Translations under genes and position numbers: made by a program | Part shown: positions 1-64,000 of the stretch, in pieces | Layout: the number at the start of each line of letters is the position of its first letter | Numbering within the stretch: position 1 is the first letter of the stretch | Assembly (NCBI RefSeq): GCF_003634215.1 | Contig: NZ_RBWX01000008.1 | Location: forward strand, 558,001 to 622,000 | DNA length: 64,000 bases | Reading direction: 5' to 3' | DNA from: Sphingosinicella microcystinivorans | Lineage (GTDB): Bacteria > Pseudomonadota > Alphaproteobacteria > Sphingomonadales > Sphingomonadaceae | Notes under the pieces: generated by a model | Told to the model about the DNA's origin: nothing | Databases searched by the model: none | Seen by the model: only the letters and a program-made list of their open reading frames with translations

Positions 1-260
1 TCCAGGTCGGCTGGGCGCATCTCGACTGGGCGCTGAAGCGTCACGTCGAGGGTCAACTCACCGCCGCTGAAGCCTCCGCCGCGAAGCTCTGGCATACCGA
101 GCTGCAATGGGATGCCTGCGACCTCTCGCTCCAGCTGCACGGCGGCGCCGGCTACATGAACGAATATCCGATCGCCCGCCTGTGGCGCGACGCGCGCGTG
201 CAGCGCATCTACGGCGGCACGTCGGAGATCATGAAGGAAGTCGTCAGCCGCGCCATCTAG
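1..260 (+). CDS. Acyl-CoA dehydrogenase, C-terminal fragment
   Basis: The window opens inside this gene; 86 codons are readable (frame beginning at base 3) up to the TAG at 258-260. What remains is the C-terminal helical domain of the flavin-dependent acyl-CoA dehydrogenase family, recognisable by LHGGAGYMNEYPIARLWRD followed by IYGGTSEIMKEVV, the segment that contacts FAD and closes the fold. The family oxidises acyl-CoA thioesters to 2-enoyl-CoA. The chain length specificity cannot be read from this part. It converges on gshA, with only six bases between the two stop codons. Confidence 0.9.
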   Translation, partial: QVGWAHLDWALKRHVEGQLTAAEASAAKLWHTELQWDACDLSLQLHGGAGYMNEYPIARLWRDARVQRIYGGTSEIMKEVVSRAI

Positions 261-266
261 GCGCGG

Positions 267-1640
267 TTAGAAGCTCTCTTCGGCGTAGATTCGCGAAAGA
301 TCGCCCGCCCAGCGGCCGTGATAGGCTTCGAGCAGTCGCTCGGCGGGTGTCTTGCCGCTTTCGACAATCTCGAACAGCGGCGCGAGGAAGATCGCCTCGC
401 TGTCGCCAGAGCTGTTGAGCCGAGCGCGCCGCGTCAACCCAGCTTCGGCGATGGCGAGAACTTCCTTACCGAGCTGCTGGAAAGTGCGGCCGCGCGGTCC
501 CTTCGCCTGCAGCCCGAGCTTCGGCACCTCTTCGCGAATGCGGCGGTGGTCCGCGATCGTCCAGTGCTTGACCGCATCCCACGCCGCATCGAGCGCGATG
601 TCGTCGTAGAGCAGCCCCACCCAGAAGGCAGGCAGCGCGCAGATACGATTCCACGGGCCGCCGTCCGCACCGCGCATCTCGAGATAGGACTTGAGGCGCA
701 CTTCCGGGAAAGCGGTAGAGATATGATCGTTCCAGTCGCCGAGCGTCGCGCGCTCGCCGGGCAGCGCCGTGAGCTTGCCGTCCATGAAGGCGCGGAAATC
801 CTGTCCGGCGAGATCGACGTACTTGCCGCCGCGCACGGCGAAATACATCGGCACGTCGAGGATATAATCCGCCCAGCGTTCGAAGCCGAAACCATCCTCG
901 AACACGAACGGCAGCATACCGGTGCGCGCCGCATCGGTGTCGGTCCAGATGTGGCTGCGGTAACTAAGGAAGCCGTTCGGCTTGCCTTCGGTGAACGGCG
1001 AGTTCGCGAACAGCGCCGTCGCGAGTGGCTGCAGCGCTAGGCTGACGCGGAATTTCTTCACCATGTCGGCCTCGCTCGCATAGTCGAGGTTGGTCTGGAT
1101 GGTGCAGGTGCGCAGCATCATGTCGAGGCCGAGCGATCCAACGCGCGGCATGTGCCGCAGCATGATGTTGTAGCGTCCCTTGGGCATGATCGGCAGTTCG
1201 TCGCGGCGCTTGTCTGGCCACATACCGAGGCCGAGAAAGCCGAGCCCGAGTTCCTTGCCGACCTCTTGCACTTGCTTCAGATGCCGCCCTGTCTCGGCGC
1301 AGGTCTGGTGCAGGTTTTCAAGCGGTGCGCCCGAAAGCTCGAACTGTCCGGCGGGTTCGAGACTGACATTCCCATCGTCTCCGGCAAGGGCGATGACGTA
1401 CCCATTCTCCTCGACCGGTTCCCAGCCGAAGCGCGTCATCGCCATCAGAAGATCCCGGATGCCGCCTTGCTCGTCGTAGGACGGCGCGCGGTGATCGGTT
1501 GTGCGATACACGAATTTCTCGTGCTCGGTGCCGATTCGCCAACGCTCCGCGGGCTTGCTGCCGCGCTCGAAAACGCTCAGCAAATCGTCTTTTGACTCGA
1601 TAGGAAGGGCATCCCCTTCACCGGCCTTGCGCGTGCTCAT
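267..1640 (-). CDS. gshA: Glutamate-cysteine ligase, plant/alphaproteobacterial type
   Basis: ATP-dependent ligation of L-glutamate and L-cysteine to gamma-glutamylcysteine, the first step of glutathione synthesis in the cytoplasm. The 457-residue length and the opening (ERWRIGTEHEKFVYR near residue 35) fit the plant-type GCS2 class found in alphaproteobacteria, not the unrelated gammaproteobacterial GshA. Further family landmarks are SLEPAGQFELSGAPL around residue 95 and MLRTCTIQTNLDYASEADM near residue 180. The ATG at 1640 begins MSTRKAGEG; the next gene on the same strand (rsmE) ends 54 bases upstream, so co-transcription is possible. Confidence 0.93.
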   Translation of the reverse strand: MSTRKAGEGDALPIESKDDLLSVFERGSKPAERWRIGTEHEKFVYRTTDHRAPSYDEQGGIRDLLMAMTRFGWEPVEENGYVIALAGDDGNVSLEPAGQFELSGAPLENLHQTCAETGRHLKQVQEVGKELGLGFLGLGMWPDKRRDELPIMPKGRYNIMLRHMPRVGSLGLDMMLRTCTIQTNLDYASEADMVKKFRVSLALQPLATALFANSPFTEGKPNGFLSYRSHIWTDTDAARTGMLPFVFEDGFGFERWADYILDVPMYFAVRGGKYVDLAGQDFRAFMDGKLTALPGERATLGDWNDHISTAFPEVRLKSYLEMRGADGGPWNRICALPAFWVGLLYDDIALDAAWDAVKHWTIADHRRIREEVPKLGLQAKGPRGRTFQQLGKEVLAIAEAGLTRRARLNSSGDSEAIFLAPLFEIVESGKTPAERLLEAYHGRWAGDLSRIYAEESF

Positions 1641-1694
1641 GGCGAGCGCTTAGCCGTCCTCGCGGCCGCGCGCCAGAGAGGAAATGAGCGAGGC

Positions 1695-2444
1695 TCAATC
1701 CCCCCGCCAATCCCCCGCGAGCGACTGCCAGATCGCCACCGCCGCCGCCGCTGCCGTGTCAGCGCGCAGGATGCGCGGGCCAAGGGACACGCGGACGCAC
1801 TGTGGCAGCGCCCGGATGGTGGCACGCTCGGTGTCATCAAACCCGCCCTCCGGGCCAATGAGGATCGCTGCGGGTGCGGCAACGCCGGGCAGCACCTTCG
1901 CGACAGGCTCGCCGCCTTCCTCGTCGCAGAAGATCAACGCGCGCTCCTCTGGCCAGTCCGCAAGCAGCCCTGCGAGCGGGACGGGATCGCCAAGCTCCGG
2001 CAACGCCGTACGTTCGCACTGCTCGGCCGCCTCTATCATGTGCGCGCGAAGGCGGTCGCGCTTCAGATTGCCCACAACCGTGCGCCGCGTGACGGTGGGC
2101 ACCAATCGCGAGACGCCGAGCTCGCAGGCTTTCTCCGCGAGCCAGTCGATGCGGCCCGCTTTCAGCGGCGCGGCGCAGAGCCAGAGGTCGGGCACCACCT
2201 CGCGCGGCTTCAGCAGCGCCTCCGCACGCACCACCACTTCGCGCTTGCCGATGGCGACAATCACCGCCTGCCATTCGCCCGTGCAGTCGTCGAACAACCG
2301 GACACCATCACCCTCGCGCAAGCGCATCACGCGCGTCAGATAGTGCCCCGCCGCCGAGGCGAGAGGCAGCGTTGTCCCCGCACCCAGCGGTGTGTCCACG
2401 AATAGGCGGGGACCCGCCTTGCTTGACAATGATCGATCACCCAT
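1695..2444 (-). CDS. rsmE: 16S rRNA (uracil-1498-N3)-methyltransferase
   Basis: SAM-dependent SPOUT-class methyltransferase that methylates U1498 of 16S rRNA. At 249 residues it has family length. The N-terminal PUA-like part (HYLTRVMRLREGDGVRLFD) is followed by the trefoil-knot C-terminus with IGPEGGFDDTERA and VSLGPRILRADTAAAAA, the SAM-binding knot loops. The ATG at 2444 has no clear ribosome binding site; a TTG at 2429 is a possible alternative. It is transcribed divergently from ubiA, whose annotated start lies only 14 bases away. Confidence 0.93.
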   Translation of the reverse strand: MGDRSLSSKAGPRLFVDTPLGAGTTLPLASAAGHYLTRVMRLREGDGVRLFDDCTGEWQAVIVAIGKREVVVRAEALLKPREVVPDLWLCAAPLKAGRIDWLAEKACELGVSRLVPTVTRRTVVGNLKRDRLRAHMIEAAEQCERTALPELGDPVPLAGLLADWPEERALIFCDEEGGEPVAKVLPGVAAPAAILIGPEGGFDDTERATIRALPQCVRVSLGPRILRADTAAAAAVAIWQSLAGDWRGD

Positions 2445-2458
2445 GCTGACCCGCTAGC

Positions 2459-3394
2459 ATGGAGACCCCGCCCCTGACCACGCCGGAACCTGCCGACCGC
2501 GCGACGCCCGATGCTGTTGCCGGGAGCTGGGTCGAAATGTTGCCCCGATCGTGGAAGCCTTACGCCCGGCTGGCGCGGGCAGACCGGCCCATCGGCGCGT
2601 GGCTGCTGTTCTGGCCCTGCGCGTGGGGCACCGCGCTGGCCGGCGGCCTGCCGCAGGAGACCTATCTGGTTCTGCTGTTCCTGATCGGCTCTTTCGCGAT
2701 GCGCTCGGCGGGGTGCGTCTACAACGACATCGTTGACCGCGATCTCGATGCCAGCGTCGAGCGCACGCGTGATCGCCCGCTCGCCAGCGGCGCGGTATCG
2801 TTGAAAGCCGCCTGGGCCCTGCTCGGCGGCCTGTCGCTGCTCGGCCTCGTCGTGCTGCTGCAGCTCGGCGGGTTCGCACAGGTGGTCGCGCTGGGCTCTT
2901 TGCTGCTGGTCGCGGGTTACCCATTCATGAAGCGCATCACCTGGTGGCCGCAAGCTTGGCTCGGCCTCACATTCAACTGGGGCGCCCTCGTCGGCTTCGC
3001 CGTGATAGCCGGCGGCCTGCCGCCCGCTGCGCTCGTGCTTTATGCGGCCGGCGTTTTCTGGACGCTCGGCTACGACACGATTTACGCGCTGCAGGACATT
3101 GAGGACGATGCGCTGGCGGGCATCAAGTCTTCGGCCCGTCGGCTCGGCGGCAATGTACGCACGGGCGTGGCGATCTTTTATGCCATCACGATCCTCCTGC
3201 TCGCCACCGCGCTCCTCCTTGCCGCGCCGGAGCGGCCGCTCGCGCTTGCGGCGCTGCTGCCGGCAGCGCTGCACATGCTCTGGCAGGTCCGCGCATTGCG
3301 CGGCGCCGACACGCTCGGCGCACTGCGCCTGTTCCGCGCGAACACGACGACGGGTACTCTGGTCTTCGCCGCCTGCCTTGCTGCGGGACTTTGA
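2459..3394 (+). CDS. ubiA: 4-hydroxybenzoate polyprenyltransferase
   Basis: Integral membrane prenyltransferase that attaches the polyprenyl tail to 4-hydroxybenzoate in ubiquinone synthesis. Both Asp-rich Mg-diphosphate motifs are visible: NDIVDRDLDASVERTRDRP near residues 91-109 and ALQDIEDDALAGIKSSARR near 210. Hydrophobic helices fill the rest of the 311 residues. The N-terminal 25 residues are polar and Pro-rich. A second ATG at 2537 (MLPRSWKPYARL) is preceded by GGGAG and may be the true start; I kept the longer form because divergent rsmE leaves little room either way. Confidence 0.92.
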   Translation: METPPLTTPEPADRATPDAVAGSWVEMLPRSWKPYARLARADRPIGAWLLFWPCAWGTALAGGLPQETYLVLLFLIGSFAMRSAGCVYNDIVDRDLDASVERTRDRPLASGAVSLKAAWALLGGLSLLGLVVLLQLGGFAQVVALGSLLLVAGYPFMKRITWWPQAWLGLTFNWGALVGFAVIAGGLPPAALVLYAAGVFWTLGYDTIYALQDIEDDALAGIKSSARRLGGNVRTGVAIFYAITILLLATALLLAAPERPLALAALLPAALHMLWQVRALRGADTLGALRLFRANTTTGTLVFAACLAAGL

Positions 3395-3427
3395 CGGACA
3401 CGCACCAAGCGCTTATGCGCGGCAGCC

Positions 3428-4774
3428 ATGCTTGATCCGAACGCCGCGCTCGACCGCCTCGACCACGCCATCGCCCGCGCCAAGGCGCTGGGCGCAGATG
3501 CCGCCGATGCGATCTACTTCGGGGACATGTCGTCGAGCGTGCACGTCCGGCTCGGCGAACTTGAAGACATCGGCCGTTCGGAGGCCGAGGAAATCGGCAT
3601 CCGCGTCTTCATCGGCCAGCGGAGCGCCAACGTCTCCTCGTCGGACCTCTCCGCCGCCGCGCTTGCGGCCGCTGCCGAGCGTGCGGTCGCGATGGCGCGC
3701 GAGGCACCAGAGGATCGCTACGCCGGGCTCGCCCCCGCCGAGCGGCTGACGAAGGGGCCCTGGCCCGCGCTCGATATCGATGACGGCGCCGATATCCCGG
3801 TCGAAGCGCTGCGGGCCCGCGCGCTTGCCGCCGAGGACGCGGCGCGCGCGGTGGAGGGCGTCAGCAATTCGCAGGGCGCCTCCGCCAGCACCGGCCGCGC
3901 CGTCTATGCACTCGCCACCTCGCACGGCTTCGCGGGCGCTTATTCGGGCAGTTCCTACGGCGTCTCCGCCTCGATCATCGCCGGGTCGGGCGACGCGATG
4001 CAGCGTGACTTCGCCTATCACAGCGCGCGGCATGACGCCGACCTGGAGACACCCGAGGCCGTTGGCCGACTTGCGGGCGAGCGTGCCGTTTCGCGACTAT
4101 CGCCCGCCAAACTTGCGACCGGCGCTATGCCGGTGGTGTTCGACCCGCGCGTCGCGGGATCGTTGCTCGGCCATTTCGCGGGCGCGATCAGTGGATCGGC
4201 GATCACGCGCGGTACCAGCTTCCTCAAGGATTCGCTGGGGCAGGAGATCTTCCCGCGCGGTCTTTCGATCGTTGACGATCCGCTGCGTGTTCGCGGCCTC
4301 CGTTCCCGGCCGTTCGACGGCGAGGGGCTGCCGACGGCGCGCACGCTGCTCGTCGACGGGGGCCATCTCACCGGCTGGCTGCTCGACAGCGCCTCTGCGC
4401 GGCAGCTGGGCAGCAGCCCATCCGGCCATGCCTCGCGCGGCGTTTCGGGTCCGCCGGGCGTCTCCACATCGAACCTCTACATGGAGGCCGGCACGCAGAG
4501 CCGCAGCGCGCTTATCGCGGACATCCGCCGGGGCTTGCTTGTCACCGAGCTCATCGGCCAGGGCGTCAACGTCGTCACCGGTGATTACAGCCGGGGCGCG
4601 GCAGGCTTCTTGATCGAGGACGGCGAGATCACGAGTGCGGTCGCCGAGATCACCGTTGCCGGAAATCTGAAGTCCATGTTCCTGAACCTGACCCCCGCCG
4701 ACGACCTGGTGTTCCGCTATGCCGTGAACGCGCCGACGCTGCGCATCGAGGGCATGACCGTGGCGGGCGCCTGA
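3428..4774 (+). CDS. pmbA: TldE/PmbA-family metalloprotease subunit
   Basis: Member of the TldD/TldE (PmbA) family, which in E. coli forms a heterodimeric metalloprotease that matures microcin B17 and degrades the CcdA antitoxin. At 448 residues it has PmbA length. It lacks the HExxxH zinc motif carried by TldD, so it is the non-catalytic partner type. Landmarks are GIRVFIGQRSANVSSSDLS near residue 58 and the C-terminal ATRGVSGPPGVSTSNLYMEAG-like region (read here as SRGVSGPPGVSTSNLYME). No tldD is present in the window. ATG at 3428, 33 bases after ubiA, same strand. Confidence 0.9.
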   Translation: MLDPNAALDRLDHAIARAKALGADAADAIYFGDMSSSVHVRLGELEDIGRSEAEEIGIRVFIGQRSANVSSSDLSAAALAAAAERAVAMAREAPEDRYAGLAPAERLTKGPWPALDIDDGADIPVEALRARALAAEDAARAVEGVSNSQGASASTGRAVYALATSHGFAGAYSGSSYGVSASIIAGSGDAMQRDFAYHSARHDADLETPEAVGRLAGERAVSRLSPAKLATGAMPVVFDPRVAGSLLGHFAGAISGSAITRGTSFLKDSLGQEIFPRGLSIVDDPLRVRGLRSRPFDGEGLPTARTLLVDGGHLTGWLLDSASARQLGSSPSGHASRGVSGPPGVSTSNLYMEAGTQSRSALIADIRRGLLVTELIGQGVNVVTGDYSRGAAGFLIEDGEITSAVAEITVAGNLKSMFLNLTPADDLVFRYAVNAPTLRIEGMTVAGA

Positions 4775-4892
4775 ACCCTCACAAGTAGAGGAAGTGGAGG
4801 CCAAGTAAGGTTTTTCGGTTCGGGCCTGCGCCCGGATTTCAAAGAACCCGCAAGGCTTGCACGCGCTTTCCTATTTCGGAAGCCCCAATGCT

Positions 4893-5321
4893 TCAGGATA
4901 TCTTCGGAACGCCGAGGCGCGGAATCGCGCGGGCGGGGCAATCGTCCATCACCACCTTGAGACCCGCGGCCTCCGCCTTCGCGGCGGCATCTTCGTTGAT
5001 GACGCCGAGCTGCATCCACACCGCCTTCGCGCCGATGGCGATCGCTTCGTCGACGATCGGTCCAACCGCTTCTGAGCGGCGAAAAATCTCGACCATATCG
5101 ACAGGCCTGGGCACTTCGGGAAGCGAACCGTAGACGGTTTCGCCATGAAGCGTGGAGCCGGCAAGCGTCGGGTTCACGGGTATGACGCGGTAACCGCGGC
5201 CCTGCAGATAGGCCATCACACCGTGGCTGGCGCGATCCGAGCGATCGGACGCGCCGACCATCGCAATGGTGCGGGTGGTCGTCAGCAGGTCGCGAATATC
5301 GTCAGCGGACGTCAGTGGCAT
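4893..5321 (-). CDS. CoA-binding domain protein (YccU-like)
   Basis: Single-domain CoA_binding protein of 142 residues with a Rossmann fold like that of succinyl-CoA synthetase alpha. [19 protein letters not shown] (residues 18-36) is the nucleotide-binding turn, followed by [12 protein letters not shown] and [19 protein letters not shown]. The family has no settled function. Its start overlaps the 3' end of mrp by 20 bases, so the two are probably translated from one message. It converges on pmbA across a 118-base gap, where the only structure seen is a short GC-rich hairpin at 4821-4834 without a clear U-tract. Confidence 0.85.
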
Positions 5322-6360
5322 GTCTGGTCTCCTTCAAGGCTGCCATGACCTGAACGGCGATGCGGCGGAAGGCGTTCCCTGCCGGGTCGTCGCGAAGCGC
5401 AACGGGCGTTCCGGCATCGCTCGCCTCGCGGATAGCCATCTCGAGGGGAATAACGCCGAGGAAGGGCAAACCCATCGCCTTCGCGGCCTGTTCAGCGCCG
5501 CCGTGGCCGAAGATATGGCTTTCGTGCCCGCAGTTCGGGCAGTGGAAGGTCGACATGTTCTCGATCATGCCGAGGACCGGCACGCCGACCTTGCCGAACA
5601 TCGCGACCGCCTTCTTCGCGTCGATGAGCGCGAGATCCTGCGGCGTCGAGACGATCACCGCACCCGCGAGCGGCACCTTCTGCGCCATCGTGAGCTGGAT
5701 GTCGCCCGTGCCCGGCGGCAGATCGACGACGAGCACGTCGAGCGGACCCCACTGCGTCTGCGTCAGCATCTGCATCAGCGCGCTCGATGCCATCGGCCCG
5801 CGCCAGACGACGGCGCGATCGGGATCGGTCATCGCGCCCATCGAGACGGCCTTCAACCCGTGCACTTCCGCGGGCTGGATCAGCTTCTCGCGCAGCGTCA
5901 GCCGCTCCTGCCGCCCCATCAGCATCGGTACCGACGGGCCATAGATGTCGGCATCGAGCAGCCCGACCTTGAGGCCTTGGGACGCGAGCGAGACGGCGAG
6001 GTTCGCCGCTACGGTCGACTTGCCGACACCACCCTTGCCGGAGCCGACGGCGACGATGTGGCGGATTTCGGGAAGCGGCGCGGGCGCGGTGGGGTGCGGC
6101 CCCTGCGGCGCATCGCCGCGTTCGGCCGTGGTGATGATCCGCGCGCCCTCGACACCCGGCACGGACCGCAGCGCGGCGTCGACGCGCGCCTCCATCGTCT
6201 TCGCGTCGTGCGGTGAAAGCCCGTCCACGGCGAGCACCAGCCCCGCTTGAGCGCTTCGCAGCACGATGCCCGAAACGCGCCCGGCGCTGACGATATCCTT
6301 GCCCGATACCGGATCGGCCAGCCGCTCAAGCGCAGTACGCAACAGGTCTTCGCCCGCCAT
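5302..6360 (-). CDS. mrp: Mrp/NBP35-type Fe-S cluster carrier ATPase
   Basis: P-loop ATPase that carries 4Fe-4S clusters to apoproteins. The N-terminal MIP18/DUF59 domain (about residues 1-90) is followed by the deviant Walker [21 protein letters not shown], and then [19 protein letters not shown] and the cluster-ligating pair in [15 protein letters not shown] place the start at the ATG at 6360 ([11 protein letters not shown]), which has AAGGAG seven bases upstream; the open frame extends further upstream through low-complexity Pro-rich sequence antisense to hflK and is not coding there. That gives 352 residues. Divergent from hflK. Confidence 0.93.
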
Positions 6361-6448
6361 TTTCACTCCTTGCCGGTCAGCATGTCTCGCAAATGCGCGG
6401 AGGCGTCCGTATATAGGCTGCTCATAGGAAGCAATCGACGGGTAGCGA

Positions 6449-7501
6449 ATGCCTTGGGAGAACAACAGTAACAATTCCGGGCCTTGGGGCAGCGGCAACG
6501 GCAACGGGCCGCGCAACCCCTGGGGTGGCGGCTCGGGCGGCGGCTCCGGCGGTGGCGGCAATCGCGGCGCCGGCGGCGGCGGACCCGATTTCGACGAGTT
6601 CATTCGCCGCAGCCAGGAACGGCTGCGTTCCGGCTTGCCCGGCGGCCCCAAAGGCGGTTCGATGCCGTGGGGCTATGTGATCCTCGGCATCGTGCTCGTT
6701 TGGGTCGCGTTCACATCGTTCTACCGCGTGGTGCCCGAAGAACGCGGCGTCGTGCAGCGCTTCGGCGCTTATTCCCGCACGACGGGACCGGGCATGCACT
6801 TCAAGCTGCCCGCACCTTTCGAGACGGTGACAAAGCCCGCGGTCGAAACCGTCGCAACGATCGACATCGGCACGGTCGATGCCTCCAGCGAGAATCTGAT
6901 GCTGACGGGCGACCAGAACATCATCGACATCGCCTATGCAGTGCGATGGAAAATCAAGGATCCGGTGCAGTTCCTGTTCCAGCTCGCCGAGCCTGAAACG
7001 ACGATCCGCGAAGTCGCCGAATCAGCGATGCGCGCAGAAGTGGCACGCGTTCCGCTCGATGCCGCGATCGGCCCGCAACGCGCGCAGATCGCCGAGCAGG
7101 TACGCGTGCGCACGCAGGAAATGCTCGACAGCTACAAAGCCGGTATCCAAATCGTCGGCGTCGACATCAAGCAGGCCGACCCGCCCGCCGCCGTCGATTC
7201 GGCGTTCAAGGATGTGTCCGCGGCGCAGCAGAACGCAGAGCAATATCTGAACGAAGCCCGCCGCTATTCGCAGCAGCTCCTCGCGCTGGCGCAGGGACAG
7301 GCCGCAGCCTTCGACGCGGTGTACGAACAATATCGACTGGCGCCGGAAGTGACCCGCAAGCGCATGTATCTGGAGACGATGGAAGAGGTGCTGGGCAAGG
7401 TGGACAAGACGATCATCGAGGCTGACGGCGTCGTCCCCTATCTGCCGCTGCCGGAAGTGCGAAAACGCGCTGCCGCAAATGCGGCGGGAGACGCGCAATG
7501 A
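6449..7501 (+). CDS. hflK: FtsH protease modulator HflK
   Basis: Inner-membrane SPFH/band-7 protein that with HflC forms a large cage around the AAA protease FtsH. The 350 residues start with a Gly/Asn/Pro-rich cytoplasmic tail (MPWENNSNNSGPWG), then a single transmembrane helix around residues 74-93 (WGYVILGIVLVWVAFTS), then the periplasmic band-7 domain (VVPEERGVVQRFGAYSR) and a long Ala/Gln-rich coiled coil. hflC starts at an ATG overlapping this stop codon (ATGA), so translation is coupled. Confidence 0.96.
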   Translation: MPWENNSNNSGPWGSGNGNGPRNPWGGGSGGGSGGGGNRGAGGGGPDFDEFIRRSQERLRSGLPGGPKGGSMPWGYVILGIVLVWVAFTSFYRVVPEERGVVQRFGAYSRTTGPGMHFKLPAPFETVTKPAVETVATIDIGTVDASSENLMLTGDQNIIDIAYAVRWKIKDPVQFLFQLAEPETTIREVAESAMRAEVARVPLDAAIGPQRAQIAEQVRVRTQEMLDSYKAGIQIVGVDIKQADPPAAVDSAFKDVSAAQQNAEQYLNEARRYSQQLLALAQGQAAAFDAVYEQYRLAPEVTRKRMYLETMEEVLGKVDKTIIEADGVVPYLPLPEVRKRAAANAAGDAQ

Positions 7502-8340
7502 GCCTGCTGCGTAACCCGGTCGCGCTCGTCGGCCTCGCCTTTCTCGCGCTGATCCTGATCACGACGTCGCTGTTCACCGTTTCGGAATCGCAACAGGCGA
7601 TCATCGTGCGGCTCGGAAAGCCCGACAGGATCGTCAACCGCTACAACGCGAACGATCCCTTCGGCGCCACGGGCGCCGGGCTGACGCTCAAGGCGCCGTT
7701 CATCGAAAACGTCGTGTGGGTCGACAAGCGCATCCGCGATCTCGACATGCCCCAGCAGGTGGTGCTTTCCACCGATCAGCTTCGACTTGTCGTGGACGCC
7801 TTCGCGCGCTTCCGCATCGTCGATCCGCTGCGCATGTATCAGACGGTGCGTTCGGAGGAGCGGGTTGCCGACGAACTGTCGCGCATTCTCGGCTCCCGCC
7901 TGCGCAACGAGCTGGGCCGCCAGACCTTTGCAACGCTGCTGAGCCCCGAGCGCGGCCAGCTGATGGATACGATTCAGGAAGCCGTGAACCGTGAAGCCAG
8001 CCGCTACGGCGCCGAGATCGTCGATGTGCGCATCAAGCGTGCCGATCTTCCGCCGGGCGACCCCCTGCAGTCCGCATTTCTGCGGATGCAGACCGCGCGC
8101 CAGCAGGAAGCCGAATCGATCCGCGCGCAGGGACGGAAGCAGGCGCAGATCATTCGCGCCGAAGCCGACGCCGAGGCATCGCGCGTTTATGCGCAGTCTT
8201 TTGGCAAGGATAAGGACTTCTACGCCTTCTACCGCGCGATGCAGGCGTACCGGACCACGTTCAACGACGGCAATGCCAGCGTGATTCTCTCGCCCGACAA
8301 TGAATTCCTGCGCGAGTTCCAAGGGGTCCGCGGCCGCTGA
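7498..8340 (+). CDS. hflC: FtsH protease modulator HflC
   Basis: Partner of HflK in the FtsH-HflKC membrane complex. The 280 residues show an N-terminal transmembrane helix (about residues 9-27, LVGLAFLALILITTSLFTV), a band-7 domain beginning at SESQQAIIVRLGKP, and a helical C-terminus with QQEAESIRAQGRKQAQIIRA. ATGA overlap with hflK; DUF2065 follows six bases after the stop, the usual arrangement in proteobacteria. Confidence 0.96.
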   Translation: MSLLRNPVALVGLAFLALILITTSLFTVSESQQAIIVRLGKPDRIVNRYNANDPFGATGAGLTLKAPFIENVVWVDKRIRDLDMPQQVVLSTDQLRLVVDAFARFRIVDPLRMYQTVRSEERVADELSRILGSRLRNELGRQTFATLLSPERGQLMDTIQEAVNREASRYGAEIVDVRIKRADLPPGDPLQSAFLRMQTARQQEAESIRAQGRKQAQIIRAEADAEASRVYAQSFGKDKDFYAFYRAMQAYRTTFNDGNASVILSPDNEFLREFQGVRGR

Positions 8341-8345
8341 TCCGT

Positions 8346-8540
8346 ATGGGTAACGATCTCCTTGCAGCGATCGGCCTCGCACTCGTTCTGGAAGGCGCGG
8401 CCCACGCGCTGTTCCCCGACGCGATGCGTAGGGCGGCAGCGATGTTGTTTGCACGGGGAGAGAGCACGGTTCGCATCGCCGGGCTCGGCGCGGTGTTCGC
8501 GGGTGTCGCGATCGTCGCGGCGGTGCGGTTGCAGGGATGA
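8346..8540 (+). CDS. DUF2065 small membrane protein
   Basis: A 64-residue protein made of two hydrophobic helices (LLAAIGLALVLEGAAHALF and IAGLGAVFAGVAIVAAVRL) separated by a basic loop. It matches the DUF2065 family, typically encoded directly after hflC; the function is unknown, but conserved position suggests a role with the HflKC/FtsH complex or with the envelope protease next to it. It starts five bases after hflC. Confidence 0.8.
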   Translation: MGNDLLAAIGLALVLEGAAHALFPDAMRRAAAMLFARGESTVRIAGLGAVFAGVAIVAAVRLQG

Positions 8541-8561
8541 AGACATAAGGGGCAGATTGTA

Positions 8562-8592
8562 TTGACGCCGGGCGGTGCTTACATGGCGTCAA
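8562..8592. promoter_or_regulatory. Perfect 8-bp dyad upstream of degP
   Basis: TTGACGCC (8562-8569) is repeated in inverted orientation as GGCGTCAA (8585-8592), separated by 15 bases, immediately before the degP ribosome binding site (GAGGA at 8596-8600). It could be a dimeric operator for an envelope-stress regulator, or a 5' leader hairpin next to the ribosome site. The sequence alone does not choose between these. Confidence 0.45.
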
Positions 8593-8610
8593 CTTGAGGA
8601 GACGAGATAC

Positions 8611-10164
8611 GTGCGTATCGCATTAGCCATGACCGGCGCGGCAGTTCTGTTTGCCAGCGCCGCGACACTTGCCCTTCAGGAACCGGGCCACGCCCAGCAA
8701 ACGGCGCCGGAATCGCTGAGCGCGCAGCCGCAGGTGACCGCCCCCGGCGGCGCACCCGGCAGCTTCGCGGACCTGACCGCACGGCTTCAGCCCGCGGTGG
8801 TCAACGTTTCGACCACGCAGGAGATCGAGGTCGGACGCCTGCGGGGCATCCCGCGCCTGGCGCCCGGCACCCCGCTCGACGAGCTGTTCCGCCGCTTCCA
8901 GGAGCAGCAACAGGATGGGCAGGAGCCCGAGACGCGCGAGGCGCAGTCGCTCGGCTCCGGCTTCATCATCTCGCCGGACGGCTATGTCGTCACCAACAAT
9001 CACGTCGTCACCGGGCGCGGCGGCACCGAGCCCGTCGACAAGATCACCGTGACGCTTTCCGACCGCACTGAATATTCTGCGCGCATCGTCGGCCGCGACC
9101 CGCTTTCCGACCTTGCGCTGCTGAAGATCGAGGGCAAGGATCTGCCCTATGTGCGCTTCGGCCAATCCGAGCGCGTGCGCGTTGGCGACTGGGTAATCGC
9201 GATCGGCAACCCCTTCGGCCTTGGCGGCACGGTGACGGCGGGCATCGTCTCAGCGCTCCACCGCAACATCCAGGCGGGACAATACGACCGCTACATTCAG
9301 ACCGACGCGTCGATCAACCAGGGCAACTCCGGTGGGCCGATGTTTGATCTGAACGGCAACGTGATCGGCGTGAACACGGCGATCTTCTCGCCCACCGGCG
9401 GCAATGTCGGCATCGGCTTCGCGATCCCGGCCGAGCAGGCCTCTCCCGTGATCGACCAGCTGCGCTCTATCGGGCGCGTGCGGCGCGGCTACCTCGGTGT
9501 CAGCATTCAGCCGGTGACGCCCGAAATCGCCTCCGCGCTCGGGCTCCAGAAGGATCGCGGCGAGATCGTCGCAAGCGTCGAGAACGACGGCCCGGCGAAG
9601 AAGGCGGGCATCGTTCCCGGCGACGTCATCACGCGCGTGAACAACCAGGAAGTGACGGTCGACAACACGCTCTCGTCGATTGTCGCGAACAGCGGCATCG
9701 GCAGCCGCGTGCCGATCGAGCTGTACCGGAAGGGCAAGCGCCAGACGGTTCAGGCGACGCTCGTCGAACGGCCCGCAGAGATTTCCGTCGCGGGGAACGA
9801 CAACGCAGCGCCGGGTGACGACAAGGCCGCGAATGAAGCCACGGCCGCAGCACGGCGCAGCCTCGGCATCACGCTTGCCGAACTGACGCCGGAGGTTCGC
9901 CGCCAGCTTGGTGTCGACGATGACGTCGAGGGCGTCGTGATCGCCAGTCTCAACCGCAACAGCGACGCCGCGAAGCGCGGCCTGCAGCGCGGCGACGTGA
10001 TCCTCTCGATCAACCAGCAGCAGACGAAGACGCCTGCGGCCGCAGCCGCAGCCGTGGATGCTGCGCGCAAGGCCGGCAAAGACACGGTGGTGCTGTTCGT
10101 TAAGCGCGGATCGCGCCCGCCGCAGTTCATCGGCATCGCCATGATGGGCAAGGACGAAGGCTGA
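8611..10164 (+). CDS. degP: Do-family periplasmic serine protease DegP/HtrA
   Basis: Envelope chaperone-protease that refolds or degrades misfolded periplasmic proteins. I chose the GTG at 8611 ([18 protein letters not shown], a signal peptide), ten bases after GAGGA, giving 517 residues; an in-frame GTG at 8575 would put coding sequence over the dyad. The catalytic triad is His131 (NNHVVTG), Asp167 (DLALLK) and Ser240 (GNSGGPMF). Two PDZ domains follow (about residues 275-385 and 415-510). The hflKC neighbourhood groups membrane and periplasmic quality control. Confidence 0.95.
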
Positions 10165-10190
10165 GCCTCAGCGCTTCGGCAGGAAACATG

Positions 10191-10230
10191 ACCCCGGCCC
10201 CGACATGTTCGCGGCCGGGGTTTTCTTTTC
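10191..10230 (+). terminator. Rho-independent terminator after degP
   Basis: The stem CCCCGGCC (10192-10199) pairs perfectly with GGCCGGGG (10213-10220) around a 13-base loop, and is followed by TTTTCTTTTC. It lies 27 bases past the degP stop. It also argues against the upstream ATG at 10205 as a start for the next gene, since that codon sits in the loop. Confidence 0.85.
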
Positions 10231-10291
10231 CGGCTTCCTGTTTCCGCTCGACATGCTTTACTTGCCGCCTAGGCGGACAGGGGAGCGGGTG

Positions 10292-11914
10292 ATGGGAACG
10301 ATTTTCGTCGGTGCGGCGGGTGAAAAGCGGCTCGAACTCGATCTGAAGCGCGCCAACCGGCACGGGCTTATCGCAGGCGCCACCGGCACCGGCAAGACGG
10401 TGAGCCTGCAGATTCTTGCCGAAGGCTTCTCCAAAGTCGGCGTGCCCGTGTTCATGGCGGACGTGAAGGGCGATCTTGCCGGCCTCGCCATGCCGGGCTC
10501 GGCGACGCACAAAGCGCACGCGGCGCTTCAGGAGCGCGCGGCGAACATGGGCCTCGCCGACTACACCTACGAGGCGTTTCCGGTGGTGTTCTGGGATCTG
10601 TTCGGCGAGCAGGGCCATCCCGTGCGGACCACCGTTTCCGAAATGGGGCCGCTGCTGCTCTCGCGTCTGATGGGTCTGAATGAGACGCAGGAGGGCGTAC
10701 TCACCATCGCGTTCCGCATTGCCGACGAGGAACAGCTGATGCTGCTGGACCTCAAGGATCTGCAATCGATGCTGACCTACGTGGCGGACAATGCCGCGAC
10801 GATCGGCACGCGCTACGGCAACGTCACCAAGCCGAGCGTCGGCGCGATTCAGCGGCAGCTTCTGGTGCTGGAGAACGAGGGCGGCGCGCGCTTCTTCGCC
10901 GAGCCGGCGCTCGATGTGAAGGACTTCATGAAAGTGGGGGACGACGGTCGGGGGCAGGTGAACATCCTTGCCGCCGACAAGCTGATGCAGAGCCCGCGGC
11001 TTTATTCCACCTTCCTGCTCTGGCTGCTTTCCGAACTGTTCGAGGCGCTGCCCGAGGTGGGCGATCCCGACCAGCCCAAGATGGTGTTCTTCTTCGACGA
11101 GGCCCATCTGCTGTTCGACGAAGCCCCGAAGGCGCTGCTTGAGAAGATCGAGCAGGTCGTGCGGCTCATTCGTTCGAAGGGCGTCGGCGTCTATTTCATC
11201 ACACAGAACCCGATCGACGTGCCCGAAGGCGTCGGCGGGCAGCTCGGCAACCGCATCCAGCACGCGCTCCGCGCCTTCACGCCGCGCGACCAGAAGGCGA
11301 TCAAGGCCGCGGCGGAGACGTTCCGCATCAACCCGGGGCTCGACGTCGCGACCGCGATCACCGAGCTTAAGGTGGGCGAAGCGCTCGTTTCGCTGCTCGA
11401 CCGCGACGGCGCGCCCGCGCCGGTGGAACGCGCCTTCATCCGCCCGCCGTGCTCGCGGCTTGGGCCGCTCACGGAGCAGGAGCGCAAGGTGATGATCGCA
11501 AGCTCGCCATTCGCGGGGCGCTATGAAGAGACGATCGATCGCGAATCGGCGTTCGAGATCCTGAAAGTCCGCGCGGAGAAGGCACTTGAGGAGGCGGAGG
11601 CCCAAGCCGAGACGAAGGCCGAAGCGAAAGCGACGGGCGGACGCGGCGGCAGCTGGTCGAACAGTATCCTCGGCAAGATCGCGGGCGCGGTGATCGGCGC
11701 GTTCGTGGCGAAGAAGGCGCGCGACTTCGGAGACAGCCTCGCGGGCAAGAAGCCCTCGCGGCGCGGCGCATCTGCGACTTCAACCGCCGTCGGGACGGCG
11801 GGCAGCCAGCTCGGCTATGAGATCGGCAAGGCGATCGCAGGCCCGATGGGCGGGCGCATCGGCCGCGGCGTGCTCGGAAGCTTCAGCCGCGGGATGGCGA
11901 AGAAGATCGGCTGA
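10292..11914 (+). CDS. DUF853 / HerA-like helicase-fold ATPase
   Basis: A 540-residue member of the DUF853 group of the FtsK-HerA superfamily. Walker A is [12 protein letters not shown] (about residues 28-39); Walker B is [12 protein letters not shown] (about 265-276), with sensor [11 protein letters not shown] downstream. The C-terminal ~90 residues are Ala/Glu-rich, then Gly-rich with [18 protein letters not shown], suggesting membrane or self-association. The ATG at 10292 has GGGAG upstream; longer readings run through the degP terminator. Cellular role is not established for the family; motor activity on DNA is a fold-based inference. Confidence 0.85.
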
Positions 11915-11917
11915 CGA

Positions 11918-12349
11918 TCAGCCGCCGATCGAGGCGGTTGCCGTCGCGGGATCGGTGTTGCCCGGCTGCGCGTCGATGATCGTTTTCAGGAGCGCGCCCT
12001 TGTTGACGACCTCCGTGTTCGGATCGCCCGCCGTGGAACGGGCGGACGGATCGGACTTGGCGGCGCCCGCATCGTCGAGCAGCTTCTGCTCGCCGGCGGA
12101 TTTGGGAGCCGGACGCACGCCCGGGCCGAACAGCGCTTCCATCGCCTGGGTCTGCGCGCCCGTTTCCATCGGACGCGGCGCACCGGGGCGCGGCGGGGCG
12201 AGATTGTAATCCGGCGGCACGACGAGCGGCGCGGAGCGGCCGATGGCAAACTCGTCCGGCGCGTCGCGCCCGAAGATGCCGCTGCTGCCGCAGGCGGAAA
12301 GGCCAAGCGCCGTGATCGCCACGAGCGCGGCGCGCGTCAGGGAAGACAT
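11918..12349 (-). CDS. DUF3035 lipoprotein
   Basis: Small predicted lipoprotein of 143 residues: MSSLTRAALVAITALGLSAC is a signal peptide with lipobox LSAC, after which the chain is Pro/Ala-rich (SAPLVVPPDYNLAPPRPG is the hallmark DUF3035 block). The start at 12349 has GGAG upstream; the longer frame to 12424 reads through the lspA stop. It follows lspA (lipoprotein signal peptidase, its likely processing enzyme) by 16 bases. Function unknown. It converges on the DUF853 gene with three bases between stops. Confidence 0.82.
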   Translation of the reverse strand: MSSLTRAALVAITALGLSACGSSGIFGRDAPDEFAIGRSAPLVVPPDYNLAPPRPGAPRPMETGAQTQAMEALFGPGVRPAPKSAGEQKLLDDAGAAKSDPSARSTAGDPNTEVVNKGALLKTIIDAQPGNTDPATATASIGG

Positions 12350-12365
12350 GCTTTTCAACTCCACT

Positions 12366-12845
12366 TCATTCTGCTGCTGCGGGCTTGCGTTCGAAGAACG
12401 CGCGCAGCAGCAGGATTGCGACACCTATGGTAATCGCCGCGTCGGCGACATTGAAGACGTAAAAGCTCCATTCGCCGACGTGGACGTGCACGAAATCGAC
12501 GACGTAGCCGAAACGCACGCGATCGACGATGTTGCCGAGCGCGCCGCCGAGCACGAGCGCAAGCGCGAGAATATCGATGCGGTTCGTTTCCTTGCGCATC
12601 CACCACGCGACACCCGCCGCGATGAGCGCGGTGACGCCGGTGAGAATCCAGCGCTCTTTCGCGCCGTCAGCCTGGAGCAGCCCCATCGAAACGCCGCGAT
12701 TTTCGACCCACGTGAGACTGAGGACCGGCAAGAGGTTGATGCTGCCCTTCGCCTGCAGGCCGATGCCAGCGATGATCCACAGCTTCACGAGCTGATCGAC
12801 GACGAAGATCGCCGCCGCGACGAGATAGCCTTTCGCGGCGGTCAC
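12366..12845 (-). CDS. lspA: Lipoprotein signal peptidase II
   Basis: Inner-membrane aspartyl peptidase that cleaves signal peptides of diacylglyceryl-modified prolipoproteins. The GTG at 12845 overlaps the ileS stop (GTGA), giving 159 residues with four transmembrane helices. The catalytic aspartates are in GNIVDRVRFGYVVDF and FNVADAAI. The upstream extension of the open frame to 12923 lies inside ileS and is rejected. The ileS-lspA coupling is widespread in bacteria. Confidence 0.94.
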   Translation of the reverse strand: MTAAKGYLVAAAIFVVDQLVKLWIIAGIGLQAKGSINLLPVLSLTWVENRGVSMGLLQADGAKERWILTGVTALIAAGVAWWMRKETNRIDILALALVLGGALGNIVDRVRFGYVVDFVHVHVGEWSFYVFNVADAAITIGVAILLLRAFFERKPAAAE

Positions 12846-15718
12846 GCGAGAACCTCGTCGCAGCGCACGCAAAGCTCGGTTGCCGGATCGACATCGCCGG
12901 TGTGACGCCAGCAGCGGGCGCACTTTTCGGCCTCGGTGCGTGTTATCACCGTAGAATCGCCGCCATATTCGACCGCGCTGACGATCGAGACTTCGGCGAA
13001 GTCGGCCGCCGAGATGCCGGCGACTTCGGGGAGGCGCACGACCGCCTCGTTCGACGAGCGGATCGTCTTTTCGCGGCGGAAGGGCTCGATCGCTTCGGTG
13101 ACGCTTTCACGCGCCGCGCGGATCGTCGCCCACTTTTCCCCAAGAGCCGCATCCAGCCATGCCGCATCGATCTCCGGCCAATCGAGCAGGTGAACCGAGC
13201 CGTCTTCGCTGGGGAAGCGGGCCTGCCAGGCTTCTTCGGCGGTGAACACCAGAACGGGCGCGAACCAGCGGGTGAGCGCGTGGAACAGCGTGTCCATCAC
13301 CGTGCGGCAGGCGCGTCGTTTCGCTGACGTCACGGCGTCACAATAGAGGCTGTCCTTGCGCACATCGAAGTAGAAGGCGCTGAGGTCATGGACGCAGAAC
13401 GCCTGCAAAGCGGTCACATAGCGCGTGAAATCGTAATCGTTCACGCACTGGCGCAGCTCGTCGCCGAGTTCGGCGAGGCGGTGCAGCACCCAGCGTTCCA
13501 GCTCTGGCATTTCGGACGCCGCGATGCGCTCGGCTTCGTCGAAGCCGTCGAGCGCGCCGAGGAGGTAGCGGAAGGTGTTGCGAACCTTGCGGTAGGCATC
13601 GGTCATGCCGCGCATGATTTCCGGGCCTATCCTGTGATCCTCGCGCCAGTCGACGTTCACCGCCCACAGGCGCAGCACATCCGCGCCGCTTTCGCCGATC
13701 ACCTTGTTGGGATCGATGGTGTTGCCGAGGCTCTTCGACATCTTGCGGCCCGACGCATCGAGCGTGAAGCCGTGCGTGACGACGGCGTCATACGGCGCGC
13801 GGCCGCGCGTGACGCAGGATTGCAGCAGCGAGGACTGGAACCAGCCGCGATGCTGATCCGACCCTTCGAGATAGAGATCGGCGGGCCAGCGCAGATCAGG
13901 CCAACGGCCCGATTCGAGCACGAAGGCGTGCGTGCAGCCCGAATCGAACCACACGTCGAGAATGTCGCCGATGCGCTCGTAATCGTCGGCCTTGTACGCA
14001 TCTCCCAGGAAGACCTGCGGATCGGTGCCCGTCCACGCATCGACGCCCTCGGCCCGGACCGCCGCGACGATGCGGGCATTGACCTCTGCGTCGACGAGAT
14101 ACTCACCCGTCTTCCGGTGCACGAACAGCGTGATGGGCACGCCCCACGCGCGCTGGCGCGAGAGCACCCAATCGGGCCGCCCGGAGACCATCGCGCCGAT
14201 GCGGTTGGCGCCGCGTTCCGGCACCCAGCGCACGCGCTCGATCTCCGCCATCGCGGTTTCGCGGAGCGTGCGGCCCTCACCCTGCGCGCTGCGGATGTCG
14301 GCTTCGGTCTTGCAGAGCGGGATCTGGCCGTCGATCGGCTTGTCCATCGGGACGAACCACTGCGGCGTGCAACGGAAGATCACCTTGGCCTTGGAGCGCC
14401 ACGAGTGCGGGTAGGAGTGGGAATAATCCGCCGACGCCGCGAGCAGACCGCCCGCGGCTTTCAGGTCCGAACAGATCGGCCCTTCGGGTCCGTTGAACTT
14501 CGGGTTGATGACACTGCCCTGCCCACCGAGCCATGCCCAGTCAGCGCGGTAGCGACCATCGCCTTCAACCGCGAACACGGGGTCGATGCCATGCGCCTTG
14601 CAGAGCAGGAAGTCGTCCTCGCCGTGGTCCGGCGCCATGTGGACGAGGCCCGTGCCGCTGTCGGTGGTGACGAAATCGCCCGGCAGGAATGGGCGGGGCT
14701 TGGCGAAGAAGCCGCCCAAATGATGCATCGGGTGGCGGGCGACAGTGCCTTCCAAATCAGAACCACGATAGTAGTTTATCAATCTTGTGGTCGAAATCGG
14801 ATCGCCTGGCCCCACGAAATCAGCGATTCTTACGTCAGCCCGTTTTTCGAACTCTGTTTGTAAATCCGAAGCGATCAAGACCCGGATTCGTTCGCCAGAC
14901 GTGCGTTCGTATTCTAGGTGATTGTAGGTAATATCAGGCCCGTACGCGATCGCTTGGTTGACCGGAATTGTCCATGGGGTCGTCGTCCAGATCACAGCGT
15001 GCGCGCCGACCAGCTCCGGCGCATTCGGCGCTTCGGTGATCTCGAACGCCACGTCCACCTGCGTGGAGACGATGTCCTCGTACTCGACCTCCGCCTCGGC
15101 GAGCGCGGTCTTTTCGACGGGCGACCACATCACGGGCTTCGCGCCGCGATAGAGCTGGCCCGACTCCGCCACCTTCAGCAGCTCGGCGACGATGATCGAT
15201 TCCGCCTGGAAATCCATCGTGAGGTACGGATTGTCCCAATCGCCATTGATGCCGAGGCGCTTCAGCTGCTCACGCTGACGGTTCACCCAGTTCTGCGCGT
15301 AGGCGCGGCATTCGGCGCGGAAGGCCTTGGGGTCGACCTCGTCCTTGTTCTTGCCCTTCTTGCGGTATTCCTCCTCGACCTTCCATTCGATCGGAAGCCC
15401 GTGGCAGTCCCAGCCCGGAACGTAGGGCGCATCTTTGCCCAGCAGCGTCTGCGTGCGGACGACCATGTCTTTCAGCACGTGATTGAGCGCGTGGCCGATG
15501 TGCATGTCGCCGTTGGCGTAGGGCGGGCCGTCGTGGAGGACGAACTTTTCACGGCCCTTCCGCTCGGCGCGGAGGCGCTTGTAAAAATCGAGCCCCTGCC
15601 AGCGCGCAAGCCATTTCGGCTCCGCATCGGCCAGGCCAGCCTTCATCGGGAAATCGGTCTTCGGCAGGAAGACGGTGTCGCGGTAGTCTTTACGGGTATC
15701 GTCGCTCATATCGGGCAT
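12842..15718 (-). CDS. ileS: Isoleucyl-tRNA synthetase
   Basis: Class I aminoacyl-tRNA synthetase charging tRNA-Ile, 958 residues. The HIGH motif is in PPYANGDMHIGHALNH and KMSKS in SGRKMSKSLGNTIDP. The CP1 editing domain has WTTTPWTIPVNQAI and TGLVHMAPDHGEDDF, and the C-terminal zinc site is CARCWRHTGDVDP with CVRCDEV. Oddity: residues about 260-325, between the two editing-domain motifs, are encoded by a low-GC patch (14744-14941) with rare codons and an enlarged insert (see findings). ATG at 15718; a second ATG at 15709 is also possible. ribF ends six bases upstream. Confidence 0.96.
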   Translation of the reverse strand: MPDMSDDTRKDYRDTVFLPKTDFPMKAGLADAEPKWLARWQGLDFYKRLRAERKGREKFVLHDGPPYANGDMHIGHALNHVLKDMVVRTQTLLGKDAPYVPGWDCHGLPIEWKVEEEYRKKGKNKDEVDPKAFRAECRAYAQNWVNRQREQLKRLGINGDWDNPYLTMDFQAESIIVAELLKVAESGQLYRGAKPVMWSPVEKTALAEAEVEYEDIVSTQVDVAFEITEAPNAPELVGAHAVIWTTTPWTIPVNQAIAYGPDITYNHLEYERTSGERIRVLIASDLQTEFEKRADVRIADFVGPGDPISTTRLINYYRGSDLEGTVARHPMHHLGGFFAKPRPFLPGDFVTTDSGTGLVHMAPDHGEDDFLLCKAHGIDPVFAVEGDGRYRADWAWLGGQGSVINPKFNGPEGPICSDLKAAGGLLAASADYSHSYPHSWRSKAKVIFRCTPQWFVPMDKPIDGQIPLCKTEADIRSAQGEGRTLRETAMAEIERVRWVPERGANRIGAMVSGRPDWVLSRQRAWGVPITLFVHRKTGEYLVDAEVNARIVAAVRAEGVDAWTGTDPQVFLGDAYKADDYERIGDILDVWFDSGCTHAFVLESGRWPDLRWPADLYLEGSDQHRGWFQSSLLQSCVTRGRAPYDAVVTHGFTLDASGRKMSKSLGNTIDPNKVIGESGADVLRLWAVNVDWREDHRIGPEIMRGMTDAYRKVRNTFRYLLGALDGFDEAERIAASEMPELERWVLHRLAELGDELRQCVNDYDFTRYVTALQAFCVHDLSAFYFDVRKDSLYCDAVTSAKRRACRTVMDTLFHALTRWFAPVLVFTAEEAWQARFPSEDGSVHLLDWPEIDAAWLDAALGEKWATIRAARESVTEAIEPFRREKTIRSSNEAVVRLPEVAGISAADFAEVSIVSAVEYGGDSTVITRTEAEKCARCWRHTGDVDPATELCVRCDEVLA

Positions 15719-15723
15719 ACGCC

Positions 15724-16653
15724 CTAGAGCAGCGCGGCGCGCGCGTCCACGATATCCTTGGCGATCTGGGCCTTCAGAACGTCGAGGCTGGCAAGTTTCA
15801 TTTCAGGGCGCAGATGCGCGATCAGCTGTGTCTCGATGCTCTGCCCGTAAAGGTCTTCCGCAAAGTCGAACACATGGACTTCGAGCAGCTCCTTCGGCGG
15901 CGTGAACATGGGCCGGATGCCGAGGTTCGCGACACCTTCCACCACGCGTCCGTCTTCCAGCCGGCACCGCACGGCATAGATGCCGTAGGCAGGGCGAACA
16001 TATTCGGCATCGATCGCGACGTTGGCCGTCGGCACGTCGATCGTGCGGCCGCGCTTGTCGCCATGCTCTACAATCCCGCGAATGGCGAAGGGGCGCCCCA
16101 TCAGCGCCGTGGCTTCGCGGCAATGCCCCGCCTGCAGCGCAGCGCGCACGCGCGTGGAGGAGATGATCGCCGCGCCTTCATCGCGCACCGGCGCGACGGT
16201 TTCGGGGATGAGGCCGTGGGCACTGCCCAGTTCGAGCAGCGTTGCCGTGTCCCCGCTCGCGCCGTGCCCGAAGGTGAAGTCTTCCCCGGTGACGGTGCCC
16301 GTGAGGCCGAGGCGGCCGGCGAGAATGCCGGAAACGAATTCGTCAGCTGGTAGCGCCGCGAATGCCGCATCGAACCGCAGCACGACGGCAGCATCCAGGC
16401 CGAACGCTTCCAGCAGATCGAGCTTCTGCTCGGTCATCGTCAGCGCGAAGGGCGGCGATTGCGGACGGAACAGCCGCGCCGGATGCGGATCGAACGTGAT
16501 CGCGAGCGCGGGCAGCCCCTCGGTACGCGCGCGTTCGAGCGCCCGGCCCACAACGGCCTGATGGCCGACGTGGAAACCATCGAAATTGCCGATCGCCGCA
16601 ACGCCCCCCCGAAGCGCGTCGGGCAACGGCCCATCCCCCATGATGCGTTTCAT
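15724..16653 (-). CDS. ribF: Bifunctional riboflavin kinase / FAD synthetase
   Basis: Converts riboflavin to FMN and then FAD. The N-terminal nucleotidyltransferase domain carries GNFDGFHVGHQAV (residues about 22-34), the HxGH-type site, and ISSTRVRAAL; the C-terminal kinase domain has GRTIDVPTANV and GIYAVRC. At 309 residues it has normal length. It sits between the dipeptidase gene and ileS on the minus strand; ribF-ileS-lspA order is common. Confidence 0.95.
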   Translation of the reverse strand: MKRIMGDGPLPDALRGGVAAIGNFDGFHVGHQAVVGRALERARTEGLPALAITFDPHPARLFRPQSPPFALTMTEQKLDLLEAFGLDAAVVLRFDAAFAALPADEFVSGILAGRLGLTGTVTGEDFTFGHGASGDTATLLELGSAHGLIPETVAPVRDEGAAIISSTRVRAALQAGHCREATALMGRPFAIRGIVEHGDKRGRTIDVPTANVAIDAEYVRPAYGIYAVRCRLEDGRVVEGVANLGIRPMFTPPKELLEVHVFDFAEDLYGQSIETQLIAHLRPEMKLASLDVLKAQIAKDIVDARAALL

Positions 16654-16677
16654 GCGCGTTCTGCTATCGCGCCCGGC

Positions 16678-17835
16678 TTAGCGCGGCAAGGTGGCGCGGA
16701 GCACGCGAAGCACGTTGCCGCCCATCGCTTTCTCGATTTCAACTTCGCTGAAACCCTGATCGAGAAGCGCCTGCGTGACGGCGGGAAGGTGCGCGGCGTC
16801 GACGCCGACAGTCGTCGCGCCGTCCCAATCCGAACCCAGCGCGACGTGATCGATGCCGACGAGATCGCGCACGTGGCGCATCGCGCGCGCCGTCGCCTGC
16901 GGCGTGGCTGCGCACACGGCGGCGTCCCAGAAACCGATACCGACGACACCGCCCGTTGCCGCGATGCCGCGAATTTCCTCGTCGGTGAGGTTGCGGTTGG
17001 TGTTGCACGTCGCCTTGACGCCGCCGTGGCTGTAGACGACCGGCTTCGTCACCAGCTTCAGCGCCTCGGCGACGGTCTTGTGGCTGGCGTGGGCGAGATC
17101 GACGACCATGCCCTTCGCTTCCATGCGGCGGATGACATCGCGGCCGAGCGGGGTGAGCCCGCCCTTTTCGAGCCCGTGCATCGAGCCTGCCAGTTCATTA
17201 TCGAAGAAGTGCGTGAGGCCCGCCATGCGGTAGCCCGCATCGAACAGCACATCGACGTTGCCGAGCTTGCCTTCGAGGTTCTGCAGGCCTTCGATCGAGA
17301 GCAGCGCGCCGGTCGCGGTCCTGTCGGCGAGCAGCGCATCGAGATCGCGCACCGTCTGTACCAGCGCGAAGCCCTTCGCGCGCTGCATCCGCTCGGCGTG
17401 CCAGAGCGAGCGCTGGAGCAGCGAATCCCATGTGCGCGGCGGCTGGAGCTGCGCGATCGTGAGCATCGTGATGGTGTCGGTGTCGGCGCCGTTCGATTCG
17501 TAATTCTGGCCCTTCGGCGACTTGGTGACGGAGGAGAAGACCTGCAGCTTCACATTGCCCTCCTGAAGCCGCGGCAGATCGACGTGGCCCCGATTGGCGC
17601 GCGCTTCAGGGTCGCGCTTCCAGAGCAGTGTGTCGGAGTGAAGATCGGCGATCGCCAGCCGATCGTGCAGCGCCTGCGCTGCAGGGCTCACCGTCCATTC
17701 GCCGGACCCCGCGATGCGGTTCATCGAGCGCTCGAGGATGCCGGGCGCAAGGCCGAAGAACAGTACGGCGGCAAGGACGACAAGCGCCGCCACGATCCAG
17801 GGCCAGCGCCGCCTGCGCACCTTCGCCTTCGCCAT
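16678..17835 (-). CDS. Membrane-anchored M19 dipeptidase
   Basis: Zinc dipeptidase of the renal dipeptidase family (385 residues), probably cleaving dipeptides in the periplasm. An N-terminal basic stretch (KAKVRRRRWPW) precedes one transmembrane helix (IVAALVVLAAVLFFGLA), so the enzyme is likely tethered outside the inner membrane. Metal ligands: HSD in IADLHSDTLLW, Glu in LLSIEGLQNLEG, His in VDLAHASH and SHGGVKA, and Asp in ALGSDWDG. The ATG at 17835 shares a base with the folA stop (TGATG) and has GGAGG upstream. A second, secreted M19 enzyme lies at 30.7 kb. Confidence 0.9.
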   Translation of the reverse strand: MAKAKVRRRRWPWIVAALVVLAAVLFFGLAPGILERSMNRIAGSGEWTVSPAAQALHDRLAIADLHSDTLLWKRDPEARANRGHVDLPRLQEGNVKLQVFSSVTKSPKGQNYESNGADTDTITMLTIAQLQPPRTWDSLLQRSLWHAERMQRAKGFALVQTVRDLDALLADRTATGALLSIEGLQNLEGKLGNVDVLFDAGYRMAGLTHFFDNELAGSMHGLEKGGLTPLGRDVIRRMEAKGMVVDLAHASHKTVAEALKLVTKPVVYSHGGVKATCNTNRNLTDEEIRGIAATGGVVGIGFWDAAVCAATPQATARAMRHVRDLVGIDHVALGSDWDGATTVGVDAAHLPAVTQALLDQGFSEVEIEKAMGGNVLRVLRATLPR

Positions 17836-18350
17836 CAAACCGCCTCCAACGTTACAAAATCAAAAGCGGGATGCGCCTCCCCCGCCGCGTGAACCTCGCG
17901 GAAGGTCTCACGCCAGCGCGCGGGATCAAGCTCTGGAAAATAGGTATCGCCTTCGGGCTCGCCATGAATTTCCGTAAGCTCGATGCGCGTCGCGAAGGGA
18001 AGCGCCTGCGCATATATCTCCGCGCCGCCCACCACCATGATCGCCTCGGCGCGCGTGCGCGGATCAAGCCCGGCCGCCGCGATCGCTTCTGCAAGGTTCG
18101 GCACGACGGTCACACCCTCCGCCTGCCAGCCCGGCTGGCGCGTGAGCACGATGTTGTGGCGCCCGGGCAGCGGCTTGCCGATCGATTCGAAGGTCTTGCG
18201 ACCCATGATCACGGGCTTGCCGACCGTGATGCGCTTGAAGCGCTTCAGGTCTTCGGAAAGATGCCACGGCATCGCGCCGTCCTTGCCGATCACCCGATTG
18301 TCGGCGCGCGCAACGACGAGAACGATGTCCGGCCTGTACGTAGGGGTCAC
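17835..18350 (-). CDS. folA: Dihydrofolate reductase
   Basis: NADPH-dependent reduction of dihydrofolate to tetrahydrofolate, 171 residues. Recognised by [23 protein letters not shown] (Trp and the following acidic residue of the active site), [16 protein letters not shown], and [13 protein letters not shown], the NADPH-binding loop. Start overlaps the thyA stop (GTGTGA region). The thyA-folA pairing links dTMP synthesis to the recycling of the dihydrofolate it produces. Confidence 0.96.
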
Positions 18351-19141
18351 ACCGCCACCGGCGCCTTGATGTGCGGCTGCGCTTCATAGCCGACGAGTTC
18401 GAAATCCTCGTAACGGAAGCCGAAGATGTCCTTCACGTCCGGGTTGATGCGCATCTCTGGGAGCGCCATCGGGCGGCGCGTCAGCTGCAGGTCGGCCTGA
18501 TCGAGGTGATTGAGATAGAGATGCGCGTCGCCGAAGCTGTGGATGAATTCGCCCGGCTTCAGCCCCGTCACCTGCGCCATCATCTGCGTGAGGAGCGCGT
18601 AGGAGGCGATGTTGAACGGCACGCCGAGGAACACGTCTGCACTGCGCTGGTAGAGCTGGCAGGAGAGCCGGCCTTCCGCGACGTAGAACTGGAACAGGCA
18701 GTGGCAGGGCGGCAGCGCCATGCTGTCCACCTCCGCGACGTTCCATGCCGACACGATCAAGCGCCGCGATTCGGGATTGCGGCGGATCATTTCGACGAGG
18801 TTCGCGATCTGATCGATGACGCGTCCGTCCGGCGTTTCCCAGCGGCGCCACTGCTTGCCGTAGACGGGGCCGAGCTCGCCTTCGCTGTCCGCCCACTCAT
18901 CCCAGATCGAGACGCCGTTTTCCTTCAGGTAGCGGATGTTGGTGTCGCCCGAGAGGAACCAGAGCAGCTCGTGCGCGATCGATTTCAGATGCAGCTTCTT
19001 CGTCGTCAGCATCGGGAAGCCATCGGCGAGATCGAAGCGCATCTGGTGCCCGAAAACGCTGAGCGTTCCCGTGCCGGTGCGGTCGCCGCGCTCGGTGCCG
19101 TGGCGGCGGACGCGGGCGAGAAGGTCGAGATATTGCTGCAT
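18347..19141 (-). CDS. thyA: Thymidylate synthase
   Basis: Folate-dependent methylation of dUMP to dTMP. The start at 19141 ([11 protein letters not shown]) gives 264 residues, the same length as the E. coli enzyme; the open frame upstream to 19198 is not supported. Active-site Cys146 is in [13 protein letters not shown], with RTGTGT at residues 21-26 and the dUMP-binding [13 protein letters not shown]. First gene of the minus-strand chain thyA-folA-dipeptidase-ribF-ileS-lspA; divergent from the glycosyltransferase gene across 129 bases. Confidence 0.96.
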
Positions 19142-19270
19142 GCAGAAAGATATACGACGCCCCGAGCCGCTTGGCGAGAAAAGACACAAATCATTCAAAA
19201 ATAAGGACTTGCCAAATCACAGCCCTCCAGATCATTACGGATGCGTTTCTGAACGGGGGGATCGTTCAGT

Positions 19271-20680
19271 TTGGAAGAGTCGTACGTCTGGCTGGCCGGA
19301 TACTGGCTGCTGACGCGAGAGCTGTTGCTTCTCGCGGCGGCGGGCGTTGCCGTATCGAGCCTCGACGATCTTCTGTTCGACATCCTCTATTTCGCGCGGG
19401 AGCTCTGGCGGCGGCTCACCATTTATAGGGTCTGGGCGCGCGCGGATGCGAGCACGCTCGTGGGACCGGGGGTCGGCGCGCCGATCGCGGTGTTCGTGCC
19501 CGCCTGGGATGAGGCGGACGTGATCGGCCAGATGCTCGCGACGTTCACGCGCACGATGCGGCACCCGCGCTACCGGATCTTCGTCGGCGTCTATCCCAAC
19601 GACCCGGCGACGCGCGCGGCGGTGGAAGCGGTCGCCGATCCTCGGATCGGAATCGTCGCCGCGCCGCATCTCGGGCCGACCACCAAGGCCGACTGCCTGA
19701 ACGCGATCTGGCACGGCATGGAGGCGTATGAGCGCGCGCATGGCGTGCGCTTCAAGGCGGTCGTCCTGCACGACGCCGAAGACGTGGCGCACGCGCGTGA
19801 ACTTGACGTCATCGACTATCTGATCCCGGCGAAGGCGATGGTGCAGCTTCCGGTCGTACCCTTCGCCGATCCGCAGTCGCGCTGGATCGCGGGGCACTAT
19901 CTCGACGAGTTCGCCGAGAGCCACACCAAGGACATGGTGGTGCGCGAGGCGATCGGCGCAGCGCTGCCCGCCGCCGGCGTCGCGTGCGGGTTCGAGCGGG
20001 AGATGATGGGGCAGATTGCGGACGCGCTCGGCGGCGCGCCGTTCGACCCCGATTCGCTCACCGAAGACTACGAACTCGGCCACCGCATCCACGCGCGCGG
20101 CGGCAATGCCGCGTTCGTCCGCATTCCCGGCACGCGCGGCGAGCCGCATGTGACGACGCGCGAGCATTTCCCGGCGACGCTCGAAGCCGCCGTGCGACAG
20201 AAATCGCGCTGGCTGCTCGGCATCGCGCTCCACGGCTGGGACCGGATCGGCTGGCAGGGCGGGATCGCGGCGCGCTACATGCTGCTGCGCGACCGCAAGG
20301 CGCTGCTGAACGCGCTTGTCGTCATCATCGCATATGTCGCAGCGATCGCCTACGCCGCTGCGATCGTGTTGAAGGGGACAGTGCCGGACGCGCGCACGCT
20401 CCCCGCCGTGGTCGAGCGCGGCACAGCGCTTGATACCCTCCTGCGGCTGACGACTGCGCTTCTTGCGTGGCGGCTGGCGATGCGCATGGTGTTCACGGGG
20501 CGCCAGCACGGGCCCATGGAAGCAGCCCGCGCGCTCCCCCGCGCCTTCATCGCCAACATCGCGAACTTCCTCGCCGCCCTCCGCGCCTGTCGGCTCTATG
20601 TCGGCGGTCTCATCAGCAAGACACGCCCGGTCTGGGAAAAGACCGCGCATCGGTTTCCACAGATCGTGGCGGACGAATAG
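19271..20680 (+). CDS. Processive GT2 glycosyltransferase, NfrB-like
   Basis: A 469-residue membrane glycosyltransferase of family 2. An N-terminal hydrophobic segment (residues 12-40) leads into a GT-A domain with PIAVFVPAWDEADVI (71-85), the nucleotide-sugar motif HDAED (167-171), the TED catalytic base motif (264-266) and the processivity motif RQKSRW (309-314). Two more hydrophobic segments lie at 346-366 and 388-408. The closest match I recognise is the N-terminal half of NfrB (phage N4 adsorption protein B); the c-di-GMP-binding C-terminal part of enterobacterial NfrB is absent. The start is a TTG at 19271 after GGGGGG; no in-frame ATG exists nearby. The next gene begins at the base after its stop. 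Confidence 0.82.
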   Translation: MEESYVWLAGYWLLTRELLLLAAAGVAVSSLDDLLFDILYFARELWRRLTIYRVWARADASTLVGPGVGAPIAVFVPAWDEADVIGQMLATFTRTMRHPRYRIFVGVYPNDPATRAAVEAVADPRIGIVAAPHLGPTTKADCLNAIWHGMEAYERAHGVRFKAVVLHDAEDVAHARELDVIDYLIPAKAMVQLPVVPFADPQSRWIAGHYLDEFAESHTKDMVVREAIGAALPAAGVACGFEREMMGQIADALGGAPFDPDSLTEDYELGHRIHARGGNAAFVRIPGTRGEPHVTTREHFPATLEAAVRQKSRWLLGIALHGWDRIGWQGGIAARYMLLRDRKALLNALVVIIAYVAAIAYAAAIVLKGTVPDARTLPAVVERGTALDTLLRLTTALLAWRLAMRMVFTGRQHGPMEAARALPRAFIANIANFLAALRACRLYVGGLISKTRPVWEKTAHRFPQIVADE

Positions 20681-21823
20681 ATGCGCCCCGTCCGCGCCTT
20701 CGGGATCATGGCCGCCGCGCTCGCGCTGTGGGCGACGTGGCGCTTCGAGGCGGCGCGCGAGACCTTAGCCGCGATGCTCGCCGCGCACGCCCGGCCTGCA
20801 CCGGTCGCGCGCGCTGTGGCAGTCGCAGAGATCGCGCCCGCTCCCCAAGCTGGCAATACGGCGGCTGCAACGCGGGCAGTCTCTCCCGCGCGCGCACCGC
20901 AGGCCGCAAAGCCCACGCGCGCCTCTCTGCAACCGGTCACTCTGCCGGTCGCGTCCGAAAGTGTCGCGCAGGTGGTCGTTTCCGTTCCCACCCGAGACGG
21001 TCCGCCCACGGCCCATGATTTTGCCGCATCGGGCTACACCGCGCTGGCGCTGGGGGACCGCCGCACCGCAGCACGGCAATTCGATGCGGCGCTCGCCGCC
21101 GATCCGGGCCATGCCAATGCCGCACTCTGGCAGGCTGAACGCACAGCGCTGCTCAAGGCGTGGCGTATCGATGCCTACAGCCTGATCCGAAGCAGCGGCG
21201 GCGGCTTCGTCAGCGACCGTCCGCTGCTTGGCGGCGGGCAGAGCGGCATCCGGCTCGGCTACACGCCGGGTCCGCTGGCGCGGCGCCCGATCGAACTGTT
21301 CGGCCGCCTCGCGATCGCGCACGACTGGCTCGACCTCAAAGACCGCAGCGGGCAAGGCGCGGTCGGCGCCGCCTGGATGCCGCTTGGGCGCGACGGGCCC
21401 ACTGTCGGCGCGGAGCGGCTGATCGCGATCGGCCGGGAGGGACGGGATGCTTGGGCCATCCGCGTGTCCGGCGGCGCGTGGCACGCGGCGGATGCGAAGC
21501 TTCCGATCGATCTCAGTGCCTATGCCGAAGCCGGTGTCGTCGGCGCAAGCAGCCGAGACGGGTTTGCAGGCGCGCAGGCGCTCGCGCTCTACCCGGTCGC
21601 GGCGCGCGAGGGGACACGGATCGGGCTCGGCGGGGGCGTGTGGGGCAGCGTGCAGGACGGCGGCGGCCGCACGGCATCGCGCCTCGAATTCGGCCCCGGC
21701 GCCCAGCTCTCGCAGCGCATCGGCAAAGCCACGATCGAGCTGCGCGGCGAATACCGGTTCCGCGTCGCGGGCGATGCTGCGCCGGGAAGCGGCCCGGCGC
21801 TCACCGTCGCGACGCGGTTCTGA
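20681..21823 (+). CDS. TPR plus outer-membrane barrel protein, NfrA-like
   Basis: 380 residues in three parts: an N-terminal hydrophobic helix (about 5-20) that may be a signal anchor, an Ala/Pro-rich linker (35-110), one clear TPR unit at 112-148 (GYTALALGDRRTAARQFDAA), then a Gly- and aromatic-rich region (170-380) of alternating strands ending in ...ALTVATRF, the terminal Phe typical of outer-membrane beta-barrels. The strand region (VGAAWMPLGRD, VGAERLIAIGREGRD) resembles the C-terminal NfrA domain. The ATG follows the glycosyltransferase stop directly, so the two are one unit; an outer-membrane export pore for the glycan is the natural inference. Confidence 0.68.
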   Translation: MRPVRAFGIMAAALALWATWRFEAARETLAAMLAAHARPAPVARAVAVAEIAPAPQAGNTAAATRAVSPARAPQAAKPTRASLQPVTLPVASESVAQVVVSVPTRDGPPTAHDFAASGYTALALGDRRTAARQFDAALAADPGHANAALWQAERTALLKAWRIDAYSLIRSSGGGFVSDRPLLGGGQSGIRLGYTPGPLARRPIELFGRLAIAHDWLDLKDRSGQGAVGAAWMPLGRDGPTVGAERLIAIGREGRDAWAIRVSGGAWHAADAKLPIDLSAYAEAGVVGASSRDGFAGAQALALYPVAAREGTRIGLGGGVWGSVQDGGGRTASRLEFGPGAQLSQRIGKATIELRGEYRFRVAGDAAPGSGPALTVATRF

Positions 21824-21825
21824 CG

Positions 21826-22899
21826 CTATTCGGCAGCGACCGCCGCGACCTCCTCGATATTCCGGCGCCGGGCGTCGAAATCCTGCGCGATCTTCTCGTC
21901 GTTCGCCTGTAGCGCATCGACATCGACGTTCACGTAATCGAGCACGCCCATCTGCGCGTAGCCGCGCTGCACGGTTTCACCCCACAGGCCGATATCGGCG
22001 ACAATGGGCACGATGCGGTTGAAGAGGTGATTGCGGAAGTTCCGGGCGCCTTCGCTTTCATCTGCCCATGCCACGCATTCGCCGACATCGAAGCCAAGGT
22101 TTTCGTATACCTCGCGGGACTGGAACCGGTCGCGCATGTGGTAGCACGCCTCCACGAGGAACTCTTCCCGCTCCTTCCTCTCGGCCGCGGTCAGGTGCGG
22201 ATAATATTCGCGCAAGGTGAGGCGACCGAAAGCGACGTGGCGCGCTTCGTCCTGCATCACATAGGCATTGACGGCGCCGGCGAGCGGCGAGGTCGACATG
22301 TCGCGAATGCCCGCGAAGGCGGCGAGCGCGAGCCCTTCGATTACCACCTGCATACCAAGGTATGTCATGTCCCAACGCTTGTCCTCGAGCACCTGTTCGA
22401 GGAGCGTCGCAAGCGGGCCGGTGATCGGATAGCTCATGCCGATCTTCTCGATCAGGCGCTTGTAGGCCTCCACGTGCCGCGCCTCGTCGATCGTCTGCGT
22501 GGAGGCGTAGAACTTGGCTTCAAGGTCCGGCACCTGCTGCACGATCTTCGCCGAGCAGATAAGCGCGCCCTGCTCTCCGTGCAGGAACTGCGAAACCGAC
22601 CATGCCTGCATGTTGCGGCGCAGTTCGATGCGCTCCTGCTTCGACATCTTCTCCCACATCGGCGAGCCGAAGATACCGATGGTCTGCTCCGGCATACCCT
22701 GCGGGTTTTCCCAATCGAGGTCCTGCGACCAGTCGATGCGCTCGGCTGCGTCCCACTGCATCTTCTTGCCCTTGGCATAGAGGCTGAGGAGATCGTCGCG
22801 ATCATCCGAATACTCGAAATCGAAAACGGTCTCGAACTCCTGCGCGACGCTCCAGGTCGGGCCGCTCGGCGTCAGCTGGTACAGATCCGAAAAAGCCAT
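21826..22899 (-). CDS. Ferritin-like di-iron protein of unknown substrate
   Basis: 357-residue ferritin-like helical protein with a full set of carboxylate-bridged di-iron ligands: Glu109 (LHGEQGAL), Glu139/His142 (IDEARHVEAY), Glu188 (VVIEGLALAAF), and Glu218/His221 (QDEARHVAFG). This resembles AurF/R2-type di-iron oxygenases more than storage ferritin. The substrate is unknown. The ATG at 22899 has AGAGG upstream; a TTG at 22917 would add six residues. It is 22 bases downstream of the MerR-type regulator gene on the same strand, so it is probably the target of that regulator. Confidence 0.83.
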   Translation of the reverse strand: MAFSDLYQLTPSGPTWSVAQEFETVFDFEYSDDRDDLLSLYAKGKKMQWDAAERIDWSQDLDWENPQGMPEQTIGIFGSPMWEKMSKQERIELRRNMQAWSVSQFLHGEQGALICSAKIVQQVPDLEAKFYASTQTIDEARHVEAYKRLIEKIGMSYPITGPLATLLEQVLEDKRWDMTYLGMQVVIEGLALAAFAGIRDMSTSPLAGAVNAYVMQDEARHVAFGRLTLREYYPHLTAAERKEREEFLVEACYHMRDRFQSREVYENLGFDVGECVAWADESEGARNFRNHLFNRIVPIVADIGLWGETVQRGYAQMGVLDYVNVDVDALQANDEKIAQDFDARRRNIEEVAAVAAE

Positions 22900-22921
22900 G
22901 ACGTTTCCTCTTCCCAATGGA

Positions 22922-23626
22922 TCATGTGTTGTCGTTGGCGATCCTGCGCCGCGCCTCGAGCTGACGCAGGATTTCCCGCGTCCGCATCAGGCTCAGCATT
23001 TCGTTGATGGTGGAGATGCCGCGCTCGGCCATCGTCAGCGCTTCCTCGTCGCTGACCTTGCCCGCCGTGTTCTCGAAGAACAGGCGCATCTCCTGCCCCA
23101 CGAGCCATTCGACGAACTGCACGTACATGGCGCCGCCGCCAACAAAGCCGCGGTCTTCGGTGAAGCCGATGACGTTCATTTCCTTGAGGCAGCGCGCAAT
23201 CGCGAGATCGCGCGGTCCGAAGCGGCCATCGCGATCGGGGCAGAGCAGACCTTCCTCAACCGCGCGGCCAAGCTCCTCGGTTCTGAAACCGGCTTGTTCG
23301 GCAAGCTCTTCCAGCGTCGCGCCTTCGCCGCCGGTATCGAGCCGGGCGCGGAGCATGGCATCGAGATCGGGAAAGGCATCGGCATGAAGCCAGCGATCCC
23401 CATCTTCCCCATCAAGCAGCGTGCGGATGATCGCGAGCGGCAGGAAGCGTTCCTCCTGCAGGCGCTTGATCGCTTTCAGCCGCGCGACGTGCATGTCGTT
23501 ATAGAAGGCGCTGTTCGCGCTCGCGCGGTCGGGTTCGGGAAGCAGGCCTTCGCGGATGTAGAAGCGGATCGTTTCCCGCCCCACGCCAGTCAGCCGTTCA
23601 AGTTCGCGCATACGCAAGGCGCGCAT
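22922..23626 (-). CDS. MerR-type regulator with two HTH domains
   Basis: 234-residue regulator. Residues 6-72 are a standard MerR winged helix (MRELERLTGVGRETIRFYI, then REGLLPEPDR and LKAIKRLQEERFLPLAII). Residues about 104-152 repeat the same pattern (TLEELAEQAGFRTEELGRAV, EEGLLCPDRDGRFGPRDL, IARCLKEMNVIG), apparently a second MerR-like HTH. The C-terminal 75 residues are helical. No Cys cluster for metal sensing. The ATG at 23626 has AGGAGG only three bases upstream; a second ATG at 23611 also fits the domain. A large dyad (23652-23692) lies just upstream. Confidence 0.82.
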   Translation of the reverse strand: MRALRMRELERLTGVGRETIRFYIREGLLPEPDRASANSAFYNDMHVARLKAIKRLQEERFLPLAIIRTLLDGEDGDRWLHADAFPDLDAMLRARLDTGGEGATLEELAEQAGFRTEELGRAVEEGLLCPDRDGRFGPRDLAIARCLKEMNVIGFTEDRGFVGGGAMYVQFVEWLVGQEMRLFFENTAGKVSDEEALTMAERGISTINEMLSLMRTREILRQLEARRRIANDNT

Positions 23627-23651
23627 CTCCCTCCTGAGTGCGACTCGGAAG

Positions 23652-23692
23652 CTATCAGGTTTTACGGAGTTGTGATACGCAAAATCTGATAG
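23652..23692 (-). promoter_or_regulatory. Near-perfect 12-bp dyad upstream of the MerR gene
   Basis: CTATCAGGTTTT (23652-23663) faces AAAATCTGATAG (23681-23692), 11 of 12 positions pairing, with a 17-base spacer. It sits 25 bases before the regulator start. On the minus strand one can draw weak hexamers TTGCGT and TGATAG 19 bases apart, the long spacing typical of MerR-activated promoters. Likely an autoregulatory operator; no U-tract follows, so it is a poor terminator. Confidence 0.5.
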
Positions 23693-23706
23693 GGTTGCGG
23701 TCCGCA

Positions 23707-24414
23707 CTAAAGTGCGTCGTGGAAGATGATCCCGAGGGTTCGTCGCTCGCCGCGTTCGATGCTGGAAACGCCGTGGCGCAGTTGTGTTCGATACGCGCCG
23801 CGCGGGCCTTGGCGCGGCCGATCACGCACCGGCAGGATGGTGATCGCGCCCTGCCGCGCCAGCACCGCCTCGCAGCGTGATTGGCGGCGCGGGCGATTCT
23901 CGACGAGCACGAGCGCGCCGCCATCGAAATCCACCCCCGGTCGATCGAGTTGGACCACCACCTGCAGTGGGAAATGCACCGGGCCGTAAAGATCCTGGTG
24001 CAGGCAATTGTAGTCGCCAGGCCCATAGCGGAGCAGCAGCGGCGTCGGCCGCATCTGCCCGGCGGCGCGGCAGCGTTCGATGAGGTCCGCGTGCGTGGTC
24101 GGCCATTCGGCGGGCAGGCCGAGCCGCTCCGCCCAGCCGTTCGCGATGCGTGCAAGATGCGGATAAAGCGCATCGCGCAGCGACGCGACGACGGGCGGCA
24201 GCGGGTAGGCGAAGTAGCGGTAACTGCCCCGCCCATAGCCGTGCCGGGCCATCACCACCGTACTGCGAAACGCGGCGTCGTCACCGTAGTGTCCGGCAAG
24301 CGCAGCACACATCTCCGTACCCAGCAGGGGCGGTGTCACCGCATAGCTGCGCTCTTCGAGCATGGCTTCAAGCGCCGCCCAATCGAGCGCATCGACACAC
24401 GCAAAGCCTGTCAT
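23707..24414 (-). CDS. 2OG-Fe(II) dioxygenase coupled to ada
   Basis: 235-residue non-haem iron, 2-oxoglutarate-dependent dioxygenase. The facial triad is His139, Asp141 (CLHQDLYG) and His214 (QLRHGVSS), with Arg224/225 (GERRTLGIIFHD) as the 2OG carboxylate anchor. It does not carry the AlkB nucleotide-lid pattern that I would recognise, but its ATG overlaps the ada stop (ATGA). Translational coupling to the adaptive-response regulator suggests a role in alkylation damage, not proven here. Confidence 0.85.
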   Translation of the reverse strand: MTGFACVDALDWAALEAMLEERSYAVTPPLLGTEMCAALAGHYGDDAAFRSTVVMARHGYGRGSYRYFAYPLPPVVASLRDALYPHLARIANGWAERLGLPAEWPTTHADLIERCRAAGQMRPTPLLLRYGPGDYNCLHQDLYGPVHFPLQVVVQLDRPGVDFDGGALVLVENRPRRQSRCEAVLARQGAITILPVRDRPRQGPRGAYRTQLRHGVSSIERGERRTLGIIFHDAL

Positions 24415-25499
24415 GCCGCTTGGCCTCGCCGACGCTCAGCCGCCAGCAGCGCACACTTCCGCTCGACGCCCCAGCGATAACCGCCGATGCCGCCATCGCC
24501 GCGCAGAACACGGTGGCAGGGGATGAGCACGGCGATCCGGTTCGCGCCGCAGGCGGACGCCGCAGCGCGAACCGCACTGGGCGCACCGATGCCGGCGGCG
24601 ACCTCCGCATAAGAGACGACACTGCCGCTCGGCACGCTGAGCAGGAAGCGCCAGACCTTCATCTGAAATGCCGTGCCGCGTAGATCGACAGGAATATCGG
24701 GATGCGGCGCGCCCTCCGCGAGATGTGTCCCGAGTGCATCGATCCAGGCGTCGAGCTGTGCTGAAGCGGCAGCGTCCGATGGCACGATATCTGCGCGCGG
24801 AAATTCGGCCCGCAGACGGTCTACCAGCGTGCTTTCCTCGTCCCCGAAATCCACCGCGCAAACACCGCGCCCCGTCGCCGCCATCAGCAGCAGGCCAAGG
24901 CCGGTGGCACGACATGCCCAGGCGATCGTCTCACCCACACCGCCCGCGCGGTAAGCCGCAGGGGTCATGCCGAGATGGCCATCCATCCGCTCGTAGGCGC
25001 GGCTCGTCGATCCGAAACCGGCCTCGAAGATCGCCCCGGCAACGCCGTCACCCTCTTTCAGACTCGCTTTCAGCCGCTTCATCCTGAGTGCGGTCTGGAA
25101 TGCCTTGGGACTGACGCCGATCACTGCCGTGAATGCACGCTGCACCTGGAAACTGCTGAGTCCCGCGATCTCCGCGAGACGGGCGAGCGGCAGCGGCGTA
25201 TCTGCGTGCGTCTCGATATAGCGCGCAAGCGACGTCATGCTGTCAGCCGCGGGATCGCGCCCTTCGAGCGCGCGGGGACGGCAACGCAGGCACGCCCGGT
25301 AGCCGTCCGCCTCGGCAGCCATGCTGCTCCCATAAAAGCGTACATTCTCGCGCCTCGGGGTTCGCGCTGGGCACGACGGGCGGCAGTAAACGCCGGACCG
25401 TTTCACGGCATAGACGAACCGCCCGTCGAACGTGCGATCCCGCCGCACGACGGCGTCCCAGAATTGCGACTGATCGGTCAATTCCGTTTCCATGATCAT
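24411..25499 (-). CDS. ada: Ada: methyl-sensing regulator and O6-methylguanine-DNA methyltransferase
   Basis: 362-residue bifunctional protein. The N-terminal zinc domain has Cys39, Cys43, Cys70 and Cys73 (GVYCRPSCPAR, CLRCRPRA); one of these accepts methyl from phosphotriesters. An AraC-type HTH covers about residues 85-185, followed by the alkyltransferase domain whose acceptor is Cys328 in IPCHRVLRGDGG. Methylated Ada activates the adaptive response in known systems. AGGAGG five bases before the ATG at 25499. The downstream 2OG oxygenase gene overlaps by four bases. Confidence 0.95.
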   Translation of the reverse strand: MIMETELTDQSQFWDAVVRRDRTFDGRFVYAVKRSGVYCRPSCPARTPRRENVRFYGSSMAAEADGYRACLRCRPRALEGRDPAADSMTSLARYIETHADTPLPLARLAEIAGLSSFQVQRAFTAVIGVSPKAFQTALRMKRLKASLKEGDGVAGAIFEAGFGSTSRAYERMDGHLGMTPAAYRAGGVGETIAWACRATGLGLLLMAATGRGVCAVDFGDEESTLVDRLRAEFPRADIVPSDAAASAQLDAWIDALGTHLAEGAPHPDIPVDLRGTAFQMKVWRFLLSVPSGSVVSYAEVAAGIGAPSAVRAAASACGANRIAVLIPCHRVLRGDGGIGGYRWGVERKCALLAAERRRGQAA

Positions 25500-25662
25500 C
25501 TGCTCCTCCTTTTCGGACAGGCCCGCAAGCTAGGCGCGCGGGAAGCGGCAGACGTTCCGATCCTTGCAGCGATACGCACGGCCCAAATTTTGTCTCGATA
25601 CAGGCGCATATTGGCGGCAAAGGTGGTGGCGGGAGACTCCCCGCTGGGTTAGTCAGGACGGC

Positions 25663-26577
25663 ATGGACATCTATCTCCCGATCGCCGAACTCAGCGTCAA
25701 TTCGCTGGTGATTGTGGGGTTCGGCGTTCTCGTCGGCTTCATGTCCGGCATGTTCGGCGTCGGCGGCGGCTTCCTGACCACGCCGATGCTGATCTTCTAC
25801 GGCATCCCGCCAGCGGTTGCGGTCGCATCGTCCGCCACGCAGATCACCGGATCAAGCGTTTCCGGCGCGCTTGCGCACTGGCGGCGCGGCGGCGTCGATG
25901 CGAAGATGGGCGCAGTGCTCGTCGCCGGGGGCGTGGTGGGCTCGGGAATCGGCTCCTATCTCTTCAAACTCCTCCAGAAGATCGGCCAGATCGATATCTC
26001 GATCTCGCTGATCTACGTGGTGTTCCTGTCGACGATGGGCGGGCTGATGCTCGTGGAATCATGGCAGACGCTGCGGCGCGCACGCACCGGCGAAATCCGG
26101 CGCGTGAAACTGCACCCGCACATCCCGTTCATCTCGGCATTGCCGTGGAAGATGCGCTTCTACAAGTCGGGGCTCTACATCTCGCCGCTCGCTCCGTTCG
26201 GCATCGGCATGGTCGTCGGCATGCTCACCTTCATCATGGGCATCGGCGGCGGCTTCATCATGGTGCCGGCCATGATCTACCTGCTCGGCATGTCCGTTTC
26301 GGTCGTGGTCGGCACATCGCTGTTCCAGATCGTGTTCACGACCGCCGCGATCACGCTGCTCCACGCCGTGCAGTCTAAGACGGTCGATATCGTGCTTGCG
26401 CTGATGCTGCTGATCGGCGGCGTCATCGGCGCGCAGATCGGCGCCCGCATGGCGCAGCGGCTGCCGCCCGAAAAGCTGCGTTTCGCGCTCGCCGTCCTCG
26501 TCATCGCCGTCGCGATCCGGCTGCTCATCGGCCTGACGTGGACACCAAGCGAACTTTATTCGGTCTTTTCCGAATGA
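25663..26577 (+). CDS. TSUP-family (TauE/SafE) anion exporter
   Basis: Inner-membrane transporter of the sulfite/sulfonate exporter family, 304 residues. The two-fold repeat is visible as SGMFGVGGGFLTTPMLIFYG (about residue 31) and MGIGGGFIMVPAMIYLLG (about 195). ATG at 25663 (MDIYLPIAELS) with AGGA upstream; the open frame to 25564 is not coding. The substrate cannot be read from sequence. The next gene (TIGR02186 family) overlaps by ATGA, a pairing seen repeatedly in alphaproteobacteria. Divergent from ada. Confidence 0.9.
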   Translation: MDIYLPIAELSVNSLVIVGFGVLVGFMSGMFGVGGGFLTTPMLIFYGIPPAVAVASSATQITGSSVSGALAHWRRGGVDAKMGAVLVAGGVVGSGIGSYLFKLLQKIGQIDISISLIYVVFLSTMGGLMLVESWQTLRRARTGEIRRVKLHPHIPFISALPWKMRFYKSGLYISPLAPFGIGMVVGMLTFIMGIGGGFIMVPAMIYLLGMSVSVVVGTSLFQIVFTTAAITLLHAVQSKTVDIVLALMLLIGGVIGAQIGARMAQRLPPEKLRFALAVLVIAVAIRLLIGLTWTPSELYSVFSE

Positions 26578-27320
26578 AGCGGCTGTTGCTGCCCCTTCTG
26601 CTCGTGCTGCTGTCCGCCGCCGCCCCGCCGCGGCTGATCACCGATATCAGCCACAGCAAGATCGACATCGTCTACAGCTTCGCGGGCGCCGAGCTGCTGA
26701 TCTTCGGCGCGATCCAGTATCCGGGCGGCCAGACGCCGGACGAGCGCCCCGACATCGCGGTAATCGTGCGCGGCCCGCCCGAAGCGGTAACGGTGCGGCG
26801 CAAGGCGCGCGTTGCCGGCATCTGGATCAACACGCGTTCCGTGCGCTTCGAGACGGCACCGTCGTTCTATAGCGTCGCCACCACGCGGCCGATTTCAGAG
26901 CTGGTCGACGACGAGACGGCCGCGATCTACGAACTCGGCCTTTCGCACCTGCAGCTTTCGCCGGTTTCCGGCGATGCAGGCGATATTCGCACATTCGAAC
27001 AGGGCTTTCTCAGCCTCCGCCGCCGCGAACGCCTGTATGCCGACGACGCGCAGGGCGTCGAACTCACCGAAAACGTGCTCTATCGCGCCCGCATCCAGAT
27101 TCCGAGCCAGGTGCCGGTAGGCAACTATACGGTCGAGATCCACCTGATCGACGACGGCAAGGTGGTGGCGAGTGCGATGCGTGAAATCAGCATCGACAAG
27201 TCAGGGTTTGAACGGCAGGTTTCGGTCGCGGCCGAAGAACACAGCTTCTCTTACGGCATGCTCGCGGTCGTGCTGGCGCTGCTGCTCGGATGGTCAGCCG
27301 GGCTCTTTACGCGGCGATAA
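26574..27320 (+). CDS. TIGR02186-family membrane protein
   Basis: 248-residue exported protein: signal sequence MKRLLLPLLLVLLSAAAPPR, a beta-rich periplasmic region (DISHSKIDIVYSFAGAELLI, PDIAVIVRGPPEAVTVRRKA) and a C-terminal transmembrane helix (YGMLAVVLALLLGWSAGLF). This is the layout of the TIGR02186 family, encoded next to TSUP transporters; it probably serves as an accessory subunit. The ATG at 26574 overlaps the TSUP stop. Confidence 0.85.
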   Translation: MKRLLLPLLLVLLSAAAPPRLITDISHSKIDIVYSFAGAELLIFGAIQYPGGQTPDERPDIAVIVRGPPEAVTVRRKARVAGIWINTRSVRFETAPSFYSVATTRPISELVDDETAAIYELGLSHLQLSPVSGDAGDIRTFEQGFLSLRRRERLYADDAQGVELTENVLYRARIQIPSQVPVGNYTVEIHLIDDGKVVASAMREISIDKSGFERQVSVAAEEHSFSYGMLAVVLALLLGWSAGLFTRR

Positions 27321-27333
27321 ACGCTTCCTTATC

Positions 27334-27380
27334 CCTTCGCTGTTACACCGCTGCGGCAAAGCCTTATCGCAGCGAAGGAG
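27334..27380 (+). promoter_or_regulatory. Leader with two exclusive hairpins over a ribosome site
   Basis: CCTTCGCTG (27334-27342) pairs perfectly with CAGCGAAGG (27370-27378), which includes most of the AAGGAG ribosome site (27375-27380) of the following TTG start. CGCTGC (27349-27354) can instead pair with GCAGCG (27369-27374), leaving the ribosome site free. The two pairings exclude each other, so this may be a translational switch. Confidence 0.4.
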
Positions 27381-27386
27381 TACGTC

Positions 27387-29072
27387 TTGGATCAGTCGTT
27401 CATGCCGGTGAGCCCGTCGTCGGCCGATGGTCACAACGTCTTCATGCAACCCGAAAAGGTTGCCAGCCTTCCCAGCACGTGCGTGATCGGTCGCGTGCGT
27501 GAGATTGCCGGCGGCTCCGCGATCTGCAGCTTCGATCCCACACAGCTGAAGGCGATTACTGGCCACGAGGACACGACCGTCGCCAGGTCGGGCCAGGTCG
27601 GCAGCCAGGTGAAGATGCGCGTGGGCGATCTCTGGCTGCTCGGGAACGTGCGCGACATGCGCTTCGACGAAGCAGGCGAGGTCATCCTCTCGCACATCGA
27701 CTTCCTTGGCGAAGGGCCCGAAGATCAAGCGACTGGATCGATGAAAGCGTTCCGTCGCGGCGTGACGCGCTATCCGGTGCCGGGCGATCAGGTTTTCACG
27801 GTCTCGCGTGCCGACCTGGTACTGGTGTTCGCTGCCGAGGACCGTCCTCACATCGAGATCGGCACCGTCTACCCCACGGAGGACGTGCGCGGCGCGCTGC
27901 TCATCGATGCGATGCTCGGCAAGCATTTCGCGCTGCTCGGCTCGACCGGTACGGGTAAATCGACGAGCGCCGCGCTGATCCTGCACCGCATCGTCGAGAA
28001 GGCGCCCAAGGGCCACATCATGATGCTCGACCCGCACGGCGAATATGCCGCGGCGTTCAGCTCGAACGGCATGATCTTCAACGTCGACAACCTCAACCTG
28101 CCGTACTGGCTGATGAACTTCGAGGAACACTGCGAGGTGTTCATCACCACGGACGGTTCCGAGCGCGAGAAGGACATGGACGTGCTGGCCAAGTGCCTGC
28201 TCGCCGCACGGTCCAAGAGCCGCATCGCCGAATCGCTCGGCAAGATGACCGTCGATTCGCCGGTGCCCTACCTGCTTTCAGACCTGCTCGGCGCCATCAA
28301 CGCGCAGATGGGCAAGCTCGACAAGGCGAGCGACCTCGGGCCGTACATGCGGCTGAAAACCAAGATCGAGGAGTTGAAGGGCGATCCGCGCTACGCGTTC
28401 ATGTTCAACGGCCTGCTCGTTTCAGACTCGATGGCGCCGTTCCTTTCGAAGATCTTCCGGCTGCCGGCAGAAGGCAAACCGATCTCGATCGTCGACCTCT
28501 CGGGCGTGCCCTCCGACATCGTGACCGTTGTGGTCGCGGTGCTTGCACGTATGGTGTTCGACTATGCGATCTGGGCACGGCGCGAGCCGCAGCGGCCGAT
28601 CCTGCTCGTCTGCGAGGAGGCGCACCGCTACGTGCCCTCGGACCGCGAGACAAAGGGTGTCGCGGTTCGCAAGGTTCTGGAGCGCATCGCCAAGGAAGGT
28701 CGTAAATACGGCGTTTCGCTGGGCCTTATCACGCAGCGCCCGTCGGACCTTGCCGAAGGCGTGCTCTCGCAGTGCGGCACGATCATCTCCATGCGCCTCA
28801 ACAACGAACGCGACCAGATGTACGTGCGGAACGCCATGCCCGAAGGCGCGCGGGGCTTCCTCGATTCGATCCCCGCGCTCCGCAACCGCGAATGCATCAT
28901 CTGCGGCGAGGGTGTTTCGATCCCGATCCGCGTACGGCTCGACGATCTCGCGCCGCAGCTTCGCCCTGCATCGGACGACCCACTGTTCAGCCAGCTCTGG
29001 ACCGAGGAAGGCGACGAGGCGGGAATCCTCAGCCGCACGATCCACCGCTGGCGCGGGCAGGGTCGCGGCTAG
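27387..29072 (+). CDS. HerA-like DNA-translocase-fold ATPase
   Basis: 561-residue HerA/FtsK superfamily ATPase. The N-terminal ~100 residues form a beta-rich HAS-barrel-like part (TCVIGRVREIAGGSAICSF). Walker A is LLGSTGTGKSTSAALI (about residue 190), Walker B ILLVCEEAHRYVPS (about 408), then GLITQRPSDLAEGVLSQC. This is the architecture of archaeal and bacterial HerA resection or translocation motors, but no NurA nuclease gene is nearby. TTG start at 27387, six bases after AAGGAG. The stop overlaps the lysR-type stop through the palindrome CTAG. Confidence 0.88.
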   Translation: MDQSFMPVSPSSADGHNVFMQPEKVASLPSTCVIGRVREIAGGSAICSFDPTQLKAITGHEDTTVARSGQVGSQVKMRVGDLWLLGNVRDMRFDEAGEVILSHIDFLGEGPEDQATGSMKAFRRGVTRYPVPGDQVFTVSRADLVLVFAAEDRPHIEIGTVYPTEDVRGALLIDAMLGKHFALLGSTGTGKSTSAALILHRIVEKAPKGHIMMLDPHGEYAAAFSSNGMIFNVDNLNLPYWLMNFEEHCEVFITTDGSEREKDMDVLAKCLLAARSKSRIAESLGKMTVDSPVPYLLSDLLGAINAQMGKLDKASDLGPYMRLKTKIEELKGDPRYAFMFNGLLVSDSMAPFLSKIFRLPAEGKPISIVDLSGVPSDIVTVVVAVLARMVFDYAIWARREPQRPILLVCEEAHRYVPSDRETKGVAVRKVLERIAKEGRKYGVSLGLITQRPSDLAEGVLSQCGTIISMRLNNERDQMYVRNAMPEGARGFLDSIPALRNRECIICGEGVSIPIRVRLDDLAPQLRPASDDPLFSQLWTEEGDEAGILSRTIHRWRGQGRG

Positions 29073-30007
29073 CGGGCAGCGTTTATCGCGGCCCAGCAGG
29101 GATCCCACGTCGGTTCGGGACCGAAGCGCGCGGCAAGGAAATCGACGAGCGCACGGACCCGCGCCGTCGCGCTGCGGCCCGGCGGCATGACCGCATAAAG
29201 GCCCGTTTCAGCCGGCGCCCATTCAGCGAGCACGATCTCCACGCTTCCCTTCGCGAGCGACGGCGAGGCGATGAAGGTCGGCAGCATCGCGATGCCGAGG
29301 CCCGCCTCCACGGCGGCGAGCAACATCTCTCCGCTGTTCGCACGAAGCCGCGTGCGGCTCTTCACATATTCGCTGCGCCCGTCGATTTCGAACCGCCAGG
29401 CTTCCGAAGGCGCGACATTTGCGTACTGAAGCATGTCGTGATCCGCGATTTCGCGGGGATGCGACGGCGTTCCCATGCGCGCAAGATAGGCGGGGCTGGC
29501 GATCGCGAGCGCGCGGATCGGTGCGAGCTTGCGCGCAATAAGTGTCGAATCGGCAAGCTGGCCGATGCGGACCGCCAGATCGAGCCCCTCGCCGATGATG
29601 TCGGCACGGCGGTCGTCGAAGGCGATGTCGAACTCGACGCGGGGATGGGCGGCGGCGAACTCCGCAAGCGCGGGCGCGAGGTAGGCGAGGCCGAACGAAA
29701 GCGGCGCGGAAAGGCGGATCGGTCCTGCGATCTCGGCCATCGCGGCAGCGACCGCATCGCGGGCCGCTTCCAGCCCGGCAATCGCCTCCCGAACGCGCCC
29801 GAAATAGTCCACGCCGACATCCGTCGGCCGCGCGCCCTGCGCGCTGCGCGTCAGCAGCCGGGCGCCAAGCGCGGCTTCGAGCCGCGCGACGCGGCGGCTG
29901 ACGATCGACTTCGAGATGCCGAGGCGCTCCGCAGCGCGGCTGAAGCTGCCGGTTTCGACGACCGCGACGAGCGCCGCGATATCGGAAAGATCGCTCGACT
30001 GTTCCAT
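29069..30007 (-). CDS. LysR-family regulator divergent from azoR
   Basis: 312 residues. N-terminal winged HTH at about 5-65 (ALVAVVETGSFSRAAERLGI, SKSIVSRRVARLEAALGARL), then a substrate-binding-like effector domain (GPIRLSAPLSFGLAYLAPAL; GEGLDLAVRIGQL). I use the ATG at 30007 (MEQSSDL); an upstream TTG at 30016 adds three residues. Divergent arrangement with azoR is typical of LysR control over an oxidoreductase responding to quinones or electrophiles; the inducer is not known. A dyad lies between the two starts. Confidence 0.9.
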   Translation of the reverse strand: MEQSSDLSDIAALVAVVETGSFSRAAERLGISKSIVSRRVARLEAALGARLLTRSAQGARPTDVGVDYFGRVREAIAGLEAARDAVAAAMAEIAGPIRLSAPLSFGLAYLAPALAEFAAAHPRVEFDIAFDDRRADIIGEGLDLAVRIGQLADSTLIARKLAPIRALAIASPAYLARMGTPSHPREIADHDMLQYANVAPSEAWRFEIDGRSEYVKSRTRLRANSGEMLLAAVEAGLGIAMLPTFIASPSLAKGSVEIVLAEWAPAETGLYAVMPPGRSATARVRALVDFLAARFGPEPTWDPCWAAINAAR

Positions 30008-30018
30008 TTCATGCAACC

Positions 30019-30054
30019 CCGGTGTTCGCGTTGCTGCGCTATCGGCAACACCGG
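30019..30054. promoter_or_regulatory. 8-bp dyad between lysR-type gene and azoR
   Basis: CCGGTGTT (30019-30026) and AACACCGG (30047-30054) are perfect inverted repeats 20 bases apart; inside them GTTGC and GCAAC form a second, shorter pair. The site is in the divergent intergenic region, where a LysR-family protein would bind to control azoR and itself. Confidence 0.5.
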
Positions 30055-30100
30055 TCGCACATTAGCTAGGGGTCTGCAACCGAGAACAAGGACCAGACCC

Positions 30101-30715
30101 ATGCAGAACATTCTTGTCGTGCAAAGCAGCGCACTCGGCGACGCATCGGCGTCGCGGAGCCTGATCAACGATTTCCTTGCGGCCGTCGGAACGAACGCAA
30201 ACGTCGCGACCCGCGACGTCGGTGAAAACCCCCTGCCGCATCTTTCGGGTGCGACGCTCGGCGGTTTCAGCGGCGCCGACAGCCCGGAGGCGGCTGCTGA
30301 ACGCGCGCTTTCCGATGAACTGATCGCCGAACTTCAGGCCGCGGACGTCGTCGTGATCGGCGCGCCGATGTATAATTTCGGTATCACCTCGAACCTCAAG
30401 AGCTGGTTCGACCGCGTCCTGCGCGCCGGCGTTACCTTCCACTACACGGCGGAAGGGCCTGTCGGTCATCTTTCCGGCAAACGCGTCATCGTCGTCGAGA
30501 CGCGCGGCGGCTTCTACAGCGAAGGGGACGGCAAGGCGCTCGACGCGCAGGAGCCGCACATCCGCGCCATGCTGAACTTCATCGGCATCACCGACATCAC
30601 GTTCGTCCGCGCCGAACGCCTGGCGATTTCGCCCGAAGCGCGCACGGAATCGATCGCCGCTGCGGCTGATGAACTCAAAAAACTCGGTGCAGAGAGGTTC
30701 GCTCTGGCTGCGTAG
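30101..30715 (+). CDS. azoR: FMN-dependent NADH-azoreductase
   Basis: 204-residue flavodoxin-fold reductase that transfers hydride from NADH to azo compounds and quinones. FMN-binding landmarks are VQSSALGDASASRSL (residues 7-21), IGAPMYNFGITSNLKSWFD (about 87-105) and ETRGGFYS (about 137). The ATG at 30101 is the first in a codon-consistent position; the open frame extending far upstream is antisense to the LysR gene. Stop lies three bases from the convergent dipeptidase stop. Confidence 0.93.
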   Translation: MQNILVVQSSALGDASASRSLINDFLAAVGTNANVATRDVGENPLPHLSGATLGGFSGADSPEAAAERALSDELIAELQAADVVVIGAPMYNFGITSNLKSWFDRVLRAGVTFHYTAEGPVGHLSGKRVIVVETRGGFYSEGDGKALDAQEPHIRAMLNFIGITDITFVRAERLAISPEARTESIAAAADELKKLGAERFALAA

Positions 30716-30718
30716 TGT

Positions 30719-31945
30719 CTAGCTACCGAACCTCACCTCGCTCGGCCCGCGCTCAGCCTTGAGCCGGGCCGAGACCTTTTCGGCCTGACGCATCGCACGC
30801 AGGATGTTGCCGCTGGCGATCTTCGCGAGATCGGCCTTCGAATAACCCCGCTTCTGCAATTCAGCGAACAGCGCCGGGTAATCCGCGACCGTGCCAAGCC
30901 CGTCCGGATAGCTTCCAAGACCATCAAAATCCGAACCGATCCCGATAACGTCGATCCCCGCCACCTTGCGGATGTGATCGATATGATCGGCAACCAGCGC
31001 CGCGTTCGCGTGCGGCTGCGGATTGGCCGCGCGCCAGTCCGCAAGTCCCTTCTCGACGAGATCCGGCCGATCCGGGTGATCGTAATCGAGCCGCGCTTTC
31101 TGCGCGGCTTGCTCGCGGTGCCACGCCGCCGCCTTTTCCGTCACCGCATCCTCCGCGAAGAACACCATGATGACGCCACCATTGTCCTTGAGGCGCACGA
31201 GCACGTCGTCCGGCACGTTGCGCGGCCGATTCTGCACGGCTTTTGCCGCCGAATGACTGAAGATCACCGGTGCGGCGCTCAGGTCGAGCGCGTCGTGCAT
31301 CACCTTCGGCGTCACGTGGCTGAGATCGACGAGCATCCCGAGGCGATTCATCTCGCGCACGACGTCCTTGCCGAAGGGGGCGAGGCCGTTGTGCCTGGGC
31401 GCATCGGTGGCGCTGTCGGCCCACGCCGTCGTCTTGCCGTGCGTCAGCGTCATGTAGCGCGCGCCGAGGGCGTGGAACTGGCGCAGCACACCGAGCGAAT
31501 TGCCGATGGAATGGCCGCCCTCCACGCCGAACACCGAGGCGATCTTGCCCGCCTTCATGGCACGTTCGAAGTCGTCGACGGTGCTGGTCTTGACGAGCAT
31601 CGACGGGTTCGCATCGATCAGGCGCTGCATGATATCGATCTGGTCGAGCGTCTGACGAACGGCTTCGGGGCCTTCGGTATCGGCCGGCACGTAAACCGAC
31701 CAGAACTGGCCGCCGACGCCGCCCGCCTTCATCATCGTGAAATCGGTGACGACCTTGCCGCGCAGCCGCTCCGGCAGGTTACGGAAATCGAAGTCGCTGG
31801 TGCGGCTGCCGTTTTCCTCACGCAGCGCCCACGGCAGATCGTTGTGACCATCGACGATGGGCGCCGGCACCGCGGAAGGCAGCGATTGGGCGTGGGCAGT
31901 GGTGGCAAGGATGGCGGCGGCGAAAGCGATACGAAGTGTTTTCAT
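30719..31945 (-). CDS. Secreted M19 (renal-type) dipeptidase
   Basis: 408 residues with a cleavable signal peptide (MKTLRIAFAAAILATTAHAQ). Zinc-site motifs of the M19 family: VDGHNDLPWAL (HxD), FGVEGGHSIGN (Glu), VDLSHVTP and FSHSAAKAV (His), and GIGSDFDGLGS (Asp). It is expected to hydrolyse dipeptides in the periplasm. It differs in sequence and anchoring from the membrane-bound M19 enzyme at 16.7-17.8 kb, so the pair are not recent duplicates. Confidence 0.92.
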   Translation of the reverse strand: MKTLRIAFAAAILATTAHAQSLPSAVPAPIVDGHNDLPWALREENGSRTSDFDFRNLPERLRGKVVTDFTMMKAGGVGGQFWSVYVPADTEGPEAVRQTLDQIDIMQRLIDANPSMLVKTSTVDDFERAMKAGKIASVFGVEGGHSIGNSLGVLRQFHALGARYMTLTHGKTTAWADSATDAPRHNGLAPFGKDVVREMNRLGMLVDLSHVTPKVMHDALDLSAAPVIFSHSAAKAVQNRPRNVPDDVLVRLKDNGGVIMVFFAEDAVTEKAAAWHREQAAQKARLDYDHPDRPDLVEKGLADWRAANPQPHANAALVADHIDHIRKVAGIDVIGIGSDFDGLGSYPDGLGTVADYPALFAELQKRGYSKADLAKIASGNILRAMRQAEKVSARLKAERGPSEVRFGS

Positions 31946-31968
31946 CCCACGTTCGTAACCGCAAAGCG

Positions 31969-32322
31969 TCAGACGGTGAAGCTCTCTCCGCAGCCGCAGC
32001 TGCCTTTGGCGTTGGGGTTTTCGAAGACAAAACCGGCGGCGAAATCGTCTTCCTTCCAGTCCATGCGACTGCCGATCAGGTAGAGCAGCGAGCCGCCGTC
32101 GACGAACAGGGTGCCGCCGGGCGTTTCTATGCGCTCGTCACCCGGCTTCGCATCGGCGACGTAATCGATGCTGTAGGCAAGGCCCGAGCAGCCGCGCCGG
32201 GGCGTCGACAGGCGCACGCCGAGCGTGCCTTCGGGGGCGCGCGCCATCATCGCGGCGATGCGCGCATTGGCATTTTCGGTAAGCGCGATGGGCGCGGGGC
32301 GTTCGCGGACGATTGTGCTCAT
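31969..32322 (-). CDS. sufA: SufA/IscA-type Fe-S carrier
   Basis: A-type carrier that accepts Fe-S clusters from the SufBCD scaffold and passes them on. 117 residues; the three ligand cysteines are in RRGCSGLAYSI and GSCGCGESF. The ATG at 32322 overlaps the sufT stop (ATGA); the longer frame to 32373 lies inside sufT. Last gene of the SUF operon. Confidence 0.92.
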   Translation of the reverse strand: MSTIVRERPAPIALTENANARIAAMMARAPEGTLGVRLSTPRRGCSGLAYSIDYVADAKPGDERIETPGGTLFVDGGSLLYLIGSRMDWKEDDFAAGFVFENPNAKGSCGCGESFTV

Positions 32323-32774
32323 AGCATTCCAAGCTCCAGCTTCGCCTCGTCGGACATCTTCTGAGGATCCCACGGCGGATCCCAGACGAGGTTGACCTCC
32401 GCCGAGCCGACGCCCGGCACGCTGCCGACGCGAATTTCCACTTCGGCGGGCATCGATTCGGCGACCGGGCAGTGCGGCGTTGTGAGCGTCATGGTGACGA
32501 CGGCGTGGTCGTCCACGATATCGACGCCGTAAATCAGCCCGAGATCGTAGATGTTCACCGGAATTTCCGGATCATAGATTTCGCGCAGTGCCTGGATGAC
32601 CTGATCGTAGACGCTGCCGCCCGGGGCGCCGGGATCGGGCGCGGCGGGTTTCTGGCTGAGAAAGCCTTCGAGATAATCCGCCTTGCGCCGCGCGTCCTGA
32701 AGCACGGGACGCTCCGGCGCCGAAGGTGCAGCCTCGACGTTTTCGACGGTGTAGGGCCGCGTGTCCTCGCTCAT
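32319..32774 (-). CDS. sufT: SufT, MIP18/DUF59-type Fe-S assembly protein
   Basis: 151 residues. The DUF59 core (VIQALREIYDPEIPVNIYDL, then TLTTPHCPVAESMPAEVE with its conserved Cys) follows an acidic, Pro-rich N-terminus of about 50 residues. SufT acts in maturation of Fe-S proteins. Its ATG overlaps the sufS stop by four bases and it overlaps sufA by four bases at the other end, so it is embedded in the SUF operon. Confidence 0.9.
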   Translation of the reverse strand: MSEDTRPYTVENVEAAPSAPERPVLQDARRKADYLEGFLSQKPAAPDPGAPGGSVYDQVIQALREIYDPEIPVNIYDLGLIYGVDIVDDHAVVTMTLTTPHCPVAESMPAEVEIRVGSVPGVGSAEVNLVWDPPWDPQKMSDEAKLELGML

Positions 32775-33976
32775 CCAAAAATCCTCTTCACCCGCGCGAT
32801 GCCGCGAAGCAGCCGATCGACATCGCTTTCATCGCTGTAGACGCCGAAGCTGGCGCGCGCCGTGGCCGGCACGCCGAGCAGGTCCATCAGCGGCTGGGCG
32901 CAGTGATGCCCGGCGCGGATGGCGACGCCTTCTTCATCCAATATGGTGCCGATGTCGTGGGGATGAACCCCTTCCATCGCGAAACTGACGATCCCGCTGG
33001 AATCCTCCGGCCCGAACAGGCGCAGCGAATTGACCTTGCGCAGCTCTGTGCGCGCAAGGCCCGCGAGGTGCCGTTCGTGCGTGTCGATGACATCCAGACC
33101 GATCGCCGACACATAATCCATGGCGGCGGCGAGGCCGACGGCGCCGACGATGTGGGGCGTGCCTGCCTCGAAACGGGTGGGCGAGGGTGCGTAGGTGGTC
33201 TTTTCGAACGTCACCGTCTCGATCATCGAGCCGCCGCCCTGCCACGGCGGCATCGCCGAGAGGATATCGCCGCGTGCCCACAGCACGCCGATGCCCGTGG
33301 GGCCGTAGAGCTTGTGGCCCGAGAAGGCGTAGAAATCGGCGCCGAGCGCCTGCACATCCACGCCCATGCGCGGCACCGCCTGACAGCCATCGACGAGCAG
33401 CTTCGCACCGACAGCGTGCGCGGCGCGCGCGATGCGGGCGATATCGGCGACCGAGCCGAGCACGTTCGAGACGTGGGCGACGGCGACGAGCTTGTGCGCG
33501 GGAGTGAGCATCGCTTCCAGCGCGACTTCATCGATGCGGTGGTCGGCGGTGAGCGGGGCGACATCGATCTCGATGCCGGTGCGGTCGCGGAGGAGCTGCC
33601 ACGGCACGATGTTCGAATGATGCTCCAGCCGCGAGAGCAGGATGCGGTCGCCGGCCTTGAGGGTCATCCCCCACGTCTGCGCGACGAGGTTGATCGCCTC
33701 GGTCGCGCCGCGCACGAAAACGATCTCGTTCGGGCTGGCGGCGTTGATGAAACGCGCGGCGGTACTGCGCGCCGCTTCGAAGCGCTCAGTCATCGTCGCC
33801 GAGCGCGCGTAAACGCCACGATGCACGGTGGCGTATTCGGGGCCGTAGGCGGCAGCGATAGCGTCGATCACGGCCTGCGGTTTCTGCGCGGTGGCGGCGG
33901 AATCGAGATAGGCCCAGTCGGCCACTCCCGGGAAATCGGCGCGGCGCGAAGCGGTGATCGGCGTCAGCGCGTTCAT
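32771..33976 (-). CDS. sufS: Cysteine desulfurase SufS
   Basis: PLP enzyme that removes sulfur from cysteine for cluster assembly. 401 residues from the ATG at 33976 (overlapping the sufD stop). The PLP lysine is Lys222 (FSGHKLYGPTG) and the persulfide cysteine Cys359 (RAGHHCAQPLM), both close to their E. coli SufS positions. The open frame extending to 34171 is inside sufD. The cluster carries no sufE or sufU sulfur-transfer partner; one may be elsewhere. Confidence 0.95.
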   Translation of the reverse strand: MNALTPITASRRADFPGVADWAYLDSAATAQKPQAVIDAIAAAYGPEYATVHRGVYARSATMTERFEAARSTAARFINAASPNEIVFVRGATEAINLVAQTWGMTLKAGDRILLSRLEHHSNIVPWQLLRDRTGIEIDVAPLTADHRIDEVALEAMLTPAHKLVAVAHVSNVLGSVADIARIARAAHAVGAKLLVDGCQAVPRMGVDVQALGADFYAFSGHKLYGPTGIGVLWARGDILSAMPPWQGGGSMIETVTFEKTTYAPSPTRFEAGTPHIVGAVGLAAAMDYVSAIGLDVIDTHERHLAGLARTELRKVNSLRLFGPEDSSGIVSFAMEGVHPHDIGTILDEEGVAIRAGHHCAQPLMDLLGVPATARASFGVYSDESDVDRLLRGIARVKRIFG

Positions 33977-34721
33977 GCGAGCTGCTCCAGCGCGCCAAGC
34001 GCCGCCGCTTCCAGCGTTTCGCGTGCGTCGGCATCGTCCATGCCCGCGAAGGCATCGGCGAGGAACGCCTGCAACAGCAAACGCCGCGCTTCGGAGGGGG
34101 GCAGGCCACGGCTGGTGAGGTAGAAATATTGCGTCGCGTCGAGTTCGCCGACGGTGGCGCCGTGCGCGCATTTCACGTCGTCGGCGAAGATTTCAAGCTC
34201 GGGCTTGGCGTTCGCCGTCGCGGTGCGATCGAGCAGCATCGCCTTCACCGACTGCGCGGCGTCCGTCTTCTGCGCGCCGCGATCGACGGCGACCTTGCCG
34301 AGATAGGTGCCGGTGGCTTGGCCCGCGAGGACGGTGCGCACGGTCTGGCGGCTGGTGGCATTGGGCGCGGCGTGGCGAACATGCGTGACGATTTCGAGCG
34401 TGGTCTTGCCGCCCGCGACCTGCGCGGCGCCGAGTTCGAAATGTGATCCTTCGCCGAGCGTGATGTCGAGCGCGACGCGGCCATAACGGCCGCCGACGTT
34501 GAGGATGTGGATGTCGAGACGGGCACCGTCTGCGATGGTGACGGTCCAGTCGCGCACCGACACGGGCTGCGCGGCGTCCGCCACGAGCGTGAGCGCGCGG
34601 GTTTCGCCTGCAGGAACGGCGATGGTTTCGGACTGGACACAGGTGGGCCAGACCTCGCCGAGCGCGTCAAAGTCGCTGTAGCGCCAGGCCTCGTCGCGGC
34701 GGGTGGGGATTGGCAGGGCGT

Positions 34722-34725
<4 letters not shown>
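33973..34725 (-). CDS. sufD: SufD scaffold subunit, short form
   Basis: 250 residues, much shorter than E. coli SufD (423), but this compact form with only the C-terminal beta-helix core occurs in sphingomonads. Recognised by the N-terminal RRDEAWRYSDFDALGEVWP and the late VKCAHGATVGELDATQYFYL with SRGLPPSEARRLLLQAFLA. It pairs with SufB on the SufC ATPase. ATGA overlaps on both sides. Confidence 0.92.
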
Positions 34726-35467
<742 letters not shown>

Positions 35468-35468
<1 letters not shown>

Positions 35469-36934
35469 CAGCCGACGCTTCCTTCCAGACTGATGCCGAG
35501 GAGCTTCTGCGCTTCCACGGCGAATTCCATCGGGAGCTGCTGGAGCACCTCCTTCGCGAAACCATTGACGATGAGCGCCACCGCCGCTTCCCGGTCGAGC
35601 CCGCGCGACTGGGCGTAGAAGAGCTGATCGTCGCTGATCTTGCTCGTCGTCGCCTCATGCTCGATCTGCGCGCTGGGGTTCTTCACCTCGATGTACGGCA
35701 CGGTGTGCGCGCCGCATTCGGAACCGAGCAGCAGGCTGTCGCACTGGGTGAAGTTGCGCACGCCTTCGGCCGAGGGGCCGACGCGGACGAGGCCGCGGTA
35801 AGTGTTGTTCGAGCGGCCCGCCGAGATGCCCTTCGAGATGATCGTGGAGCGCGAGCCCGCGCCCAAATGGATCATCTTCGTGCCGGTATCGGCCTGCTGC
35901 CTGTTGTTGGTGAGCGCGACCGAATAGAACTCGCCGACGCTGTCCTTCCCCGAGAGCACGCAGGACGGATATTTCCACGTGATCGCCGAGCCGGTTTCCA
36001 CCTGCGTCCACGACACCTTGGAGCGGTCGCCCCGGCAGTGCGCGCGCTTCGTGACGAAGTTGTAGATGCCGCCCTTGCCGTTCTCGTCGCCCGGATACCA
36101 GTTCTGGACCGTGGAATATTTGATCTCCGCGTCCTCGAGCGCGACGAGTTCGACGACGGCGGCGTGAAGCTGATTCTCGTCGCGCTGGGGCGCGGTGCAG
36201 CCTTCGAGATAGGAGACGTAGCTGCCCTTGTCGGCGATGATCAGCGTGCGCTCGAACTGGCCCGTGTTCTCCGCGTTGATACGGAAATAGGTGCTAAGCT
36301 CCATCGGGCAGCGGACGCCCTCCGGCACATAGACAAAGGTGCCGTCCGAGAAGACTGCGCTGTTGAGGCAGGCGAAGAAGTTGTCTCGCACGGGAACGAC
36401 CGCGCCGAGGTATTTCTTCACGAGGTCCGGATATTCGCGGATCGCCTCGCTGATCGACAGGAAGATGACGCCGGCGCGCTTCAGTTCCTCGCGGAACGTG
36501 GTGGCGACGGAGACGCTGTCGAACACCGCATCGACCGCGACCTTGCGCGCGCCTTCGACGCCCGCGAGCACCTTCTGCTCCTCGATCGGGATGCCGAGCT
36601 TTTCGTAAGTGCGCAAAATCTCGGGGTCGAGTTCATCGAGCGACTTCAGCGTCGGCTTCTTGCGCGGCGCGGCGTAATAATAGGCGTCCTGATAGTCGAT
36701 CGGCGGGATAGAGAGCTTCGCCCAATCGGGGCTTTCCATGCCCTGCCACAGACGGAACGCCTTCAGCCGCCATTCGAGCATCCATTCCGGTTCGCACTTC
36801 TTGGCCGAAATGAAACGGACAGTGTCTTCACTCAAACCCTTTGGCGCGAAATCGGATTCGATGTCGGACGAGAAGCCCCACTTGTACTTGGACTGCTCCT
36901 TGGCCATCGCCAGTGCTTGTTCGTTCGCGGCCAT
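35468..36934 (-). CDS. sufB: SufB scaffold subunit
   Basis: 488 residues, the cluster-building scaffold. Landmarks are [40 protein letters not shown] and [17 protein letters not shown], with the catalytic-interface Cys in [20 protein letters not shown]. The ATG at 36934 immediately follows the regulator's stop (one-base overlap), so the operon is transcribed from the Rrf2 gene. Confidence 0.96.
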
Positions 36935-37356
36935 CAGGCAAGCTCCCTCACGGGCTCGGCGGCGAGGATCGCGGCTAGGGTGACGTCGGCGAGCGCATCA
37001 CGGACGCGCGTGTTGATGAGCGGCCAGTGCGGGCGCACCGCGCAGTTCGCCTCCAGCCCGCAATCCGTGTCGCCGTGCAGGCACTGGGCGATGGCGATGG
37101 GGCCGTCCACGGCCTCGACGATGTCGGCGATGCTGATCGACGCCGCGTCGCGGCCGAGCTGGACGCCGCCCGTGACGCCGCGCGCCGATTCGAGGAGGCC
37201 GGCGCGGGCGAGGATGCCGGTGAGCTTGGCCGCCGTCGGCGCCGGGACGCCGGTTTCAGCGGCGAGTTCGGCCGCCGAAAAGCGGCGCGAGGGCGCGCGC
37301 GCCGCAGCCGTCATCACGACGACAGCATAGTCAGCAAGGTTCGTGAGGCGGATCAC
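36934..37356 (-). CDS. Rrf2-family SUF operon regulator (IscR/SufR-like)
   Basis: 140 residues from the GTG at 37356, reading [15 protein letters not shown] as in family members; a TTG at 37383 would add nine residues. Winged HTH with [20 protein letters not shown], and a Cys cluster [14 protein letters not shown] (spacing 6 and 5) followed by AVRPHW, the set expected to ligate a 2Fe-2S cluster. Likely senses cluster demand and controls the operon it leads. Confidence 0.9.
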
Positions 37357-37394
37357 ATGGGTTCCCGGCGCTAAATCAGACAAATTCGGTCCGG

Positions 37395-37424
37395 CTTATG
37401 TGGGGAACCGGACGCCAGAGTCAA
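37395..37424 (-). promoter_or_regulatory. Possible SUF operon promoter
   Basis: On the minus strand, TTGACT (37424-37419) and CATAAG (37400-37395) are 18 bases apart, 39 bases before the GTG start of the Rrf2 regulator. The -35 matches five of six sigma-70 positions; the -10 four of six. Confidence 0.4.
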
Positions 37425-37439
37425 GCGGCGGGCACGCCT

Positions 37440-38288
37440 CTAGCTGACGAGCGAGAGCCTGGGAAGCGTCGGAAGCTGTCGGCGCAGGCGGATGCTGTGA
37501 CTCATGACCGCAGCGCCGTTTGCAGCGAACTGCGTGGGCGTCATCCCCACGAACGTGCGGAACTCGCGGATGAAATGCGACTGGTCGTAGAAATCCTCCC
37601 CCGCGATATCGAACCAGCGCGCATCGGGATCGACACTGATCTGCACCGCCGCACGCAGGGCGCGATATTTGCGCATCAGCAGCTTGGGCGGCGCGCCGTA
37701 GGTGCGGCGGCACAGGCGTTCCACCTGCCGCGCCGAGCGGTCCGCCACGCCGATCAGCGCATCGACACCGCCGGGGCTGCCGCGCACCAGCCAATCTTCC
37801 ACGAGCATTCCGAAACCGAGATCCTGCCGCGCGGCCTGTCGACGTGCCATGGAAAGGAAAAAGGCGTCCGCCGCCGCAACGAGATGATGATCGGATGCGC
37901 CGTTCTGCATGCGGCACAGCGCTGAACGCGCCGCGCTTCCGGCAACATCCTCCAGCGGCAGCATCGTGTCGGCCATCTCATCGGAATCAACGCCGAAAAA
38001 ACGCATCCAGCCATCGGACATGATCCCGGCGCCGAACACCAGTGCCGGGCCTTCGATCACCATGCCGAGCGGCAGGCAGCGCGGGCCGAACAGGCTGGCG
38101 CCGAGGCCACGCCGCACGCTGCCATCTGGCCAGGTGAGACTGGAATCGCCGCGAATCAGAAAGCGGACATTGGGAAGCTCCGCACGCATCACATCGGTGA
38201 TGCGCCCCGGGCCGATCTCGACGACATAATAGCTCGAAAGCAGCCGCCGAAGCGGCGGCGATGGCGAGTAGTAGCGCATCGAGAACAT
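37440..38288 (-). CDS. AraC-family transcriptional regulator
   Basis: 282 residues. The C-terminal two-HTH domain is at about residues 165-265: VDALIGVADRSARQVERLCR and then RWFDIAGEDFYDQSHFIREF, followed by RTFVGMTPTQFAA, the AraC hallmark. The N-terminal half (YYSPSPPLRRLLSSYYVVEI) is a DUF6597-like sensing domain of unknown ligand. It lies upstream of the SUF regulator on the same strand but with an 83-base gap and an intervening promoter, so it is probably a separate unit. Confidence 0.88.
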   Translation of the reverse strand: MFSMRYYSPSPPLRRLLSSYYVVEIGPGRITDVMRAELPNVRFLIRGDSSLTWPDGSVRRGLGASLFGPRCLPLGMVIEGPALVFGAGIMSDGWMRFFGVDSDEMADTMLPLEDVAGSAARSALCRMQNGASDHHLVAAADAFFLSMARRQAARQDLGFGMLVEDWLVRGSPGGVDALIGVADRSARQVERLCRRTYGAPPKLLMRKYRALRAAVQISVDPDARWFDIAGEDFYDQSHFIREFRTFVGMTPTQFAANGAAVMSHSIRLRRQLPTLPRLSLVS

Positions 38289-38387
38289 CAGACTGCGACC
38301 GACCTTTCGTGCACCCTGCCTGAGCCGAAAGTTCCGGCACAGATACCAAAGCTTGCGCCGCCCGGCGAGTCGCTGTTCGCAACCGAC

Positions 38388-38424
38388 AAAAAAACGGGGG
38401 GTCCGGGTTGGAGCGGACCCCCCG
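38388..38424 (-). terminator. Strong minus-strand terminator T1
   Basis: CGGGGGGTCCG (38395-38405) pairs perfectly with CGGACCCCCCG (38414-38424), loop of eight. On the minus strand the stem is followed by seven U (plus-strand A-run 38388-38394). No annotated minus-strand gene ends here, so it must end an unannotated transcript. Confidence 0.85.
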
Positions 38425-38510
38425 GTCAGTCGGGGTCGTGGATGCCCGGAGGGGGCATAGGAGACGAACCCTTGGGTCGCAGGACTGCGTTTAGGCAGGT
38501 CCCGTCAAAG
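38388..38510 (-). ncRNA. Candidate small RNA, downstream copy
   Basis: Minus-strand region ending in terminator T1. Before the terminator is a short hairpin ATGCCC-CCTCC-GGGCAT (38459-38442 area) whose loop has a CCUCC anti-Shine-Dalgarno-like core. Sequence blocks match the neighbouring copy: AGTCGGGGTCGTG (plus strand, 38428-38440) against AGTGAGGGTCGTG, and AGACGAACCCTTGGGTCGC against GGACGTCCCCTGAGTCGC. The 5' end is not defined. Confidence 0.4.
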
Positions 38511-38556
38511 CCGCGTCAAAATGCTGTGAGCGATTCGCAAAAACGTCGTCAGCGCG

Positions 38557-38592
38557 AAAAAGAAGGCCCGGACGCATTGAAACGCCCGGGCC
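38557..38592 (-). terminator. Minus-strand terminator T2
   Basis: GGCCCGG (38565-38571) pairs with CCGGGCC (38586-38592), extended by two more pairs after one mismatch; on the minus strand the stem is followed by TTCTTTTTC. Like T1 it has no annotated minus-strand gene upstream. Confidence 0.75.
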
Positions 38593-38690
38593 AGAAAGTG
38601 AGGGTCGTGTTCATTCCGGCCTGCTGGTTACCGGAAGAAAGGACGTCCCCTGAGTCGCGAGGCGGACCCTAGCGGGCAGCCCAGACCGTG
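38565..38690 (-). ncRNA. Candidate small RNA, upstream copy
   Basis: Minus-strand region ending in terminator T2, about 125 bases if it starts after the TACAAT hexamer at 38698-38693. A hairpin TTCCGG/CCGGAA (38614-38636) precedes the linker shared with the downstream copy (plus strand AGTGAGGGTCGTG, 38597-38609) and the block GGACGTCCCCTGAGTCGC (38641-38658). The same order of elements in both copies suggests tandem duplication of one RNA gene. Confidence 0.4.
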
Positions 38691-38876
38691 GATTGTACGA
38701 ATCCGACATCCGACCGGCTTCATGTTTTGATCCAGAGGTTTACGCCCTTTCGCCTTCGCAAAGTGAAGCGCCGCAATGGCCGGGGGTTACGGCATACACC
38801 GAGTCGCGCTTTTGCGCCGTGACGTGCGCGCTTCCTTTTGACCATCGGGCCGTCGCTGCGCTAAGGCTTGCAGCAT

Positions 38877-39929
38877 ATGCAGATCCCTTACGGGCTGGTT
38901 CGCCCCGTCCTCTTCAAGCTTGATGCCGAACGCGCGCACCGCCTGACGTTACGGTTGCTGGGCGCGATGCCGCCATCGCGGATTGCTGAAGACCCGCCCA
39001 GCCTGCGGACAACCGTGGCGGGGCTGCGCTTTGCAAACCCCGTGGGCATCGCCGCAGGCTTCGACAAGAACGCCGAAGTGCTGAACCCGCTGCTGCGGCT
39101 CGGCTTCGGTTTTGTGGAGGCGGGAACGGTGACGCCGCTGCCGCAGCCGGGCAACCCGAAACCGCGCATGTTTCGCCTGATGGAAGATCAGGCCGTGATC
39201 AACCGGCTTGGCTTCAACAACAACGGCCTTGAACAGGCGCTCGACAAATTCAAGGAGCGCGCCTGGCATCGGGGACCCCGCGGTGTGACCGGGCTCAACG
39301 TCGGCGCAAACAAGGACTCACGCGACCGCATTGCCGATTATGCGCTTTCGGTGGAGCACGCCGCGCCGTTCGTCGACTACATCACGGTCAATATCAGTTC
39401 GCCCAACACGCCGGGGCTGCGCACGCTGCAATCGAAGGACGAGCTTGCCGAACTGCTGGGCCGCGTGATGGATGCGCGCGGCCACCGCAAGACACCGATC
39501 TTCCTGAAGGTCGCCCCCGATGTCACCGATGCCGACATTGGCGACATCGCGGTCGCGGTCGTGTCGGCAGGTGTGGACGGCCTGATCGTTTCGAACACCA
39601 CAATCGAGCGGCCGGACACGTTGAAAAGCCAGCACGTCTCCGAAACCGGAGGACTTTCGGGCCGCCCGCTGATGGTGCGCTCGACGGAGGTGCTGCGCGC
39701 GTTCCGGCAGGCGACCGTGGGCGCCGTGCCGCTGATCGGTGTCGGCGGCATCGCGAGCGCCGACGACGCCTATGCAAAGATTCGGGCGGGCGCGAGCCTT
39801 GTGCAGCTCTACACCGCGCTCGTCTATCAGGGTCCCAGCCTCGTCGGGGCGATCAAGACGGGGCTCGCCGCGCACCTTCGGGCAGACGGCTTCGAACGCG
39901 TTTCGCAGGCCGTGGGCGCCGACGCCTAA
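38877..39929 (+). CDS. pyrD: Dihydroorotate dehydrogenase (quinone), class 2
   Basis: Membrane-associated flavoenzyme of pyrimidine synthesis that passes electrons to quinone. 350 residues from the ATG at 38877 (MQIPYGLVRPVLF, the membrane-contact helix), ten bases after AAGG; a TTG at 38868 is the alternative. Landmarks: NPVGIAAGFDKNAEVLN, NRLGFNNNGL, VNISSPNTPGLRTLQ (catalytic Ser region), and GVGGIASADDAYAKIRAGAS for FMN phosphate. Confidence 0.96.
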   Translation: MQIPYGLVRPVLFKLDAERAHRLTLRLLGAMPPSRIAEDPPSLRTTVAGLRFANPVGIAAGFDKNAEVLNPLLRLGFGFVEAGTVTPLPQPGNPKPRMFRLMEDQAVINRLGFNNNGLEQALDKFKERAWHRGPRGVTGLNVGANKDSRDRIADYALSVEHAAPFVDYITVNISSPNTPGLRTLQSKDELAELLGRVMDARGHRKTPIFLKVAPDVTDADIGDIAVAVVSAGVDGLIVSNTTIERPDTLKSQHVSETGGLSGRPLMVRSTEVLRAFRQATVGAVPLIGVGGIASADDAYAKIRAGASLVQLYTALVYQGPSLVGAIKTGLAAHLRADGFERVSQAVGADA

Positions 39930-39994
39930 AAGGCACGGCTGACGCCTTGCCCCCACGCGCCCCAGCGTCCTATGACGTCAGGGTGTTGAAAACT

Positions 39995-41722
39995 ATGACC
40001 GCCCGCGCCGCGACAAGCGCGCTTTTCCTCGGCCTCGCCGCCTGTGCCACACAGACGCCCGCGCCATCCGCCGCCCTGCCGCCGCCGGCGTTTGAAGACA
40101 CACCTGTTTACAGCAGCCTCGTTTCTGCAGCGCACCCGCTCGCAGCGGACGCGGGCAAGGACATGCTGGCCGCGGGCGGCAGTGCGGCGGACGCCGCGCT
40201 CGCCACGATGCTGGCGCTGACCGTGGTGGAGCCGCAGTCATCCGGCATCGGCGGTGGCGGCTTCCTGCTCTATCATGACGCCGAAAGCGGCAAGCTCTAC
40301 ACGATCGACGGGCGCGAGACGGCGCCCAAGGCGGCAACCCCCACCATGTTCCTGAAGTCCGACGGTACGCCCATGTCGTTCCGCGAGGCCGTGCCCGGCG
40401 GCAAGAGCGTCGGCGTGCCCGGCAACATCCGGCTGATGGCGATGGCCCACGCGCGCTTCGGCCGCCTGCCGTGGGCGAAGCTGTTCGAACCGGCGATCCG
40501 TCTGGCACGGGACGGCTTCGAGATGAGCCCGCGGCTGCACGATATGCTGGCGGCACGCCCGCAACAGGCAGGCATGACCGAATGGGCGAAGGCGACCTTC
40601 TTCCATGCCGACGATACGCCGCGCCTTCCCGGCGAGACGATCCGCAATCCCATGCTCGCCCGATTCCTCGAAAAGCTCGCCGAGGAAGGCCCCGACGCCT
40701 TCTATCGCGGAGCCGAGGCGGCGCGGCTGGTCAATACCGTGGCGAGCGCCCCGAAGAATCCGCAGGCGATGACGGTGGGTGACGTGGCAAGCTACAAGGC
40801 CGTCTGGCGCGATCCCGTGTGCGGCACCTATCGCACGTGGCGTGTCTGCGGCATGGCCCCGCCGTCCTCGGGCGGCACAACCGTGCTCGCCATCCTGAAG
40901 CAGCTCGAACGCTTCGACCTGAAGGCACTTGGCCCCGCCAGCCCGGAAAGCTGGCACCTGATCGCCGAGAGCATGAGGCTCGCCTACGCGGACCGGGAGG
41001 CGTATCTCGGCGACCCGGATTTCGTCTCCGTACCGACTGCCGGCCTCATCGACCCAACCTATCTTTCAGGGCGCAGCGCGCTCATCGACCCGGCGAAGGC
41101 CGCAGCGAAAGTAGAGGCGGGAACCCCGCCGGGCGCCGGTGCCGTGGCGCGTGTCCCCGACGGGGAAGTGCCCTCGACGTCTCACTTCTCGGCTGCCGAC
41201 CGGCAGGGCGATGTCGCGAGCTACACCTCGACCATCGAGGGCGTGTGGGGAAGCGGACTTACCGTCAATGGCTTCTTCCTCAATAACGAACTCACCGACT
41301 TTTCGATGCTGCCCCAGGTGGATGGCAAGCCGGCGCCGAACCGCGTGCAGCCCGGCAAACGTCCGCGCAGCTCGATGTCGCCGACAATCGTTTACGACGC
41401 GTCTGGCAAGCCCGTGCTCGCGATCGGCGCGGCGGGCGGGTCGACGATCATCGCGCAGGTTGCGAAGGCGCTCGTCGGCGTACTCGACTGGGAAATGGAC
41501 GTCGGGGATGCGATCGCGCTGCCGCAGATCTACGCTCCCGGAGACCGCGTTGCGATCGAGGCCGGATCGCGCCTTGAAGACATGACCGCGGCGCTTACCG
41601 CGAAGGGGCACACGCCGACCGCCGCGACACTGCCGCTGAAGGCGAACGGCATTGAACGAAAAGCAAGGGGATGGATCGGCGGGGCCGACCCGCGCAGTGA
41701 GGGCGCTGTCGCCGGGCTCTAG
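39995..41722 (+). CDS. ggt: Gamma-glutamyltranspeptidase precursor
   Basis: Periplasmic or lipid-anchored enzyme that cleaves or transfers the gamma-glutamyl group of glutathione. 575 residues from the ATG at 39995, with a lipoprotein-like signal (ATSALFLGLAAC). Autoprocessing and catalytic Thr395 is in VPSTSHFSAADRQGD; the glutamate pocket shows NGFFLNNELTDFS and GAAGGSTII. Self-cleavage before Thr395 would give about 42 and 19 kDa chains. Glutathione can be made through gshA at the start of the window. fadD-like gene follows by 24 bases. Confidence 0.94.
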   Translation: MTARAATSALFLGLAACATQTPAPSAALPPPAFEDTPVYSSLVSAAHPLAADAGKDMLAAGGSAADAALATMLALTVVEPQSSGIGGGGFLLYHDAESGKLYTIDGRETAPKAATPTMFLKSDGTPMSFREAVPGGKSVGVPGNIRLMAMAHARFGRLPWAKLFEPAIRLARDGFEMSPRLHDMLAARPQQAGMTEWAKATFFHADDTPRLPGETIRNPMLARFLEKLAEEGPDAFYRGAEAARLVNTVASAPKNPQAMTVGDVASYKAVWRDPVCGTYRTWRVCGMAPPSSGGTTVLAILKQLERFDLKALGPASPESWHLIAESMRLAYADREAYLGDPDFVSVPTAGLIDPTYLSGRSALIDPAKAAAKVEAGTPPGAGAVARVPDGEVPSTSHFSAADRQGDVASYTSTIEGVWGSGLTVNGFFLNNELTDFSMLPQVDGKPAPNRVQPGKRPRSSMSPTIVYDASGKPVLAIGAAGGSTIIAQVAKALVGVLDWEMDVGDAIALPQIYAPGDRVAIEAGSRLEDMTAALTAKGHTPTAATLPLKANGIERKARGWIGGADPRSEGAVAGL

Positions 41723-41746
41723 CCGATCCGGGGAGGAGACGAACCG

Positions 41747-43537
41747 ATGCAAACCGCTGAGACGTGGCCCAACCTCGTCGAAATGTTCTTCGATCAGGCG
41801 AGCCGGCGCGGCAAACGCCCGATGCTGCACGCCAAGGTCGATGGCGCCTGGCGGACGACGACCTGGGCCGAGGCTGCGCAGCAGGTGGCGACGCTGGCGA
41901 CGGCGCTCGGCGCGCTCGGCATCGGCAAGGGCGACCGCGTGGTGCTGGTGAGCGAGAACCGGCCCGAGTGGTGCATCGCCGATCTTGCGATCATGGCGGC
42001 GGGCGCGATCACTGTGCCGACCTATACGACCAATACAGAGCGTGACCACCTTCACATCCTAGAGAACAGCGGGGCGAAGGCGGCGATCGTTTCCAACGCG
42101 AAGCTGGCCAAGGTTCTGCTGCCCGCCATCTACCGATCTACCTTGTGCAAACAGGTGATCGGCATGGAGAAGCTGCGCATCGGGCAGGCAAGCGGCGCGG
42201 AGCTGATCGACTGGGCGGAGCTGATGGCGGCGCACACGGGTGACGTTGCCGCCGTGCGCGCGGGCGCGACCATGCAGCGCGGCGACATGGCGTGCATCAT
42301 CTACACGAGCGGCACCGGCGGCGCGCCGCGCGGCGTCTGCCAGCACCACGGCGCCATTCTCTGTAACCTTGCGGGCTGCGAGGACGTGCTGTGGAACGAT
42401 TTCCCCAAGGGCACCGAGACGTTCCTGTCTTTCCTGCCCTTGAGCCACGCCTACGAGCACACCGGCGGGCAGTTCCTGCCCATCGCGCTTGGCGGCGAGA
42501 TCTATTATTCCGAAGGCCTCGAAAAGCTCGCCGCCAACATCGAGGAAACGCGGCCCACCATCATGGTGGTCGTGCCGCGCCTGTTCGAAGTGCTGCGCCA
42601 GCGCATGTCGAAGGCGATCGAGAAACAGGGCGGCGCGGCAGCATGGATGCTGGAGCAGGCGCTCAGGCTCGGTCGCAAGCGCTATGAGAAGGGGCGGCTG
42701 CCGCTCAGCGACAAACCACTCGACCTGCTGCTCGACCGCACGATCCGCAAGAAGGTGCAGGCTCGCCTCGGCGGGCGGCTGAAAGCGATGGTCGCAGGCG
42801 GCGCGCCGCTCAATCCCGAGGTGGGCATCTTCTTCGCATCGCTCGGCGTCACGCTGCTGCAGGGCTACGGCCAGACCGAGGCTGCGCCGGTGATTTCCTG
42901 CAACCGCCCGAGCCGGAAGCTGAAGATGCACAGCGTCGGACCGGCGCTGAAAGGCGTGGAGGTCCGCATCGCGGAGGATGGCGAGATTCTGGTGCGCGGC
43001 GAACTGGTGATGCACGGATACTGGCAGAACCCGGCGGAAACCGCGCGTGTGCTGAAGGACGGCTGGCTGCACACCGGCGACATCGGCCACATCGATGCGG
43101 ACGGCCATATCGTCATCACCGACCGCAAGAAGGACATTATTGTCAACGACAAGGGCGACAATGTCGCGCCGCAGCGTGTGGAAGGGATGCTGACGCTGCA
43201 GCCCGAAATCCTGCAGGCGATGGTTTATGGCGACAAGCGGCCGCATCTGGTGGGGCTTGTTGTCCCGGACCCCGAGTGGGCAGGCGAATGGGCGAAGGCG
43301 AACGGACATTCCGGCGAGCTCGCCATGCTGAAGGGCATTCCCGAATTCCACCGAGCGATCGCCGCGGCCGTGGACCGCGTGAACGCACAGATTTCGGTGG
43401 TTGAGAAGGTGCGGCGCGTCATCATCGCCGACGAAGCCTTCACTGTAGAGAACGAACAAATGACGCCCTCGATGAAGATCCGCCGGCACGTTCTGAAGCA
43501 GGTCTACGGGGAGCGACTTGACGCCCTCTACAAGTAA
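41747..43537 (+). CDS. Long-chain acyl-CoA synthetase (AMP-binding)
   Basis: 596-residue adenylate-forming enzyme that activates fatty acids to acyl-CoA. The phosphate-binding loop begins at Tyr186 and reads YTSGTGGAPRG, departing from the usual YTSGTTGxPKG at two positions (Thr to Gly, Lys to Arg). Other core motifs are intact: LQGYGQTEAAPVISCN, GWLHTGDIGHIDADGHIVIT and DRKKDIIVNDKGDNVAP with the late catalytic Lys in the C-terminal domain. GAGGAG precedes the ATG. Chain length preference is not evident. Confidence 0.92.
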   Translation: MQTAETWPNLVEMFFDQASRRGKRPMLHAKVDGAWRTTTWAEAAQQVATLATALGALGIGKGDRVVLVSENRPEWCIADLAIMAAGAITVPTYTTNTERDHLHILENSGAKAAIVSNAKLAKVLLPAIYRSTLCKQVIGMEKLRIGQASGAELIDWAELMAAHTGDVAAVRAGATMQRGDMACIIYTSGTGGAPRGVCQHHGAILCNLAGCEDVLWNDFPKGTETFLSFLPLSHAYEHTGGQFLPIALGGEIYYSEGLEKLAANIEETRPTIMVVVPRLFEVLRQRMSKAIEKQGGAAAWMLEQALRLGRKRYEKGRLPLSDKPLDLLLDRTIRKKVQARLGGRLKAMVAGGAPLNPEVGIFFASLGVTLLQGYGQTEAAPVISCNRPSRKLKMHSVGPALKGVEVRIAEDGEILVRGELVMHGYWQNPAETARVLKDGWLHTGDIGHIDADGHIVITDRKKDIIVNDKGDNVAPQRVEGMLTLQPEILQAMVYGDKRPHLVGLVVPDPEWAGEWAKANGHSGELAMLKGIPEFHRAIAAAVDRVNAQISVVEKVRRVIIADEAFTVENEQMTPSMKIRRHVLKQVYGERLDALYK

Positions 43538-44429
43538 CATCGCCTCCGCAAACCGGCCGCTCGCCGGAGCGGCGTGGATTCTCGTCGCGGCCGTCGGCTT
43601 TTCGGCGGCGTGGGTCTTCATTCGTCTGGCGAGCGAGACGATCCATCCGTTCGCACTCGTCTTCTGGCGGAACGCCGCCGGGCTATTGTTGATCGTGCCG
43701 CTGGTGCTGCGCGACCCGTCGATCGCATCTCCCACGCAGTGGAAGAGCCACGCGGTGCGCTCGACGAGCGGCGTGATCGGCATGTTCACGACCTTCTACG
43801 CCGTGGTGAACGCGCCCATGGCGACCGTGCAGGCGATTGCTTTCGCGGCGCCGATCTTCGCCACGGCCGGGGCGGCTCTGTTCCTGGGCGAGAAGCTGCG
43901 CGCCCGCCGGATCGGCGCACTGCTGGCGGGCTTCGCCGGCGTCCTCGTGGTGCTCCGCCCCGGCGCGGAGCCGCTTACGCCCGGTATCCTCTCCGCCGTG
44001 GTCGCGGCGGGCGCAACGGCCTTCTCGATCATCGCCGTCAAGAAGCTGGTGGGCATCGCGCGCCCGATGGTCGTGGTGTTCTGGAGTTTCGCGCTGCCGG
44101 TGCTGCCGACCTTCCTGATCGCACTCGCGTTCTGGACGACGCCTTCGGGATACGCCTGGCTCTACATTCTGGGCATCGGCGCAAGCACGTTCACGGCGCA
44201 GATCGCCACGGCGCGCGCCTTCTCCATCGCCGAAGCAACCGCCGTGATGCCCTATGATTTCGTGCGATTCGGCATCACCGTCGCCATCGGCACGTTTCTG
44301 TTCGGCGAAACCGTGGACGGCATCACGCTGCTCGGCGGCGCGCTGATCCTGGGCAGCGCGATCTACCTTGCTTACCGCGAGGCCGTGCTCGCCCGGAAAG
44401 GCCCGGCGAGTACCCCGCCGCTGAACTGA
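43518..44429 (+). CDS. EamA/DMT-family transporter
   Basis: 303-residue inner-membrane protein with ten predicted helices in two EamA repeats (AAWILVAAVGFSAAWVFIRL; ILSAVVAAGATAFSIIAVKK). The family exports small metabolites; substrate unknown. The start is a TTG at 43518, five bases after GGGGAG and overlapping the 3' end of the acyl-CoA synthetase gene by 20 bases, which suggests coupled translation. Confidence 0.88.
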   Translation: MTPSTSNIASANRPLAGAAWILVAAVGFSAAWVFIRLASETIHPFALVFWRNAAGLLLIVPLVLRDPSIASPTQWKSHAVRSTSGVIGMFTTFYAVVNAPMATVQAIAFAAPIFATAGAALFLGEKLRARRIGALLAGFAGVLVVLRPGAEPLTPGILSAVVAAGATAFSIIAVKKLVGIARPMVVVFWSFALPVLPTFLIALAFWTTPSGYAWLYILGIGASTFTAQIATARAFSIAEATAVMPYDFVRFGITVAIGTFLFGETVDGITLLGGALILGSAIYLAYREAVLARKGPASTPPLN

Positions 44430-44515
44430 CCCTTGGCATGTGAAGAGGTTGCTCCCGCCGCTGCTTCGATTAGTAAGACGCGCGACAGACAGTTTTTGAA
44501 CACGGGAGATCAGGA

Positions 44516-45295
44516 ATGAAGCTTGCAGGAACCGCAGCTGTTGTGACGGGCGCAGCCTCCGGCCTTGGCGCCGCCACGGCACGTGCGCTCGCGAGCGAAG
44601 GCGCGAAGGTCGCCATCTTCGACATGAACGCCGAGAAGGGCGAGGCGCTGGCCGCCGAGATCGGCGGCATCTTCTGCAACGTCGACGTGACGAGCGACGA
44701 TTCGGTCGACGCGGGCTTCGCGAAGGCCCGCGCCGCGCACGGACAGGAACGCATTCTCGTGAACTGCGCCGGTGTCGGCAGCGCCGTGAAGACGGCCAGC
44801 CGCGACAAGGCGACCGGCGAGATCAAGCACTACCCGCTTGGCGCCTTCGAAAAGGTCATCCAGATCAACCTGATCGGTACGTTCCGCTGCATCGCGAAGT
44901 CTGCGGCAGGGATGCTGACGTTGGAGCCGCTGGAGCACGGCGAGCGCGGCGCGATCGTCAACACCGCGTCTGTCGCCGCTGAAGACGGCCAGATCGGCCA
45001 GGCGGCCTACTCCGCTTCCAAGGGCGGTGTCGTCGGCATGACGCTCCCCATTGCGCGCGACCTGATGAACGAGGGCATCCGCGTCAACACGATCCTGCCC
45101 GGCATCTTCAACACGCCGCTGCTGCAGGCCGCGCCCGACAATGTGAAGGCCTCGCTCGCCGCCTCCGTGCCCTTCCCCAAGCGCCTCGGCGAGCCGGAAG
45201 AATATGCGAAGCTCGCGATCGCAATGATCACCATCGGCTATTTCAACGGCGAGGATGTGCGCCTCGATGGCGGCATCCGCATGGCGCCGCGCTGA
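44516..45295 (+). CDS. SDR-family 3-hydroxyacyl-CoA dehydrogenase-like enzyme
   Basis: 259-residue short-chain dehydrogenase. NAD-binding [12 protein letters not shown] (residues 11-22), NCAGVG (about 83), catalytic Ser in [14 protein letters not shown], and Tyr/Lys in YSASKGG. The sequence style ([22 protein letters not shown]-like insert [16 protein letters not shown]) is close to type-2 3-hydroxyacyl-CoA dehydrogenases, consistent with fatty acid degradation and with the acyl-CoA synthetase nearby. Confidence 0.88.
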
Positions 45296-45327
45296 TTCGA
45301 CCCGCACCGGATCAGAATACCGATCCG

Positions 45328-46695
45328 TTAAACCGCTTTCGGTTTCAGGCCCGCCAGCTGGCGCAAGCTGGGCGGCGGGCCTGAGCGCAGCACGCCGTAG
45401 CGGAACAGCCGCGCGGCAAAGGCGATCACCAGCGCCGCGAAGGCGAGCTGCCAGGCGATCGATGCGAGATGAACACCAAGCTCCGTGCCCGCTGCGGCGC
45501 GTCCGAGCATCATGTAGGCCGCTGACAGCGGGAACCACGAGACAATTTCGTACCAGAAGCCGCCGGGGTTCGCGAGCGCGCCCAGCGTGGAGATCAGGAT
45601 CACCATCTGGAGGATGGTGACCGGCATCGACAGCGTCTGCACCTCGCGAATCGTGGAACAAAGACTGCCGACGCCGAGATAGATCGCGCCGTAGATCAGG
45701 TACGCGCAGGTGAAATAGGCGAGGCCGAGCGCGAGCAGCTCCAGCCAGCCGCGCGGCGGCGTGGGAAGGAGCCCGGCGGGAAGCTGCGCGGCCGCAAGCA
45801 TAAAGCCGCCGCCGAACAGCAGCCCCCAGACGGCGACGCCGATCAGCGACACCGCGAGCATGGCGATGAGCTTGCCCGCGTAGATCGCCGGCACCGGCAC
45901 GGCGGCGACCAACACCTCTATGATCTTGTTCGACTTTTCTTCGACCATGTTGGAGAGAAGCGCGCCCGCGAGCAGGGAAATGAGCGCGAAGAGCACGGTG
46001 GCCGCTCCCGTGGCGAGGATCGGCGCGCCCTTGCGCCCGGCGGGCGCCGCGCCTTCATCAAGGACGGTGACGGAAACATCAGGCTGGGCGGCGCGGACCG
46101 CTTCGACACGGGCGGCAAGGCCTTCTGCCGCGAGCGCGCGCTTGGTCCACGCCAGGCCCGCGAGGGTTCGGATCCGTTCGGCAGCGGGGGCCTTGTCGCC
46201 GGTGAAAAGCAGAAGCGCATCAGGCATGACGACAAGCGCGGCACCGAAGCGGCTGTTGCGCGCGAGCAGCAGCCGGTGTGCCTGCGCCTTCGGATCCGCC
46301 TCCGCGCTGACCGCCGTGAAGGACTGTGCACCGAGTGCGGCGATCGCCCCGATATCCTCGCGCTTCGCCAGCGCATCGAGTTCGGCATCGGTGAGCAGCG
46401 CAGCGGGTCTTGCGAACGCGCCCGTATCCTTGTTGCTGGTGCGCAGACGCTCGTAAGCGTTCCGCGTTCGCTCGCGCGCCGCGACGGCCTGCATCCACGG
46501 CGCGAAATCTCCGGCCGGATCGATCACCGCGACCGTCTGCGACGCCGTGGCCGGTGCGCGCGGGCCGCCGACGATCGACGCGAAAACGGCGAAGGCGAGG
46601 CCGATCACCGGCATCGCCAACCAGACAAGGAAACCGCGCGACAGGATCGTCGCTATGATGTCGCGGCGGGCGATGACGAACGTTGCGCGGATCAT
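45328..46695 (-). CDS. ABC-2 type permease, NatB-like
   Basis: 455 residues. One N-terminal helix (FLVWLAMPVIGLAFAVFASI), a large extracytoplasmic region of about 180 residues, then at least five helices (LFALISLLAGALLSNMVEEK begins the ABC-2 core). This is the NatB/YhaP layout of exporters for sodium or antimicrobials. The ATG at 46695 overlaps the ATPase stop (ATGA); longer frames to 47037 are antisense artefacts within the ATPase gene. Confidence 0.88.
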   Translation of the reverse strand: MIRATFVIARRDIIATILSRGFLVWLAMPVIGLAFAVFASIVGGPRAPATASQTVAVIDPAGDFAPWMQAVAARERTRNAYERLRTSNKDTGAFARPAALLTDAELDALAKREDIGAIAALGAQSFTAVSAEADPKAQAHRLLLARNSRFGAALVVMPDALLLFTGDKAPAAERIRTLAGLAWTKRALAAEGLAARVEAVRAAQPDVSVTVLDEGAAPAGRKGAPILATGAATVLFALISLLAGALLSNMVEEKSNKIIEVLVAAVPVPAIYAGKLIAMLAVSLIGVAVWGLLFGGGFMLAAAQLPAGLLPTPPRGWLELLALGLAYFTCAYLIYGAIYLGVGSLCSTIREVQTLSMPVTILQMVILISTLGALANPGGFWYEIVSWFPLSAAYMMLGRAAAGTELGVHLASIAWQLAFAALVIAFAARLFRYGVLRSGPPPSLRQLAGLKPKAV

Positions 46696-47633
46696 GCCGC
46701 CTCCCGCGTTTCGACGCGCGCATCCGCCTCGCCTACGATGGCGACGAACGCATCGTGAAGCGTCGGCCGCTCGATGTGCATATCGCGAATTCCACTTCCC
46801 GTTTCGAGCAGGCATGCGAGCAGCGGCTCGATCCCGCCGGGCGGCAGCGGGAAGCGATAGCGATTGCCGGGGCCAGGCGCGATGTCGACCGTGCTTCCCG
46901 GCGGCAACATCGCCTGGAGTTCGGACAGCGGATGTTCGGTCACGAGCACCACCCGCGAGGGGAGGTGCGCGCGTGCCTCGTCCACGCTGCCCGAAAAGCG
47001 CGTGCGCCCGTGCGCGATGATGACAAGGCCGTCGCACATGCGCTCGGCATGCGCCATCACGTGCGTGGAAAACAGGATGGTCGCGCCGCGTGCGCGCTCA
47101 GCCCGGATCATGTTTTCGAGATCCTGCTGGTTCACGGGATCGAGGCCCGAGAAGGGCTCGTCGAGCACGATGAGATCCGGCCGGTTCACGAAGGTGGCGA
47201 GGAGCTGCACCTTCTGCGCCATGCCTTTAGAGAAGGTGCGGATACGCGCGTTCGCTTCATGGCCGAGGCCGTGCGCGGCGAGCAGTTCATCCGCCCGCAC
47301 GCGGGCCTCGCCAAGCTTCATGCCGCGCAGTGCGCCGACATAGGCGATCGCCTCGCGCGCTGTCATCGCCGGATAGAGGCCGCGCTCTTCGGGGAGGTAG
47401 CCGACGCGCGCGGCAACCGACAGCGGCCGATCGGAGCCGAGCAGGCGGCGCGTACCACCGTCGGGCTCGAGAATCCCGAGCAGCATCCGCAGCGTCGTCG
47501 TCTTGCCTGCGCCGTTCTGGCCGAGAAAACCGTAGATGGCACCCTTGGGCACGGACAAATCGACGCCTGCGACCGCCTGCTTTTCGCCGAAGCGTTTTGA
47601 CAGGGCTTCAGCTTCGATGGCGTAATTCAACAA
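46692..47633 (-). CDS. ABC exporter ATPase, NatA-like
   Basis: 313-residue ATP-binding subunit. Walker A GQNGAGKTTTLRMLLGI (about residue 38), signature FSKGMAQKVQL, Walker B LIVLDEPFSGLDPVN and the switch His in STHVMAHAE. A C-terminal DUF4162-like extension (HPLSELQAMLPPGSTVD) is usual for NatA-type proteins. TTG start at 47633 or the adjacent TTG at 47630, with AAGGA upstream. Forms one unit with the permease gene. Confidence 0.9.
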   Translation of the reverse strand: MLNYAIEAEALSKRFGEKQAVAGVDLSVPKGAIYGFLGQNGAGKTTTLRMLLGILEPDGGTRRLLGSDRPLSVAARVGYLPEERGLYPAMTAREAIAYVGALRGMKLGEARVRADELLAAHGLGHEANARIRTFSKGMAQKVQLLATFVNRPDLIVLDEPFSGLDPVNQQDLENMIRAERARGATILFSTHVMAHAERMCDGLVIIAHGRTRFSGSVDEARAHLPSRVVLVTEHPLSELQAMLPPGSTVDIAPGPGNRYRFPLPPGGIEPLLACLLETGSGIRDMHIERPTLHDAFVAIVGEADARVETREAA

Positions 47634-47678
47634 CCCGATCCTTCACACGCACGCCGCGTACGATGCTATGAATAGCGG

Positions 47679-48836
<1,158 letters not shown>

Positions 48837-49475
48837 CGCGATCAGCGCCGACGCCTCTGCGCGCGGCATGTGGCGAACGGCGACCATTTCCAGAAAATCG
48901 CGGCCCATCAGCCAGCCGTTGACGGCGGTGAAGAGGATGAGCGGACCGACCGCCGTAAAGAGCAGCACCAGATAGAGGGGCGCGAGCGCGAGGTTCCACA
49001 GCACGACGCGCAGCGCGGACGCGAGCGCTAGCAGTCCAGCCTCGGCAAGCGGCACGCGGCGATGCGCCATCGCGTGGGGGTAGTGGCGAGCTTCCACGGC
49101 ATCGACCACCTCGTCGAGGAACAGCCCCATGACGCCGGTCGCGATGCCGGGGAACAGGAACCAGCCGCCGATGACGACGATCGGCAGCGCTGCCCAGTCC
49201 GCCGCGTCACCCCAGAAGCGCTGCATCCACGCGGGCAGGGGCGGGGCGCTGCTGCCGCTGAACCAGCTGTCGAGGCCATACCAGACGCCCGCAAGGATGA
49301 GGAGCGTGAGGGCGACCGATTTCAGGAACACGGCGACAAGGCGCCGGTCGGAGAGCTGGGCAAGGACACGCGGCAGTTCGGCGAGCATGCGCGGAGACTA
49401 GCACCGAAGGTTGCAGGCGGCGAGATGCGCCGCTAGGGCTCGGCTTTCTCCCTTCTTCGCAGGTGAAACAGCCCG

Positions 49476-50465
49476 ATGACCAGCGCTTACGACATCGTCG
49501 TGATCGGCAATGCCCTTGTCGACGTGATCGCGTCCGCCGACGACGCCTTCCTTGCCGAAAATGCCCTCCACAAGGGATCGATGCGGCTGATCGACACCGG
49601 CGAGGCGACACGCCTTTATGCGAGCATGGGGCCGGGGCGCGAGGTTTCGGGCGGATCGGGTTCCAACGCCGCAGTCGGCATGGCGTCACTGGGTCGGCGC
49701 GTGAACTTTATCGGGCGCGTTTCCAGCGACCAGCTCGGCGAGGTGTTCGCGCACGACATCCGCGCTTCGGGCGTGGACTTCACAACGCCTTACGCGGCGG
49801 ATGACACGCCGACGGGTCGCTGCCTGATCCTGGTGACGCCCGACGCACAGCGCACGATGAACACCTTCCTTGGCACGAGCGCGATGCTGAGCGCGGCAGA
49901 CGTGGACTACGACCTGATCGCGGCGAGCCCGCTCACCTACCTGGAAGGCTATCTGTGGGATGCCGCCGAGCCGCGCGCGGCGATGGCGAAGGCCTGCGAG
50001 GTCGCGCACGCGAACGGACGCCGCGTGTCGTTCACGCTTTCGGACGTGTTCTGCGTGGAGAGGCACCGCGCCGACTTCCTGCGGCTCGCACACGGCGATG
50101 TCGACATCCTGTTCGCCAACGAAAACGAACTGAAGAGTCTCTACGAAACGGACGACTTCGACGCGGCGGTGGCTGCGCAGCGCGGGGCCTGCGAGGTGAG
50201 CGTGATCACCCGATCCGAAAAGGGCGCAATTGTGCTGACCAAGGATGCGGCCATCACGGTCCCGGCCGAGCCCGCGGCGCGCGTTGTCGATACGACGGGC
50301 GCGGGCGACCTGTTCGCGGGCGGCTTCCTGGCCGGTTTCTCCGAAGGCCGCGCGCTCGGTGACTGCGCAGTGATGGGGGCCGTGGCGGCTGCGGAAGTGA
50401 TCAGCCACATCGGCGCGCGGCCCGAAACCGATCTCGCGGCGCTCGTCGCGAAACGGCTCGGCTAA
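49476..50465 (+). CDS. Adenosine kinase (PfkB family)
   Basis: 329-residue ribokinase-fold sugar kinase. N-terminal IVVIGNALVDVIASADDAFL and GGSGSNAAVGMASLG, C-terminal DTTGAGDLFAGGFLAG with the catalytic Asp. The pattern fits the alphaproteobacterial adenosine kinase branch, which salvages adenosine to AMP. AGGTG upstream of the ATG. A shared hairpin terminator lies directly after. Confidence 0.9.
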   Translation: MTSAYDIVVIGNALVDVIASADDAFLAENALHKGSMRLIDTGEATRLYASMGPGREVSGGSGSNAAVGMASLGRRVNFIGRVSSDQLGEVFAHDIRASGVDFTTPYAADDTPTGRCLILVTPDAQRTMNTFLGTSAMLSAADVDYDLIAASPLTYLEGYLWDAAEPRAAMAKACEVAHANGRRVSFTLSDVFCVERHRADFLRLAHGDVDILFANENELKSLYETDDFDAAVAAQRGACEVSVITRSEKGAIVLTKDAAITVPAEPAARVVDTTGAGDLFAGGFLAGFSEGRALGDCAVMGAVAAAEVISHIGARPETDLAALVAKRLG

Positions 50466-50500
50466 AAACAGTTCGGCCCGGTTCTTTTGGAACCGGGCCG
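50466..50500 (-). terminator. Terminator between adenosine kinase and APC permease
   Basis: CGGCCCGGTTC (50474-50484) pairs perfectly with GAACCGGGCCG (50490-50500), loop TTTTG. On the minus strand it is followed by AACTGTTTTTA, so it ends the permease transcript; the stem may also serve the convergent kinase gene. Confidence 0.75.
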
Positions 50501-50507
50501 ATCCGTA

Positions 50508-52091
50508 TCAGGCCTGCTTGCCGCCGGGTGTCGGCGCGCCCGGCATCGGTGGCACCGGCTGTGGCGGCACATCGATATCGGCTTCGTGGACCTCTATAAT
50601 ACCACGGCCGACATGGCTCTTGCGATAGCCGTAGGCGAAGTAGAGTGCGAGGCCGATACCGCCCCAGAGCGGCAGGACGATCTTCGCATCGAACGGCAGC
50701 GCGAAGTAGAGCGCCACGCAGCCGATCACCGTGAGCGGCCCGACCAGCCACAGCGCCGGGGTGCGGAAGGGGCGCACCCGGTTCGGATCGCGCTTGCGCA
50801 GCAGCATCACTGCGATCGCCACCATCATGAACGCGAACAGCGTACCCGCGTTGGCGATGTCGGCGAGCTTGCCCACTGGCAGGAACGCTGCTGTGAAAGT
50901 GACGGCAAGGCCGGTGATCATCGTGATGACGTGCGGCGTTTTCCACTTCGGATGGATCGACGACAGCTTTTCCGGCAGCAGGCCGTCGCGCGACATCACG
51001 AAGAAGATGCGCGTCTGACCGAACAGCATGACAAGGATGACCGACGGAAGCGCTAGGAAGGCGGCGAGCCCGATGAGGTTACCAACGTTGAGGTAACCGA
51101 TTTCGCGCAGCACGTGAGCGAGCGCTTCCTTCGAACAGGCGAGGGGTTCCTGACCCGCCGCCATCAGCGTCGAGCAGCGTGCACCGAGTTCGGCCGAGCC
51201 GGGCGCCAGCCACTCGCCGAGCGCCGAGGTCACCGGCTGTGAACCGAGCGGCGAACCGATCGCGCCTGCAGCGACAAGCATGTAGAAGACCGTGCAGATG
51301 GCGAGCGAGCCGATGAGCCCGATCGGCACGTTGCGCTGCGGATTCTTGGTTTCTTCAGCCGCGGTCGACACCGCATCGAAGCCGACATAGGCGAAGAAGA
51401 TCGAAGCCGCTGCGCCGACGATGCCGGCGCCGCCCGACCCGTACCACCCCTGCGGGGCGAACGGTTCGAAGTGATCCATCTGCATGACCGGCAGGGCGAG
51501 AATGACGAATGCGGTAAGCGCGGTGACCTTGATCGCAACCAGCACGGCGTTGACGCGCGCGCTTTCGGTGGTGCCGAGCATCAGAAGGCCCGTGATGAGA
51601 AGCGCAATGACAACGGCGGGAAGGTTGATGATACCGCCCGGCACATACGGGCCGGATATGAGCGCGACGGGGAGATCTATGCCGAACCAGCCTTTGATCT
51701 GGCCAACGAAATATCCCGACCAGCCGACCGAAACAGCGCTGGCCGCGACCGCATATTCAAGCACCAGCGCCCAACCGACCATCCAGGCGAGAAGCTCCCC
51801 CATGACGGCGTAGGTATAGGTGTACGCGGAGCCCGAAACGGGCAACATCGAGGCGATTTCCGAGTAGCAGAGTGCCGCGACGACGCAGACCGCGCCGGCG
51901 ATCACGAAGCTGATCATCATGCCGGGGCCGGCCTTCTGCGCGGCTTCGGATGTGAGCACGAAAATACCCGTGCCGATGATTGCACCGACGCCGAGAAGCG
52001 TCAGCTGTATCGCGCCAAGCGAACGGTGCAGCGACTTCTTCTGCGCCGTCGCCAGAATGGCGTCGAGCGGTTTGACACGACCAAATATCAT
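50508..52091 (-). CDS. APC-family amino acid permease
   Basis: 527 residues, twelve or more transmembrane helices. GVGAIIGTGIFVLTSEAAQK is the APC substrate-binding first helix, followed by SYSEIASMLPVSGSAYTYTY-like helix 3 (read here as CYSEIASMLPVSGSAYTYTY) and ETKNPQRNVPIGLIGSL. The best fit is the cationic amino acid transporter branch. Its C-terminus is Pro-rich (PQPVPPMPGAPTPGGK). GGGGAG precedes the ATG. Confidence 0.92.
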   Translation of the reverse strand: MIFGRVKPLDAILATAQKKSLHRSLGAIQLTLLGVGAIIGTGIFVLTSEAAQKAGPGMMISFVIAGAVCVVAALCYSEIASMLPVSGSAYTYTYAVMGELLAWMVGWALVLEYAVAASAVSVGWSGYFVGQIKGWFGIDLPVALISGPYVPGGIINLPAVVIALLITGLLMLGTTESARVNAVLVAIKVTALTAFVILALPVMQMDHFEPFAPQGWYGSGGAGIVGAAASIFFAYVGFDAVSTAAEETKNPQRNVPIGLIGSLAICTVFYMLVAAGAIGSPLGSQPVTSALGEWLAPGSAELGARCSTLMAAGQEPLACSKEALAHVLREIGYLNVGNLIGLAAFLALPSVILVMLFGQTRIFFVMSRDGLLPEKLSSIHPKWKTPHVITMITGLAVTFTAAFLPVGKLADIANAGTLFAFMMVAIAVMLLRKRDPNRVRPFRTPALWLVGPLTVIGCVALYFALPFDAKIVLPLWGGIGLALYFAYGYRKSHVGRGIIEVHEADIDVPPQPVPPMPGAPTPGGKQA

Positions 52092-52220
52092 TCGGGACTC
52101 CCCCCAGAAAACGCGCCCCGCTCCCCGACCGAGGCTGAAAGAATGTTGCGTGGTCTAGCGGCTTTCGCTGCGCCGACAAACTGAAAAGCGCGCGATTCAG
52201 CGCGAAAAGCAGGAGTGCAG

Positions 52221-52601
52221 TCAGGAGGTCACGAGCATCGGACCAAGTTTTTTACCGCCGAAGATATGCACATGGAGGTGCGGCACCTCCTGATGCGAGT
52301 TGGGTCCAGCGTTGGCCAGAAGGCGATAGCCGCCCTCTTCGATGCCGAGCTCGCGCGCAACCGCGCCGACGGCGCGGACAAAACCGGCGATTTCGCCGTC
52401 TGTCGCCTTCGCCGAGAAATCTGCCCAGCTGACGTAACGCCCCTTCGGGATCACCAGAACATGCGTCGGCGCTTGCGGGTTGATGTCGTGGAAAGCAAAG
52501 GCGTAGTCGTCTTCATAGACCGGCCGTGCCGGAATCTCGCCGCGCAGGATGCGCGCGAAGATATTGTCGTCGTCGTATGGCTCCAGCGTTTCGACGCCCA
52601 C
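52221..52601 (-). CDS. HIT-family nucleotide hydrolase
   Basis: 126-residue histidine triad protein; the triad reads HLHVHIF near residue 108. HinT-like members hydrolyse nucleoside phosphoramidates. The GTG at 52601 starts two bases after the hisE stop with GGGAG upstream; the longer frame to 52691 lies inside hisE. Placement at the end of the his block is common in sphingomonads and related groups. Confidence 0.92.
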   Translation of the reverse strand: MGVETLEPYDDDNIFARILRGEIPARPVYEDDYAFAFHDINPQAPTHVLVIPKGRYVSWADFSAKATDGEIAGFVRAVGAVARELGIEEGGYRLLANAGPNSHQEVPHLHVHIFGGKKLGPMLVTS

Positions 52602-52602
52602 G

Positions 52603-52935
52603 TCAGTCTCCCGGTGTTGCGGTTTTTCTGGCGGCTTTTTCGGCGATGCCCGACACGCCTTCGCGGCGTGCCAGTTCGGCATCGATATCATCGGGGGTAA
52701 TGCCAGCGTCTGCCCAGAGGACGGAGAGATGGAACAGCAGATCCGCGCTTTCGCCGATCAGCCCCTCGCGATCGTCCTGCATGGCGGCGATCACGGCTTC
52801 TACGGCCTCTTCGCCGACTTTCTGCGCGATCTTCGCGCGGCCCTTCACGAAGAGTTTCGCGACGTAGCTTGCCTGAGGATCGGCGGCGCGGCGCGAGGCG
52901 ACGATGGCGGCGAGACGGTCGAGCGTTGCGGTCAT
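52603..52935 (-). CDS. hisE: Phosphoribosyl-ATP diphosphatase
   Basis: 110-residue MazG-like enzyme, second step of histidine synthesis. Acidic metal-binding motif KVGEEAVEAVIAA with ESADLLFHLSVL. Start at the ATG at 52935 (MTATLDRLAAIV); the longer frame to 53130 is inside hisF. Stand-alone HisE, so HisI must be elsewhere. Confidence 0.93.
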   Translation of the reverse strand: MTATLDRLAAIVASRRAADPQASYVAKLFVKGRAKIAQKVGEEAVEAVIAAMQDDREGLIGESADLLFHLSVLWADAGITPDDIDAELARREGVSGIAEKAARKTATPGD

Positions 52936-52966
52936 GCCCTGACCCTGACGTTGGCGGCGCGGGGCG

Positions 52967-53728
52967 TCAACGGTTTCGCACCTTGATGCCCGCAGCACGC
53001 ATCGCCGCGCGGGCTTCGCCGATCGTGACCTCGCCGAAGTGGAAGATCGAAGCGGCAAGCACGGCGGAGGCGTGGCCCTCGCGCACACCCTCCACGAGAT
53101 GCGCGACATTGCCGACGCCGCCGCTGGCAATCACCGGCACGGGCACCGAATCTGCAATGGTGCGTGTGAGCGCGAGATCGAACCCGGCCTTGGTGCCATC
53201 ACGGTCCATCGAGGTGAGCAGGATCTCCCCCGCGCCCTTTTCGACGACCTGAAGCGCGAATTCGAGTGCATTGATGCCGGTTGCCTTGCGGCCGCCGTGC
53301 GTAAAGATTTCCCAGCGGCCGGGGCTGGACTGGCGCGCATCGATGGCAACGACGACGCACTGTGAGCCGAAGTGTTCGGCAAGCGCGGTGACCACATCAG
53401 GATCGCGCACGGCGGCGCTGTTGATCGCCACCTTGTCTGCCCCAGCGAGCAGCAGCGCGCGCGCATCCCCAACCGAACGGACACCGCCACCGACGGTCAA
53501 AGGCACGAAACACTGGTCCGCCGTGCGCTGCACGATATCGAGCAACGTGCCGCGATCCTCGTGCGTCGCAGTGATGTCCAGGAAGCAGATCTCGTCGGCC
53601 CCTGCCGCATCATAGGCCTTCGCGGCCTCGACCGGATCGCCCGCATCGCGCAGATCGACAAAGTTGATGCCCTTGACGACGCGCCCGTTCGCGACGTCAA
53701 GGCAGGGGATGATGCGCACGGCGCTCAT
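52967..53728 (-). CDS. hisF: Imidazole glycerol phosphate synthase, cyclase subunit
   Basis: 253-residue TIM barrel that, with HisH-supplied ammonia, forms imidazole glycerol phosphate and AICAR. Asp11 ([16 protein letters not shown]) and the second catalytic Asp (VVVAIDARQ, about residue 132) are present; phosphate-binding ASGGVGN and ASIFHFGE near the C-terminus. Overlaps hisA by four bases. Confidence 0.96.
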
Positions 53729-54453
53729 GCGGCGATGGCGAGCGCTCGGCCGAGATCAAGGCGACCATCATAGATCGCGCGGCCGCAGATGACGCCCACG
53801 ATACCGTCTGCCGCGATCGCCTTCAGTGCAACGATATCTTCCTCGCCCGCGACACCGCCGCTGGCGATGACGGGGAGTGTCTGCGCCTTTGCGAGCGCGT
53901 GCGTCGCTTCGAGATTGACGCCTTTCAGGAGCCCATCGCGGCCAACGTCCGTAAACAGCACGGCAGCAACGCCCGCATCTTCGAAACGGCGCGCGAGATC
54001 GGCGACAGGCATATCGGACGCTTCCGCCCAGCCTTCGGTGGCGACCATGCCACCCTTCGCATCGACCGCCACGACGATCCGGTCCGGATACGCCTTCGCC
54101 GCAGCCTTCACGAAATCGGGGTCTTTCAGCGCAGCTGTGCCGATAACGGCACGCGTGACGCCGCGCCCAAACCAGCTTTCCACCGCCGCCATGTCGCGAA
54201 TGCCGCCGCCAAGCTGCACCTTGCCGGCGAAGGCGGCGACGATTCGCGCCACCACATCGCCATTGACGCTGCGGCCAGCGAACGCGCCGTCGAGATCGAC
54301 GACGTGCAGCCACTCGGCACCGCCCTGCGCAAAAACAGCCGCCTGAGCGGCGGGATCATCGGAATAGATGGTGGCGCGCGCCATATCGCCCTCGGCGAGG
54401 CGCACCACCTGACCGGATTTGAGGTCGATGGCTGGGAAGATCGTGAATGACAT
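53725..54453 (-). CDS. hisA: ProFAR isomerase
   Basis: 242-residue TIM barrel isomerising the ProFAR intermediate of histidine synthesis. Catalytic Asp8 in [18 protein letters not shown] and the second in [16 protein letters not shown]. Phosphate sites QLGGGIRD and [10 protein letters not shown]. Starts 27 bases after the hisH stop. Confidence 0.96.
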
Positions 54454-54480
54454 TGCGGGGCTGCATTAGCCCCGGGCGGA

Positions 54481-55137
54481 TTACGGCGTCCAGCCCAGAA
54501 ACGCCGCGAGGAACGAGAGACCGTAATGCTGGCTCTTTTCCGGGTGGAATTGCGCGCCAAGAATATTGTCGCGGCCGATGATCGCAGTGACCGGTCCGCC
54601 ATAATCGCAGGTGGCGAGCAGGTGCGAATGATCGGCACATTCGAAGTGGAAGCTGTGCACGAAATAGGCCTCGCCACCGTCTTCGATGTGGCGGAGCGCA
54701 TCGTGATTGATGCCCGCGAGCTTCATCGAGACAGGCGACCAGCCCATGTGTGGAATCTTGAGGTTCGGATCGTGCGGATCGAGCTTCACGACCTTGCCCG
54801 GAATCCAGCCCAGACCCTGGTGAACGCCCTTTTCTTCCCCCCGCTTGGCGAGGAGCTGCATACCGACGCAAATGCCGAGGAACGGGCGCTGCTTCACGAG
54901 CACAACCTCGTTCAGCACGTCCTCCATGCCATCGATCGCGCGCAGCGATGTCGCGCACTGGCCGAACGCGCCGACGCCCGGGAGCACGATGCGATCCGCC
55001 TGAGATGCCGTGGAGGGGCTGTCCGTGACGACGATCTGCACGGCGACACCGACTTCGTTCGATGCCGCTTCCAGTGCTTTCGCCACCGAGCGCAGGTTGC
55101 CCGCGCCGTAATCGATGACTGCAATCCGTTCCGCCAT
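54481..55137 (-). CDS. hisH: Imidazole glycerol phosphate synthase, glutaminase subunit
   Basis: 218-residue class I glutamine amidotransferase supplying ammonia to HisF. Nucleophile Cys90 in FLGICVGMQLLAKRGEE; His/Glu of the triad in GAQFHPEKSQ. IAVIDYGAGNLRSVAKAL opens the chain. Follows hisB by 27 bases. Confidence 0.96.
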   Translation of the reverse strand: MAERIAVIDYGAGNLRSVAKALEAASNEVGVAVQIVVTDSPSTASQADRIVLPGVGAFGQCATSLRAIDGMEDVLNEVVLVKQRPFLGICVGMQLLAKRGEEKGVHQGLGWIPGKVVKLDPHDPNLKIPHMGWSPVSMKLAGINHDALRHIEDGGEAYFVHSFHFECADHSHLLATCDYGGPVTAIIGRDNILGAQFHPEKSQHYGLSFLAAFLGWTP

Positions 55138-55164
55138 ACCGTGCCTGATCCTTAGAGTTCCCGG

Positions 55165-55764
55165 TCAGCCGCCGAGAACGCCTTTGGTGCTCGGCACGCT
55201 GTCCGCCTTGCGCTGATCGATCTCCGTCGCCGTACGCAAGGCTCTCGCCAGACCCTTAAAACAGGATTCGATAATATGATGTGAATTTTCGCCCGAAAGC
55301 TGCTCGATATGGAGCGTCATGCCCACGCTGCCCGCGAAACTGTGGAACCAGTGCGGGAACAGCTCGGTATCCATCTCACCCAGCTTCGGCTGAGGAATCG
55401 AGACCTTCCAGACCATGAACGGACGGCCCGAGATATCAAGCGCGACGCGGGTGAGCGCCTCGTCCATCGGCGAGAGCGCGTCGCCGTAGCGGCGGATGCC
55501 GCGCTTTTCGCCCAGCGCCTTGTGGATCGCCTCGCCGAGCGCGATGCCGCAATCCTCCACTGTGTGGTGCTGATCGATATGAAGGTCGCCCTTGCAGATG
55601 AGCTTCACATCGATGAGCGAGTGGCGCGAAAGCTGCTCCAGCATGTGATCGAAGAAACCGACGCCGGTTTCGATCTCATACTGGCCAGTGCCGTCGAGGT
55701 TCACCTCGACCCGTATATCGGTCTCGTTCGTCTTGCGGACGATGCTTGCGGTGCGCGAAGTCAT
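55165..55764 (-). CDS. hisB: Imidazoleglycerol-phosphate dehydratase
   Basis: 199-residue monofunctional dehydratase with the two Mn-binding repeats: [15 protein letters not shown] with [18 protein letters not shown], and FFHSFAGS-type region ([15 protein letters not shown]) with [17 protein letters not shown]. The ATG overlaps the stop of the dehydrogenase gene upstream (ATGA). Confidence 0.96.
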
Positions 55765-57083
55765 TCCGGCGCTATAGCGGGTTCGGCGGCGGGCTCAAGG
55801 TTCTTGAGGGCGGGACCCGTTATACGCCAGATGCGACCACCGACGTCGTCCGCCACCAGCAGCGCGCCCGTGCGATCGAAGGCGACACCGACAGGGCGGC
55901 CCTTCGCATGGTCGCCGACGAGGAAACCGGTGAGGATATCCCGCGGCATTCCGGCGGGTTTTCCGGCGACAAACGGCACGAAGATGACCTTGTAGCCAGA
56001 GCGCGGCTTGCGGTTCCACGAGCCGTGCTGGCCGACGAAAACGCCGCTGCCATCGGGCAGGAACGCGAGGCCGAGGCTCGCCGTGTGGGGGCCGAGTGCA
56101 TAGTCGGGCTTGATGGCCTTTGCTACGAGATCGGGGCGTTTCTGTTTTGGGCGGGAGTCTTCGTTCTGGCCGTAGTAGCTGTACGGCCAGCCGTAGAAAC
56201 CGCCGTCCTTCACGCTCGTCATGTAATCGGGGACGAGATCGCTGCCGAGCGCGTCGCGTTCGTTGACGGCGGTCCACAGCTCTTTCGTAACAGGGTTCCA
56301 GTCCATGCCGACGGGATTGCGGAGGCCGCTCGCGAAGATGCGTGACGTGCCGGTCGCGAGGTCGATCTCGTGGATGGCGGCGCGGCCGTCCTCCACCTCC
56401 ATGCCGCCTTCCGCGGCATTGGAGACCGACCCGACCGCGACGTAGAGCTTGCTGCCGTCAGGGCTCGCGAGCAGGTTCCGCGTCCAGTGACCGGTGCTCT
56501 TGCCCTTGCTCGGCAGGTCGACGAGCTTCGTGCCGGGGCCCGCGAGCGCCGCGGCGCCTTCGGCATAGGGCCAAACCCGGATGTCCGCGTAGTTGCCGAC
56601 GTAGAAGCGGTCTCCGACGAGCGCCATGCCGAACGGCGAGCCGAGACCTTCGGCAAGGAACGCGCCGCGCGTATCTACAACACCGTCTCCGTCCGCATCG
56701 CGGAGCAATGTGATACGGTCGGCGGACGGTGCGCCTGCGCCCGCTTTCCCCATGATGTAGGCCTCGATACGGCCCATGATGCCCTTCACAGGGCGCGGCG
56801 GCTTATTCGATTCTGCCACGAGGATATCCCCGTTCGGCAACCGGTAGAGCCAGCGCGGGTGCGCAAGCCCTTCGGCAAAGGACGTGACGGCGTAACCCTC
56901 GGCCGCTACCGGCGCCTCGCCCGCTGACCAGGGCTTCGCGTCCGCGATGTTGATCGTGGGAATCGGCGTCTCTACGGGCTGTGGAAGCTTCGGATCGGTG
57001 CCGGTGCCGTCCTCCACCTTCAGCGTCGCGGTATCGCCGCACGCAGCGAGCGCGAACAGTGCGGCAACGATGGCTGTCCTCAT
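55761..57083 (-). CDS. PQQ-type sorbosone dehydrogenase-like lipoprotein
   Basis: 440 residues. [15 protein letters not shown] is a lipoprotein signal, followed by a six-bladed propeller of the soluble glucose/sorbosone dehydrogenase superfamily: [53 protein letters not shown] and [20 protein letters not shown]. Expected to oxidise sugars or sugar aldehydes in the periplasm with PQQ; the substrate is unknown and no pqq genes are in view. ATG at 57083 with GGAGA. Its stop overlaps hisB, so it appears to lead the his block, an odd partner. Confidence 0.86.
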
Positions 57084-57104
57084 GACGGTCTCCGAGCGGC
57101 GGAA

Positions 57105-57132
57105 TTGAAGCACGATTTTCGCTTCCTATATC
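57105..57132 (+). promoter_or_regulatory. Likely heat-shock promoter of hslVU
   Basis: TTGAAG (57105-57110) and CCTATAT (57125-57131) are spaced as in alphaproteobacterial RpoH promoters (CTTGAA and a CyTATnT-like -10). The start would fall near 57139, about 38 bases before the hslV ATG. Heat-shock control of hslVU is known in many proteobacteria. Confidence 0.5.
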
Positions 57133-57176
57133 AGCGGACGAACAGTCTCACATCCTGACGAAAGACACTTTCCAAC

Positions 57177-57728
57177 ATGGCTGAACAGGTAATGCACGGC
57201 ACAACCATCCTCGCCGTGCGCAAGGCGGGCAAGGTGGTGATCGCGGGCGACGGGCAGGTCAGCCTCGGCAACACCGTGATGAAAGGCGACGCGAAGAAAG
57301 TGCGCCGCCTTGGCGACGGCAGCGTGATCGGCGGCTTCGCCGGCGCGACCGCCGATGCCTTTACGCTCTTCGAGCGGCTGGAGGCGAAGCTCGAGCGCTT
57401 CCCGGGCCAGCTGAAGCGCGCGGCGGTGGAACTCGCCAAGGACTGGCGCACCGACCGCTACCTCCGCCGGCTGGAGGCAATGATGATCGTCGCCGACCGC
57501 GAGGTGACGCTGGTGCTGACCGGTACGGGCGACGTGCTGGAGCCCGAGCACCAAGTGACCGCGATCGGATCGGGCGGCAATTACGCGCTTTCCGCCGCGC
57601 GCGCGCTTATCGACGTGGACGGGCTTTCGGCGGACGACGTGGCGAACAAGGCCATGGCGATCGCCGCAGACATCTGCGTCTTCACCAATAACAATCTCAC
57701 TATCGAAACGCTGGAGGCGGCCCAATGA
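57177..57728 (+). CDS. hslV: HslV peptidase subunit
   Basis: 183-residue proteasome-like threonine peptidase that forms the HslVU protease. The active Thr is in [11 protein letters not shown] and would be exposed by N-terminal processing; [20 protein letters not shown] and [14 protein letters not shown] are family blocks. hslU starts four bases before the stop (ATGA). Confidence 0.96.
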
Positions 57729-59056
57729 ACGTCGAAGCTCCCATCAAGCCCGCCGAAGCTATTTCGGCGCTGACGCCCAAGGCCGTCGTCGCGGCGCTCG
57801 ACCGCTATATCGTCGGCCAGAACGACGCGAAGCGGGCCGTTGCCGTCGCCCTCCGCAATCGCTGGCGGCGGCAGCAGCTGCCCGAAGATATGCGCGACGA
57901 GGTGAATCCCAAGAACATCCTGATGATCGGGCCGACGGGCTGCGGCAAGACCGAGATCAGCCGCCGCCTCGCGAAGCTCGCCGAGGCGCCGTTCCTGAAG
58001 GTGGAAGCCACCAAGTTCACCGAGGTCGGCTATGTCGGCCGCGATGTCGAACAGATCATCCGCGATCTGGTGGAGGAAGCCATACGGCTCGTCCGCGAGC
58101 AGAAGCGCAAGGGGGTGCGAGAGCAGGCCGAACACGCCGCTGAAGCGCGCGTGCTCGATGCGCTCGTCGGCAAGGATGCAAGCGGCGCGACGCGCGACCG
58201 CTTCCGCGAAAAGCTGCTCGCTGGCGAGCTGTCCGACAAGGAAATCGAGATCGAGGTCGACGAGGCGCCGCAGATGCCCTTCGAGATTCCGGGCATGACC
58301 GGACAGGTCGGCATGATCGATCTTGGCGGCATGTTCGGCAAGCTCGGCGGCCAGCGCACCAAGAAGCGGAAGCTGAAAGTACGGCAGGCGTGGGAAGCGC
58401 TGGTCAACGAGGAATCAGACAAGCGGCTCGACCAGGAAGAGGTGAACCGCGAGGCGATCCAGTCTGCCGAGCAGAACGGCATCGTGTTTCTCGACGAGAT
58501 CGACAAGATCGCGGTGTCCGACGTGCGCGGCGGTTCCGTTTCCCGCGAGGGCGTGCAGCGCGACCTGCTGCCGCTGATCGAAGGAACGACAGTGGCGACC
58601 AAGTACGGCCCGGTGAAGACGGATCATATCCTCTTCATCGCTTCGGGTGCATTCCATGTCGCCAAGCCTTCAGACCTGCTGCCGGAACTGCAGGGCCGCC
58701 TGCCGATCCGGGTGGAGCTGAAAGGCCTGACGGAAGCGGATTTCCGCCGCATCCTGACGGACACCGAAGTTTCACTTGTGAAGCAGTACGCGGCGCTGAT
58801 CGGCACCGAGGGCGTGAACCTCGACTTCACCGACGACGCCATCGATGCCATTGCGCGGATCGCGGCTCAGGTGAATGACCGCGTCGAGAACATCGGCGCG
58901 CGGCGGCTGCAGACGGTGCTCGAAAAGCTGCTCGAAGAGATCAGTTTCGATGCCTCCGAGCGCGGCGGCTCGGCGGTGAAGATCGACGCGGCTTATGTGG
59001 ACGCGCAGCTTTCCGACATCGCGCGCGACAACGACCTGTCGAAGTATATCTTGTAG
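57725..59056 (+). CDS. hslU: HslU unfoldase
   Basis: 443-residue AAA+ ATPase that unfolds substrates for HslV. Walker [18 protein letters not shown] (about residue 62), Walker [13 protein letters not shown], intermediate I-domain around 110-235, and the C-terminal tail ending DLSKYIL that docks into HslV. ATGA overlap with hslV. Confidence 0.97.
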
Positions 59057-59060
59057 ACGC

Positions 59061-60047
59061 TCACCCGCAGGAAACGCGGGTGATGTTTCCACCTTCGTCG
59101 GTGGCGATGGTCAGCCGGTCCGGCCGGAAGTCCATCGTCACCGCGCCGTTCGGCGGCACGACGCGCGTGGTGCGGGCGCCGGTCGCCTGCTTCATCTTGC
59201 CGACCGTGGCTTCGTCGGCGGGTTGGCCGATGAAGCTTTGCGCCTTGTCCACATCGCAGACCATCGCGAGATCATCCTTAGGGGCGCCGTCCGGCTTCAC
59301 GAACTTGTAGACGACCCGGTCCGTCTTGCCGCGCACGGCGGGATCGAAAACCGACTTCGCAAGGTCGTCGCCAGGAGTGCGGAGCACATCCGATTCGCCT
59401 TCGAAGGCAAAGCCGGCGCGCTCGAAATCGGCGCGGATCACGGCGGGGTCGATGCGGTGCGTCTTGTCGACCTCCGCGCGGGTATCCACGCCTGCCGGGC
59501 CGACATGATCGATGACCCCGACAACGCCGCCCGGCTTCATCGCGCTGTAGAGCTTCGCGAGAACGTCCGCCGGCTCCGCACGCGGGAAGTCGTATTCGGC
59601 GCTTTCCCAATAGGTATCGTGATAGACGAGATGCAGCAGCGCGAAATCGAAGCTGGTCGGCGCAAGCGCGAGGTTGGGCAACGGCACGGCGAACGCCGAG
59701 GCGTTCTTCGCGCGGGCGCGAAGGTCCGTCCACGCCGCCTTTGACTTGTCGTTGGAGACGAGGCGGGGCGGGTTCCATGCCACGACCGCGCCCTTCGGGC
59801 CGACGGCACGCGCCATGATTTCGGTATAATAACCGTTCCCTGCGAGAAAATCGAAGACGCGGTCACCACGTTCGAGGCCGAGGAACTTCAGGACTTCGGC
59901 AGGTTTTCGGCTTTCGTCGAGCTTCATTTCGTCGGCCGGACGGTCCTTGGCCGCAACCGCGGCGGTGATCGCGGCGGGCGCAGCCTGCACGGGCAGCGCG
60001 GGCATGAGCAGCGCGGCGGCAAGCAGCACGAGCGTTTTCGATTTCAT
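59061..60047 (-). CDS. Exported methyltransferase fused to I78 protease-inhibitor domain
   Basis: 328 residues in two domains after a signal peptide (MKSKTLVLLAAALLMPALPV). Residues about 40-250 match exported class I SAM methyltransferases (COG4798 type) with a divergent motif I VFDFLAGNGYYTE and SAMKPGGVVGVIDHVGPAG. Residues 264-328 are a potato-inhibitor I78-like domain: SFIGQPADEATVGKMK, ARTTRVVPPNGAVTMDFRPD and the terminal ITRVSCG, with Cys264 and Cys327 available for a disulfide. ATG at 60047, GGGGAG six bases upstream. A SAM enzyme with an export signal is itself a puzzle. Confidence 0.8.
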   Translation of the reverse strand: MKSKTLVLLAAALLMPALPVQAAPAAITAAVAAKDRPADEMKLDESRKPAEVLKFLGLERGDRVFDFLAGNGYYTEIMARAVGPKGAVVAWNPPRLVSNDKSKAAWTDLRARAKNASAFAVPLPNLALAPTSFDFALLHLVYHDTYWESAEYDFPRAEPADVLAKLYSAMKPGGVVGVIDHVGPAGVDTRAEVDKTHRIDPAVIRADFERAGFAFEGESDVLRTPGDDLAKSVFDPAVRGKTDRVVYKFVKPDGAPKDDLAMVCDVDKAQSFIGQPADEATVGKMKQATGARTTRVVPPNGAVTMDFRPDRLTIATDEGGNITRVSCG

Positions 60048-60105
60048 GGATGATCTCCCCTGAGTCCCGAGACCGATCATGCCACCGGGGGAGAAGACCG
60101 TACAG

Positions 60106-60636
60106 CTACCGCTTGCGCCGCAGGATCACGTACCACGCACCGCTGCCGCCGTGGCGCGGATGGGCCGGGCGGATCGCAGCGATGAAGGGGCGGAGCGCCG
60201 GAGTCGCGGCCCAGCGGGAGAAATTGGCGGCGATGACACCGCGCGGCCGCCCATCCTCCCCGGCGGGCCGGGTCTTGCCGGTAATGACGAGCAGCGTTCG
60301 CACATCGTCGCGCCATGCGCGTTCCAGCGCGCCTGCGAGCGCATTGTAGGCCTCGTCCTGCGTGTGGCCGTGAAGATCGACGGTGCGCTCGGCCTCGATG
60401 CTGCCTTTGCGGATGCGGCGATCCCAGCCGCCGTCGAGCGAGGCAGCCTCGGGCGCGGCAGCAGCACGCTCCCGGGACATATCGGGTGCCTCGACCCGCT
60501 GCGGTCGGACATTGACGCGCGGACGCGGCACCTCCGGCGGCGGCGCGGCGCGCGATTTGAGCGGACGGACGGAGGACGTAACCTTCGCCCAGAGCGCGGT
60601 TTCAGCCTCTGAAGGCGGTTCAGGCCGCCGGGCCAC
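60106..60636 (-). CDS. Smr-domain protein
   Basis: 176 residues. The C-terminal Smr (small MutS-related) domain runs from about residue 85: TVDLHGHTQDEAYNALAG, VITGKTRPAGEDGRPRGV and HPRHGGSGAWYVILRR. Smr proteins have nicking endonuclease activity on DNA or RNA. The GTG at 60636 overlaps the mltA stop by 17 bases; no clear ribosome site, so translational coupling is likely. The longer frame to 60732 lies inside mltA. Confidence 0.86.
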   Translation of the reverse strand: MARRPEPPSEAETALWAKVTSSVRPLKSRAAPPPEVPRPRVNVRPQRVEAPDMSRERAAAAPEAASLDGGWDRRIRKGSIEAERTVDLHGHTQDEAYNALAGALERAWRDDVRTLLVITGKTRPAGEDGRPRGVIAANFSRWAATPALRPFIAAIRPAHPRHGGSGAWYVILRRKR

Positions 60637-61843
60637 GAAGAAGCCGCGCCGCTGCCGCCTTCGGCAGCAGGATGAAAGCGGCGCCTTCGCTTGAAAGGCC
60701 GCCCGCGATGGTGCGTGCACGCTCGCCCGCACCCCAGAACAGATCGAAACGATTCGCGCCCTTGATGGCGCCGCCGGTATCCTGCGCCACCATCAGCGCC
60801 GCGAACGGCTTCATGCTGCGATCCACATCGGTGTAGCGCGTGGAAAGCCAGACGGGCGCACCCAGCGGCACGAACATCGGATCGGCGGCAAGGCTGCGTT
60901 CGGGCGTGACCGGCGCGCCCATCGCGCCGAGCGGGCCTTCGCCGGTGAGTTCCTTGAAGAAGATGTAGCTCTTGTTCTCGTGCATGATCTTGCGGCCATC
61001 CTCGGGGTTGGCGCGCAGCCAGCGCATGATGCCCTGCATCGAGGCCTCGCCGGGGGCGAGTACGTTCATCTCCCTGAGACGGCGCCCGATGCCGACGTAT
61101 TCGCGGCCGTTCTGCCCTGCATAGCCGATGCGCATGACGCTGCCGTCGGGCAGGCGCAGGCGGCCGGAGCCCTGGATCTGCAGGAAGAAGAACTCCACCT
61201 CGTCCGCCGCCCACGCGATTTCGAGATTGCGATCGAACAGCGCGCCGTTGTCGATATCCTCGCGCGTCCAATAGAGTTGGTAGGCCCCGGTTTCGTCGAT
61301 GCGACCGCTGGCCTTTTTCGTCTGACCCGGATTCGCCGGATCGGGCTGATCAACGCGCACCAGATCATCGGGAAGCCCGTAGATCGGCACCAGATAGCCG
61401 GGACCGCGTGTGCGCGAGCCCGCAATTTCCGGCTCGTAATAGCCGGTGACGAACGCCGCGCCGGTGCCGACCCGCACGGGCGTGAAATTCAGCTCGAAGA
61501 AGACGCGCGGATCGGTCGCGGCGGGCACGAGGTTGCAGGCCGTTTCCCAATCCGACGCGATCGTGAGGCCGCTGACGTCCGTGCGGCGGGTTACGGCGCG
61601 GCAGGATTTGCGGAAGGCGGCGAGGGTGGCGGCGAAATCGTTGGTTTCCCAGCCCGGAATGTCCGCGAAGGTGGCCGGCGCGGCGCCGAGCGCGGCGGCT
61701 GTCGCAGGCCCGGCGGGTACGGCGGGCTTCGGCGCAGGCTCGGCGCCCGGCGAAACCGGTCCCGTGGGCGTGGCGACGGGGCGCGGCGACGCGCACGCGG
61801 CAATCGCGAGCAGCAGCAAAACGGGGAAAAAGCGATGACGCAC
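60620..61843 (-). CDS. mltA: Membrane-bound lytic murein transglycosylase A
   Basis: Lipoprotein that cleaves peptidoglycan to 1,6-anhydro products. Signal MRHRFFPVLLLLAIAAC with lipobox, then the MltA domain: FVTGYYEPEIAGSRTRGPGY, FLQIQGSGRLRLPDGSV, and the 3D domain VAQDTGGAIKGANRFDLFWG with its aspartates. I chose the GTG at 61843 (GGAG six bases upstream), 407 residues; TTG 61858 or GTG 61855 add five or four residues. Confidence 0.93.
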   Translation of the reverse strand: MRHRFFPVLLLLAIAACASPRPVATPTGPVSPGAEPAPKPAVPAGPATAAALGAAPATFADIPGWETNDFAATLAAFRKSCRAVTRRTDVSGLTIASDWETACNLVPAATDPRVFFELNFTPVRVGTGAAFVTGYYEPEIAGSRTRGPGYLVPIYGLPDDLVRVDQPDPANPGQTKKASGRIDETGAYQLYWTREDIDNGALFDRNLEIAWAADEVEFFFLQIQGSGRLRLPDGSVMRIGYAGQNGREYVGIGRRLREMNVLAPGEASMQGIMRWLRANPEDGRKIMHENKSYIFFKELTGEGPLGAMGAPVTPERSLAADPMFVPLGAPVWLSTRYTDVDRSMKPFAALMVAQDTGGAIKGANRFDLFWGAGERARTIAGGLSSEGAAFILLPKAAAARLLRGPAA

Positions 61844-61930
61844 GCGGAACTCCACCAATCCTTGATCGTGCGCAGCGCTAGCGGATTTCAGCCCCGGCTG
61901 GAATCCGCATTCGTCGAAACGACGCGCGAA

Positions 61931-62605
61931 TCAGGCGTCTTCGTCGGTGTCGATCAGCAGCCAGTTCGGATCGGCAGCGCCGGTGTGGCGGCTGAACGTC
62001 CAGATGTCGTGCGACTGCACCGCGTCCGACAGTGAACCGCTGACGACATTTCCGGCCTTGTCGCGCGTGACGGCGACAAGATCGGCATCGAAGCGCAGCG
62101 ACACTTCGGCCATCGCACCGCGAAGCTGCGCAGCGACGATTTCGACCTTTTCAAGCGATACGAGCCGGTTTTCGAGCGTCAGCCCCTCTGCCTTGCGCGC
62201 GGCGATCGCTTCGGCGAACTGATCGGCGATCTCGTCAGATACGAGATCGCGCAGCGCCTCGGCATCACCCTTCCAGAAGGCTTCGAGCACCATGCGATAG
62301 GCCGCCTTGGCACCTTCGGTGAAACGCGCCGGATCGAACGTCGGGTCGGCAGCGGCGATCGCGGTAAGCGATTCCTTCAGCGCGGGCGACATGTCGGCGG
62401 GAAGTTCAAGCGGTGCGGCGGGCGGCAGATCGTAGCTGCCGGCACGCGGCGGCGTTTGCTGCTCTGCAGGTGTACGGCGGACGATTTCGCCCGCAGGCTC
62501 TTCATGCCCGGTGCGGCGTCCAAGAACGCTGACCAGCCGAAGGGCGATGAACCCCGCGAGCATCGCCAGAACGACGATCTCGATCAGTCCGCTGCTGTCG
62601 CCCAT
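61931..62605 (-). CDS. Tim44-like domain protein
   Basis: 224 residues: one N-terminal transmembrane helix (IEIVVLAMLAGFIALRLVSV), a Pro-rich linker, and a Tim44-like domain (FTEGAKAAYRMVLEAFWKGD; LVSDEIADQFAEAIAARKAE; DIWTFSRHTGAADPNWLLID). Alphaproteobacterial relatives (TimA) are inner-membrane proteins related to the mitochondrial import motor subunit. It sits next to secB and mltA, a conserved arrangement. Confidence 0.9.
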   Translation of the reverse strand: MGDSSGLIEIVVLAMLAGFIALRLVSVLGRRTGHEEPAGEIVRRTPAEQQTPPRAGSYDLPPAAPLELPADMSPALKESLTAIAAADPTFDPARFTEGAKAAYRMVLEAFWKGDAEALRDLVSDEIADQFAEAIAARKAEGLTLENRLVSLEKVEIVAAQLRGAMAEVSLRFDADLVAVTRDKAGNVVSGSLSDAVQSHDIWTFSRHTGAADPNWLLIDTDEDA

Positions 62606-62672
62606 AATTCTACCTTCAAGCGTCCCTTCAAACGCGTTTGCTTAACAGCGCCGCGCCGCACAGTCCACGCAG

Positions 62673-62693
62673 CTTAACCTGTTTTGGGTTAAG
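62673..62693. promoter_or_regulatory. Short dyad between the Tim44-like gene and secB
   Basis: CTTAACC (62673-62679) and GGTTAAG (62687-62693) are perfect inverted repeats seven bases apart, and another CTTAAC occurs at 62641-62646. It lies in the 196-base divergent region; it may be an operator. The half-site resembles the CtrA core TTAAC, but the TTAA spacing (11) is not the CtrA spacing (7). Confidence 0.35.
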
Positions 62694-62801
62694 ATAGGCT
62701 ATTCCAAGCCGCATACAAGGAACAGCGCTGCCTTGCGCCGGTTCCATGCGCCTGCTAGCGAGCGCGCCGTATTCCTGTCCAACAGAATTGAGATCTGCAT
62801 C

Positions 62802-63332
62802 ATGGCCGAGAACGAAACGGGCGACGAAGGCTACATCAACGGCAACGGCAACGGCGGCGAAGCCGCGGCGGAAGCCCTGCCGCAGGTGAGCATTCTGGCG
62901 CAGTACGTGAAGGACCTGTCGTTCGAGAATCCCGGCGCGCCGGGATCGCTGCAGCAAGGCGCTGGCCAGCCGAAGATCGAGATCAACGTGAACGTCGGCG
63001 TCCGCCAGCAGGGCGACAACGTCTATGAGGTGGAGCTGAAGCTTTCCGCGAACGCCACGTTCGAGACCGGCAAGACCGCGTTCATCACCGAGCTGCTCTA
63101 TGGTGGCCTCTTCGGACTGCAGAACGTGCCGGAGGAGCACCTTGAGCTGTTCCTCGTCGTCGAAGCGCCGCGCCAGCTGTTCCCGTTCGCCCGCCGCATC
63201 TTCGCGGACGCGACGCGCGACGGCGGTTTCCCGCCGCTGATGCTCGACCCGATCGACTTCGCCCAGCTTTATTTCGCCCGCCAGCAGCAGGCGGAGCAGG
63301 CAGGCCAGTCGGGCGAGATCGGACACGCCTGA
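62802..63332 (+). CDS. secB: SecB protein-export chaperone
   Basis: Tetrameric chaperone that delivers preproteins to SecA. 176 residues from the ATG at 62802; the first 27 are Gly/Asn-rich, then ILAQYVKDLSFENPGAPGSL, EVELKLSANATFETGKTAFI, VEAPRQLFPFARRIFADATR and FPPLMLDPIDFAQLYFARQ, all SecB core. The frame to 62733 has no supported start. Confidence 0.96.
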   Translation: MAENETGDEGYINGNGNGGEAAAEALPQVSILAQYVKDLSFENPGAPGSLQQGAGQPKIEINVNVGVRQQGDNVYEVELKLSANATFETGKTAFITELLYGGLFGLQNVPEEHLELFLVVEAPRQLFPFARRIFADATRDGGFPPLMLDPIDFAQLYFARQQQAEQAGQSGEIGHA

Positions 63333-63354
63333 GGCCAGGCAGGAGAACGCCACC

Positions 63355-64000
63355 ATGTCGCTCGTCAAGAGCGTCGGCGTCATCGGAGGGCTGACCCTCG
63401 TCAGCCGCGTGTTCGGCTTTGCCCGCGACATGCTGCTCTCCCGCCTGCTTGGTGCAGGTGCGGGCGCGGACGCCTTCTTCGTGGCGTTCAAGCTGCCCAA
63501 CATTTTCCGGCGCCTGTTCGCAGAAGGCGCGTTCAGCGCCGCCTATGTGCCGATGTTCAGCAAGGAACTGCACGGGCCGGGCGGATTGAAGGCGGCCGAA
63601 CGCTTTTCGGCGAACGTACTCTCCGTGTTTCTGCCCGTGCTGCTGCTCTTCACGGCGCTGTTCGAGATTTTCATGCCCGGCGTCGTCTGGCTGATGGCGA
63701 GCGCCTACAAGGAGGTGCCGGGCAAGTTCGAGCTGACGGTCGAGCTGACGCGAATCGCCTTTCCCTACCTTCTGCTCATCAGCCTCGTGTCGTTGCTGTC
63801 GGGCGTTCTCAATTCGATGTCGAAGTTCGCCGCGGCCGCCGCCGCGCCGATTCTGCTCAACATCTGCCTGATCGCCGGCGTGCTGTTCTTCGGCAGCACG
63901 ACGGGCGACAACGCGGAAACCGCGCGGGCGCTCGCCGTGTCCGTAACGGTGGCGGGCATCGTGCAGTTCTTATGGCTGCTGTGGGCGGTGCGCCGCGCGG
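63355..64000 (+). CDS. murJ: Lipid II flippase MurJ, N-terminal part
   Basis: MVF-family integral membrane protein that flips lipid II. 215 codons are visible before the window ends. ATG at 63355 with AGGAGA upstream. SLVKSVGVIGGLTLVSRVFG and RDMLLSRLLGAGAGADAFFV are the start of the family, then FKLPNIFRRLFAEGAFSAAY with the conserved Arg residues, and several helices. secB lies 22 bases upstream; the order is typical for sphingomonads. Confidence 0.95.
   Translation, partial: MSLVKSVGVIGGLTLVSRVFGFARDMLLSRLLGAGAGADAFFVAFKLPNIFRRLFAEGAFSAAYVPMFSKELHGPGGLKAAERFSANVLSVFLPVLLLFTALFEIFMPGVVWLMASAYKEVPGKFELTVELTRIAFPYLLLISLVSLLSGVLNSMSKFAAAAAAPILLNICLIAGVLFFGSTTGDNAETARALAVSVTVAGIVQFLWLLWAVRRA

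Follow-up and report, generated by a model that had tools for sequence, protein, structure and literature searches.

Few sRNAs have been characterized in sphingomonads, Sphingopyxis suhB and the Zymomonas Zms RNAs being examples, and these bacteria are important pollutant degraders. Among described tandem siblings, OmrA and OmrB of the enterobacteria are 88 and 82 nt long (PMC4211561), and in Agrobacterium only one of the two AbcR siblings requires the LysR-type regulator VtlR (PMC7486931, PMC4211561). Here we describe two predicted sRNAs, U and D, encoded in tandem on the minus strand in a 64,000-nucleotide stretch of the Sphingosinicella microcystinivorans genome (the window). Like OmrA/OmrB, they are of similar size, share a common 5' end (the part that pairs in OmrA/B), differ in their middles, and end in intrinsic terminators, although we claim no sequence kinship, the predicted promoters of U and D differ, and the family to which they belong occurs only in Sphingomonadaceae. 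AbcR1/AbcR2 of the Rhizobiales are likewise alphaproteobacterial tandem siblings beside a regulator gene (PMC7486931, PMC4211561), and the dependence of a single AbcR sibling on VtlR resembles the split promoters predicted for U and D. However, AbcR uses internal motifs where the conserved unpaired part of U and D is the 5' end, the neighboring gene here is AraC-type, and neither U nor D has an Rfam match at threshold. With the suhB/mmgR alphaR8 RNAs (RF00519), such as SuhB of Sphingopyxis granuli (PMC6563040), they share a hairpin-linker-terminator layout in the same bacteria, but U and D score below the threshold of that family, lack its CUCCC core, and occupy another genomic place.

As far as sequence can tell, U and D represent a new family whose general type of regulator is already known, present in Sphingosinicella as a tandem pair with different predicted promoters. 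The family offers a model fit for Rfam, start-site predictions almost to the base, and one candidate target, while the Sphingosinicella pair would offer a naturally occurring example of siblings under split promoters and so bears on why bacteria keep siblings.

The pair lies in a gene-free stretch between an AraC-type regulator gene (start codon at 38288) and pyrD (ATG at 38877 or an upstream TTG at 38868), in which we found no credible minus-strand gene. The original prediction of two related sRNA genes started from two strong minus-strand terminators with no gene to end, and these, at 38395-38424 and 38565-38592, are indeed the two best of the region, both having an 11-pair stem and a T-run. 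The blocks of the form GACG..CCC..GTCGC, the hairpin, and the linker that it placed before each terminator are all present, and the linkers, AGTCGGGGTCGTG and AGTGAGGGTCGTG, match at 11 of 13 positions as it had said. The features of the locus are as follows, with scores from the covariance model R1 described below and with z values for folding against shuffles, which both RNAs surpass.

37440..38288, minus strand: AraC-type regulator gene downstream of the RNAs (Pfam HTH_18, 9e-11), candidate target and possible regulator of U
38295..38300, minus strand: GGTCGC in the araC translation start region, candidate pairing site, in 6/6 genus genomes
38388..38480, minus strand: predicted sRNA D, ~93 nt (R1 39.2 bits, E 1.7e-8; fold z -4.0; 83% invariant in the genus), with unpaired 5' end GCGACCCAA, two-part stem-loop, linker, and terminator 38395-38424
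38488..38493, minus strand: putative -10-like TAAACG of D, TAAAC kept in 6/6 genus genomes
38514..38519, minus strand: putative -35-like TTGACG of D, kept in 6/6 genus genomes
38557..38658, minus strand: predicted sRNA U, ~102 nt (R1 29.9 bits, E 6.4e-6; fold z -4.2; 91% invariant in the genus), with unpaired 5' end GCGACUCAG, two-part stem-loop, linker CUCACUUUC, and terminator 38565-38592
38666..38671, minus strand: putative -10-like TAGGGT of U, placed by the family position of a conserved TA at about -12
38692..38708, minus strand: 17-bp element preceding U, TGTCGGATTCGTACAAT (consensus TGTCG-N7-ACAAT), where an activator presumably binds, at roughly -51 to -35
38868..39929, plus strand: pyrD (TTG 38868 or ATG 38877; Pfam DHO_dh 3.5e-86), divergent neighbor and syntenic marker, outside the RNA unit

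Compared directly, U and D are alike in one 8-mer only (CACGACCC), and their gapped local alignment does not rise above dinucleotide shuffles, 915 of 2000 of which reach its score (250 of 2000 for the part before the terminator). Since this pairwise likeness is no better than chance, the homology of the two rests on third sequences. The R1 model was built from a seed of 11 RNAs of other genera, none from Sphingosinicella, a seed chosen because MAFFT aligned the divergent members too poorly for model building. In the window, R1 finds exactly two places, D at 39.2 bits and U at 29.9 bits, with the next best at 8.9 even when the unfiltered run is included, and it finds their orthologues in every genus genome examined, so that both RNAs are present in all six, the source genome among them. 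The whole region is 87-91% conserved in the five other Sphingosinicella genomes, and invariance within the genus runs from 100% in the upstream element through 91% in U and 83% in D to 43% in the spacer between pyrD and U; a nucleotide-similarity search beyond the genus did not find the region and returned two short chance matches only.

The original prediction had proposed a covariance search for compensatory changes, and this search, run across genera, bears out the paired structure: in an alignment of 47 members, 18 of 20 pairs have changed on both sides, and 96.5% of cells are paired versus 71.8% in shuffles, a count that leans towards structure because the alignment was fitted to the model. 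The architecture seen in unfitted single-sequence folds agrees with the model. U and D are homologous and are members of one RNA family. The independent R1 matches, the conservation in the genus, and the compensatory changes across genera together support the predicted tandem of two related sRNA genes, with D either duplicated at this locus or derived from a copy that came from another place. A small peptide encoded in U or D was considered and rejected, since indels among the genus genomes remove the ATGs or shift them.

Upstream of pyrD in other genera of the Sphingomonadaceae, several carry one minus-strand RNA of the same layout: about 75-100 nt, an unpaired 5' end GCGACCC, a two-part stem-loop, a linker, and a terminator, encoded divergently from pyrD. 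A pattern joining the upstream element to GCGACYC occurs in 152 of 298 Sphingomonadaceae genomes, mostly once each, and the reversed pattern occurs in none; all of the loci fetched with it (30/30) encode GCGACCC, a stem-loop, and a strong terminator. A second covariance model, R2, whose seed includes U and D, matched 104 of 246 genomes of the order under strict filters that lose weak members, and in the source genome it returned only U and D at E <= 0.001. Outside the order, about 237 genomes of the class gave three weak matches, which resemble gene ends with ordinary terminators. Neither the window nor 18 loci from other genera match any Rfam 15 family at the gathering threshold, and a literature search found no paper on a GCGACCC RNA, the Zymomonas papers holding no match in their main text. 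On these genomic comparisons, the predicted GCGACCC RNAs are an uncatalogued, Sphingomonadaceae-wide family that is not in Rfam. One genome carries both a second tandem RNA copy (locus L172) and, away from pyrD, an extra copy that has an element to itself and precedes a peroxidase-like gene (locus L228).

Across 64 distinct loci, which were retrieved with a pattern that itself fixes part of the spacing and motif result, the first nine RNA positions are nearly invariant (GCGACCCGA), the end of the element lies 33-34 nt before GCGAC in 63, and the TA of a -10 box lies about 12 nt upstream of the RNA. The middle part and the terminator vary freely provided that pairing holds, and this combination of a conserved unpaired 5' end with a freely varying remainder is the signature of a 5'-seed sRNA. 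The 5' end reads GCGACCC in D and GCGACUC in U, a single change that is invariant in the genus, and it is unpaired in both folds. It is this 5' end that forms the conserved unpaired part of the RNA, instead of the CCUCC loop of the downstream copy that had been suggested to pair with ribosome binding sites; half of the six genus genomes (3) have that loop, it is not a feature of the family, and the suggested pairing is not supported.

In the six genus genomes, TGTCG-N7-ACAAT occurs once per genome, before U only, and D, which has no such element, is placed in the family by the covariance model instead. U may thus retain the ancestral and presumably activator-controlled promoter, with the element at the -35 region, while D would be driven by a different promoter of the TTGACG/TAAACG type, and because the two promoters differ, U and D probably respond to different signals. 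Outside Sphingosinicella, the element is also found at genes other than the sRNA. It is doubled before the sRNA at one locus (L237, two copies about 36 bp apart) and at another, separate locus (L225, copies 22 bp apart), which would fit paired binding of the regulator at these places. GANTC sites, the targets of CcrM methylation, lie between the element and the transcript start in 41 of the 64 loci, a raw count that might hint at cell-cycle control through GcrA/CcrM.

The reading that we consider probable is that U and D are paralogous, separately transcribed and separately terminated sRNAs that act in trans through their 5' ends and belong to a new Sphingomonadaceae family. We infer a transcript from each copy that starts at, or within 1-2 bases of, the G of GCGAC(C/U)C, whose first 7-9 nt would stay unpaired and which would end in an intrinsic terminator with a U-tail. 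Acting in trans, the 5' end would then pair at the translation start of its target mRNAs, whose translation would fall, and the best candidate for a direct target is the AraC-type regulator encoded just downstream.

At the araC start, GGTCGC occupies the place expected for the Shine-Dalgarno sequence (38295-38300), and it is complementary to the 5' end of D (GCGACC) and, with one G-U pair, to that of U (GCGACU). In a first set of loci, GGTCGC was found at the start codon of an araC-type gene in 14 of 36, and a scan along the RNA confines the excess of complementarity to the araC start to the first seven nucleotides. With 40 further loci the total comes to 18 of 65 loci and 9 of 32 genera, where permuted 6-mers average 1.8 loci and 1.3 genera and the best other permuted 6-mer reaches 6 genera, but several neighboring genes and motifs were inspected before the araC site was found, so some selection is built into these figures. 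The replication set alone is marginal for GGTCGC (3 of 19 genera, equaled by 5 of 60 permutations), and in it GGGTCG is found in 4 of 19 genera, the best of 30. The site is absent in most genera, some genomes retain the RNA and its element with no adjacent araC, and for the 9-nt complement of the D 5' end before an ATG we found no site common to more than two of the six genus genomes. The araC start is therefore a suggestive lead for the pairing site of the 5' end, not proof of it. We also considered pyrD as a target and rejected it; of its seven apparent matches, four are the sRNA gene itself and three come from one genus.

If the AraC-type protein activates the sRNA through TGTCG-N7-ACAAT, which overlaps the -35 region, and the 5' end of the RNA in turn blocks araC translation, the locus would form a self-contained feedback module, maintained throughout the Sphingomonadaceae, whose control is split between the two copies in Sphingosinicella, with U as the regulated sibling and D as an independently driven second copy. 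We put this forward tentatively and think it rather unlikely. Loci of one genus differ in whether an AraC-type gene separates the sRNA from rrf2-suf (L158 versus L155 and L157), yet the sRNA and the element stay, and such variability within a genus speaks against a strict need for that araC.

The genes around the RNA bear on whether it is a separate transcript at all. The two hairpins could instead be attenuators arranged in tandem within the araC 5' leader, termination at which sets araC expression, and it suits this reading that they lie on the same strand as araC, that the last terminator is about 100 nt before the araC start, and that an araC-like gene comes next in 36 of 64 loci. However, in 10 loci the next gene is rrf2 of the suf operon, in 18 it is a different gene or an unidentified one, the extra copy noted above precedes a peroxidase-like gene, and no alternative antiterminator fold is apparent in single-sequence folds. 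On the other side of the RNA, pyrD lies divergently within 400 nt in 54 of the 64 loci, and no locus has it in the other orientation. The RNA and its element stay constant while the downstream genes vary, which argues against the leader of one operon, and we regard attenuation as improbable. That the locus holds no RNA genes, and merely two GC-rich terminators that resemble each other by chance, would agree with the failure of the direct U-D alignment to exceed shuffles, but it is confronted by the independent model matches, the covariation, the conservation, and an element at fixed spacing, and its probability seems to us nearly negligible.

Two further alternatives involve suhB. D, and weakly U, might be the suhB/mmgR (alphaR8) sRNA of the source genome, for D is the best RF00519 match that the genome contains (32.8 bits, E 5.9e-5 in a 592-base search; U has 14.1 bits). 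Its score is nevertheless below the gathering score of 41, its relatives in the genus reach only 26-29 bits, and R1 scores it higher, at 39.2 bits, than RF00519 does. The conserved unpaired CUCCC core of suhB is not found in D, where the aligned stretch reads CCACGACCCCG, a more typical suhB candidate exists at C2:202566, and the best 30 suhB loci of the Sphingomonadaceae share none of the neighboring genes of the window. We rejected suhB membership for U and D on the sub-threshold scores, the missing core, the different genomic place, and this separate suhB-like RNA, and consider it very unlikely. CrfA of Caulobacter is a sponge of the alphaR8 RNAs SisA-D (PMC12559287), and U and D could be sponges of suhB in the same manner, given that most Sphingomonadaceae genomes have suhB. 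When an RNA was paired with suhB from its own genome, however, the duplex energies were no better than shuffles for most of six pairs, nor for D, and a sponge function is hard to credit. We thus return to trans-acting, 5'-end-pairing sRNAs as the preferred reading of U and D.

The separate suhB/alphaR8-like sRNA of the source genome lies outside the window (L003:1485-1570, equal to G000:C2:202566-202631), scores 29.6 bits, and reads as a typical suhB, with a hairpin, AUCCUCCCCAAGGAUU, and a terminator; since it falls below the Rfam cut-off, automatic annotation will miss it. Many Sphingomonadaceae genomes carry suhB in several copies, and several have it in close tandem pairs (for example G147:C50:2499 / 2861, G040:C10:100449 / 100673, and G062:C1:5051054 / 5051245).
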